Made by a program: the position numbers and the translations under genes. The notes under the pieces are model-generated. The model was given only the letters and a program-made list of their open reading frames with translations, made no database searches and was not told the DNA's origin. Shown here one piece after another: positions 1-39,633 of a stretch of 39,633 nucleotides of DNA. This stretch comes from a virus. The stretch spans positions 1-39,633 of IMG/VR virus record IMGVR_UViG_3300018428_000060. One strand, written 5' to 3'. Every line of letters starts with the position of its first letter. The first letter of the stretch is position 1.

Positions 1-660
1 ATACTCATCAAGAATCATTTCACACTCATCTGGTGTGAAGATGTTGTCATAAACTTTGACATACTCTAGCAACTTATTCTCGCCAGAGATTGTTGTAGTA
101 GTCTTTACCAAGTCTTCTCTATATCGATGATCCTTATCAAAATAGTATTTGAAGCACGGACCATGCAACCTGACATAATGTAAGAATACTTGCGTACAAG
201 ACTCTCCTTTAAAAGCATCTCTACCATGCTCACCATCCATGCCCAGGTACAACATGGCATCACCTGGATGCAAGTCAACAGACTTCTTCTCACCCAAAGG
301 TGTATAGATCCAAATAGTCCATACTTCATCACACTCCAAGTTAATGGTAAGTGAGATCTCACATTGTGGTTTATCTACATGACCTACAAGAACATTACCA
401 TTCTTATACTGTCTGGCATAAGAGTACGTTGGTAATACAGACTCTCCAACCATGTCACATACATGCTGGTTCTTCTCAACCAACAGTTCAATGAATGGTT
501 TAAAGTCGTACTTTGCAGAACTCCCGAAGACTTGAGGGTCACTTGGGAGTTCATGAGTATTACAATACTCCTTAAATTCTTTTGCTAAGCTATCTGCTCT
601 CTCTTTAGATATAAAATTAGGAACAATGACGTAATTGTTGTCAATCAGTTGTTGGTTCAT
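1..660 (-). CDS. 2OG-Fe(II) oxygenase, probably two-domain, partial (runs off the left edge)
   Basis: The reading frame opens at ATG 658-660 and stays open to base 1, giving 220 codons with no stop, so the 3' part of the gene is outside the window. Residues about 90-190 carry a prolyl-hydroxylase-like double-stranded beta-helix: an HxD iron motif in GHVDKPQCEIS, a PGDAMLYLG turn, the distal His in DGEHGRDAF, and then QVFLHYV. After about residue 195 a second domain seems to start (YVKVYDNIFTPDECEMIL), which resembles the N-terminus of a further 2OG oxygenase. The family hydroxylates protein or small-molecule carbon using 2-oxoglutarate, O2 and Fe(II). The start overlaps the stop of the upstream gene by 20 bases, so the two are probably cotranscribed. 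The substrate is unknown. Confidence 0.82.
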   Translation of the reverse strand, partial: MNQQLIDNNYVIVPNFISKERADSLAKEFKEYCNTHELPSDPQVFGSSAKYDFKPFIELLVEKNQHVCDMVGESVLPTYSYARQYKNGNVLVGHVDKPQCEISLTINLECDEVWTIWIYTPLGEKKSVDLHPGDAMLYLGMDGEHGRDAFKGESCTQVFLHYVRLHGPCFKYYFDKDHRYREDLVKTTTTISGENKLLEYVKVYDNIFTPDECEMILDEY

Positions 661-1525
661 TATCAGGGATTGAGGCGTCAGGGACTTCAGACTCTTCCTC
701 TGCGATCAGTTCTTCGATCTCAGAGACGACTTGCTCCGTGCTGTCTTCCTCAAATAATAACTCAAGATTGAACTCACTGTCAAGCATATTCAAGTCAATA
801 TCATCAAATTCACTTACAGTGTTGGGAGTAATCTCATCATTTTCTACATTAACCTCCTCTTCCTCATACTCAATGAGTGGTTTAGATGCAATACTCTTAA
901 CAGACTCAGCATCTACCACCGTTGCTTCTTCAACTTCAAACATGGACTCATCTACAGCATCATCAAACAATGATGGATCAACATTACCATCAAATACTGT
1001 TAGATTCTCATATCCTGCTTCAAATTCAAAAGATCTTTCACTCTCACTGAGATTCTCTTTGATTCTTTGTTCACCATAGAATAAGTTTTCGTGTGCTTCA
1101 GCAACACGTTGATGAACTTTTTCCATTTGTGAATCATGATCAGCAGTCATGCCACGAAGATTAGATTCATGCCTCTTCTGCATCTCCTCCATCTGACCTT
1201 CTAACTCTGCCATTGCCTCTTGCCAAGACAATGCTTGCTTCTTCTCTTCTTCTTCTCTCTTAAGTCTCTCTTGAGTCTGACGTTCCTTCTCTTGATTAAA
1301 ATGATCAACATATCGCTCAATCATTGCACGAGTAGCAGGAGTATTGGCAGCAGCACCAGAATCGTACTCTACCTCACCAACACCATCTACAGTACCATTA
1401 TCCTTCCACTGAATCGCCCATAGATGCTCAATATCAGCAAATGGCCAGTTCTCTTCAGTAAAGAAGATACCTAGTCCATCAATGTTGATGTACTTATCTG
1501 CTTCAATTAAGGTAAACTTCTTCAT
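641..1525 (-). CDS. Acidic coiled-coil protein of unknown function
   Basis: A protein of 294 residues. The N-terminal 55 residues form a compact Trp-rich segment (EENWPFADIEHLWAIQWKDNG) of a type I associate with phage tail-fibre accessory proteins. Residues about 75-160 are a charged, Gln/Glu/Lys-rich coiled coil, and the last 130 residues are very acidic and probably disordered. The start overlaps the upstream gene by four bases (ATGA), so translation is probably coupled. It sits next to the tail-collar genes, so a role in fibre assembly or in the virion is plausible but unproven. Confidence 0.72.
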   Translation of the reverse strand: MKKFTLIEADKYINIDGLGIFFTEENWPFADIEHLWAIQWKDNGTVDGVGEVEYDSGAAANTPATRAMIERYVDHFNQEKERQTQERLKREEEEKKQALSWQEAMAELEGQMEEMQKRHESNLRGMTADHDSQMEKVHQRVAEAHENLFYGEQRIKENLSESERSFEFEAGYENLTVFDGNVDPSLFDDAVDESMFEVEEATVVDAESVKSIASKPLIEYEEEEVNVENDEITPNTVSEFDDIDLNMLDSEFNLELLFEEDSTEQVVSEIEELIAEEESEVPDASIPDNEPTTD

Positions 1526-1854
1526 TCTTCTACCTCTTTTACATCTGCTGGGATTACCTTTTGATCTCTTGCCTGACTCAGCATCTGTGCTGCAGCAGAT
1601 AAGACATCAATGTTAGTTGAATTTGCCTTCACCATCTCATTTCTAAAAGACTCCACACCAGCACTTGTTGAACGTTGCTGTTGAGAGTTCTCAATAAGTA
1701 ACATGGGCATCCATGTAACCGCACATCCCCATTCATCTACGGGTTCACCTGTTTGTGGATTAGTTCCTCTAATTTGAGTATACCAAGAACATTCAAGTCC
1801 TTTACAGTCCTCGCCAATTAAAGGACAAAAATTACCAGGTTTAATTTGTGCCAT
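1522..1854 (-). CDS. Small cysteine-bearing conserved phage protein
   Basis: A protein of 110 residues. The N-terminal half has a Cys pattern that could bind metal: C10, C17 and C22 around NFCPLIGEDCKGLECSWY, then GCAVTW near residue 43. The WYTQIRGTNPQTGE and DEWGC segments are of a kind I recall from short conserved proteins of cyanophages and other phages, with no known function. The C-terminal half is helical and Ala/Gln-rich. It is the first gene after a TATACT promoter-like element, and its stop overlaps the next start by four bases. Confidence 0.75.
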   Translation of the reverse strand: MAQIKPGNFCPLIGEDCKGLECSWYTQIRGTNPQTGEPVDEWGCAVTWMPMLLIENSQQQRSTSAGVESFRNEMVKANSTNIDVLSAAAQMLSQARDQKVIPADVKEVEE

Positions 1855-1875
1855 AACGAATCACTTTATTAATTT

Positions 1876-1885
1876 AGTATACCAT
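1876..1885 (-). promoter_or_regulatory. TATACT -10-like promoter element
   Basis: On the minus strand the 10-mer ATGGTATACT lies 22 bases upstream of the start at 1854. The identical 10-mer occurs upstream of ndhD (21183-21192), and a close variant (ATGGTGTATACT) lies upstream of the helicase gene (19567-19578). I see no good -35 box. The repeated use at gene starts argues for a phage early or middle promoter. Confidence 0.5.
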
Positions 1886-1887
1886 AT

Positions 1888-2463
1888 TTAGTTCAGTGTA
1901 CAAATAATAACATCGACATATTGAACGCCGAGGTCTATTCCATCACTGAATGAAGTATTGATTGTTGTTGTTCCACTGAATGGGTGATTGTGTGCTCCAC
2001 CACCAGTTGACTCATTCATAGTTCCTGTGGCATTATTACCATCAACGGTACGAGCACCAGTGTTACTAAATGGTGTAGCGTTAGCACCACCAGTAGGACC
2101 ATAAATTGATGGGTGAACGTGATCTGGCAGTTCTGTTATTGACAGAGTGTGATTACCAATGAATGTACCAGCACCAGGAGGAATCTCCACTGGTAGTGTA
2201 GTGTTAATGCCAACGTTTATATTACCACTACTAGAACTCAATGCAGTAACAAATGAAGTACTACCACCAGTTCCACCACCAGTACCAGATACAACCCTCA
2301 ACGCTCTATCAGCATTTGTAGTATCTTGAGTCCACCCAGTTGGTGCAGTTGCTTGAAAGAATAACTTCTTAGTTCCTGCAGGATACATCCAATAGAAGGA
2401 ATCTATCTTATTATTTGGGTCCAGCAGATCGAATAGAACCCCATTGCCTGTTAAACGTGCCAT
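1888..2463 (-). CDS. Tail-collar/short-fibre-like virion protein
   Basis: A protein of 191 residues rich in Gly, Thr, Ser and Asn. It has a GWTQDTTNADRALRVVSG segment typical of phage tail-collar domains, then a His-rich tip-like region (ELPDHVHPS and GAHNHPFSG) and a hydrophobic C-terminus (VQYVDVIICTLN). The His-x-His pairs resemble the metal-binding knitting motifs at the tips of trimeric short fibres. It is a paralog of the gene just upstream (2465-3028), with one base between them, so the two are probably translated from one message. The likely role is receptor contact or fibre structure. Confidence 0.8.
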   Translation of the reverse strand: MARLTGNGVLFDLLDPNNKIDSFYWMYPAGTKKLFFQATAPTGWTQDTTNADRALRVVSGTGGGTGGSTSFVTALSSSSGNINVGINTTLPVEIPPGAGTFIGNHTLSITELPDHVHPSIYGPTGGANATPFSNTGARTVDGNNATGTMNESTGGGAHNHPFSGTTTINTSFSDGIDLGVQYVDVIICTLN

Positions 2464-2464
2464 A

Positions 2465-3028
2465 TCAAGCGAACGAGCAGATGATTACATCGATATACTG
2501 AATTCTCAGGTCAATATTACCTGTTCCAGTAGCAGTAAGACTAACCTGTCCAGAGAATGGGTGATCGTGCGCCTGACCAATACCACCAGGAGATAGAACA
2601 CCACCAGTATTGTTAGCACCTGGTGTTCTAAAACTACTACCACCACTAGATGCGTTTGCAGTTCCACCCATGTTAGAGTCATGAGTGTGATCTGGAATCT
2701 CAGCAGTGGTCAGAGTGTGACCACCAACAGTACCAGATACTGGTGCAGTAGTATTAAAGTTGACAGTAATGTTTGAATTAGAAGAGGGGAATACTGTGCT
2801 GAAGTTACTACCACCAGCACCAGAAGTTCCACCAAATCCAAATCCACCGCCAGCACCATTAACTAAGCGCAACGCCTTATCATTATGAGCAGTTACCTGA
2901 GTCCACCCAGTTGGTGCTGCTGCCTGATAGAATACGCTTACAGTATTTTGTGCTAATACGGAATACTTAGAAGATAATGATGTACCATCACTAAAAGTAA
3001 CCCCAGTGGCGGTTAATTGTGCTGCCAT
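2465..3028 (-). CDS. Tail-collar/short-fibre-like virion protein (paralog)
   Basis: A protein of 187 residues with the same plan as its downstream neighbour: PTGWTQVTAHNDKALRLV, a Gly-rich linker, EIPDHTHDS, AHDHPFSGQ and a C-terminal IQYIDVIIC. It is preceded by a late-type ATAAATAA element about 27 bases before the start, which fits late expression of a virion gene. The two paralogs may form a heteromeric tip or present alternative receptor-binding surfaces; this is inference. Confidence 0.8.
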   Translation of the reverse strand: MAAQLTATGVTFSDGTSLSSKYSVLAQNTVSVFYQAAAPTGWTQVTAHNDKALRLVNGAGGGFGFGGTSGAGGSNFSTVFPSSNSNITVNFNTTAPVSGTVGGHTLTTAEIPDHTHDSNMGGTANASSGGSSFRTPGANNTGGVLSPGGIGQAHDHPFSGQVSLTATGTGNIDLRIQYIDVIICSFA

Positions 3029-3054
3029 CTTACAACCATACTTCCTTTATTTAC

Positions 3055-3063
3055 TTATTTATC
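3055..3063 (-). promoter_or_regulatory. T4-type late promoter element
   Basis: The minus strand reads GATAAATAA, matching the T4/cyanomyovirus late consensus (ATAAATA). It lies 27 bases upstream of the tail-collar gene start at 3028. A second overlapping TAAATAAA copy is at 3046-3053. Confidence 0.6.
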
Positions 3064-3337
3064 AAGTACATTTAATCCAGAATCCATCATCAGTGAACTC
3101 CCAACCATCTGCAAGCACTGCTTGATAGTTCTCATATTTATCTTTGAATCCTTCAGGCACAAAAGGTGGCCATTGATTCCTGTAGAATTCTTGTGTCCAC
3201 CCATCATTATATGGGGATGTTGCCTGTACCTCATTCATGAGATCAGGGTAGATCTGACGACGTGGTTCATCACTACCCATCTCACGAACATACACTGTCT
3301 TGCCACCATCGGGTGACTCATAGATTTTAGCAGTCAT
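3062..3337 (-). CDS. Conserved hypothetical phage protein
   Basis: A protein of 91 residues with a mixed alpha/beta composition and many aromatics in the C-terminal half (NDGWTQEFYRNQWPPFVPEG and DGWEFTDDGFWI). No enzyme motif is visible. The start overlaps the upstream gene by 11 bases, and the stop sits at the late promoter of the next gene. It resembles small unassigned cyanophage proteins, but I cannot name a function. Confidence 0.65.
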   Translation of the reverse strand: MTAKIYESPDGGKTVYVREMGSDEPRRQIYPDLMNEVQATSPYNDGWTQEFYRNQWPPFVPEGFKDKYENYQAVLADGWEFTDDGFWIKCT

Positions 3338-3509
3338 TGTTCTTGTTAAACTTTTTACGACACGCCTTCACTTCCTTCATCTCATCTTTGATCATCTGAT
3401 AGGCATCCTCAGCGTTAATTCTACCACCAAGTTCCATAGCACAGATGACTTCGACTCTAGTTCCAAAGTGCTTGAGTGCTTCTTCAAAACAATTTAGTTC
3501 TTCATACAT
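3327..3509 (-). CDS. Small conserved hypothetical protein
   Basis: A protein of 60 residues, mostly helical and charged (CFEEALKHFGTRVEVICAME, then EDAYQMIKDEMKEVKACRK). It overlaps the talC stop by eight bases and the next gene by 11, which fits the operon. I recall similar short proteins in cyanomyoviruses without known function. Confidence 0.65.
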   Translation of the reverse strand: MYEELNCFEEALKHFGTRVEVICAMELGGRINAEDAYQMIKDEMKEVKACRKKFNKNNDC

Positions 3510-4161
3510 TATTCAATGCCTCAAGGGATGCTTCATAATCACGTTGGAAGATAGCAAGTCCCTCACGAGTCAACACACTGTCATACATTGCATTGAACAC
3601 TTTGGTTGGCATGGTAACAATGTCAGAACCATACATGAAGCAGCGAGAGACATGATGTGCATCACGCAGAGATGCAGCAAGCACTTCAGTCTTCATGCCA
3701 TGGACAGAACGACAGGTTGCAATAGCACGGACCAATTCAACACCACTGAAGGAGTTATCATTACAACGTCCAACAAAAGGAGACAGATAGGTTGCACCTG
3801 CCTTCATTGCCATCACTGCTTGTGCAACAGAGAAGACAAGAGTCACGTTAGTCTTGATACCCATTCCAGTCAGTCGCTTACAAACAAGCAGACCATCTGG
3901 AGTGCAGGGAAGTTTGATAGTGGCAGCAGTGCCAAACTTCTCAGCAAGGCGAACACCATCATCATACATCTCACCCACGGTGCCAACAACTTCCATGCTG
4001 ACATCAGGCACGCCAATATCAATCATCTCCTGATATACTTCCTCAGGATCACGACCCGCCTTACGAATCAGAGAGGGGTTGGTAGTAACACCATCAACAA
4101 GTCCCGTCGCAAAATATTTACGGACTTCTTCGGTATCTGCGGTGTCAAGGAAGATCTTCAT
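3502..4161 (-). CDS. talC: Transaldolase of the TalC / fructose-6-phosphate aldolase-like family
   Basis: A full-length small transaldolase of 219 residues. The (beta/alpha)8 signatures are in place: FLDTAD (Asp6), TTNPS (Asn28), the Schiff-base lysine Lys83 in ATIKLPCT, and SPFVGR. Transaldolase moves a three-carbon dihydroxyacetone unit in the pentose phosphate pathway. Cyanophage TalC is a well-known auxiliary metabolic gene thought to help shift carbon from the Calvin cycle toward NADPH and pentose production during infection. It lies in a run of small genes, overlapping both neighbours. cp12, its usual functional partner, is found at 36906-37133. Confidence 0.96.
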   Translation of the reverse strand: MKIFLDTADTEEVRKYFATGLVDGVTTNPSLIRKAGRDPEEVYQEMIDIGVPDVSMEVVGTVGEMYDDGVRLAEKFGTAATIKLPCTPDGLLVCKRLTGMGIKTNVTLVFSVAQAVMAMKAGATYLSPFVGRCNDNSFSGVELVRAIATCRSVHGMKTEVLAASLRDAHHVSRCFMYGSDIVTMPTKVFNAMYDSVLTREGLAIFQRDYEASLEALNNV

Positions 4162-4391
4162 TTGTCTCCAAGGGAATAGTTGTCAAGATTATATTTGGGT
4201 GGGGCGATTTTGTCAATCTGTGCTTGTAAACTGTTCTCAACTTCATACAAACAATTGATCAGACTGATCCTCTCCTCTTCAAGGTACTTTACACGATCTT
4301 CAAGTTTCTCTACCTTGTGCTGAAGTTCGTTGATAGGTACTTGTTCTTTGATGCCCCACTTCTCAAAAAACGAATATGGATTGTGTTTCAT
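4158..4391 (-). CDS. Short coiled-coil hypothetical protein
   Basis: A protein of 77 residues. Residues about 20-60 form a clear heptad coiled coil (LQHKVEKLEDRVKYLEEER), preceded by an aromatic N-terminus (NPYSFFEKWGI). The stop overlaps the talC start by four bases, so it is translationally coupled to talC. No function can be assigned. Confidence 0.7.
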   Translation of the reverse strand: MKHNPYSFFEKWGIKEQVPINELQHKVEKLEDRVKYLEEERISLINCLYEVENSLQAQIDKIAPPKYNLDNYSLGDK

Positions 4392-4392
4392 A

Positions 4393-4473
4393 TCATTTAT
4401 AAATGAATGGATCGCGGTTTTTGTTCCTAAACTTTTGAATAAAGTCTCTGACCTTATTGATTAGTTTCCTCAC
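4393..4473 (-). CDS. Putative 26-residue basic mini-protein
   Basis: A GTG start at 4471-4473 overlaps the TGA of the upstream gene (GTGA). The frame encodes 26 residues, rich in Lys and Arg with hydrophobic spacing (KLINKVRDFIQKFRNKN), and ends in DPFIYK. Its TGA is one base before the ATG of the next gene. It fills an otherwise empty 79-base gap exactly, which supports it being real. An amphipathic basic helix is likely; the function is unknown. Confidence 0.5.
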   Translation of the reverse strand: MRKLINKVRDFIQKFRNKNRDPFIYK

Positions 4474-4778
4474 AACTTACCTCCAACAACTCCACTATTT
4501 ACAATGCGACTATTGTCTTCTAGTGTGTCCTCTTGGAGACACTTAAGATGCCAGCGAGAGACTGTCAACACACCATCATATGTAGCACCAGTGATAAAAT
4601 TAGCACCCAAAATAGGTTCCTTCAGGACACTAGTGTACATACCAAAGCGAGTCTTCTTGATGTAAAATGCATCATCGATCCACTCCACATCTTCAGGAAT
4701 CTCCTTCTCAATCGTAGGGTTAGGACCCAGAGAAGTCATGATAGTTGGTCGTTTGGTCTCAGTCTTCTGTTCCGTCAT
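4470..4778 (-). CDS. Conserved hypothetical phage protein
   Basis: I prefer the ATG at 4778, giving 102 residues starting MTEQKTETKRP; an in-frame ATG at 4799 would overlap the upstream gene more deeply, and one at 4739 would give a shorter protein. The central part (IPEDVEWIDDAFYIKKTRFGM) and the following YTSVLKEPILG look like a beta-rich fold that I recall from cyanophage genomes. No catalytic motif is visible. Confidence 0.65.
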   Translation of the reverse strand: MTEQKTETKRPTIMTSLGPNPTIEKEIPEDVEWIDDAFYIKKTRFGMYTSVLKEPILGANFITGATYDGVLTVSRWHLKCLQEDTLEDNSRIVNSGVVGGKL

Positions 4779-4986
4779 CGGTTTTCTTATTAAATCCAAA
4801 AGGTGCTGTCTGTTCTTCCTTCTCTACACGGAGTTTATGTGCAAGAGTACAGACTGTTTCCATTACTTTAAGAGTATCTTCAGTCTTAGAACCTTCTGGC
4901 ATGTTACGATGAACAATGTCAAACAAGGGGAAGAACTGATTAGATGCTTCCAATACTTCTTCAGGAGTCAGAGGTTCTTTGTTCAT
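4759..4986 (-). CDS. Small hypothetical protein
   Basis: A protein of 75 residues starting MNKEPLTPEEVLEASNQFFP at ATG 4984-4986. An upstream in-frame extension to 5094 is open, but it overlaps another gene and has a low-complexity Leu/Arg composition, so I rejected it. The protein is predicted helical with an acidic, charged tail. Function unknown. Confidence 0.65.
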   Translation of the reverse strand: MNKEPLTPEEVLEASNQFFPLFDIVHRNMPEGSKTEDTLKVMETVCTLAHKLRVEKEEQTAPFGFNKKTDDGTED

Positions 4987-5122
4987 TTTTGTAAGGGTGT
5001 GGTTTGATAATACGGTTTTCAGCAGAGGTTTTGTGGAGTTGTTTAATTGCAGCAACAACCTCAGGAGTCTCATCCCACTCCCAGGTCTCTCCACCTTTAC
5101 CAGTAAAAGTTCTCTTAGTCAT
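4961..5122 (-). CDS. Small hypothetical protein (53 aa)
   Basis: The frame opens at ATG 5120-5122 and ends at TGA 4961-4963, giving 53 residues beginning MTKRTFTGKGGETWEWDETP. It overlaps the next gene's start by 26 bases. The upstream minus-strand sequence has an AGGAG-type ribosome site (CAGGAGATAACAATG). The composition (WEWDETPEVVAAIKQLHK) looks like a real short protein. Function unknown. Confidence 0.6.
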   Translation of the reverse strand: MTKRTFTGKGGETWEWDETPEVVAAIKQLHKTSAENRIIKPHPYKNEQRTSDS

Positions 5123-5149
5123 TGTTATCTCCTGACTGTCTGGATTTTA

Positions 5150-5863
5150 TCACATATCCAGTGATTGTGCAATCTTCTTTGCAATTACTTCATTAGTAAC
5201 AATACCAGAGTGTACTAAGTCTCTGGCAGTATCTACTTGCTTGATGTAATCACAATCTATTGCCTTCCTATTTGATGGATAGAGTGTAAAATCATAGTAT
5301 TTTGTGCTGCTCCACATCATCTGTGCAGTCAACCTTGTCATCCTTAGATGCTCTTCATTATGATGATCAAACCTTCTCCATGCTTTACCAAGTCCACCAA
5401 TATCTTCCTTCCACTGACCACAATGAACCACAGAATCATTCAAATATAGTGGACATCTTTGAGATGCAGACCATGAGAACACCACTGCAAGTGGTTCAGG
5501 GTACAGTGCCTTCAACTTAGCAGAGTTATGTAAAGAAAACATAGGAGATGATCCAGGTGCTCCCATATTGATAACTGGTCTTCCAGTTATCCCACTTAAC
5601 TGTGCAGCAATGGTTGAACTTAACTCACATCCAACACCAAAAACATAAGAACATCCAAACAAAACAATACACTTATGCCACGGAATACGATCAAACTCTT
5701 GGGTTCTATACCCCATAGAATTCAACCTATAACTGACACCAATGTTCCTATATCTCCAACTAGCTGGTTGTGACTTGGCGTTCTTTATAAACAACTGCTT
5801 ACTGTCTTGGTCAAACCAAGAACCACTTTGATCGGGTCTATCCTCTAATTCGTAAATGTTCAT
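5150..5863 (-). CDS. SGNH/GDSL-like hydrolase family protein
   Basis: A protein of 237 residues. A hydrolase-like block I is seen at FGCSYVFGVGCE (Ser in GCS), block II at INMGAPGSS, and a possible block V at DTARDLVHSG (Asp-x-x-His). The central WSASQR replaces the usual GxND. SGNH enzymes are esterases or acyltransferases acting on lipids and glycans. The start overlaps the carbamoyltransferase stop by four bases, so the two act as one translational pair. Together they suggest acyl and carbamoyl trimming of a sugar-like substrate. The substrate is inferred only from context. Confidence 0.65.
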   Translation of the reverse strand: MNIYELEDRPDQSGSWFDQDSKQLFIKNAKSQPASWRYRNIGVSYRLNSMGYRTQEFDRIPWHKCIVLFGCSYVFGVGCELSSTIAAQLSGITGRPVINMGAPGSSPMFSLHNSAKLKALYPEPLAVVFSWSASQRCPLYLNDSVVHCGQWKEDIGGLGKAWRRFDHHNEEHLRMTRLTAQMMWSSTKYYDFTLYPSNRKAIDCDYIKQVDTARDLVHSGIVTNEVIAKKIAQSLDM

Positions 5864-7284
5864 TGGAATATTTTTATACCATGAGTATCAGACCAAACCT
5901 TGGCATCATACTCATCATTGACTATTGGTTGTCCCTTAATATTTAAACTGGTATTAAGAAGAACTGGGTGACCAGAAACCTTACCCCAACGAAGCAATAG
6001 ATCATGTAACCTTGGTGCATCAGACTTCTTCACTGTCTGCACTCTACTGGTCCCATCAACATGCACCACTCCAGGTAATAACTCTGGCATCTTACACTTG
6101 ACAGTATACTGCATAAATGGACTCTCCACCATGTCATCATGCATATCAAAATACTTTGAGGCATATTCAATCGGAACCACTGGTGAGAATGGTCGGAACG
6201 ATTGTCTATGTTTGATAGTATTAACAACGTCTTTGATATTATGAACCGTTGGATCTGCCAATAAACTCCTGGCACCAAGTGCTCTGGGTCCAAACTCTGC
6301 TCTACCTCTAGCAAGACCACATACCTTATGATACCTCAAGTATTCAACGATTGAAGCGTTTGTATGCTTATGTAAGATCTTATATCCCAAATAGGGAGTG
6401 AATGGTATCCTTATCTTCTTATGTGCGAGCACAGCACCAATAGCAGATCCTGAGTCATCTGGTGCTGGCATGATCCATACTCTCTTGAAGAAGTCATATG
6501 CATGTGTGTTTGCAGCGCAATTCAACGCACACCCACCCATAATCACGACATTATCACTACCAGTCAATCGTTTTGTGAGTGCTAATGCATTACAAAATAA
6601 TGTAGTGTAAACCGTTTGAGATGCAGCAGCAATCTCTTCAGGACATGCCTCTGGTTGCCAATCACCTACACCTCTGTGCATATTTTGTTTGCATTCAAAA
6701 TCCATCCCAATCAATTCACCAAAAATCTTACCAACATAATCACCACCTTTACCATATGCTGATAGACCCATCATCAAATATTCTTCTTCATTTGGTTTGA
6801 ATCCACAACGCTGAGTCATTGCAGAATACCAAAGACCAATACTATTCGGATACTTAAGTCTCCAAAGTTGTTTAATATTATTACCTTTAGCAGACCAAAT
6901 GCTCATGGTGGTTGTCTCACCAATACCATCAATTACAAGAATGGCACTGCTTTGGAACTTACTGGTAAAGTATCCAGCACAAGCATGACTGTAGTGATGG
7001 TCAATAAACTTATGCTTACAATTAAAATACTTGGTGAAGTTGTCTTGAAATGGTCCTTGACCTGCTCTAATCTGTCGCAACTTCTTCCTAAGTGGTTGCT
7101 CATACCAACAGATCAGTTCAGGTTCACCATACTTATAAGCATAATTGATCAGTTCTTCACAAATATATGGATCGTTCTTCTTCCTACTAAAACGTTCACT
7201 CTGACTGGCAAACATGAGAGAATCATTAGAAAATACTGCTAGAGCAGCATTGTGACTATTCGATGATATCCCCCATGTTATCAT
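5860..7284 (-). CDS. NodU/CmcH/TobZ-family carbamoyltransferase
   Basis: A protein of 474 residues. The family marks are clear: an N-terminal ISSNSHNAALAVF, the metal-binding DHHYSHACAGYF, GGCALNCAANTH, then RAEFGPRALGARSLLADP and FRPFSPVVP in the C-terminal YrdC-associated region, and a final HPVLLNTSLNIKGQPIV. Known members (TobZ, NodU) make carbamoyl-adenylate from carbamoyl phosphate and ATP and pass the carbamoyl group to a sugar hydroxyl. It is shorter than the usual 550-600 residues but ends in the expected motifs. It overlaps a radical SAM gene upstream (28 bases) and the SGNH gene downstream. Confidence 0.9.
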   Translation of the reverse strand: MITWGISSNSHNAALAVFSNDSLMFASQSERFSRKKNDPYICEELINYAYKYGEPELICWYEQPLRKKLRQIRAGQGPFQDNFTKYFNCKHKFIDHHYSHACAGYFTSKFQSSAILVIDGIGETTTMSIWSAKGNNIKQLWRLKYPNSIGLWYSAMTQRCGFKPNEEEYLMMGLSAYGKGGDYVGKIFGELIGMDFECKQNMHRGVGDWQPEACPEEIAAASQTVYTTLFCNALALTKRLTGSDNVVIMGGCALNCAANTHAYDFFKRVWIMPAPDDSGSAIGAVLAHKKIRIPFTPYLGYKILHKHTNASIVEYLRYHKVCGLARGRAEFGPRALGARSLLADPTVHNIKDVVNTIKHRQSFRPFSPVVPIEYASKYFDMHDDMVESPFMQYTVKCKMPELLPGVVHVDGTSRVQTVKKSDAPRLHDLLLRWGKVSGHPVLLNTSLNIKGQPIVNDEYDAKVWSDTHGIKIFQ

Positions 7285-8107
7285 ATTGCTTCTCCCAATA
7301 ACTGACAGGTAGTGTTGGATCTTGTTTGATGTAAGGTTCCGTCTTATTCGCTGGACACATAGCGCAGAACGACTCGTCCTGTCTACTCAAAAATTCTTTT
7401 AATTGTTCGTCAGTACAATCTGAACTCAACGGTTCATATTTTAGATAAGGATCCCACTTTTGACTCAGATTATACTTGTTTGCTTGCATAGGGAGATACG
7501 CTAATGCAGGGCACTTCCATAACTTACCCTCATGTATTTGCATAGCATGTTTAGATACACACTTCTCCCAACTCAACCTAGGATTATTATCTTCATATGG
7601 CATAAGGTTGTTGCCATACCCCTTATATTGAGGTATCCAGTGAGTATTTGTAAAGTCCCAGAACTCTACATGTACACCCAGGTCATGCTTCCATTCCTTT
7701 GCAAGTTTATATCCTCTCTTGAACCTCCTCACATAGTCTTTATGTTTGGTGCTATGAATCGATATCGCTAGATTTGTCTGTGTTGCTAGTAATGCTTGAG
7801 GGAGTCTAGGGTGATTATGTAGATAACTTGCGTTTGATACTAAGTCTATTTTAGTTGATGGATCAGGATAAATCATCCTGACCAAATACACTATGTCCGA
7901 CAAATCTTTGTTTAATGTTGGCTCTCCACCTAAGATGACAAATGTATCAGGCACCACCCTTTGACTCCAATTATATAGCCATTCTCTGGCAGTATCTAAA
8001 GATAAGTTACCAAAGTGTCCATGATTGGAGTAATGAGAGCAACCCTCGCATGTAAAATTACATGCATGAGTTACATGTAGTTCTATCTGTTTAGTATTAA
8101 ATTGCAT
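7256..8107 (-). CDS. Radical SAM protein with C-terminal SPASM/twitch-like cysteines (copy 1)
   Basis: A protein of 283 residues. The CX3CX2C cluster motif is Cys16, Cys20 and Cys23 in HACNFTCEGCSHYSNHG, followed by the GGEPTL glycine motif that binds SAM. The C-terminal part holds more cysteines (WEKCVSKHAM, LWKCPALA, DCTDEQ, FCAMCP), which suggests an auxiliary Fe-S cluster as in SPASM/twitch enzymes. It is a paralog of the gene at 11688-12506, with the same cysteine positions and a very similar C-terminal block. Such enzymes abstract hydrogen from peptides, sugars or nucleotides. The substrate is unknown, but the neighbours are a carbamoyltransferase and 2OG oxygenases. Confidence 0.88.
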   Translation of the reverse strand: MQFNTKQIELHVTHACNFTCEGCSHYSNHGHFGNLSLDTAREWLYNWSQRVVPDTFVILGGEPTLNKDLSDIVYLVRMIYPDPSTKIDLVSNASYLHNHPRLPQALLATQTNLAISIHSTKHKDYVRRFKRGYKLAKEWKHDLGVHVEFWDFTNTHWIPQYKGYGNNLMPYEDNNPRLSWEKCVSKHAMQIHEGKLWKCPALAYLPMQANKYNLSQKWDPYLKYEPLSSDCTDEQLKEFLSRQDESFCAMCPANKTEPYIKQDPTLPVSYWEKQYDNMGDIIE

Positions 8108-8618
8108 AATAGTTAAAATTGATAACTATTCTTCTATAGTCATCTGTACATGATGTACCAGTGTGCATCATAGTAGCAGGGAATTTGACAAATCTATTTG
8201 CTACACTCTCTACCTTAGTTCCATCCTCAAACAAGGTATATCCATCATTCGTATTAACGTAGTATATACCCGTCAACATGTTGTCTGCATGAGGACCAAA
8301 GTCACAATGAAATGCCCAATCAAATACAACTAATTCTTCAGTTTGACTGATAGCATTTGCTTTTATTCTAGCAATCGCACTCATATCCTCCTTATCAATT
8401 ATTGGTTCTACAATATTATATGCATTACTAATAATATGTTGTTTTGAGTAAATTAGATGGACATACTGAGAGTGACCATCTCCAGGAGAATTTATACCAT
8501 TATTGAATGTCCATACACATGAGTTAGCGATGTCGCCGTTATCATAATTACCTGTCCAGTAATTATACAAATCGTTATGTATATCTGCGTCCAGATAATT
8601 ATCAACTACTTCAATCAT
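8097..8618 (-). CDS. 2OG-Fe(II) oxygenase, tandem paralog 3
   Basis: A protein of 173 residues and the last of three tandem paralogs. Iron-binding HxD is in FHCDFGPHADNM, the distal His in MMHTGTSC, and the 2OG-binding Arg in DDYRRIVINFNYY. TGIYYVNTNDGYTLFEDG is shared almost unchanged with its two upstream copies. This is the most divergent copy around the HxD motif, with an insertion after it. It overlaps the radical SAM gene start by 11 bases. Confidence 0.85.
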   Translation of the reverse strand: MIEVVDNYLDADIHNDLYNYWTGNYDNGDIANSCVWTFNNGINSPGDGHSQYVHLIYSKQHIISNAYNIVEPIIDKEDMSAIARIKANAISQTEELVVFDWAFHCDFGPHADNMLTGIYYVNTNDGYTLFEDGTKVESVANRFVKFPATMMHTGTSCTDDYRRIVINFNYYAI

Positions 8619-9132
8619 ATGTCGAATAATTAAAGTTAATCAGTAGTCTACGATCAGTTGTAGTACATGTTGTAGCAGTATGTCTTGTCGTGCATGGAAA
8701 TCTGCAAAATCTATTTGCAACACTCTCACACTTCGTTCCATCTTCAAACAATGTGTAACCATCATTAGTATTGATATAGTATATACCAGTTGTTAATGTT
8801 TGAGGGAAGTCAGTATGAAATCCTTTAATCAATGCCTTTAGATTCTCTGTTCTAACCATACAATTTGCTTTAATTCTAGCAATAGAAGACATACCCTCCT
8901 TCTTAATGATTGGTGTCATCAAATTAAATGCAGGACTAATAATACTATGCTGAGCAAATATCAAATGAGTGAAGTGAAAATGATCATCTGGGTCATTTAA
9001 TCCAACACATCCAGGGAAAAATACCCAAGAACATGAACCATTCAATGTCCCATCATCAGTGTCACCCTCAAAATATGCACGAATATTCTCAAACTCATGT
9101 TGAGGTAGATAATCATCAATAATCTCAATCAT
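8611..9132 (-). CDS. 2OG-Fe(II) oxygenase, tandem paralog 2
   Basis: A protein of 173 residues. The HxD motif is FHTDFPQ, the distal His is in TRHTATTC, and RRLLINFNYS provides the 2-oxoglutarate arginine. It is closest to the next copy upstream, with shared blocks SSIARIKANCM, GIYYINTNDGYTLFEDG and CESVANRF. The start overlaps its upstream paralog's stop by four bases and it overlaps the next paralog by eight, so the three probably arose by tandem duplication and are translated together. Confidence 0.87.
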   Translation of the reverse strand: MIEIIDDYLPQHEFENIRAYFEGDTDDGTLNGSCSWVFFPGCVGLNDPDDHFHFTHLIFAQHSIISPAFNLMTPIIKKEGMSSIARIKANCMVRTENLKALIKGFHTDFPQTLTTGIYYINTNDGYTLFEDGTKCESVANRFCRFPCTTRHTATTCTTTDRRLLINFNYSTYD

Positions 9133-9656
9133 AAGTATTCGCAGGTAGTAAAGTTAAAGTTAATCAGCAACCTACGTCTGGTGTTTGTGCATGTTGTTGC
9201 CGTATGTTTTGTAGTACAAGGGAACACAACAAATCTATTTGCAACACTATCGCACTTTTGCCCATCTTCAAACAAAGTGTATCCATCATTTGTATTGATA
9301 TAGTATATACCTGTCATCAAATCTTTAGGAAAATCTGTATGGAATCCATCCTTAAATACCATCAATTCAGGAGTCTGTAACATACAATTTGTTTTGATCC
9401 TAGCGATCGATGTCATTCCTGCTTTATCAATCAGAGGTTGGAGCAAATGAAATGCTTTTGGGACTAAAACATAATTCGCAGCAAAAACTAATGACGTGAA
9501 GTGATAATGCCCATCACCCTTCAAAGTGCATCCATCAGAATATAACCAGACACAAGAACCCTCTAAAGTTCCATCGTCCATCTCACTATTATAAAATGCA
9601 CGAATGCCTTCATAGTCATCTGGACTCAAAAAATCATCATAAACTCTAATCATCAA
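9129..9656 (-). CDS. 2OG-Fe(II) oxygenase, tandem paralog 1
   Basis: A protein of 175 residues. HxD is FHTDFPK, the distal His is in TKHTATTC, and the arginine is in RRRLLINFNFT. The N-terminus (IRVYDDFLSPDDYEGIRAF) is typical of phage prolyl-hydroxylase-like oxygenases. First translated copy of the tandem triplet. It overlaps the preceding 2OG gene (9646-10200) by 11 bases. Confidence 0.87.
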   Translation of the reverse strand: MMIRVYDDFLSPDDYEGIRAFYNSEMDDGTLEGSCVWLYSDGCTLKGDGHYHFTSLVFAANYVLVPKAFHLLQPLIDKAGMTSIARIKTNCMLQTPELMVFKDGFHTDFPKDLMTGIYYINTNDGYTLFEDGQKCDSVANRFVVFPCTTKHTATTCTNTRRRLLINFNFTTCEYL

Positions 9657-10200
9657 TATAACCAGTTGATTTAAGCATCTCTACAGCGTCGTCAAATGAC
9701 TTATGCAGAATCTGTAGACAAACACACTTACGATCAGTAATACCAGGATTAGTTGGAATAACAGAATGTGGTTTTGATACATCCAGAAGATATGCATCAC
9801 CAGGTTGTGCCATGAACCTGACTGCCTTCTTCAAGTATCCTTCATGGAATATAGCACCATCAGTCTGATTATCGATCTGCTGACGAGGAACACTATCATC
9901 AGGAGGATAGTAGAACTGAGTGATACAATCGTCAGTACTAATATAGAAATTGATGATTGCCTCAATATCACTATCAGTATGAGGAGGGATCTGATAATTT
10001 AATTCCATCAATGAGAATGTACATTGAGATCTATATCCTTTTGGAATTACCTGAAGTAGATCCTCATCATTAGTAGTATTGATGTATGAATACTTGATTC
10101 CCATAAAACCTATGGGACTATCAAGTCCATACTCAATCTTCTTGCCAGTTTTATTGTAATGATCAATTACAAACTTCTCATTCAACTTACGAAAGAACAT
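9646..10200 (-). CDS. 2OG-Fe(II) oxygenase-like protein
   Basis: I chose ATG 10198-10200 (184 residues, MFFRKLNEKFVID), because it has a strong ribosome site (TAGGAGACAAT just upstream); an in-frame ATG at 10233 lies inside the HNH gene. HxD is in PPHTDSDIEAI, followed by a beta strand NFYISTDDC and the distal His in DVSKPHSVIP, with GDAYLLD between them. This is an oxygenase of a subfamily different from the adjacent triplet. Substrate unknown. Confidence 0.78.
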   Translation of the reverse strand: MFFRKLNEKFVIDHYNKTGKKIEYGLDSPIGFMGIKYSYINTTNDEDLLQVIPKGYRSQCTFSLMELNYQIPPHTDSDIEAIINFYISTDDCITQFYYPPDDSVPRQQIDNQTDGAIFHEGYLKKAVRFMAQPGDAYLLDVSKPHSVIPTNPGITDRKCVCLQILHKSFDDAVEMLKSTGYIDD

Positions 10201-10208
10201 ATTGTCTC

Positions 10209-10685
10209 CTAGGTATAACTGTATTCCCTCCATTCAGGGACATTTGATTCTGCTAGATCAATAGCAACTGTGCTATATGGTGCTCTTGGTTGCTTCCTAA
10301 GTTTTAATTTAGTCTGCTCAAGTAATTTATCACTCTTCTTGACATTACATGTAGAACATGCTACTACCAAATTTTCCCATGTGTCTTGTCCACCCTTGCT
10401 TCTTGGAATCACATGGTCAATAGTGAGTTTAGTTGTTGCCCCACAATATTGACAAGAATTTTTATCTCTCTTATAAATCTGACTCCTGGTTGGACGATTG
10501 TTCATAATATTCCTAACAGGTATTCTAATATAATTTAATAGTCTGACAACCCTCCCAGACAGAACTTGAACCTTATCTTTTAGAACTAAAATTACTGCCC
10601 TCTTCCAATTTGTAAAATTAATTGGTTCGTAACTTGAATTAAGAACTAATATTGTCTGATTTGGTTGTATCTTAAGATGTTCCAT
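10209..10685 (-). CDS. HNH endonuclease
   Basis: A protein of 158 residues. The HNH/zinc motif is complete: Cys78-x-x-Cys81 (NSCQYCG), Asp90-His91 (TIDHVIPRSKGG), Asn105 (WENLV) and Cys110-x-x-Cys113 (CSTC). The N-terminus (ILVLNSSYEPINFTNWKRA) is that of a widely spread cyanobacterial and cyanophage HNH family. It cuts DNA; roles range from homing to host genome attack or packaging support. It lies inside the oxygenase cluster, nine bases from the next start, with no sign of having disrupted another gene. Confidence 0.9.
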   Translation of the reverse strand: MEHLKIQPNQTILVLNSSYEPINFTNWKRAVILVLKDKVQVLSGRVVRLLNYIRIPVRNIMNNRPTRSQIYKRDKNSCQYCGATTKLTIDHVIPRSKGGQDTWENLVVACSTCNVKKSDKLLEQTKLKLRKQPRAPYSTVAIDLAESNVPEWREYSYT

Positions 10686-10712
10686 ACTTGCAAGGGTATT
10701 GTGGACATTATA

Positions 10713-10946
10713 TCACCGATACATTCTATCTGACAAGTCTAAAGAAAACAGGATCTCTTCAACAGTACCATGACAACCCACAGACCTTTGAAGAATCTCT
10801 TCTTTTTTTCTTGTTAGATTCATATCCCTCAAGACATGCGGATTACTCTGCAACCAGACATATTCGTCTGGTGCAATGTCATCAAACTGACCCTTGTTTA
10901 TCTTTGATACTATACTAAAGTATTTAATCCTGTCGGAAGCTCTCAT
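10713..10946 (-). CDS. Small hypothetical protein
   Basis: A protein of 77 residues, helical and basic at the N-terminus (MRASDRIKYFSIVSKINKG). No motif is recognised. The start overlaps the upstream oxygenase-like gene by four bases. Its C-terminus (TVEEILFSLDLSDRMYR) is followed by a 27-base gap before the HNH start. Confidence 0.62.
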   Translation of the reverse strand: MRASDRIKYFSIVSKINKGQFDDIAPDEYVWLQSNPHVLRDMNLTRKKEEILQRSVGCHGTVEEILFSLDLSDRMYR

Positions 10947-11698
10947 ATTTTTGATGGGTGCATAAAATCAACAACAATAACACATCTGTAATACTTATTA
11001 GCAATCTGTTTAGGAGGCATTACTGGTTGATGGTTAATGTGTGAGTGATGAATTAGCAAAGAGTTCTCATCACCTGGAACAATGATCTCTCTATCCTTAT
11101 TCTCAATCAACGTACCAAACATCCTTGATGGATTATTAAGATAATATATCATTCCCAAGTCAAAGTTCTCATGACTGTGACTGTTCCTATAATTTATATC
11201 TAATTCATTCTTATAATCTTCTGGATTCGTTCCCTTCATCCTCTTTGCCCAGTAGGACTGAACCTTGTACTCTTTAACCCTGGGATCATTGGTTATTCTT
11301 GCATAGTTGTAAAGATGCTTTTTAACCATACTAAAGAACACATACCAACTGGTATAATGCATCAACTTCCTATGTGGTAATTCATTAGTCGCCTCTACAG
11401 ACCTATCCCATTTATCCTTACTGATTCTTAATTCATCATCAATATCATCTAAGAGATAATCCATATGGTGACGACTGAGCATATTATATGCTCGGTAAAT
11501 CGTATTACCACAAAAATCAAAATACTCCACATCCCTATTATCTTTCCAATAAGGATCTGTTGTTATTTGCTGAGGAACTACCCTGTTAATTCTATAGTAT
11601 TCATCTTTTATGATCTCATCCAATCGTTCAGATGGAGATACTCCCGCTTTTATTGCAAGTTTTTCTAAAAGATCTAAGAGTTCACCATCAAGTATCAT
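10943..11698 (-). CDS. Putative 2OG-type (HxH) oxygenase with N-terminal helical region
   Basis: A protein of 251 residues. The C-terminal half has the HxH variant of the double-stranded beta-helix: NSHSHENFDLGMIYYLNNPS, then PGDENSLLIHHSHINHQPV with the distal His and CVIVVDFMHP as the last strand. The first 120 residues are mostly helical (LDLLEKLAIKAGVSPSERL) with no clear relative. It overlaps the radical SAM gene by 11 bases, repeating the radical SAM plus oxygenase pairing seen at 7256-8618. Function inferred only at fold level. Confidence 0.6.
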   Translation of the reverse strand: MILDGELLDLLEKLAIKAGVSPSERLDEIIKDEYYRINRVVPQQITTDPYWKDNRDVEYFDFCGNTIYRAYNMLSRHHMDYLLDDIDDELRISKDKWDRSVEATNELPHRKLMHYTSWYVFFSMVKKHLYNYARITNDPRVKEYKVQSYWAKRMKGTNPEDYKNELDINYRNSHSHENFDLGMIYYLNNPSRMFGTLIENKDREIIVPGDENSLLIHHSHINHQPVMPPKQIANKYYRCVIVVDFMHPSKI

Positions 11699-12506
11699 AT
11701 TTCTTCTTCCAATAACTCACAGGTAAAAGAGGGTTAGATGGACTAAAATATTGCTCAGTAGCAGGACACATGGAACAAAACGATTCTTCTTTGCGTGTGA
11801 AGAAGTCCTTCAATTCTTTATCATCACAAGTATGCTCAAGAGGAACGTATTTTAAATAAGGATCCCACTTCTCAGATAGATTATACTTCTCTGCTTGCAT
11901 AGGAAGGTATGCTAATGCAGGACACTTCCACAACTTACCCTGATGTAGTTGCACACATAATCTTGATACACATGCATTCCAACTTGATTTAGGATTATTG
12001 TCTTCAAAGGGTTCCATCTTGTCACCAAACCCCTTATATTGTGCCAACCAATGAACAACAGATGGTCTCATCTCAACAGGAGCACCTTTAGTGATCCAGT
12101 CCTTCATTAATCTATAGATTGGTTCAAACTTATTGCGATAGTCTGGATTACTATCATCATGAACAGATACAGCAAGTGTTGTATTGGTTTCTTTTAACGC
12201 TACTGCTAAATCAGGATGCCTATGCAGGAAGAATCCATTAGATACAATCTCAATGTAAGAGTTTGGCCATTTCCTTCTAGTCAGATATACAAACTCAGTA
12301 AGATCTGGATGGAGGCTTGGTTCACCACCCATCAGAGTAATCCTTTTTGGTAGAACTCTTTTATTCCAGTTGTCATACCATTCAGAGGTAGTCTCTAAAC
12401 TAACCTTACCAGAATGTCCCTGATTCATGTAGTGAGTACATCCCTCACATGTAAGATTACATGAATGAGTTAAGTGTAACTGTAGTTCATGTGGTACTTT
12501 TAACAT
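11688..12506 (-). CDS. Radical SAM protein with C-terminal SPASM/twitch-like cysteines (copy 2)
   Basis: A protein of 272 residues, paralogous to 7256-8107. Cys16, Cys20 and Cys23 form CX3CX2C in HSCNLTCEGCTHYMNQG, followed by MGGEPSL. The C-terminal block (KLWKCPALAYLPMQAEKYN and FCSMCPA) is nearly identical to copy 1. The central substrate-facing part differs more, suggesting two related substrates or successive steps. It abuts an HxH oxygenase on each side. Confidence 0.88.
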   Translation of the reverse strand: MLKVPHELQLHLTHSCNLTCEGCTHYMNQGHSGKVSLETTSEWYDNWNKRVLPKRITLMGGEPSLHPDLTEFVYLTRRKWPNSYIEIVSNGFFLHRHPDLAVALKETNTTLAVSVHDDSNPDYRNKFEPIYRLMKDWITKGAPVEMRPSVVHWLAQYKGFGDKMEPFEDNNPKSSWNACVSRLCVQLHQGKLWKCPALAYLPMQAEKYNLSEKWDPYLKYVPLEHTCDDKELKDFFTRKEESFCSMCPATEQYFSPSNPLLPVSYWKKKYDT

Positions 12507-13039
12507 TACCCTATATTTGCGGATAGAATCATCCTTCTAACATCAGACTGATTAGTTGGTACATAGTGTGCCAACCCAGATGGGAACATAACTAAAGTCC
12601 CCTCCTCAACACCTTCTGGTTCCCACTCCAAAAGATTACCATCATCAAGACTCATAAAAGGACACACAAATGTGGTTGGTCTATGATGCTCAGGATCATA
12701 CATTATGTAGCAAACCATGCTCAGGTTCCCCAGTCCATGGTTATGAATAGCATGAGAATGTGCTAAGTCATAGGTTTGGAACCATGCATTAGCGACTCTC
12801 GGTGCCCTCTTATACTTGACCATATCTTTGGAAGCTTTTCTAATGTCATCGAACAGAATAGTTTCAATCAAGATATGATAATTATTATCCTGTTCAAAAT
12901 CAGAATTTTGCTCACCCTCATCCATATTATCCTGGGCAAATCTATCGTAAATATCCAGGAGTTTTTGCTTCTTCTCTTCCCAGTTCTCAATCTTTGTTTG
13001 GTAAAAGGGAATAGCAAACTTCTCAATAAAATTCTTCAT
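12506..13039 (-). CDS. Putative 2OG-Fe(II) oxygenase (HxH type)
   Basis: I chose ATG 13037-13039 (MKNFIEKFAIPFYQ, 177 residues); a GTG at 13075 in the same frame would overlap the upstream gene by 53 bases. The fold marks are AHSHAIHNHGLGNLSMVCYI (metal-binding His-x-His), PEGVEEGTLVMFPSGLAHYVP with the distal His, and RRMILSANIG with the 2OG Arg. This resembles the family with an HxH rather than HxD motif. Substrate unknown. Confidence 0.7.
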   Translation of the reverse strand: MKNFIEKFAIPFYQTKIENWEEKKQKLLDIYDRFAQDNMDEGEQNSDFEQDNNYHILIETILFDDIRKASKDMVKYKRAPRVANAWFQTYDLAHSHAIHNHGLGNLSMVCYIMYDPEHHRPTTFVCPFMSLDDGNLLEWEPEGVEEGTLVMFPSGLAHYVPTNQSDVRRMILSANIG

Positions 13040-13214
13040 TCCTTCGGCGGTCAAGATATTCAATAATTTCAGCACGCCATTCTAGCAGTTCGTGATAACA
13101 CTTCTGCTCATGAGCGTCTTGGCGCAACTCATGGTCGGGCTTCAGCACACTCTCGTAAAAGATGTAGAATGCATCCTTACGTTTTTCTTGTTTTGTTGTG
13201 TTGTCCCAATCCAT
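13023..13214 (-). CDS. Small charged hypothetical protein
   Basis: A protein of 63 residues, highly charged and probably all helical (ELLEWRAEIIEYLDRRRNEE). It starts one base before the stop of the upstream oxygenase gene and overlaps the next gene by 17 bases. No family recognised. Confidence 0.6.
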   Translation of the reverse strand: MDWDNTTKQEKRKDAFYIFYESVLKPDHELRQDAHEQKCYHELLEWRAEIIEYLDRRRNEEFY

Positions 13215-13706
13215 TTAAATCTCCTTTGTAACTTTAAGTCCACCCACAAAAACCTGTTTACTTTTTGAGTATTCAGACGAATGTGGAATCATCGAAGAGA
13301 ATAGTAAAACCGTACCCTTTTTTGGAGTTACCCTATACTGTTCGTTTAGATGAAGAACAGTGACACCATCAAGACAGTCGTTAAGGTACAATATAAAACT
13401 ATAGTCCTCGTTGTGTTTGTGTGAGTGCTTTGACATTATACCACCATTGGTATAATCTACCATGTGCATGTAATGGTACTTTAGAATTTGACCAGTAACC
13501 TCTTCTGATCTTTTTAACAATCTGCCAGTATAGTTATAAAACTTATCGGGTAGTTTAAAATTCAGCAGATTAAGAGTAGCAGAGCAACTTGGTGACAAAG
13601 AACTCTGCTTATGATCAATTACTTCGGGGTTTGCCATACAAACCTTCAGTAAGAGGGTAAAATACTCTGTTACTTTTTCACTAACTTCAAACTTCTTGAT
13701 CATCAT
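13215..13706 (-). CDS. Putative 2OG-Fe(II) oxygenase (HxH type)
   Basis: A protein of 163 residues. MSKHSHKHNEDYSFILYLND carries the His-rich metal site and first strand, TPKKGTVLLFSSMIPHSSEY the distal His, and QVFVGGLKV the closing strand. It is a fold-level relative of the genes at 12506, 28441 and 31412. It lies between small hypothetical genes in the same operon. Substrate unknown. Confidence 0.7.
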   Translation of the reverse strand: MMIKKFEVSEKVTEYFTLLLKVCMANPEVIDHKQSSLSPSCSATLNLLNFKLPDKFYNYTGRLLKRSEEVTGQILKYHYMHMVDYTNGGIMSKHSHKHNEDYSFILYLNDCLDGVTVLHLNEQYRVTPKKGTVLLFSSMIPHSSEYSKSKQVFVGGLKVTKEI

Positions 13707-13878
13707 CTACTGGATTGATGTCTACAATCTGAGATACTGGGACTTCATGCTCACCACCAATTAAATACCAGTGCTCTCCATCCCTCTCACCACAATACAT
13801 GATCTCACTGCTAGGAAATTTATTCTCCCTAAGCATTGCCTGTAGTTGCAGATGAACCAACTCAGATCGTGATATCAT
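13687..13878 (-). CDS. Small hypothetical protein
   Basis: A protein of 63 residues beginning MISRSELVHLQLQAML at ATG 13876-13878; two earlier in-frame ATGs (13887 and 13899) also exist inside the upstream gene. The second half is beta-rich (EIMYCGERDGEHWYLIGGE), the end acidic. No function recognised. Confidence 0.58.
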   Translation of the reverse strand: MISRSELVHLQLQAMLRENKFPSSEIMYCGERDGEHWYLIGGEHEVPVSQIVDINPVDDDQEV

Positions 13879-14083
13879 CGTTCCCATAAACCTCAACATA
13901 CTTTTTAATCAGAGAATCTCGCATATCATGATATGGCGTGAGATCCAGATCATACTCGTCACCAAAGTTCCAATTATCTGCTTGCTGAATAGCAGCAATA
14001 GCTGCCTGGATCATAGTCTTCAGACCTTCCTTGTCACATGTGATTGTCACCAGGGTGTCTGGATGCGGGTCAAGGTTCATCAT
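13862..14083 (-). CDS. Small acidic hypothetical protein
   Basis: A protein of 73 residues with an Ala-rich helix (TMIQAAIAAIQQADNW) and an acidic C-terminus. It overlaps its upstream neighbour by four bases. No function recognised. Confidence 0.6.
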   Translation of the reverse strand: MMNLDPHPDTLVTITCDKEGLKTMIQAAIAAIQQADNWNFGDEYDLDLTPYHDMRDSLIKKYVEVYGNDDITI

Positions 14084-14307
14084 GATACAAAAACAGTTCC
14101 TTTTTTAATTTGGGTACGATGTTTTTTGATAAAGGTGTGGGCAGACTTCTCAGTCTTACAAACCTTCAGCTGCTCTCCATTATACACTACTACAAGAGAT
14201 TTTGAACCTGCAAGTGGGACAGCAGCATAACCGTCCCTAGTCACAAATCCTTCTTTACAATCCTTGTAAAAATTGTAAATCTCCTTTAGTTCTTTGTCAG
14301 TAGTCAT
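14080..14307 (-). CDS. Small basic hypothetical protein
   Basis: A protein of 75 residues with a small beta-sheet look (GYAAVPLAGSKSLVVVYNGE) and a Lys-rich tail (KKHRTQIKKG). It is coupled by four-base overlaps to both neighbours. No family recognised. Confidence 0.6.
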   Translation of the reverse strand: MTTDKELKEIYNFYKDCKEGFVTRDGYAAVPLAGSKSLVVVYNGEQLKVCKTEKSAHTFIKKHRTQIKKGTVFVS

Positions 14308-14738
14308 CCTTTACTAAAACTCAAAGTGATTCGTGGTTCAATAGTGATTGGGTTGTGATATACCCAGGCGGGAATGTACAGTCCATCCCCAGGATACAAT
14401 GTTACCACATTTTTGTCATCAAATTGGTATGTCATCCTACCTCTTGACTGGACAATGAGAACGTCTTGGTCATCATTATGTCTTCCGAGTGTCTCTGCAC
14501 CTACTTTACGAGAGGTATACATGTGCATTGCTTCGTAACCACGCTCCTCCAAAAACTTTTTGTAAATGTTCTGCATAAATCCAGGAGTACATCCACAGTC
14601 AATGCACAAATCAGTGTCATCACTGACTGCCCTGTAAGTTTCATTCTCTTTCTCTAAGTCAATCTGCTTCGCAACATCTAACCAACTGATGTTTTTGGCG
14701 AATAAGTATTGCTTTTTATGGTGAGTATATTGAATCAT
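14304..14738 (-). CDS. JmjC/cupin-4-like oxygenase domain protein
   Basis: A protein of 144 residues. The C-terminal two-thirds follows the JmjC/cupin-4 plan: HxD at His87-x-Asp89 in RHNDDQDVLIVQ, SRGRMTYQF, LYPGDGLYIPAW, and the distal His128 in VYHNP. Relatives of this plan include ribosomal oxygenases (RoxA type) and other JmjC hydroxylases. The residues needed for Fe(II) are present. It has four-base overlaps with the helicase upstream and the small gene downstream. It may hydroxylate a protein or nucleotide; unknown. Confidence 0.72.
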   Translation of the reverse strand: MIQYTHHKKQYLFAKNISWLDVAKQIDLEKENETYRAVSDDTDLCIDCGCTPGFMQNIYKKFLEERGYEAMHMYTSRKVGAETLGRHNDDQDVLIVQSRGRMTYQFDDKNVVTLYPGDGLYIPAWVYHNPITIEPRITLSFSKG

Positions 14739-15970
14739 CGTTTGATAGTAGCGATAGCGGGTTGACCCTGTACAAATACGGTGTTGACGACCTTCTCAAG
14801 TCGCTTAACTGTGGAGATTCCAACGTTGCTGTAAACAGGAACGTGAACCAGACCAAATGGTTTAGAGTATTGCTTGGTATCACCAGGGATGAGAGTGCCC
14901 TGCTTGATGCCTTGAATGTCATCCAGGTGCAGACGAATGACACGTCCAACCGACTGACACATCTCAATGACATTCATCTGACGCATGAGAACAAGAGAAG
15001 TCAGACCAGGGACGGAGATGCCCTCACTCAGAATAGAGTAGTGGAGAACAACAAACTTCTTATCAGGATCAGCACCAAAGGCACGGACAAGGTTGAAGAA
15101 GTGCTCACGAGTGACCTTCTGATCATTATGGAAGGCACCATGCTTACTGGTGATCCAAAGCAGGTCATAACCCAAAGCACGAACCTCAGACATGAAGTCT
15201 GTAGTTGCAAGCATACGCATCATAACCTTTGTATTGGGTGCTGCGATCAGCACCTTATCCATGCAATCTTCATTCCTCAGTGTATCTAGGAGGGTATCAC
15301 AATCTCCTTGTGCAGCATCTTCTCCCTTCTCCCTGTGAACACCAATAGGAATGGCATTGATCTTAGGAGGAAGAATAGATCCGTTCTCTACCAACTCTGT
15401 AGCAGGCACGTTGTAGATGATTCCGCCATACACGGGATCATTCATCCCGTACTTCCGATAAGTGGCAGTGTACTTAGGAGTAGCAGTAAAGAAGTAACTG
15501 CGGCGAGCACCAGCAGAGATAAACCTGGTAGGACCAAAGAAGTTCTTCTTGATTGAGTTGTGCGCTTCATCAAAGTAGACAACATCTACAGATATATTAG
15601 ACTCTTGAATACGATGAAGAGAGTGATATGTAGTAAATATTAACAAATGACCAGGAGTGTACTCCTGCCACAAGCGAATCTCCTCAGGATTGGTTGTTGT
15701 GTGATGTGATCCACTGCCAGAGTGGACATGAAGAACAGCAGCGTTGGTGATGTGCTCAGTAAACTCAGCAGATAACTGCTGTGCCAGCAGCAGGCGAGGA
15801 GCAACCACCACAATAGTCTTGCGACCAGGGGTAGCAAGCTCACGCTTAGCGTCAGAGATGGCAATAAAAGTCTTGCCCCCACCAGTGGGGACAACAATGA
15901 TGCCGTTAGACCACTGGGTCATGACATCAAGTGCCTTTGACTGGTGAGGGCGAAGTTGCATTGAACCCAT
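14735..15970 (-). CDS. SF2 DEAH-box helicase
   Basis: I chose ATG 15968-15970 (MGSMQLRPHQSKALDV, about 411 residues), because the in-frame ORF to 16093 overlaps the methyltransferase gene by 110 bases and its extra N-terminus is not helicase-like. Motifs in order: the LRPHQ Q-like motif, Walker A VVPTGGGKTF, DEAHN (motif II), TATPKYTA (III), SEGISVPGL (V) and QSVGRVIRL (VI). This resembles the Res/type I-III restriction and UvsW-like translocases more than T4 UvsW itself. It is the last gene of the helicase/methyltransferase operon. It probably moves along or remodels DNA. Confidence 0.88.
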   Translation of the reverse strand: MGSMQLRPHQSKALDVMTQWSNGIIVVPTGGGKTFIAISDAKRELATPGRKTIVVVAPRLLLAQQLSAEFTEHITNAAVLHVHSGSGSHHTTTNPEEIRLWQEYTPGHLLIFTTYHSLHRIQESNISVDVVYFDEAHNSIKKNFFGPTRFISAGARRSYFFTATPKYTATYRKYGMNDPVYGGIIYNVPATELVENGSILPPKINAIPIGVHREKGEDAAQGDCDTLLDTLRNEDCMDKVLIAAPNTKVMMRMLATTDFMSEVRALGYDLLWITSKHGAFHNDQKVTREHFFNLVRAFGADPDKKFVVLHYSILSEGISVPGLTSLVLMRQMNVIEMCQSVGRVIRLHLDDIQGIKQGTLIPGDTKQYSKPFGLVHVPVYSNVGISTVKRLEKVVNTVFVQGQPAIATIKR

Positions 15971-15983
15971 ATCGATAGAGATA

Positions 15984-16400
15984 CTATACCATGAACTGAT
16001 CCATTGTGATAGGTCCTGTTGTCCCATCAAACCTGTAATGATATTGAAGTGCGTCTGCACAAACGAAGTGCGGGTGATCTGTAGGGATGTCAAGTCTCCT
16101 ACACATCTCTTTGTGATTGTCTTCCATCAACTCCACAGCATACAGCATGTTGTTGATGATGTGATCTCTGCTGTGATATTCCTGCAGTGTCTCACACAGA
16201 CAAACAAGGAAGTTACCACTACCAGCACAGTTGTCAATGAACTTAGACTCAGGATCCTTCAGTTGTGACACTGGTATCTCCCGAATCATCTGCTCAATCA
16301 GAGCAATGGGAGTAAAGACCTCCGCAGTCTGACTGATGCGCTCATCGGAGCGTTCAATGGTAGACCCATGCTTTTGATTGTGGCGATTCTTAGATGACAT
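15984..16400 (-). CDS. Half DNA methyltransferase: SAM-binding domain without catalytic motif
   Basis: A protein of 138 residues. It has the N6-adenine/HsdM-like motif X (TAEVFTPIALIEQMI, residues 25-39), motif I (FIDNCAGSGNFLVCL, 54-68), the acidic residue of motif II (YAVELMEDN) and motif III (FVCADALQY). It ends just where motif IV (NPP[FY]) should follow, and the sequence past the stop does not continue the domain. The NPPY motif is in the upstream gene. The start overlaps the upstream stop by 11 bases. It may pair with that protein, or be a truncated relic. Confidence 0.82.
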   Translation of the reverse strand: MSSKNRHNQKHGSTIERSDERISQTAEVFTPIALIEQMIREIPVSQLKDPESKFIDNCAGSGNFLVCLCETLQEYHSRDHIINNMLYAVELMEDNHKEMCRRLDIPTDHPHFVCADALQYHYRFDGTTGPITMDQFMV

Positions 16401-17796
16401 TGATTCTCTGCAGGTAGTTCAGTTCTTCTGAGGTGAGACCAAATTGACCAGGCAGATCCTCATAGTTCGTGATGTCAGGTACTTCCGCATTTTTAATAGC
16501 AGGAGTAAATCCCGAAGTCCTCTTATAATTCTCCACAAAAAACCGAATGATCGGGTTATCAAAGATCTCACTAAGGCGCGATCCCTCCTCTTGAGAAGGA
16601 ACAGGGCACCAAACATTAAGCATACCAACAAATCCATTAGAGACAAACCTCTTCTTGTAAGTGCTGGAGAACGGTACGATGAACTTTAGCACGTCTCCAG
16701 TGTTTGGGACCACGTTGGTACGAGCAATCTTATCACCAGTCTTGAAGACCTCATACTTACCATCAGGAACGTAGTCATCATTGGCAATCTCCTGACCAAT
16801 CTTCAGAGGAATACGAGGATGGTTTGAGTTTGCAATCTTATCGAGGATAGAGTGCTTGAGAGCAGCATCACCGAAGAGAGGCAGACCATCGCGAAGGTCC
16901 CAGGTGAAGGTCCCATCATGAGTAATCACAGTAGTCTTACCCTGATAGGGTTCATTCACCAGATGCCAGCGACAGATATCTACACCCTCAGTGAAGTAAT
17001 CATCAGCAGTGTAGTCAATGAGTTTGAGGTTGTAGATCGTAGAGAACAACTGCATAAACTTCTTACCCTTACCCGTGTTACCCAACACAGATGCAGGAGT
17101 AACCTCACACATGTCACCACCAGGAGCAACCATATCCAGATGCTGCTCAACCACCTTAGTCCACAGCTTATTGTTCCGTGCCTTCTTGGTCGGATCCTGA
17201 TATGGAGGATTGGCAAGAATGGCGGTGAACTTCATGTCTGGGTGGGCGGCAACGACGTTAATCTGCTTATCAATATATCCTACACGATTGCGATGACTAT
17301 CGCAACTCTCCCAAACAGTGAGACTGCTGGGATCAATACCATGTTCCAGGAGTCGAGCAGAGTGAGAACCACTGGGATCACCGAACATGTAGGTGCTGCT
17401 CATATCTTGACAGTCATTGATCATATTGTCAAGCAGATGTGCAGGAATCGCTCTCTGAATCTCAGATGAGACCGACAGACTATCAATGGTCTTGGAGACT
17501 GACTCCCTCATGCTCTTCTGGATGCTGTTTGTCACCAAACCAATCCGACGAGTCAGGAGTTCTACGCTGTGAGGATTCTTTGAGATAACTTCAGAGAGAA
17601 TACCCTCATTGTCACCAGTAACAGATGGATAGATATGAGATCCGATCACATCATTGATTGAGTACACGTTCTGACCACTACGGATAATGTAGAACATGGT
17701 CAGAGGAATGGATTCCAGGAGTGCCTTGACAGTCTGCTTCTTCAGAGTGTCAAGGTCGTCTGCTTTTTTACGCGATCTACCTCCATCACAACGCAA
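16390..17796 (-). CDS. NPPY-type N6-adenine DNA methyltransferase (Eco57I/TaqI-like)
   Basis: A protein of 468 residues with an apparent TTG start at 17794-17796, inside the helicase gene's end. Residues about 137-150 (MFGDPSGSHSARLL) look like a divergent SAM motif I, followed by an acidic strand VWESCD and motif IV LANPPYQ (196-199). The remaining 270 residues resemble the target-recognition part of Eco57I/TaqI-like enzymes (ending IIRFFVENYKRTSGFTP). It would methylate adenine N6 in DNA. It overlaps both neighbours, so it is part of a four-gene operon. The first 130 residues are helical and unassigned. Confidence 0.82.
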   Translation of the reverse strand: MRCDGGRSRKKADDLDTLKKQTVKALLESIPLTMFYIIRSGQNVYSINDVIGSHIYPSVTGDNEGILSEVISKNPHSVELLTRRIGLVTNSIQKSMRESVSKTIDSLSVSSEIQRAIPAHLLDNMINDCQDMSSTYMFGDPSGSHSARLLEHGIDPSSLTVWESCDSHRNRVGYIDKQINVVAAHPDMKFTAILANPPYQDPTKKARNNKLWTKVVEQHLDMVAPGGDMCEVTPASVLGNTGKGKKFMQLFSTIYNLKLIDYTADDYFTEGVDICRWHLVNEPYQGKTTVITHDGTFTWDLRDGLPLFGDAALKHSILDKIANSNHPRIPLKIGQEIANDDYVPDGKYEVFKTGDKIARTNVVPNTGDVLKFIVPFSSTYKKRFVSNGFVGMLNVWCPVPSQEEGSRLSEIFDNPIIRFFVENYKRTSGFTPAIKNAEVPDITNYEDLPGQFGLTSEELNYLQRINVI

Positions 17797-19538
17797 CTTT
17801 GGTTATTGGCACCATTGTCATTCAACTGTGCCTCCTTCATGACTGTTGTGAGAGCAGACTTCTGACGGAGGTTGAAGTCTCTCAAATCACTTAGATCTAG
17901 TGATTCAACGATACTAGTCACAGTGGAGATGCTTCCCTCAACATCTGCTGCCAAAGCATCCTCAAATGCTTCCTTGTTCAGTTCCTGGAACCCATCATTC
18001 CATTCATGAATGTTGGTGAAGTCCACAACGCTGAATTCTGACAGAGAAGGATTACTATCACATGCCAGTTGGAACGCTGTGTGAAGGGCACGTAGGCACC
18101 GCTGAGCATCAAAATCAACGACCCACCAGTCATGATCACCAGATCCTCCACGGAAGGCAAGTTGAGTCCAGAACTCGATTGATTCACCACCACGGCAGTT
18201 GATAACTGTATCGATCTTCTCAGCAGTCACACCCAAAACATTTGCAGACTGAGTGATGATCAATGCCTTGGGATGCTCATCCAAGAATAGATTAATATCT
18301 TCCTGATCTTTCTTAGCATCAGAGGTAACTACCAATGCAGGATAGTAACACTCGACCAACTTTTGGAATGCATGACATGCCTTAACACTGGGCAATGCCA
18401 TCATGTGATATGTGCCTTTGAGAAGGCGATCACCGATACGAATATTACGTTGTGGTCCAAAGTAATTGCGAACGAACTCTCTCACCAAACCTTCATGAAG
18501 GAACTCCTTACCCTTCATCGTGAAGATGTTCTTCATGGCATCAGGATCATTACCAAAGATCTCCTGATATGCAGCGGTCTGATACTTGGCAACAGCAACG
18601 TTCATCTTAGGACGTTTGAAGACCCCTCTCTGAACATCCTGTTGCTCATCAAAGTAGGTATAGACAAACTTCTGGTTGTCTTCGGGGAACATCCAACAAA
18701 GTTTATGAGCAGTTCCAGAGATGTAGCAAATACGAGTATCAAGTTCTTCGCGCAGTTTGACGAACTGATCAGCAGTGCCGCCAATATGTGCCTCATCAAA
18801 AGCAACAAAGTCAACGTTCTTGATCTTGTCCAGACGCTTCAAGCAAGTCTGAACCGTACCCCAAAGAACAACATTTACATCACGTTGACTCCAGTATTCA
18901 AGGAAGGTCTCCCAACCAGGATCTTTGAGAGAGACGTACTTGACTGAAGGGAAGTACTTGTTTGAATCCTTTTTCCAGGACCCCTCAGGAGACTTCTGAC
19001 GGGAGCAAACCAGGGATACCTTATAGTTGGTATCGACAATGTGCTTCAAGACCATTGCAGACTTGCCTGCACGGCACTTAGCGAACAGCAGGAACTCGTT
19101 ACTAGTACACCATGCAATCTTATTGAGGAACTTCTGCTGATATGGACGTGGTTTAAATTCTTCATACACCTTCTCCTTTCCTGAGAAGAACTTCTCATGG
19201 ATCATCTCACCGATGATATCCATGTTATATCGAGTTGTATCGTACTTAAAAGTCTCACCATTCTTAGACTCACCAATTCTCTCGATACCAATTTGTTTAA
19301 CCAACCATTGATGAATGATCTTATCGTGAGCACCATCCTTGCCATCATCACGAGTAGATACATCCTCCCACCAACGGCAGCGAACATACTTGGCCTCAAA
19401 TTGGGCATAAGATTGTTTTGCCTTACCATAATCGCTCCCACGATGCCGATGCTCATAAGCGAAGCGAGTCTGTCCAAGATTGAAGGACGGTACAGTGATG
19501 TTGTTGGCAGTGTCCAAGTAAATGTTTACGAGAGCCAC
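17742..19538 (-). CDS. SF2 DEAH helicase with possible N-terminal GIY-YIG/T5orf172-like nuclease domain
   Basis: A protein of 598 residues with a GTG start at 19536-19538. Helicase motifs: FAKCRAGKSAMV (Walker A, 154-163), AFDEAHIGG (II), YISGTAHK (III), and QLAFRGGSG in place of QxxGRxxR (VI), which is a relaxed match. Residues 1-110 resemble the T5orf172/GIY-YIG plan: FNLGQTRFAYEHR (GQT 22-24, Arg25), an Asp72/His76 helix (AHDKIIHQWLV) and Glu95 in GETFKYD. If this is right, the protein joins a nuclease to a translocase, as in restriction enzymes. It is first in the operon, 29 bases after a TATACT promoter. The nuclease assignment is tentative. Confidence 0.75.
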   Translation of the reverse strand: MALVNIYLDTANNITVPSFNLGQTRFAYEHRHRGSDYGKAKQSYAQFEAKYVRCRWWEDVSTRDDGKDGAHDKIIHQWLVKQIGIERIGESKNGETFKYDTTRYNMDIIGEMIHEKFFSGKEKVYEEFKPRPYQQKFLNKIAWCTSNEFLLFAKCRAGKSAMVLKHIVDTNYKVSLVCSRQKSPEGSWKKDSNKYFPSVKYVSLKDPGWETFLEYWSQRDVNVVLWGTVQTCLKRLDKIKNVDFVAFDEAHIGGTADQFVKLREELDTRICYISGTAHKLCWMFPEDNQKFVYTYFDEQQDVQRGVFKRPKMNVAVAKYQTAAYQEIFGNDPDAMKNIFTMKGKEFLHEGLVREFVRNYFGPQRNIRIGDRLLKGTYHMMALPSVKACHAFQKLVECYYPALVVTSDAKKDQEDINLFLDEHPKALIITQSANVLGVTAEKIDTVINCRGGESIEFWTQLAFRGGSGDHDWWVVDFDAQRCLRALHTAFQLACDSNPSLSEFSVVDFTNIHEWNDGFQELNKEAFEDALAADVEGSISTVTSIVESLDLSDLRDFNLRQKSALTTVMKEAQLNDNGANNQSCVVMEVDRVKKQTTLTL

Positions 19539-19566
19539 GAATGCGAAGATGGTTGTGTATGCAGTA

Positions 19567-19572
19567 AGTATA
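19567..19572 (-). promoter_or_regulatory. TATACT -10-like promoter for the helicase/methyltransferase operon
   Basis: The minus strand reads TTTTTTATGGTGTATACT just after the ndhD terminator and 29 bases before the GTG start at 19538. The same terminator-plus-TATACT module precedes ndhD (21183-21215). No good -35 box is seen. Confidence 0.5.
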
Positions 19573-19600
19573 CACCATAAAAAAGGGGGGCAATGCCCCC
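19567..19600. repeat. Direct repeat copy A flanking ndhD
   Basis: The plus-strand segment from agtatacaccataaaaaa through ggggggcaatgccccc repeats copy B (21183-21214) with one substitution in the loop and a 2-base insertion. Together they bracket ndhD. Confidence 0.85.
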
Positions 19601-19601
19601 T
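19579..19601 (-). terminator. Rho-independent terminator after ndhD
   Basis: On the minus strand, GGGGGC (600-595) pairs with GCCCCC (591-586) around a 3-base ATT loop, with one more T-G pair (601/585), and is followed by six T residues (584-579). It begins 8 bases after the ndhD stop. Confidence 0.9.
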
Positions 19602-19608
19602 GTGCCAC

Positions 19609-21159
19609 TTATACAGTTGGTGCGGTGTACCTCACCGTGAATGGCAATGCCTTCTCACGAATCAACGGTGCTGAGTCGCGTGCAACAAGAGCATCAATAG
19701 AACTCTTGTAAACATCCGTCATAAACTTTGGATAGAGTCCAATCGCGATGATAGGGACAAGCAAAGCACTGACGACATAAACCTCACGGGGTTCTGCATC
19801 AACCAAGTTTGTATGGGAGACCAGTTCTGGATTGGGTTTACCATAGAAGATCTCGCGCAGCATCGAGAGCAGGTAGATCGGAGTCAGGATAACTCCAATA
19901 GCAGCAACTGCACACATGATGATACGGAATGGCAAACCATACATCGTGTCAGTTGCAAATCCAGCAAAGACCATCAACTCACTCACAAATCCACTCATGC
20001 CTGGGAGGGCAAGAGATGCCATGGAACACATTGTCCACAGAGCAAACATAACCTTCATATTCTGACCAACACCACCCATCTCGTCCAACTGGAGAGTATG
20101 AGTCCTGTCATAGGTAGCACCCACCAGGAAGAATAGGGATGCACCAATCAGACCATGACTGATCATCTGAAGCATGGCACCACTGGTGCCGAGAGCACTG
20201 TAACTACCAATGCCAATGAGAACGAATCCCATATGACTAATAGAACTGTAAGCAATCTTCTTCTTAAGATTCCTTTGTGCAAACGAAGTAAGTGCTGCAT
20301 AGATGATATTGATAGCGCCAAGGACAATTAGGAGCGGTGCAAACACCGCATGTGCTTCAGGCAGCAGTTGACAGTTGAACCGCAGAAGTGCGTATCCACC
20401 CATCTTAAGAAGAATACCTGCCAGCAGCATGTGAACTGGTGCGGTTGCTTCACCATGAGCATCAGGCAACCATGTATGAACTGGTACAATAGGGAGTTTG
20501 ACGCCAAAGGCAATCAAGAATCCTGCATAGCACCAGAGTTGGAAATTCTTTGGGAATCCTTGCTGCATCAGAGTGGTGTACTCAAAGTTGGGAGCACCAC
20601 CACCTGCCCAGAATCCCATCGCCAGTCCAGCAATAAGAATGAACAGAGAACTTCCTGCAGTGTAGATAATGAACTTCGTAGCAGCATACTGGCGATTTTT
20701 ACCTCCCCAGATTGCAATCATGAGATACACAGGAACAAGTTCCAATTCCCACGACAAGAAGAACAAGATCAAATCTTGAACTGCAAAGACCATAATCTGA
20801 CCACCTGCCATCAGAAGCAGCAGGAAGTAGAAAAGTTTAGGTTTGAATGTAACTGGCCAAGCAGCAAGTGCTGCCAGACTTGTAATAAAACTTGTCAGCA
20901 GAATGAGGGGCATTGACAAACCATCTGCACCCACAGACCAGGTGAGTCCTAGTGAAGGAACCCACGAGATCCTCTCTGCCATTTGTAGACCACTGATAGA
21001 GGGATCATATCCATTGATATACCCTGCTACCGTGATGATGAACGTAATTAAACACGCTCCCAATCCATACCATCGGACAACCTTATTACCTTCTGGAAGG
21101 AAGAAGATGCCGAGAGAACATGCGATCGGGAACAATATAGCAAGACTCAACCAGGGCAT
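19609..21159 (-). CDS. ndhD: NAD(P)H-quinone oxidoreductase chain 4 (NDH-1 subunit NdhD1-type)
   Basis: A full-length, intact antiporter-like subunit of 516 residues with about 14 membrane segments. It matches cyanobacterial NdhD throughout, including [30 protein letters not shown] (the essential Glu), [20 protein letters not shown] (channel Lys), [11 protein letters not shown], and [16 protein letters not shown]. It resembles NdhD1/D2 (respiration and cyclic electron flow) more than the CO2-uptake NdhD3/D4 types. It would insert in the thylakoid membrane as part of host NDH-1 and pump protons. It is not in a phage operon but lies alone between two terminators, with its own promoter element. 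Known cyanophage ndh genes are the small ndhI and ndhP; a whole ndhD is unusual to my knowledge. Confidence 0.95.
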
Positions 21160-21182
21160 ATTTTAAGACAAGAGTCAAACCC

Positions 21183-21192
21183 AGTATACCAT
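21183..21192 (-). promoter_or_regulatory. TATACT promoter element for ndhD
   Basis: ATGGTATACT on the minus strand, with the -10-like TATACT 24 bases before the ndhD ATG and right after the T-run of the upstream terminator. Identical to the 10-mer at 1876-1885. Confidence 0.55.
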
Positions 21193-21214
21193 AAAAAAGG
21201 GGGGCAGTGCCCCC
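21183..21214. repeat. Direct repeat copy B flanking ndhD
   Basis: The plus-strand segment from agtataccataaaaaa through ggggggcagtgccccc is in direct orientation to copy A. Both are functional terminator-plus-promoter modules, so the repeat may reflect convergent use or a recombination site. Confidence 0.85.
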
Positions 21215-21215
21215 C
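21193..21215 (-). terminator. Rho-independent terminator after the fibre gene
   Basis: A 7-bp stem GGGGGGC/GCCCCCC with a 3-base ACT loop on the minus strand (215-199), followed by six T residues (198-193). It starts 10 bases after the stop of the giant fibre gene and insulates ndhD from late fibre transcription. Confidence 0.92.
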
Positions 21216-21225
21216 ATGTGTTGGT

Positions 21226-24200
21226 TTAGAGATCGTCCAATCTTGATCTCAATTCGTTTATCTGTTCTTGCTGTTCCTTAATTGCCTCAATCAAGACTGC
21301 AACCATATTCTGATATGCAACTGCCTTGGTTCCGTCAGGAGTTTCCTTGACAAGTTCAGGAAGAACCTTCTCAACCTCTTGTGCAATGACACCGATCTCA
21401 CGATCATCATAAGTCTTACCAATGCGGTTGAAGTATACGCCTCTGAGGTCCATGACCTTCTCAAGTGCGTTGGTGATACCAACAACATTCTCCTTCAGTT
21501 TCTCGTCGGAGTTGGCAGTGACAGTACCAGAGAAGTTGGCATTTCCAGCGGCGCTGATTCTGAGTCTCTCTTGTGGATTGGAGGCTCCGTTCTCCATTGT
21601 ACCGAAGACCAGACCAAACTGACCAGAAGTACCTTCAGATACACCCTTAATGTATCCACGCTCACCAGTGTTACCAATGTCATTACCTTCAAACTTGAGA
21701 CCACCATATCCATAAGCAGAGTTAAGTGCGGGGTCAGTCTGAAGGAATCTGATAAAGTTACCATCATTATCCGACACATCATTAGTTACAGCAGGGTCAG
21801 TACTGACAATGATATTCTCCAAGAATGTAGATATACCAATTGCATTGAAGGTATTAACATTAACCTGTTGATTGAACGTCGTTATACCTGTATTAACCAG
21901 GAATCCACCTGTAACGTTCCATATCAGAGATTCCATTCTAAATTCAACGTTGTTCTCAAAGAGAACAGGACCACTGGCATACAAGGAATACCCTGGTTTT
22001 GCTGAGGTTGTCTCAATACCAACGTTTGCAGTGGTAGAGATACCAACACCATCAAATACCCAAACGTCGGATACGTTTGTCAGTCCAGAACCATCACCTC
22101 TAAAGGTTCCACTCCAAAGACCAACATAGTAGTTGTCTGGATTTGCTTGAATAGGACCAAACTTCTTCCAGTTATTATCATTAGTGTAGACCCATCCAAG
22201 TTCGCCACCAGAATTTGGTTCAGCATCAAAGACAACATTACCAACGTTACCAGCAGTCTGTGGAGTAGAGATGCCAACCGTATACTCTCTAGCAATAGTT
22301 TGATCGCCCTGGATCAGAACACTATTACCTTCCAAAGAATCATTGACTGTCAACTTCTTATTGACAATCAGAGGACCATTGAATTGAGAGATGATAACAT
22401 TATCTTTACCACCATCAACCTTGATGCCTCTGGTGACAGAGAGTTGTTCGGTCTGATCTACATCAAATCCAACAGCACCAGTATCACTAGTAATGTCTTC
22501 ACCAGTTACAGTAGGAACTGGGGCATTAGTGATCAAGTCTTGACCAGTAGTACCACTAGTAAACTTATTAACAGTATATGCGTTACCCTGGTCATCCAAA
22601 CCATTATAGAATGGCGTACCAGCATTTACCGATACCGACTGAGACAGAAGTCTCTCAACCTGCTTGAATTGTCTATCTTGTCTCTCTGGAAGAGCGGTAG
22701 AGTAGTTACCAGGTCCAAATCCAAGATATTCAAAAGTATGACCAGATGCACGAATAATAGAGTTTCTTCTAAATTCAACTGGTTCAAACTTAACCTTACG
22801 CATGACTGAACCAACTGGGTGGTTCTGCTTCTGTGATCCAAAGAGTCCACGGAATACGTCAATTGCAGTGTCACTAGTTACAGACTCACTAATTCTCATG
22901 ATCTCATTATCGATCACGAGATAGTCACCAACGTCCCATCCCATGTGAGATGCATTAGTGACAGTCAGAGTATTAAGTGTTGGATCGTTAAGGGCAGTAG
23001 CAATGGTTGAGGTAATACCAGCATAAGTTGGAACAAGTCTAGAGGATGCTGCTTCATCTGCTATATCAATTCCAGACGCTTGAGCATTAACACCTGTTGG
23101 ATAGATAAATCCACCACCCGTTGGAGTAACAGTCGTGGTTCCAATACCAATCTTAACTGCAAGACTATTGACATTGTAAACAGTATCAACACTCCAGTGA
23201 CCATCAATCAGAGAGTTGCCTGCTCCACCAATTACGATGGAGTTACCAACCAACAGACCATGAGAATCAACAGTAGTAATACTGGAGATACCAGATACAT
23301 TGTCATATGTGATAGAACTGATGCCGATTGCCTCACCAGTTAAGTATGCAGTAACGTCAGAGAAGATAGCAGAGCTAATCTGAGTCAATCCACCAGTATT
23401 AATACCAGTGATTGCCGAAGGAGCAGAAAATTGCTCCTTATAGTAAACAGTGCTTGCAGATGCAACATTTATGTTTACATCATCTCCAGTATCAACACTG
23501 GTAACTCTATAGAGGTTATTGTAATCTTTAAATCTATCATCTCTAATACCATCAATACGCAGAACATCACCAATACTATTGTGAATCTGCTCAACAATAA
23601 CATGACCTACAATATGTCCTACAGTTGTGCCGATGCCAGTAACTGCAAGTGTGTTACCGATTCCGTATGCAGAACCACCATCAACAATCTTGATGTCAGA
23701 GATAGCACCTGTAGCATCAATCTCAACGTTAGCAGTAGCATACTTACCAGTTGTAGAACCAGCAAATCCAACTAATTTTGCATTATAGAGAGTCTGAACA
23801 CTACCAGATCCGTCACCATAATTAGCACCAACACTAGCAATACCAACTCTGGTAATATAGTTTAGACCATGGTCACCAGAAGTTGTTACCGTATGAGCAA
23901 TTCCAGATGCAGACAGAATGTCTGTTACATTAATACCAGTTACAAAATCCCTGGTTCTCTTGTTGATAACCTCTTTTGTAAGACTGTTCTTAGGATCATT
24001 AACCTCAGTCAGACCAAGTGGTGTTGGTAGAGCAAAAGTTCTTGTCTGTTCGGGGTCAGAGGTTGGATTATCTCTATCAAGTTGTGGATAGAGATTCTTA
24101 AGTGGTTGACTATATCTAAGATTTTGGAATGGCGCAACCTGTGGTTGGGAATCTGCAGCAATAAGAGTCAGGTGATAAACACCGTCCTTTGCATTAGGAA

Positions 24201-27057
24201 TATACTCTTGTATTTCTTCCTTTCTGTAAACAAACAACGTAGTGTTGAATTCTTTACGTTCAAATCTAGGAAGATCTACAGTTCTAAGGTTAACATTATT
24301 GTCAAATAGACCAGGATTAGTAGTAAGACCAACACTAAATGACTTTCTATCTGGAGTTGCAGTGACCTCAAAGACACCGTTGAATCCAGTATTACCAAGT
24401 CCAGTTGTATTAGCAGTAGATACAATATTCTTAATCTCAACTTTAGATCCTACAGACAAGTCGTGTGGAATCTCAGTTTTAATCGTAGCAATACCAACAA
24501 TAGCATCCCAATCAGTTCCAGAGATGAATCTTGGGTTTCTGATTTCAGAAGTATTGGAAAGAATTACTGGAGTTGTATTCTTAAACTTGGCAACTTCATT
24601 ATTAGTAAATCCAACAGTGGTGCTAGATTCCTGCATGACAAAGGAATCTTCTGGTGGTCTACCAAGAACTGTAGAATCCTTTGGTACAACGTATCTTACC
24701 TTATAGAGTCCATCATCAAGACCTCTATTGTCTGGAGTTCTACTGATGAAGGTTTTTGGCGTTGCTGCACCAAGAGAAGTTGTTCCAAGTCCTACAACAG
24801 TATTATAAATTTCATTACTATCATTGACAGTAATATACCATTGTCCAATAGCAGTATCATACTGAACTGGGTGACCAATATCACCAGACTTCTTATCAGA
24901 TACTCTAGATTCAATCTGAAGAATGCCACCCTTACTGTTTACATTAACAGAAGATGCACTAATAGTATCATTCAGAGTTTGTGCTAATTTAACCTGATCA
25001 GTATTAATACCAGCAGTGATAGCATAATAAACTCTATTGTGATCCAGACCATCTGGGAGTTCACCATCATCACTAAGAATACGCAAAGATTCACCAGACT
25101 TAAACTGGTGTCCCTCAGTCAGAGTAAAGATGTTAGAGGTAATACTATTAATACCAATAGCAGTTCTACCTACAGTAGATAACTTTTTAGAAGTTACTTC
25201 ATAAACACCCGTTCCTTGGGTGTCTGGCATAATAATTTTAGCAGTCTTAGTTTGAGGTACATTATTCTCGTTGATGATAACCTTCAGAGTATCATCAATC
25301 TTTGCACCAATCCTATATCCTTCAAGTACAGATTTTGGAGGAACGTTCTGATTGATCTCATTGTAGAGATAAAGTCTATTATCGTTAGCGGCATCAATAG
25401 TCTTTTGAACATCAATCGATGCGAATTCAATTGTTACCTCGTCACCACTGATTTTTTGAGGTGGGATGATATGAGTAATATATCCAGTATCATCTCTAGG
25501 GAATGCATTGTCCCTAAATCCAGAACATACAAGTGCCCTTGCACCAAAGTTGGAGTTAGAATTTGTAACAGAGTGGTCACCACCAGACTCAGCAACAAAG
25601 TGATTCGCGTATCCAATAGCGAACACAGACACCAACTGCAAGAATGCATCATTTGATGCTTTGATGTGGAAGTTCTCGTAGTCTGGTTTGTATACAGCAG
25701 AAGTATCAGTGTGTAAGTTGTTTACAGCAGTAGAGTCTTCGTATACACCAGAGACTGCATTGTATTTTACAAATGCAGTATCATCTTTTTGAAGTCCAAT
25801 ACCAGTAAACTGGGCAACAACCATGGACTTGAATCCGTCTGCCTTGCTACCATCAGCGTGCAGACCGCACATACCGTATACAGAACGGAGTGAGCAGTTG
25901 AAGATGTATGGAGATGCAGAAGTTACAGAGTCAACAACAATATTCAGCGTTGGAGCACCAGCAACAATAGATGGAAGTGCATTCGATGGTGGATTAGATA
26001 CCTCATAGTTAATCTTAGTGGGTCCTTGAACCTCACTGATTACGAAGGATCCGTTATATCCACCAGTAGGCACACCCTCAATTCTAATTGGAGTATCTAC
26101 ATCAAGACCACCAAGTGCTTCTGTCAGCTCTACTTCAATGGTGGTGCTAGAGTTAATACCATCACCTGCTTTAATACTGTTAATACCAACATTCTCACCC
26201 TTAGATCCAACGATTCTAAATTCGTCAATCTTGGTTTGAATATCAAGTCCTGTGCTTGGGAAGTCTGGAGAAATATCTCTTCCACTAGAAGGACCAAAGG
26301 CGAGACCAATCTTCTCGTAGTAAATATCGAGGTCAGTTCTCTCGGAAGAGTAATTTAAGAAATTATCATTAAATCCAACATTGTTTACACCATCAGCATA
26401 CTCAAAACAAGTAACTTTGTGGTGAGAATAGTTAGGAACGAACTTTGTCAGTCCATAATCTTTAAAGACTGATGAGTTTGGATTAGCATCAAAAAATGTG
26501 AACTGATAGAAGTAACAAGTACCCGTTACACGGAACAAGCAAGTTTGCTTAATATTAGCATCTGCAGGATCAGGAACGAACATCGGACGGATCTTCGTCT
26601 TACGAAGGTCCATACCAACAATAGATGTACCACGGGGGATAATTACACCACCGTAGACAGAGTTCATCTTATAAAGATCGTTCTCTGGATCGTCAATATC
26701 AAAGTTTGCATCTAATGTAAACTGACCTAAGGCATTTGACGTAGATCCACTACGTGTCAACCAGTTATTACCAGTTAAAGGATTGTCATGAATGGGAATC
26801 CATCCAGGTCTATTATCAATGACGTGCTCACCAGGATAAACGATGATTGTAGTTCTGCTAAATCTATCGTTATCCAGACCCTTCTGATAAGAGAATCTCG
26901 CTGCTTCTAAGAGTGCTCTTTGAATAGTCTTGAAGGGTCTAACAAGGGAATTGCCTTGGTTTTCAATACTATCCGTCGAGTCAATACTAGAAGGATCGAC
27001 GTAAAGGATATCACCTTTACTATTCTTGAGGAAATTATCTAAGCGACTAAGACCCAT
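21226..27057 (-). CDS. Giant tail fibre protein with C-terminal peptidase S74 chaperone
   Basis: A protein of 1943 residues. The N-terminus (GDILYVDPSSIDSTDSI, RPFKTIQRALLEAARFSY, IIVYPGEHVI) is a right-handed beta-helix/pectate-lyase-like entry known in cyanomyovirus fibres. The middle is a long series of beta-rich, Gly/Thr/Ser-rich repeats. The last 94 residues are an intramolecular chaperone of the S74 type: self-cleavage Ser1850 and Lys1855 in ANSDEKLKENVVGI, GVIAQEVEKVLPELV, and a closing coiled coil. The chaperone trimerises the fibre and cuts itself off. A late promoter lies 30 bases upstream and a strong terminator follows. This is the main receptor-contact candidate. Confidence 0.9.
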   Translation of the reverse strand: MGLSRLDNFLKNSKGDILYVDPSSIDSTDSIENQGNSLVRPFKTIQRALLEAARFSYQKGLDNDRFSRTTIIVYPGEHVIDNRPGWIPIHDNPLTGNNWLTRSGSTSNALGQFTLDANFDIDDPENDLYKMNSVYGGVIIPRGTSIVGMDLRKTKIRPMFVPDPADANIKQTCLFRVTGTCYFYQFTFFDANPNSSVFKDYGLTKFVPNYSHHKVTCFEYADGVNNVGFNDNFLNYSSERTDLDIYYEKIGLAFGPSSGRDISPDFPSTGLDIQTKIDEFRIVGSKGENVGINSIKAGDGINSSTTIEVELTEALGGLDVDTPIRIEGVPTGGYNGSFVISEVQGPTKINYEVSNPPSNALPSIVAGAPTLNIVVDSVTSASPYIFNCSLRSVYGMCGLHADGSKADGFKSMVVAQFTGIGLQKDDTAFVKYNAVSGVYEDSTAVNNLHTDTSAVYKPDYENFHIKASNDAFLQLVSVFAIGYANHFVAESGGDHSVTNSNSNFGARALVCSGFRDNAFPRDDTGYITHIIPPQKISGDEVTIEFASIDVQKTIDAANDNRLYLYNEINQNVPPKSVLEGYRIGAKIDDTLKVIINENNVPQTKTAKIIMPDTQGTGVYEVTSKKLSTVGRTAIGINSITSNIFTLTEGHQFKSGESLRILSDDGELPDGLDHNRVYYAITAGINTDQVKLAQTLNDTISASSVNVNSKGGILQIESRVSDKKSGDIGHPVQYDTAIGQWYITVNDSNEIYNTVVGLGTTSLGAATPKTFISRTPDNRGLDDGLYKVRYVVPKDSTVLGRPPEDSFVMQESSTTVGFTNNEVAKFKNTTPVILSNTSEIRNPRFISGTDWDAIVGIATIKTEIPHDLSVGSKVEIKNIVSTANTTGLGNTGFNGVFEVTATPDRKSFSVGLTTNPGLFDNNVNLRTVDLPRFERKEFNTTLFVYRKEEIQEYIPNAKDGVYHLTLIAADSQPQVAPFQNLRYSQPLKNLYPQLDRDNPTSDPEQTRTFALPTPLGLTEVNDPKNSLTKEVINKRTRDFVTGINVTDILSASGIAHTVTTSGDHGLNYITRVGIASVGANYGDGSGSVQTLYNAKLVGFAGSTTGKYATANVEIDATGAISDIKIVDGGSAYGIGNTLAVTGIGTTVGHIVGHVIVEQIHNSIGDVLRIDGIRDDRFKDYNNLYRVTSVDTGDDVNINVASASTVYYKEQFSAPSAITGINTGGLTQISSAIFSDVTAYLTGEAIGISSITYDNVSGISSITTVDSHGLLVGNSIVIGGAGNSLIDGHWSVDTVYNVNSLAVKIGIGTTTVTPTGGGFIYPTGVNAQASGIDIADEAASSRLVPTYAGITSTIATALNDPTLNTLTVTNASHMGWDVGDYLVIDNEIMRISESVTSDTAIDVFRGLFGSQKQNHPVGSVMRKVKFEPVEFRRNSIIRASGHTFEYLGFGPGNYSTALPERQDRQFKQVERLLSQSVSVNAGTPFYNGLDDQGNAYTVNKFTSGTTGQDLITNAPVPTVTGEDITSDTGAVGFDVDQTEQLSVTRGIKVDGGKDNVIISQFNGPLIVNKKLTVNDSLEGNSVLIQGDQTIAREYTVGISTPQTAGNVGNVVFDAEPNSGGELGWVYTNDNNWKKFGPIQANPDNYYVGLWSGTFRGDGSGLTNVSDVWVFDGVGISTTANVGIETTSAKPGYSLYASGPVLFENNVEFRMESLIWNVTGGFLVNTGITTFNQQVNVNTFNAIGISTFLENIIVSTDPAVTNDVSDNDGNFIRFLQTDPALNSAYGYGGLKFEGNDIGNTGERGYIKGVSEGTSGQFGLVFGTMENGASNPQERLRISAAGNANFSGTVTANSDEKLKENVVGITNALEKVMDLRGVYFNRIGKTYDDREIGVIAQEVEKVLPELVKETPDGTKAVAYQNMVAVLIEAIKEQQEQINELRSRLDDL

Positions 27058-27085
27058 TTTATTCCACTAGATGCTTTTGCTATGA

Positions 27086-27094
27086 TTTATTTAT
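27086..27094 (-). promoter_or_regulatory. T4-type late promoter for the fibre gene
   Basis: The minus strand reads ATAAATAAA (within AATAAATAAA, up to 27095), about 30 bases before the fibre ATG at 27057. It overlaps the stop codon of the small upstream gene. Confidence 0.65.
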
Positions 27095-27273
27095 TCATTC
27101 TCTTTTGCATCTAAAATATATTCTACAGTGTTAGCAACATCATTCATTGCATCCCTAAGGAATGGTCTTTGACCAGAATGCTGTTCGTCTGGATGGTTTT
27201 TATTATGCCTCTCAGTGCATAATGTCCATCTCCACTGAGACATACACTCAGAGTACCAGAGATTTATTTTCAT
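27091..27273 (-). CDS. Small conserved cyanophage protein
   Basis: I chose ATG 27271-27273 (60 residues, MKINLWYSECMSQWRWTL); a longer in-frame opening to 27366 lies within the upstream gene. The WYSE..SQWRW segment and RDAMNDVANTVEYILD end are typical of a short conserved family in these phages, as far as I recall. Overlaps the upstream gene by 26 bases. Function unknown. Confidence 0.68.
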   Translation of the reverse strand: MKINLWYSECMSQWRWTLCTERHNKNHPDEQHSGQRPFLRDAMNDVANTVEYILDAKENE

Positions 27274-28363
27274 GCGTTGGGTTGCTCCAATCGTGAGTAA
27301 AATTGCGTATATATTCAATCTTATCCAAGTTATCTTGACTATCGAGAACAAACTCTTCGTTAGCAAAGTGGAGTTTAACTCTAAACGCTAAAGCCAATTC
27401 CATAATATGATCTCTCCTCTCCTTATCATCAGGTAGAGAGAATATACTGAACATCAGTATATGATCAACATTACCTTGTTTGATCAAATATTCCAAATAC
27501 ACATGATTTCTTCCCTCATTATCTCCTGTCTGGTGAGGGAACGTATATCCCATTCTATTGCAGTATTCTTTTACTGTCAATGTCTGGAAGTATAAATCTA
27601 TGTATTGAGTTTTAAATCCCTCATATTCTGCATACATGACCACATTCTCATGATCAAGAATTGGAACCCTTCTTGACTGAATATCTGTATCACCAAGGAT
27701 TCTAAAATATGCTCCTGGCCATTTCCTATGAGGTTGTCCATCCCTCAACAGGACTCTAACATCAATACTTATCCTAGTCTTACCAGTTCTGTTAGGAACT
27801 GCACCATGAATATTCTCCTGAGTGAACAGCAAAAACTGGTTCTGAGTTATATTAACAGGTTTACAATGATTTAAACAAAAGTGTTGGAATCTCTGATAAC
27901 TCCAGTTCTCTTTGAGACAACCATTAGTAATCCATCTACTCTTCTCTAAATCAAGTATCTGTAGAGAATTAGATTCATACGCATCAGTAAAAGGTAACCA
28001 TATTGTTCTCAACCCCAAACCATTACCAACCCATTTACCCTGGTGGAATGGAAGAACTGTACCAACCTTATCTTGATCTGGAACAGTTATTCTAATATTA
28101 CCAAACCTCTGCACCAAAACATCAGTTGGTAATAGTGGAAGGACTTTCTCTGCAATTAATTCATCAAACCTTTGATAAAAATCAGTGTCTGCAATGTCCT
28201 TGCCAATTTTTTTGACAAGATCACCAACATGCTTGTATGGAACTACTTCATGAAGATGTTCTAAATCAACTACATCTGGATAATAATTATGAATAGAATC
28301 TAATATAATATCACGGAAGCGATATTTATCAGAATCATAGTTGTATACTTCTGCGTCAAACAT
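27248..28363 (-). CDS. 2OG oxygenase fused to a sporadic carbohydrate cluster (LIC12192-type) domain
   Basis: A protein of 371 residues. Residues about 80-205 resemble the 'sporadic carbohydrate cluster 2OG-Fe(II) oxygenase' family: LPFHQGKWVGNG, TIWLPFTDAYESNSLQIL, then NIHGAVPNRTGKTRISIDVR with distal His186 and Arg197. Residues about 219-345 resemble the LIC12192-type partner (QTLTVKEYCNRMGYTF, HVYLEYLIKQGNVDHILMFS, SLPDDKERRDHI, LHFANEEFVL). These are normally separate genes in surface-glycan clusters. The first metal motif is His107-Gln-Gly109, with Gly where Asp or Glu is usual. It follows tRNA-Thr by three bases. A role in sugar modification is likely but unproven. Confidence 0.72.
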   Translation of the reverse strand: MFDAEVYNYDSDKYRFRDIILDSIHNYYPDVVDLEHLHEVVPYKHVGDLVKKIGKDIADTDFYQRFDELIAEKVLPLLPTDVLVQRFGNIRITVPDQDKVGTVLPFHQGKWVGNGLGLRTIWLPFTDAYESNSLQILDLEKSRWITNGCLKENWSYQRFQHFCLNHCKPVNITQNQFLLFTQENIHGAVPNRTGKTRISIDVRVLLRDGQPHRKWPGAYFRILGDTDIQSRRVPILDHENVVMYAEYEGFKTQYIDLYFQTLTVKEYCNRMGYTFPHQTGDNEGRNHVYLEYLIKQGNVDHILMFSIFSLPDDKERRDHIMELALAFRVKLHFANEEFVLDSQDNLDKIEYIRNFTHDWSNPTHENKSLVL

Positions 28364-28366
28364 AAA

Positions 28367-28438
28367 AGCCCCCGATCCGACTTGAACGGACGACCTGCTG
28401 TTTACAAGACAGCTGCTCTACCACTGAGCTACAAGGGC
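28367..28438 (-). tRNA. tRNA-Thr (anticodon UGU)
   Basis: A 72-nt cloverleaf on the minus strand. Acceptor GCCCTTG pairs with CGGGGGC (with G-U pairs), D-arm TAGCTCAGTGGTAGAGC, anticodon loop CTTGTAA, and T-arm with GTTCAAGTC. No encoded CCA. Sits between two oxygenase genes. Confidence 0.93.
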
Positions 28439-28440
28439 GT

Positions 28441-28992
28441 CTATTGTGGTCCCATTGGTGGGTCCACGAGGTAAATGTTACCAGATATTGTTGATCCTTC
28501 ATTACCAGACATTACAAAGTGCTCTACCCAGGAAGGGAATATAATCATTCCACCAGAGGGAATTTCTGGAATGAAGTCCATTGGAATAGTCTGGGCATAC
28601 ATTCCCCATTGATTCATGTACTCCTTCCTAGCAGGATTCATGAACACGGTTTTGGAACATTCAACGGTATCATATATGATAAAACTCCACTGGGCACCAG
28701 AATGAATATGAGGATCTTGCCAATCCTCTTTGTTATATTCATTCCTCCATACTTGCCCAATAGCAAATGATTTATCAGAGAATCTACCAATACATTCTGA
28801 GATTATAGATCCCAAGTATTCGTAGGATTCATCAGTCAAAGAATCTCCCGAGAGACTTGACATCACTCCACTCAAAAAGGATGGAGAAAAATTAGGATTG
28901 TCATTGAAGTCAATCTTATCTAGATCAACTTGTTCAACAAAGAATGGTACAGAGAACATTGAATGTGGTTCTCTAGAATAATCAAGATTCAT
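28441..28992 (-). CDS. Putative 2OG-Fe(II) oxygenase (HxH type)
   Basis: A protein of 183 residues. The motif block is DPHIHSGAQWSFIIYD (His-x-His), then GGMIIFPSWVEHFVMSGNEG with the distal His and ISGNIYLVDPP as the last strand. This is the same fold variant as the genes at 12506 and 31412. The N-terminus (HSMFSVPFFVEQVDLD) is also family-like. The stop is three bases before tRNA-Thr, and the start overlaps the upstream gene by 11 bases. Substrate unknown. Confidence 0.75.
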   Translation of the reverse strand: MNLDYSREPHSMFSVPFFVEQVDLDKIDFNDNPNFSPSFLSGVMSSLSGDSLTDESYEYLGSIISECIGRFSDKSFAIGQVWRNEYNKEDWQDPHIHSGAQWSFIIYDTVECSKTVFMNPARKEYMNQWGMYAQTIPMDFIPEIPSGGMIIFPSWVEHFVMSGNEGSTISGNIYLVDPPMGPQ

Positions 28993-29284
28993 CTAATTCA
29001 GCAAGTATCTCAGGGTTTTCTACTTCTAACTCAAAAAAACATGGATGGCATTCTTCCATTATCAGATATCCAGAAGACCTGAATAGGTGTTCAGGATTAT
29101 AACGAAGTTGATGTGTGTTAGCAGCAATTTTACAAGAATAATTTTGTTCTTCTTCCTCTGTCAACTCGTCCCAGGTAAAAGGAATGCCATTTATGAAGTA
29201 CATTTTGACCACTCTTTCTGGTACTCCCAATTCCATCGAATCATACCAGCAGTATGCTTTAGTAAGCTTAAGGCTCATACTCAT
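28982..29284 (-). CDS. Hypothetical protein
   Basis: A protein of 100 residues. No motif is recognised; it has a central helix rich in Glu (TWDELTEEEEQNYSCKIAAN) and three cysteines (C12, C51, C82) not arranged as a known site. The 3' end overlaps the 2OG gene. Intact and in the operon. Confidence 0.6.
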   Translation of the reverse strand: MSMSLKLTKAYCWYDSMELGVPERVVKMYFINGIPFTWDELTEEEEQNYSCKIAANTHQLRYNPEHLFRSSGYLIMEECHPCFFELEVENPEILAELDES

Positions 29285-29316
29285 ACTGTTACCGTTTCCT
29301 AATATTTAGTTTTTGA

Positions 29317-29360
29317 GGGAAGGCGCTCTTTCTACGTAGAGTCTTTGGGTACTCCTTCCC
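29317..29360. ncRNA. Hairpin element next to tRNA-Leu (possible RNA structure)
   Basis: GGGAAGG (317-323) pairs with CCTTCCC (354-360), enclosing a perfect 10-base palindrome TCTACGTAGA (331-340). It lies 2 bases past the 3' end of tRNA-Leu in the same transcript. It could guide tRNA processing or end transcription, but there is no T-run after it. Confidence 0.4.
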
Positions 29361-29362
29361 AA

Positions 29363-29447
29363 TAGGAGTGGGGGGACTTGAACCCCCACGGGATTAACTC
29401 CCAACAGATTTTAAGTCTGGTGCGTCTACCGATTCCGCCACACTCCC
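29363..29447 (-). tRNA. tRNA-Leu (anticodon UAA)
   Basis: An 85-nt cloverleaf on the minus strand with acceptor GGGAGTG/CACTCCT, D-arm TGGCGGAATCGGTAGACGCA, anticodon loop CTTAAAA, long variable arm TTGGGAGTTAATCCC, and T-arm GGTTCAAGTCC. The long variable arm confirms class II. The gene at 29394-29597 overlaps it. Confidence 0.95.
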
Positions 29448-29597
29448 TTGATCCCACGTAGGTGGATGGAAGGCACAATACTCATTGAAGGTGATCTTCA
29501 TCTCCTTCCAGGAGAGATTGCAATTCTCTGCTGCTTTTGGAACATTCCACTTAGCAGTGAAGAGTTTTTCCATTGACTCACGAGTTTCTGGACGCAT
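29394..29597 (-). CDS. Small helical protein overlapping tRNA-Leu
   Basis: A protein of 67 residues (MRPETRESMEKLFTAKWNVP) with a good ribosome site (AAAAGGTCTATG). The first 50 residues (ENCNLSWKEMKITFNEYCAF) resemble a short conserved cyanophage protein, but the last 17 codons lie within the tRNA-Leu gene, on the same strand. This means the real protein probably either ends with a tRNA-encoded tail or the two transcripts compete. Function unknown. Confidence 0.55.
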   Translation of the reverse strand: MRPETRESMEKLFTAKWNVPKAAENCNLSWKEMKITFNEYCAFHPPTWDQGSVAESVDAPDLKSVGS

Positions 29598-29612
29598 AGA
29601 CCTTTTAAATGC

Positions 29613-29752
29613 GCCAGGTATTCCAACCTGGCAGGTTACGTCAGGCTAGCACTGACGGGCATCGAGAAGGATCCCACTTCTCACTCACATGGGTTGGTTT
29701 TCCGATTCTTTTTTCTCTCGGAGACGTGAGTACGGACGTTTGCCAAGTCCGT
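29613..29752. ncRNA. Run of four stem-loops between tRNA-Gly and the small helical gene
   Basis: Four perfect stems lie in a row: 613-619/626-632 (GCCAGGT, 6-base loop), 639-644/652-657 (CGTCAG, 7-base loop), 664-669/677-682 (GAGAAG, 7-base loop) and 732-737/747-752 (ACGGAC, 9-base loop). The region has no good ORF. It does not fold as a tRNA: loops lack the conserved T33 and TTC-RA bases. It may be a structured RNA or tRNA-processing region. A single transcript would include it. Confidence 0.45.
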
Positions 29753-29754
29753 TA

Positions 29755-29826
29755 AGCGGAGTATCGGAATCGAACCGACGACATCTAACTTGGAAGGATA
29801 GCGTTCTACCGCTGAACTAACTCCGC
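29755..29826 (-). tRNA. tRNA-Gly (anticodon UCC)
   Basis: A 72-nt cloverleaf on the minus strand: acceptor GCGGAGT/ACTCCGC, D-arm TAGTTCAGCGGTAGAAC, anticodon loop CTTCCAA, T-arm GTCGGTTCGATTCCGAT. No encoded CCA. It is the first tRNA after the promoter at 29889-29917. Confidence 0.95.
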
Positions 29827-29830
29827 AGGT

Positions 29831-29882
29831 GTAATCTGTAAGAGATCTAGACTGAGACTTGGGCGACCCCTCAACTGATTAC
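29831..29882 (-). ncRNA. Structured leader between promoter and tRNA-Gly
   Basis: GTAATC at the promoter-proximal end (882-877) pairs with GATTAC (836-831), closing a 52-base region. Inside it, TGAG/CTCA (873-870 and 856-853) and GGG/CCC (869-867 and 863-861) form a second hairpin. It lies between the sigma70-like promoter and tRNA-Gly. It may be a processed leader. Confidence 0.4.
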
Positions 29883-29888
29883 CTTTAT

Positions 29889-29917
29889 ATTATAATGTAC
29901 GGTCTCTTAAAAGTCAA
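29889..29917 (-). promoter_or_regulatory. Near-consensus sigma70 promoter for the tRNA region
   Basis: On the minus strand, TTGACT (917-912), a 17-base spacer, and TATAAT (894-889). It is located directly after the stop of the structural gene at 29918. It reads into the tRNA-Gly, tRNA-Leu and tRNA-Thr region. It differs from the late AATAAATA elements and the TATACT elements. Confidence 0.8.
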
Positions 29918-30667
29918 CTACCAAGGACCACCATAACCAGGATCTTCGACGACCACCAAAGACGCTTTTACTTCGGTTAATTTCTGTTGTGTGGTTACTT
30001 GCTGCCTCTCCAATCCCCACAGTTCAAATTGTGCTTCCATCTTTAATTCTTGGTTCTCAGTTGCAACAAGGCATTGATTAGTGACTGTAGATATACCAGC
30101 ATTATATTGTGATATCAAAGATGTCACATCCACATTGACATCAAACACGACCCCAATATCAGATCCACCATTTTGAAAAAATCTGGTGCTTCTACCAATA
30201 CCAATATTACTATTGGTTACTGTATAAAATCCCTCACCATCAAATACAGTTGCATCATCACTATAGTCTCCACCAGATATCTTTGGATAATCATATCCCT
30301 TTATCACATCATTTTTTATAGTTCCATAAGCAACAACTGCTGTTGACCCAATTCCAGCAATACCCAGAGATTCACCAAGAGCAGTCGTTACTCCAGTAAC
30401 CATGGATCCATACTTGCTGGTTACATTTGATGTACTAGATCCATACAAAGACGTTGATAATCCAGTGTTGCCACCTAGGGTAACAATACTTTGCTTTACT
30501 ACATTTGCAGCATCAATAGTATTCTTTGCCAACTGCTGAGATTCAACGGAAGGTGGTGTGAATTTATCAAGATTTTTTTGTGTTTTGGCACGCTTAACTG
30601 GGATCTTAGTAAGAACTCCTTCCAGTTGATCCCTCTCCTTCCTAAGTTCTTCAGTTGTAGTTGCCAT
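29918..30667 (-). CDS. Virion structural protein, unassigned
   Basis: A protein of 249 residues. The N-terminal 65 residues are helical (EELRKERDQLEGVLTKIPVK), the centre is Gly/Ser/Thr-rich with short beta segments (YTVTNSNIGIGRSTRFFQNG), and a helical Gln/Glu-rich segment ends in DPGYGGPW. The composition and the late promoter upstream (30688-30696) fit a virion protein of cyanomyovirus type. No specific T4 homolog is recognised. Confidence 0.68.
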   Translation of the reverse strand: MATTTEELRKERDQLEGVLTKIPVKRAKTQKNLDKFTPPSVESQQLAKNTIDAANVVKQSIVTLGGNTGLSTSLYGSSTSNVTSKYGSMVTGVTTALGESLGIAGIGSTAVVAYGTIKNDVIKGYDYPKISGGDYSDDATVFDGEGFYTVTNSNIGIGRSTRFFQNGGSDIGVVFDVNVDVTSLISQYNAGISTVTNQCLVATENQELKMEAQFELWGLERQQVTTQQKLTEVKASLVVVEDPGYGGPW

Positions 30668-30687
30668 AAATCTTTATAACCTTTCTT

Positions 30688-30696
30688 TTATTTATT
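30688..30696 (-). promoter_or_regulatory. T4-type late promoter
   Basis: AATAAATAA on the minus strand, 21 bases before the ATG at 30667. It fills the 29-base divergent intergenic gap and ends next to the GTG of the plus-strand gene. Confidence 0.68.
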
Positions 30697-31476
30697 GTGA
30701 AAGTTGCTCTTTTAATGACAGGATACATGAGGAATTGGGAGAAGCATCTTCCAAACATCAAGTCAAATATCATTGATAAGTATTCTGCAGATGTTTACAT
30801 CACCTCATACAACTATTCAGAACTGTATATGGGTTCTGGTGTTGTTGATGTAGATACTGATAGTCTGATCAGAGAGTATCAACCAAAAAACTACTTGTTC
30901 AGAGATAAAGAGACTCTACCAGAATTTCAATTCAAATCAAATGGTCTGGAAATGAATGGTAGAGAGTGGTCATATAGAATATTAAAACAGTGGTACTGTA
31001 TATACCTGGGTCTATCTTTATTTGACCCAGAAGATTATGATGTTGTAGTTAAATGCAGAAGTGACTTCTCAACAAAGAACTTCAATATCAAAGATGGAGA
31101 TATAGTCATACCAGCATGGAAGGTTCACCCTGGTCCATGTGAACCAGAAGATTCATATGTTGACTACTTTGCCCATGGTAAAGGTTACTGGATGAAGCAA
31201 TACTTTAAATTGTATGAGAAAATAAAAGAGATGCATGATAATGACTGGGGTGATGTCTCACTGGGAGAGACCCTAATTAAATCATACATCGATAGGTATA
31301 TTGGTAAAGACCATATCAAGTTTGACTATGATATGGATTGGATGCTCAGGAATGAGATGTGGGCATCAGATTACAGAAGACTGTTCGAGATTGGAGATCC
31401 AGACAAACTACTCAAAGTTCCAGCCACTGAGAAGGATGCGTTGATCCTTGGTGGTAATCTGGGTTCTCAGGTTTGA
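30697..31476 (+). CDS. Glycosyltransferase-like protein, the only plus-strand gene
   Basis: A protein of 259 residues with a GTG start (VKVALLMTGYMRNWEKHLPN read as Met). The N-terminus and the central DYDVVVKCRSDFSTKNF resemble small capsule/LPS-type glycosyltransferases of the 'yDvvxxxRxD' kind. There is no signal peptide or membrane segment. It is divergent from 29918-30667 (29 bases apart) and convergent with 31412-32089 (65-base overlap). No plus-strand promoter or ribosome site is visible, so transcription is uncertain. Likely acquired on its own. Substrate unknown. Confidence 0.75.
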   Translation: MKVALLMTGYMRNWEKHLPNIKSNIIDKYSADVYITSYNYSELYMGSGVVDVDTDSLIREYQPKNYLFRDKETLPEFQFKSNGLEMNGREWSYRILKQWYCIYLGLSLFDPEDYDVVVKCRSDFSTKNFNIKDGDIVIPAWKVHPGPCEPEDSYVDYFAHGKGYWMKQYFKLYEKIKEMHDNDWGDVSLGETLIKSYIDRYIGKDHIKFDYDMDWMLRNEMWASDYRRLFEIGDPDKLLKVPATEKDALILGGNLGSQV

Positions 31477-32089
31477 GTGTAACCCTAACATCACCAGGAA
31501 TGACAATACGTTCACCCTTACGATCAGCAAACTGTTGGGTGAAGTGCCCAATCTTACTTGGAAAGATCACAACCGTACCTTCCGTGGGAGTAATGGTGTA
31601 GACATTGCAGTTGTACTTATTATATCCACCGATCAAATTCCGTTGAATCGCTGTAGTGAAGAGATCACCAACACACTCATTCGGATTCTTCTCTTGTGCA
31701 ACACAGAATTTATCTGAAGTTGAGTCAGTATTCAAATAATACACAAAACTCAAATCAGAAGCATTGTGATTATGGGGTTTGACTGATGGAGTCTCATTAT
31801 CTTTGTGGTATCCAACCCACGACTTGATGATGTGATAATCCAACTTTGAATGATCAACGATCATACAGTCAAAGTAATTATCAATATGTGTTCTTAGTTC
31901 TTTGAAGAATGGTTTGCAGCATTCTTTTTGATGAGCAAAAATCCTACCAGAATATTCTGGACTCTCGTTCTCATACCCATTGAACCAATAGTCACGGAGT
32001 TCATCAAGATGCTCTTTGATAATGTCGTGACACTCCACCTCCCCCTGATAAACCATCAGAGGGAATGCTTCATGTACCTTGTAGGTCAT
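31412..32089 (-). CDS. Putative 2OG-Fe(II) oxygenase (HxH type)
   Basis: A protein of 225 residues. KPHNHNASDLSFVYYLNTDS carries the His-x-His site, and PTEGTVVIFPSKIGHFTQQF the distal His, followed by a strand with ERIVIPGDVRV. The start overlaps the upstream structural gene by four bases. The 3' end overlaps the plus-strand glycosyltransferase gene tail to tail. Fold-level assignment only. Confidence 0.72.
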   Translation of the reverse strand: MTYKVHEAFPLMVYQGEVECHDIIKEHLDELRDYWFNGYENESPEYSGRIFAHQKECCKPFFKELRTHIDNYFDCMIVDHSKLDYHIIKSWVGYHKDNETPSVKPHNHNASDLSFVYYLNTDSTSDKFCVAQEKNPNECVGDLFTTAIQRNLIGGYNKYNCNVYTITPTEGTVVIFPSKIGHFTQQFADRKGERIVIPGDVRVTLKPENPDYHQGSTHPSQWLEL

Positions 32090-32694
32090 TTGCCGTTGAT
32101 GTTATATTCCCTATTATCGCCTGGATAGTCCAGTGGTGTCAACCCCTGATACTCTGGAATATTCTTGGTAACGTCCTTACGAACACCATACACAACAAAA
32201 TCACAATTGATTGCTGTGCCCGCATTGTTTTTAATAGAGACTCTAGATCCCCATTCAATCTTCTCAACAAACAGCTCTTGCCAGTGACCATTAGGAGTCA
32301 GTGTAATACCCAAAGTCTCCATGTCAACAAGATCCTTCCAGTATTCTGGAAGTTGAATGTAATTCTCGTTTACAAGTTTGCCTCTAAAATACACCTCTGC
32401 ATCTGGTCCTTCAAGACAAATATATCTCAGTCTATGACCTTCTTTAGTTGGGTGAGAGATATCAAACGACTTCTTTGCATCCCAAATGGGTGCTTTTACA
32501 GACAAAATACCACCTGCCCATTTCAAATCAGTGCATTCAATAAAATTATGCGTCCTCAGAGGACATGCATCTGCTGGATAGTCATTGTCACCAGTCCATG
32601 GATAGATAGGAAATCTCCAATCACTAGTGGGAGCACCACTCCAGGTGCCATCACAAGAAGGACTACCGTTTGTTTCTGTTACAAATTCAGACAT
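32086..32694 (-). CDS. Virion protein with the 'DHP..EGP' tail/surface domain
   Basis: A protein of 202 residues. The central and C-terminal part (KSFDISHPTKEGHRLRYICL, EGPDAEVYFRGKLV, LPEYWKDLVD, GITLTPNGHWQEL) matches a domain also found in tail-fibre and surface proteins of other bacteria. It is a paralog of the upstream gene, with the same domain order and the same C-terminal end (EYQGLTPLDYPGDN). It lies in the virion block, two bases downstream of its paralog. Probably a baseplate or fibre component. Confidence 0.72.
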   Translation of the reverse strand: MSEFVTETNGSPSCDGTWSGAPTSDWRFPIYPWTGDNDYPADACPLRTHNFIECTDLKWAGGILSVKAPIWDAKKSFDISHPTKEGHRLRYICLEGPDAEVYFRGKLVNENYIQLPEYWKDLVDMETLGITLTPNGHWQELFVEKIEWGSRVSIKNNAGTAINCDFVVYGVRKDVTKNIPEYQGLTPLDYPGDNREYNINGK

Positions 32695-32696
32695 AA

Positions 32697-33467
32697 TTAC
32701 CTCTTCGTATCATAATGATATCCAGATACTGAATACTCATCATTATTGCCTGGATAGTCCGCAGGAGTTGAACCTTCATATTCTGGAATGAGTCTCTCCC
32801 CATCCATACGTTCACCAAAAACAAGATAATGACAATTAATTGGTCTTGTAGAATGAAGTAATACTTTATTATCTTCAATAGCATGAATCATAATATTGTT
32901 ATTACTACCCACAGGAGTTATTGACACAGTGATAGATTCTGGATCAACTAACTCTCTCCAATAATCTGGAAGATCAATAATATTATGATTCTTCAGTTTA
33001 CCTCTTATGTATACATCATTTGTTGGTCCTTCAGGACAGGTATGACGTAATCTCCAACCTTCCTTCGTTGGGTGAGGAATATCAAAATTCTTCTTTGCCG
33101 ACAGAATATGTACTCCACAGCGAGACATAACCTCACCTTGAGCAACGATATTCATACCAGCATTGATGTTGGAATTGCAATCTATAATACCCAAGAATGC
33201 AGATGGTCCTTGAACTGCAAGTGAGTATGGATTGTTGATACCAGTACACATAGCACCAGGAATCAATGGAGGTACTGTAATATCTGGATTAATCGCAGGT
33301 CCGATGTTTACATTACCAAGCAAAAATGGTGGTATTTGACCAAAAATTGCTGGAGACTCAATATATGCACCACCTCTAATCTGAAGAGGTCCTTTACCAA
33401 GAGGAACACTAGGATCACCCTGCCCAACATATAGTGTCTTTTTAACTTCTAAATCAGGTACTTTCAT
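32697..33467 (-). CDS. Virion protein with the 'DHP..EGP' tail/surface domain (paralog)
   Basis: A protein of 256 residues. The N-terminal 115 residues are a beta-rich, Pro/Gly-rich region (QGDPSVPLGKGPLQIRGGAY), unlike its paralog; the C-terminal half has KKNFDIPHPTKEGWRLRHTC, EGPTNDVYIRGKLK, LPDYWRELVD and the EYEGSTPADYPGNN end. The start overlaps the needle-like gene by one base. Virion function is inferred from position and domain. Confidence 0.72.
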   Translation of the reverse strand: MKVPDLEVKKTLYVGQGDPSVPLGKGPLQIRGGAYIESPAIFGQIPPFLLGNVNIGPAINPDITVPPLIPGAMCTGINNPYSLAVQGPSAFLGIIDCNSNINAGMNIVAQGEVMSRCGVHILSAKKNFDIPHPTKEGWRLRHTCPEGPTNDVYIRGKLKNHNIIDLPDYWRELVDPESITVSITPVGSNNNIMIHAIEDNKVLLHSTRPINCHYLVFGERMDGERLIPEYEGSTPADYPGNNDEYSVSGYHYDTKR

Positions 33468-34051
33468 TATAAAAATCCTCCTCCTCGTTGTTGAGATTCA
33501 AATGCAGATGTTCCTTTGGATGGTTTAATAGTAGTTCCAGAATCGGCACAATCAATCAATCCACCGTAAAAATTAAGAGCAGCGTTACCAACTAACTCAC
33601 AGGTTCCCGAAGACAGAAATTTTGCCATGGCATCACCATTAACCTCAATATTTTTAGATTTAATGGTAATCTTTTCGTTAGACTCAATGTTGATATGTCC
33701 GCTGGAATTAGTAGGACCAGTCGCTTTTATATCAACATTTCTAGCATCTAATCTAATTCTACCCTTTGGTGCCTTGAATATTATATCACCTCTTGCCGCA
33801 GTTACAACCATAGCGGTGTCATCAATAGGATCTTCACCGCAGTGAATTTGATAAACACCAGGGCATCTATTAATAGTTCCTCCAGCCATCGTACCAGAGG
33901 ACATGAACATCATATAATGCTCAGATGATTGTCCTGGAGGACCATTACGAACTAACACTCCAGCATAAGTATTGTTGGCATTTATATGCCCAAACTTAAT
34001 ATGACCGAAGTCGTTACCTAATTCTATTGGGTTATGAATTTTTGGTGACAT
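33467..34051 (-). CDS. Beta-helical needle/spike protein (gp5 C-terminal/VgrG-like)
   Basis: A protein of 194 residues. Residues about 90-150 are short alternating strands (GDIIFKAPKGRIRLDARNVD, HINIESNEKITIKSKNIEVN) like the trimeric beta-helix of T4 gp5 and VgrG. In T4 this needle is part of gp5; here it is a separate gene following the OB-fold hub gene. It would form the puncturing spike. Ends in a Gly-rich tail. Confidence 0.75.
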   Translation of the reverse strand: MSPKIHNPIELGNDFGHIKFGHINANNTYAGVLVRNGPPGQSSEHYMMFMSSGTMAGGTINRCPGVYQIHCGEDPIDDTAMVVTAARGDIIFKAPKGRIRLDARNVDIKATGPTNSSGHINIESNEKITIKSKNIEVNGDAMAKFLSSGTCELVGNAALNFYGGLIDCADSGTTIKPSKGTSAFESQQRGGGFL

Positions 34052-34065
34052 TTTATATTATACCT

Positions 34066-36897
34066 TTAGTATCCATATCCGCCGCCACCAGACGGTGGTG
34101 ATGGTGGTGGAGGAGTTGGGGGTGATGGGGGTGGCGGAGACGGTGGAGACGGCGATGGAGCTGGAGCACTCGGTGGTGCGGATGGTGGTGGCGGAGGAGG
34201 AGGTGGAGTTCCAGTATTTGCATTAGGAAGAACAGTTCCTGCTCCAGTTGTTGCCATGGTTCCACCACTAGATGGAGTAGGAGTAGGAGTTGCTGTAGAT
34301 GGTTGAGTAGAAATAGGTGAAGTTGCAGTTGCGGGTCTTACTACTTGTAACAGATTACCATTCACCCACTGGAATCTATTATCATAGTTATCCAAACTCT
34401 TAGCAACACTATCCCACACCAATGGATGTGGTCTTTGTGTATGCTCAGCACCAACCATCTTCACACCTCTATGTTGATGTGTTGGACCATAGTATGGTTG
34501 TCCGTTAATGTAACCTGCAAATTCCTCGTTGGAAACAATACCAACACAATTAACTACAGACACAATTCCACCAAGAATAGGATCATCTGGAATCTCACCA
34601 TCGGTATCGTCACCAATTCTATCAACACAGAATACTGGTCTTAATATAGCATTATATCCTGTTTCAGACTCAACGTAAATTAACGGTCTCTCTATAAAAC
34701 CCTTTCCTGCTTTGACAATTCTTATTGACTGCAATACACCAAAAGGTCCAAATGTAGGGACAACTTCTGTTCCATTACTTGGTTCAATAACAACTCTGTC
34801 ACCGTCACTGTAATTTATACCATGATTCTCAATGTTGATATCACACAAATACAACATTGCAGGATAACTTCCAATATCTAGTGTTGGGAATGCATCAAAC
34901 TCAGTTGCACCATTTGGTCCAGTTCCAGGAAGAACTGTTGTTCTTCTAAGTCTTGCAAGTCTTTCTTCCTGAGTCTCTCCAGTGGGAAGTCTGCTTCCAG
35001 GGTCTACAATATCACGACCACCTGAACCTGGAGTTTCTCTACCACCTGGTCCAATAATCGGCACTCCACCCTCAATAATAGTTCTATCACCAGGAGCAAT
35101 TACAGTATCTCCATCTCTTATATCAAGATCTTCAAGAGAACTCCTTTCTGGTGGGAATTTTTCCCACCTACCATCTTCTCTTTTAACTACAGTATAATCT
35201 GCTGGTGCCCAAACTCTACCATCACCACCAAGATCACCATTGGGTCTGGATAAATATCCACCACCCTCATCCTGAACAATAACCTGTACAACTTTAAGTG
35301 TAGGATCTCCAGTTGAAGGATCTATACCACCATCAGGTGCTGTTACAACTTTGGCGCGGACTCCACCACCTTTACCACAATTATCTTTAATTTGAATACT
35401 TGGTGCTTTTTTATATCCTAGACCACCAGCAATTAAATCAATACCTAAAAGTGATCCAGCAGCACTAACAATTGCATTTCCCTTAGCACCAGATCCACCA
35501 CCACCCCAGAAGGTCACTTGAGGTGGTCCACAAAACACAGGACCAACATTACATCCACCTGCGGACTGAGCAGCATCAGCAATCAATCCATCAAAATCAA
35601 TAGATGCAAGATTTTCAATATCTACCAGTTTTGATGCTGCACCAGCAACACCTTTTGCTTTATTAATAATACTATCTAAATCTAAAGTCATTGGTGGAGA
35701 TCCACCATCAAAGATATTCCACTCTTTAGTTTCTGGGCACTCTTGCTTCTCTTCACAAGCAAAGAATCCAGCAATTTGACCAAGAATACCAAGAATAGAT
35801 CCAGCGATACTAAATGCTCCGCCAAGTAAAGAGGATATATTATTGATGATTGAATTGATGGCTCCAGTAAGAGCACCAAGAGTGTTACCTAAGAGACTAC
35901 CAACAAAATTTTGAACAGCACATGCAGGAACATTAATATAGCGATCAAGCATCTGAGACAAGAAGTTGCCAACCATTGCCTTAAGGTTGCCAATCATTTT
36001 ATTGAACAGGCAAGTAATCAATTCAATAAGTGCGTCCTTAGCACCTTTTGCTTTATCTCTATCTGGAGGATTGACAAGTTCAATTAATTTTTTAGTTTGT
36101 TCGTTAATCTGCTCCTCAACAAACTTTCTAATATCTTTGAATAAGTTTTTTAATCCAAGAGATATGAATTCGGATGCTTCGGCGGACTTTTCTTGAATCC
36201 ACTGCTGCTTATCAGCGATCCACGACTGAGCAGCAGTCTCCCACGTATTTAATTGATCGGTTGCCCTCTCAATCTTTGCGATGAGTTCCTTCATGTAAAT
36301 TCCAATGGAACTCATTTCATTTTTATCACACTCTGTAGGAGAAGACAGAGGAACAGAAGGTTCCTTCATCATTGTCTTATCACTAAGAGACATGATATTT
36401 GGAAGGGTCATTCCCTCCAAAGGTTTGCCTGCTAAAGCAGGAACGGAGTAACCAGCAACCGTGTCCCAATCCTTATATCCACTATAAGGAAGAAATCCGT
36501 TATTATCTGGTTGTTTTTTAGGTAAAAGAAGTTGATCATTATTTGGTACAGTGTAAAGATACACTGGACCTTCTTTTTTTGCAGGGTCTTCCCAATAACC
36601 AACAATCTTGGATCCCTGAGTGATCCCTGGTGTTAGTCCTGTTCTTTTATGACCAGACCCTGCACTTGAAGAACCAATTACAACCCAAGGTAGTTGATCA
36701 TCAGTCTGTACGTTTTTATCTGGAGAGTGGACACCTTCTATTCTAACTTTAACCCTATATCCCCAGTTCTTAACTTGGTCACGAGATCCAACGAGTTCGT
36801 CATCCCTCGCCCAAACTTCTCTGGGTGCAACAATTCCTGTCCAAAACATGGAGGAATTGCCTTCATCATAAAATGGGTGTGTTAGATAAGTTGCCAT
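34066..36897 (-). CDS. Baseplate hub protein with gp5-like OB-fold and proline-rich tail
   Basis: A protein of 943 residues. Residues about 40-120 look like the gp5 OB-fold (KNWGYRVKVRIEGVHSPD, LPWVVIGSSSAGSGHKRTG, IVGYWED). No T4 lysozyme domain is visible. Residues about 325-382 are unusually hydrophobic and Gly/Ile-rich (NTLGALTGAINSIINNISSL and GILGQIAGFF), as in membrane-active segments. After several beta-rich domains, the last 70 residues are a Pro/Ser/Ala run ending GGGGYGY. It is next to the needle gene and the gp27-like gene, as a central hub would be. Confidence 0.72.
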   Translation of the reverse strand: MATYLTHPFYDEGNSSMFWTGIVAPREVWARDDELVGSRDQVKNWGYRVKVRIEGVHSPDKNVQTDDQLPWVVIGSSSAGSGHKRTGLTPGITQGSKIVGYWEDPAKKEGPVYLYTVPNNDQLLLPKKQPDNNGFLPYSGYKDWDTVAGYSVPALAGKPLEGMTLPNIMSLSDKTMMKEPSVPLSSPTECDKNEMSSIGIYMKELIAKIERATDQLNTWETAAQSWIADKQQWIQEKSAEASEFISLGLKNLFKDIRKFVEEQINEQTKKLIELVNPPDRDKAKGAKDALIELITCLFNKMIGNLKAMVGNFLSQMLDRYINVPACAVQNFVGSLLGNTLGALTGAINSIINNISSLLGGAFSIAGSILGILGQIAGFFACEEKQECPETKEWNIFDGGSPPMTLDLDSIINKAKGVAGAASKLVDIENLASIDFDGLIADAAQSAGGCNVGPVFCGPPQVTFWGGGGSGAKGNAIVSAAGSLLGIDLIAGGLGYKKAPSIQIKDNCGKGGGVRAKVVTAPDGGIDPSTGDPTLKVVQVIVQDEGGGYLSRPNGDLGGDGRVWAPADYTVVKREDGRWEKFPPERSSLEDLDIRDGDTVIAPGDRTIIEGGVPIIGPGGRETPGSGGRDIVDPGSRLPTGETQEERLARLRRTTVLPGTGPNGATEFDAFPTLDIGSYPAMLYLCDINIENHGINYSDGDRVVIEPSNGTEVVPTFGPFGVLQSIRIVKAGKGFIERPLIYVESETGYNAILRPVFCVDRIGDDTDGEIPDDPILGGIVSVVNCVGIVSNEEFAGYINGQPYYGPTHQHRGVKMVGAEHTQRPHPLVWDSVAKSLDNYDNRFQWVNGNLLQVVRPATATSPISTQPSTATPTPTPSSGGTMATTGAGTVLPNANTGTPPPPPPPPSAPPSAPAPSPSPPSPPPPSPPTPPPPSPPSGGGGYGY

Positions 36898-36905
36898 CTA
36901 TATAA

Positions 36906-37133
36906 TCAGTTATCGTGAATCTTACATTCAAGTGCGGATGGATTTTGATCACAATAAAGTTCCAAAGGACTTGGATCATGGTGATCCCCTGCCTCAATCT
37001 CTTCTTTGTGATTCTCAACCCAATCTTCGAGGTCGTGTAATTCTTCCTCGACATGACGACGCTGCTGTGGAGAAGTCAGAGGATCCTCAAGGATCTTCTT
37101 ATCCTTCTCAATGTGTGCTTCGATGTTTTCCAT
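36906..37133 (-). CDS. cp12: CP12, Calvin-cycle inhibitor
   Basis: A protein of 75 residues. The C-terminus DPSPLELYCDQNPSALECKI is the CP12 signature with the redox cysteines Cys61 and Cys70 (C-x8-C); the upstream helix ELHDLEDWVENHKEE corresponds to the family's central helix. CP12 brings GAPDH and PRK into an inactive complex and so blocks the Calvin cycle. Phage CP12 is a known auxiliary metabolic protein and, like here, usually lacks the N-terminal Cys pair. The final VYED-type end is changed to KIHDN. It sits between baseplate genes, 22 bases after a late-type promoter, an unusual place. Confidence 0.88.
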   Translation of the reverse strand: MENIEAHIEKDKKILEDPLTSPQQRRHVEEELHDLEDWVENHKEEIEAGDHHDPSPLELYCDQNPSALECKIHDN

Positions 37134-37154
37134 GATGGTTTATCGAGTTATTGA

Positions 37155-37163
37155 TTATTTATT
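37155..37163 (-). promoter_or_regulatory. T4-type late promoter upstream of cp12
   Basis: The minus strand reads AATAAATAA (within TAATAAATAA), 22 bases before the cp12 ATG. It overlaps the stop codon of the gp27-like gene. Confidence 0.65.
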
Positions 37164-38784
37164 AGTATAATTCCAGATAATCATCTGGATTGAAGTTAGG
37201 ATCATCATACCCAGCATCTAGATCAACATCGACTTCTTTACCAACAGATGTCCTATCTATGACGTTTCCGCCAGTGTCGGTAGTTCCACTTGGTTCCCAA
37301 GTGCCACTATTCCATCTATTTACGAGGTCTTTCTCCTCTGCCGATAATCGTTTTGCAATCTCTTCATCAGTATTACCAAATTCAGAGAATGGATTAGTAT
37401 CCTTAGAACCAAATATACCCCTTGGACTCTCTTGACCCGCTAAAGCAGGTTTTGCAGCAGTCGCAGTACTTCTATTTGGTTGCCTACCATACGAATCCCT
37501 AACTAATCTCATTTTAGTTACGGTATGCTTCTGCGTCAAGTGTGTGCAAATATCAGCGACAATATAAAGTCCACTTAACTCTTTATCAAAATCATCTCCT
37601 TTGTCCATTTTAGCATCTTTTTGAGGAAAATCGGCATGAACAATAGAACCTGCTCTTAGTGTATAGTCTCCTGGAACTGCAATAGTAATATCTAAACTGA
37701 ATAACTTATTGTAGGTCATAGCACTTTGCAGTATGACTTCATCCAACTTCAGATTTGGTTCTGTTGCCTGATCTACCTGCTCCTCTACAGATCCTGTAGG
37801 AAGATTTCCAACGTCGTCTTTCTTCTTAAATGTTTTTGATACTGTGCTTTGGAACAGTTCAAGAAAATCTTTTGCAAGTTCTGGTACATCTATTCCACCA
37901 TGTACCTTCTGCTCATCTGTTGTTATCTCTTGTGCTTTGGTATTATATACATGAGAATATGTGTTGGAAGTCTGCAATGATGACCCGTATGCACCAGAAT
38001 GTAAATTTTTAGACACACTTATACTTTGATCTGCATCATACCTAATAATTTTTGCCTCATATCCTACAGGAAGTTCTGTACTATTGTTATAGATATACGC
38101 TCTGGCACCCTCAGAATCATCAAATAAGTTATCGATTGATCTAAAATTAAATCCATCATAAGTTTCAAAGAAGAGATATCCTGCACTACTTTTAGATTTT
38201 GCAGACACTCCCCTAGTAGCAATCTCTCCTATCAATCTAAATGGTTTTTTACCCCTACCTTCAACATTAAATTTATTGGCGGTAGTGTCAAGAATAATAT
38301 TCTTTTTAGTCTTCAATGCATCAGTAAGAATAGCATTTGCTGTTGCACTAATTTCTCCATCAAATCTACGATAAACTTCACATGCTGCAAGATCATTAGC
38401 AACTGCTTCTAATGAGAACAAATCAATAATATATGTCATCCCACTTTCAGATGATGTGATATTCCTTACCTTCTCCACATATAATGCATTATCACCCTCG
38501 TACTTCAACTTATTACCATAAGCATCTTCTATTGTAAGATGCACCTTCTCTGAACCAGATAATTTTAAATATTGAATTGCAGATACCGCCTTATCTCCAC
38601 CACCAACTTCATGTCCAGAATCTGCAACAAGAATAGAGAATCTTACTGTTGGTTCCAGTATACTCTCATAATAATCACACTCAACAACACCAGCAGAAAT
38701 ATCTTTGCTGCCACTTACTTTATTAGAAAATATCTCAAGTTTTGAGATATTACCAGAATTAGTTGCTAGGTTTGATGTTGGCAT
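37162..38784 (-). CDS. Putative baseplate hub protein (gp27-like position)
   Basis: A protein of 540 residues, mostly beta-rich: the first 230 residues (FSNKVSGSKDISAGVVECDY, HLTIEDAYGNKLKYEGD, FRLIGEIATRGVSAKSKSS, GYLFFETYDGFNFRSIDNL) resemble tail-hub proteins of the gp27 type. Residues about 355-430 (TIAVPGDYTLRAGSIVHAD) look like the second hub barrel, and the last 100 residues are Asp/Pro/Gly-rich and probably disordered. It lies between cp12 and the M23 gene, in a hub module. The role is inferred from context and overall style. Confidence 0.62.
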   Translation of the reverse strand: MPTSNLATNSGNISKLEIFSNKVSGSKDISAGVVECDYYESILEPTVRFSILVADSGHEVGGGDKAVSAIQYLKLSGSEKVHLTIEDAYGNKLKYEGDNALYVEKVRNITSSESGMTYIIDLFSLEAVANDLAACEVYRRFDGEISATANAILTDALKTKKNIILDTTANKFNVEGRGKKPFRLIGEIATRGVSAKSKSSAGYLFFETYDGFNFRSIDNLFDDSEGARAYIYNNSTELPVGYEAKIIRYDADQSISVSKNLHSGAYGSSLQTSNTYSHVYNTKAQEITTDEQKVHGGIDVPELAKDFLELFQSTVSKTFKKKDDVGNLPTGSVEEQVDQATEPNLKLDEVILQSAMTYNKLFSLDITIAVPGDYTLRAGSIVHADFPQKDAKMDKGDDFDKELSGLYIVADICTHLTQKHTVTKMRLVRDSYGRQPNRSTATAAKPALAGQESPRGIFGSKDTNPFSEFGNTDEEIAKRLSAEEKDLVNRWNSGTWEPSGTTDTGGNVIDRTSVGKEVDVDLDAGYDDPNFNPDDYLELY

Positions 38785-38812
38785 GGTAATTATTAATTAC
38801 TTAAGTATTTAA

Positions 38813-39633
38813 TCAAGCAGTTGCAGATATAACTTGATTGTCCTTAGGAACAGATCTATGTCCTATAGTCCTACCTCTAGAATTCTTAATGGGAACTCTC
38901 ACATACTCAGTCTTCTCAATTACTGCAACAGTTGATCCTGCCTCCTCATAAGAAGTCTGCTGTGAAACCTGAGAAGCATTATTTGTTGGTGTATTTGTAG
39001 CAATTTGTGCTTCAGTATTGGCACCATGAGTATTGATCCACTTACCAGGATCAACATAACTACTAAACTGTCCATTTGCTGCAGGAGCAGAAGTAGATAT
39101 CTCCCAGTGAAGGTGAGGTGGATAAGAGTCCAAAGAACCAAATCCAGAACCACCTACATTAGCAAGTAATGCACCTGCTTTAAATTTTGTACCTGGACTC
39201 AATGCAGGAGGTCTATCCAGGTGACCAAAGAAGTGATATGCGCCATGTGGATCATCCTTCCATACGACCCAATATCCATATCCACCATCTGCAGCACCAC
39301 CAAGTTGAGTGTTAGAATGAGTTACCTCACCATCTAGATAAGCATACATTGGTGTTCCAGGATCAGCACCAACATCATATCCTCTGTGATCAGAGTTAGT
39401 GCTTGCTCTGTATCCTTTACCAGATGTAATTACAATACCACCTCTGGATGCCTGATCTTGAATATCTGACTGAGCAAACGGACTATATGATATATCAAGT
39501 CTGGCACCTGCCTGACCATCATACTGAACAGATCCAGATTGACCTGTAAGACCAACCAACTTATCAGAACCACCCAATGTTCTACCAGCAGAGGGCAATC
39601 TAGCTCCAGGAATCATTGAACTAGAACCACCAG
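38813..39633 (-). CDS. Tail-associated M23 peptidase, partial (runs off the right edge)
   Basis: The frame stays open past the first in-window Met (39616) with an upstream GGSSSM, so the N-terminus lies outside the window. From that Met, 267 residues are seen. The M23/LytM zinc motifs are present: SDHRGYDVGADPG (HxxxD) and PPHLHWEIS (HxH), with HFFGHLD between them. M23 enzymes cut peptidoglycan cross-bridges. As the hub protein here lacks a lysozyme domain, this could be the cell-wall cutter of the tail. The C-terminus is probably disordered and basic. Confidence 0.85.
   Translation of the reverse strand, partial: GGSSSMIPGARLPSAGRTLGGSDKLVGLTGQSGSVQYDGQAGARLDISYSPFAQSDIQDQASRGGIVITSGKGYRASTNSDHRGYDVGADPGTPMYAYLDGEVTHSNTQLGGAADGGYGYWVVWKDDPHGAYHFFGHLDRPPALSPGTKFKAGALLANVGGSGFGSLDSYPPHLHWEISTSAPAANGQFSSYVDPGKWINTHGANTEAQIATNTPTNNASQVSQQTSYEEAGSTVAVIEKTEYVRVPIKNSRGRTIGHRSVPKDNQVISATA

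Follow-up and report, generated by a model that had tools for sequence, protein, structure and literature searches.

A T4 late-type promoter element associated with cp12 in the baseplate hub module of marine cyanomyoviruses

Introduction

Does a late-type promoter in front of cp12 mean that a cyanophage shuts down the Calvin cycle only when it builds virions? The question is raised by a 39,633-base IMG/VR virus record, a marine cyanophage fragment analyzed here over its whole length (the window), in which the initial annotation placed cp12 in the baseplate hub module behind such a promoter and reasoned that shutdown would then fall at the virion-building stage. How much carbon an infected cell goes on fixing depends on when the phage halts fixation, a step for which CP12 has been proposed as the switch. 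The accessible part of one study assigns about 90% of flexible genes to early or middle expression, a pattern from which a late-type promoter on cp12 departs (PMC3037559).

Results

cp12 encodes a marine-type CP12 between two baseplate hub genes

The cp12 gene lies on the minus strand at 36906-37133, as initially annotated, and encodes a 75-aa homologue of the CP12-domain Calvin-cycle inhibitor. The product matches the Pfam CP12 profile PF02672 over residues 2-74 of 75 (1.9e-8), and its score of 35.4 bits, above the curated cut-off of 22.7, places it in the family. It also matches phrog_627 (5e-38), while an NCBIfam search returned nothing for it. The only two Cys residues, the C-terminal pair C61 and C70, are invariant in a sequence alignment of 12 phage CP12s. 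The C-terminal part aligns with the CP12 chains of the solved complexes 6gfo and 3zdf and keeps their tail motif YC(D/E)..P...EC; judged by sequence, the window protein has the C-terminal Cys pair and tail of the CP12 family. This tail is the GAPDH-binding end of CP12. Canonical CP12 also has an N-terminal Cys pair, which is absent from the window protein. The same pair is missing, with two Cys left, in 75 of 75 loci that are nearly all picocyanobacterial (L480-L554, of which L480 is itself phage-like in appearance), so the absence marks the marine type of CP12 and not a loss by the phage.

The window CP12 is 59% identical to that of Syn9 and carries a five-residue insert, EIEAG, which is shared with S-8S56 and missing from Syn9, S-RSM4 and P-HM2. 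Loci L007-L013 share 83-88% identity with the window in cp12 but only 20-26% in the adjacent gp27-like proteins, which could reflect strong constraint on the CP12 protein or cassette-like exchange of its gene. The cp12 of Prochlorococcus sp. AG-402-N21 (L485) joins a host-type N-terminal half to the phage-type insert HKEEIEAGDHHDP and is possibly a host/phage recombinant. Phage-type cp12 also occurs on contigs L475-L480, which are labelled as Nonlabens xiamenensis (188 kb), as 'Euryarchaeota' MAGs and as a Prochlorococcus single cell (189 kb); these are probably of cyanophage origin and were binned with the contigs of other organisms.

In minus-strand order, cp12 follows a gp27-like baseplate hub gene (37162-38784), with 28 bases from the gp27-like stop to the cp12 start, and precedes a gp5-like gene (34066-36897), whose start is 8 bases past the cp12 stop. 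The 540-aa gp27-like protein matches phrog_350 (tail, 1.4e-73). Its family profile gave only chance-level matches against PDB sequences, and its identity was settled by fold comparison. An AlphaFold2 model of moderate confidence (pLDDT 67.9) had the T4 gp27-gp5 complex as its best Foldseek match (2.7e-18), and it aligns with T4 gp27 from the cell-puncturing device (1k28_D) over 335 residues with a Z score of 26.0 and an rmsd of 3.9. The predicted fold is that of gp27, and on this model the ORF is correctly labelled. The 943-aa gp5-like protein, a baseplate hub protein/tail lysozyme, matches phrog_1922 (1.9e-59) and ends in a long proline-rich tail (34066-34200, minus strand); a weak Pfam match to an ECF transporter, below the cut-off, was disregarded. 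NCBIfam returned nothing for either protein. An M23-family peptidase in the same module (38813-39616, minus strand) matches PF01551 (2e-14), and its NCBIfam matches are to peptidases only, far below the cut-off. The talC transaldolase gene (about 3502-4161, minus strand; 47% identical to Syn9 TalC, 3.9e-58) is about 33 kb from cp12, which bears out the annotated distance between the two, and the 60 bases upstream of its start contain no NTAAATA.

The hub is the usual place of cp12

The initial annotation considered the position of cp12 unusual and proposed a comparison with other cyanomyoviruses. That comparison turned out against it, with the same location found in most relatives. A gp27-like gene is directly upstream of cp12 in 71 of 80 IMG/VR loci gathered by cp12 similarity, and in the other nine cp12 is elsewhere. 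Among the 71 hub loci, 64 have a gp5-like gene downstream, 6 end without room for one and 1 has no match, as scored with a gp5 profile built in part from isolates later tested with it. A hub-placed cp12 was also found in 16 of 20 isolates, all re-checked by profile and hand-picked for variety from match lists of 362 and 354 records that are redundant (S-RIM2, ACG-2014 series). These are S-8S56, S-H38, Sf-CH8, ACG-2014e, S-RIM2, Syn9, S-RSM4, P-SSM3, P-RSM4, P-RSM6, S-SM2, ACG-2014d, S-CAM9, S-8S29, SynMITS9220M01 and S-SSM6b, in some of which cpeT, tRNA or other small genes separate cp12 from gp5. The four exceptions are S-TIM5, S-SKS1, P-HM2 and MED4-213, and in the last two cp12 adjoins talC, past psbA/psbD. 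Sullivan et al. (2010) already print cp12 as 'near gp5' in the text available (PMC3037559), and we reject the position as a novelty. The hub position of cp12 is ordinary and is no sign of anything.

A late-type element precedes cp12

The first base of the element AATAAATAA (37155-37163, minus strand; core ATAAATA at 37156-37162) is also the second base of the gp27-like stop codon. We count 21 bases from it to the cp12 ATG, within one of the 22 initially annotated. Read as AATAAATA (37163-37156), it fits the T4-type late core, which resembles TATAAATA and often has A for T(-13) in the parts available of two T4 accounts (PMC1524935, PMC2988020). ATAAATA occurs at chance level in the window (7 seen, 8.3 expected on both strands), so the signal there is one of strand and placement and not of number. 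There are eight [AC]TAAATA on the minus, coding, strand and one on the plus strand, and six of the eight begin 25-37 bases upstream of an ORF start. Besides the cp12 element, these minus-strand sites are ATAAATA at 27088-27094, 37 bases before a 1943-aa tail-fibre gene (21226-27057), at 30689-30695, 28 bases before ORF 29918-30667, and at 3056-3062, 34 bases before ORF 2465-3028, and CTAAATA at 29303-29309, 25 bases before ORF 28982-29284, and at 1885-1891, 37 bases before ORF 1522-1854.

Eight of eight close kin with a window-type junction (L001-L004, L006, L110-L112) have TAATAAATA intact, at -29 where it was placed and at -41 in L112. With a T4-like start, for which the element lies at -13 to -6 in the T4 literature as available (PMC1524935), the geometry and sequence predict a leader of about 17 bases (37134-37150, minus strand), in which no Shine-Dalgarno-like sequence was seen. 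The T variant TTAAATA (38806-38812, minus strand) lies 28 bases before the gp27-like start and is a possible source of read-through into cp12. There is no NTAAATA between the cp12 stop and the gp5-like start.

The motif marks structural genes in cyanomyoviruses

A late consensus NATAAATA is in print for S-PM2 (PMC2984593), with its T4 parent in PMC1524935, both as far as the available parts go. In each of 11 complete cyanomyovirus genomes, the main coding strand carries 54-76 copies of [AC]TAAATA and the opposite strand 3-9; for ATAAATA in Syn9 the counts are 37 and 1. We searched for NTAAATA 14-60 bases before the starts of orthologues of 54 Syn9 genes in the 11 genomes, counting gene-by-genome cells; some genes were missing or could not be placed in some of the genomes. 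With genes classed by annotation and T4 knowledge and not by measured timing, the motif precedes structural genes in 99 of 214 cells, replication and nucleotide genes in 3 of 211, and auxiliary genes other than cp12 in 11 of 124. Structural genes themselves range from rich (gp4 11/11, gp20 10/10, gp26 and gp18 10/11) to poor (gp23 1/11; none for gp6, gp14, gp16 and gp21). On the coding strand of these cyanomyoviruses, the motif is a mark of structural genes as opposed to replication genes.

With the motif in 10 of the 11 genomes (all but S-SM2), cp12 is level with the best structural genes. Among the other auxiliary genes it precedes talC in 5/11 (as CTAAATA or ATAAATA), petE in 3/8 (as GTAAATAG), hsp20 in 2/11 and psbA in 1/11, with none for the rest, and the psbA/psbD/hli/nrd set is almost always without it. 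Late-type control may be shared by talC, petE and the like. In P-HM2, NTAAATA is also upstream of gp32, nrdC and psbA, which makes it less specific as a marker in that genome than in the remaining ten. The gene for gp55 is absent from the window and was found in one of seven related contigs, all fragments.

The element is tied to cp12

After removal of near-identical upstream regions, NTAAATA is present in 37 of 56 cp12 upstreams, in every case at -25 to -36, as compared with 35 of 264 control starts, which were set mechanically for further long ORFs of these loci and may in some cases be wrong (odds ratio 12.7, p = 3.6e-15). We also considered the element as a by-product of the upstream stop codon. 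When only upstreams with TAA at -40 to -15 are compared, the enrichment persists (37/45 against 33/123, p = 1e-10). Relative to the upstream stop, the element takes three registers, with 3, 10 and 11 cases, and in 13 cases the two do not meet. We rejected the by-product explanation on these grounds, and the element appears to be held for its own sake. Together with its presence in 10 of 11 complete genomes, this confirms the initially annotated late-type element before cp12, and the promoter observation is both real and general. The literature surveyed, in the parts available and exclusive of the Syn9 transcriptome and Thompson 2011, contained no statement of a late promoter on cp12; when cp12 is expressed could already be on record for a further phage, for instance Syn9.

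The association has exceptions among hub copies: 23 of 71 in IMG/VR and 2 of 16 in isolates have no NTAAATA within 150 bases, which indicates that cp12 can do without the element. In five further IMG/VR hub copies it lies at -61 to -70, beyond the -60 limit. Searches centred on gp27 kept 224 of 273 loci, the rest having no room or no placeable next gene, and yielded 26 junctions that bear cp12. Seven have [ACG]TAAATA (six close kin and the distant L121), and in the other 19 (L113-L118, L120, L122-L124, L126-L129, L133, L134 and L225-L227) the cp12 match begins at most about 15 bases from the gp27-like stop. All of these 19 except L225-L227 belong to a deep contig group with cp12 packed element-free against that stop, and cp12 in this group probably depends on read-through.

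A different conserved stretch, G followed by 7-8 A and then (C/T)TCCGCCAAAAAATC, lies about 32 bases before cp12 in hub loci L020, L034, L066, L070 and L074 and 35 bases before gp5 in Syn9 (L102:16088). One-mismatch variants occur in S-SM2 and P-SSM3, and the stretch is absent from the window. It resembles a leader or a regulatory element.

Host-type promoters and the timing of cp12

The strongest competing explanation is that a sigma70-like promoter drives cp12 in middle infection, and that the late-type element merely prolongs transcription or marks overlapping early and late control. Such overlap has been proposed as a mode of middle expression for RB49 and S-PM2 in the accessible text of one report (PMC2984593). 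In P-HM2 and MED4-213, TTGACA-17-TAGGAT overlaps the late-type element of cp12, CATAAATA, which in P-HM2 is at -31. P-HM2 is the sole phage for which cp12 timing could be read, and RNA-seq places the gene in the middle class there, according to the available part of that study (PMC5082946). The late-type element alone therefore does not fix late timing, and the P-HM2 result disfavours the suggested virion-stage shutdown of the Calvin cycle. P-HM2 is an odd genome and may be a poor proxy for cp12 timing.

Near-perfect sigma70-like sites also stand upstream of TATAAATA in P-RSM4 (TTGACA-17-TATAAT, 12/12, just upstream) and in L005 (ATGACA-17-TATAAT, 11/12). The P-RSM4 start taken here is the ATG in agreement with the remaining CP12s (locus position 4001) and not the annotated one at 3980, which would leave the element just 10 bases upstream. 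A dual architecture, in which the late-type element has a strong sigma70-like promoter close to it or overlapping with it, was observed before cp12 in L005, P-RSM4 (L092), L088, L090, L069 and L075. Sites matching at least 10 of 12 positions are commoner before cp12 (10/56) than before control starts (17/264, p = 0.014), but the remaining 46 of the 56 deduplicated cp12 upstreams lack one within 100 bases. In the window, the best site in the 100 bases before cp12 matches 8 of 12 positions, no better than shuffled sequence (p = 0.64), none is present on the minus strand of 36700-37500, and we rejected a sigma70 promoter in the window junction. The TATACT that overlaps the element was rejected as a second promoter since it is coding and is replaced by TATCCT, TAGACT or GATACT in several close kin, in which TAATAAATA does not vary. 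Taking both sides together, we regard sigma70-driven middle expression as the unlikely but leading competitor.

Reported times for the arrest of carbon fixation are about 2 h for S-RSM4, whose hub cp12 has ACTAAATA, and about 4 h for S-PM2, a phage that has no cp12 (times from the available parts of PMC10452541 and PMC10665884). This comparison speaks against a very late effect, and it is confounded by talC, gnd and zwf.

The element probably belongs to cp12 more than to gp5

The element could instead belong to the hub operon and serve gp5, with cp12 a passenger between promoter and gene. In the window, the gp5-like gene follows cp12 within 8 bases and has no element of its own, and in S-PM2 GTTAAATA lies about 27 bases before gp5, as it does in its kin L220-L222. 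TTAAATA is found at five cp12-free junction rows (S-PM2 twice, and L220-L222). The element in the S-PM2 group might be left over from a cp12 that has since disappeared, or might be a gp5 promoter of older date. Against a gp5 promoter, 12 of 13 non-hub cp12 copies keep the element (9/9 in IMG/VR and 3/4 in isolates), and gp5 has an element besides that of cp12 in S-RIM2, P-RSM4 and S-8S29, where other genes lie between the two, and in S-8S56, where they are close. Furthermore, [ACG]TAAATA is missing from 197 of 198 cp12-free junctions, a redundant set that includes distant phages; the exception, L376, has GTAAATA. In the rows listed, the gp27-like and gp5-like genes of such junctions mostly overlap or touch. 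An old gp5 promoter was mostly rejected, with the S-PM2 group excepted, and a passenger cp12 is improbable.

An unused element, with cp12 transcribed only by read-through from tail promoters and AATAAATAA a leftover of an A+T-rich junction, is more improbable still: the chance-level motif number in the window, the element-free hub copies and the TTAAATA before the gp27-like gene, which could feed read-through, would fit it, but the strand bias, spacing and conservation of the element do not.

Discussion

The cp12 gene, its place, the element before it, and the link of that element to cp12 and to structural genes are direct observations. We propose that cp12 has its own replication-coupled promoter of the gp55/gp45 type, resulting in middle-to-late expression, with a host-type promoter as a backup in some lineages, and we assign this reading a probability of roughly 0.55. 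That the element is used, when cp12 is expressed and that its product inhibits the host enzymes are points we infer. cp12 would sit in its usual Kyanoviridae hub place with its own T4 late-type element (NATAAATA or CTAAATA), which would be read by gp55 together with gp33 and the gp45 sliding clamp. As described in the accessible part of a T4 paper, the late TATA box is recognized by gp55, activation comes from gp33 together with the gp45 clamp, and late transcription is thereby coupled to ongoing replication (PMC2988020), by which cp12 would be transcribed from the onset of replication onward. Genes for gp55, gp33 and gp45, but none for MotA, are reported from cyanomyoviruses, within the text available (PMC2984593), and the window cp12 would on that basis be expected to be transcribed from its own element after replication begins. 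The gp5 gene behind cp12 would be transcribed along from the same element, and read-through from the upstream tail genes would add to the cp12 transcript. CP12 would bind host GAPDH (and PRK) and so send carbon and reductant into the pentose phosphate pathway at the time of dNTP synthesis. The protein would be present middle-to-late, when demand for dNTPs and NADPH is high, and its expression would be coupled to replication, belonging neither to early takeover nor strictly to the virion-building stage.

Transcription of cp12 from a replication-coupled promoter, if real, would close down the Calvin cycle at the time of growing dNTP demand and would join two separate ideas, auxiliary genes and T4 late control, in one testable model. 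A wider and more tentative suggestion, which we consider possible but somewhat doubtful, is that cp12 is the only auxiliary metabolic gene that marine cyanomyoviruses regularly have under their late, clamp-coupled promoter system, that the element moves along with it, and that carbon-fixation shutdown is tied to active phage DNA replication and not to host takeover, separately from the psbA/psbD/hli/nrd set.

Comparison with known systems

The hub cp12 of other Kyanoviridae (Syn9 gp17, ABA46991.1; S-RSM4 SRSM4_226; S-RIM2; and ACG-2014e) is the same gene in the same place as in the window, and in these phages, as in the window, NTAAATA lies at -28 to -33. Syn9 and S-RIM2 differ in having cpeT and a tRNA between cp12 and gp5. 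The cp12-talC pair of Eurybiavirus (P-HM2, MED4-213) includes a CP12 homologue, likewise with CATAAATA at -31, but it is beside talC, downstream of psbA/psbD and after an endonuclease-like gene. Unlike the window copy, it has an overlapping sigma70-like promoter, and the P-HM2 copy is the one placed in the middle class.

The CP12 of marine picocyanobacteria has the same type of C-terminal motif, YC(D/E)xxPxxxEC, with two Cys, and is 35-49% identical to the window CP12 over the match, mostly 72 aa. It mostly lacks the insert, which among L480-L499 is present only in L480 and L485.

T4 late promoters (TATAAATA, read with gp55, gp33 and gp45) have the same core, need no -35 element and precede structural genes, and the CTAAATA variant of cyanomyoviruses departs from that core. 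For five non-cyanobacterial T4-like genomes, every late promoter reported lies before an orthologue of a T4 late gene, in the part of that study available, and a host-derived gene with a late-type promoter departs from this printed pattern (PMC1524935). Unlike the late promoters of T4, the late-type element in the window stands before a host-derived metabolic gene.
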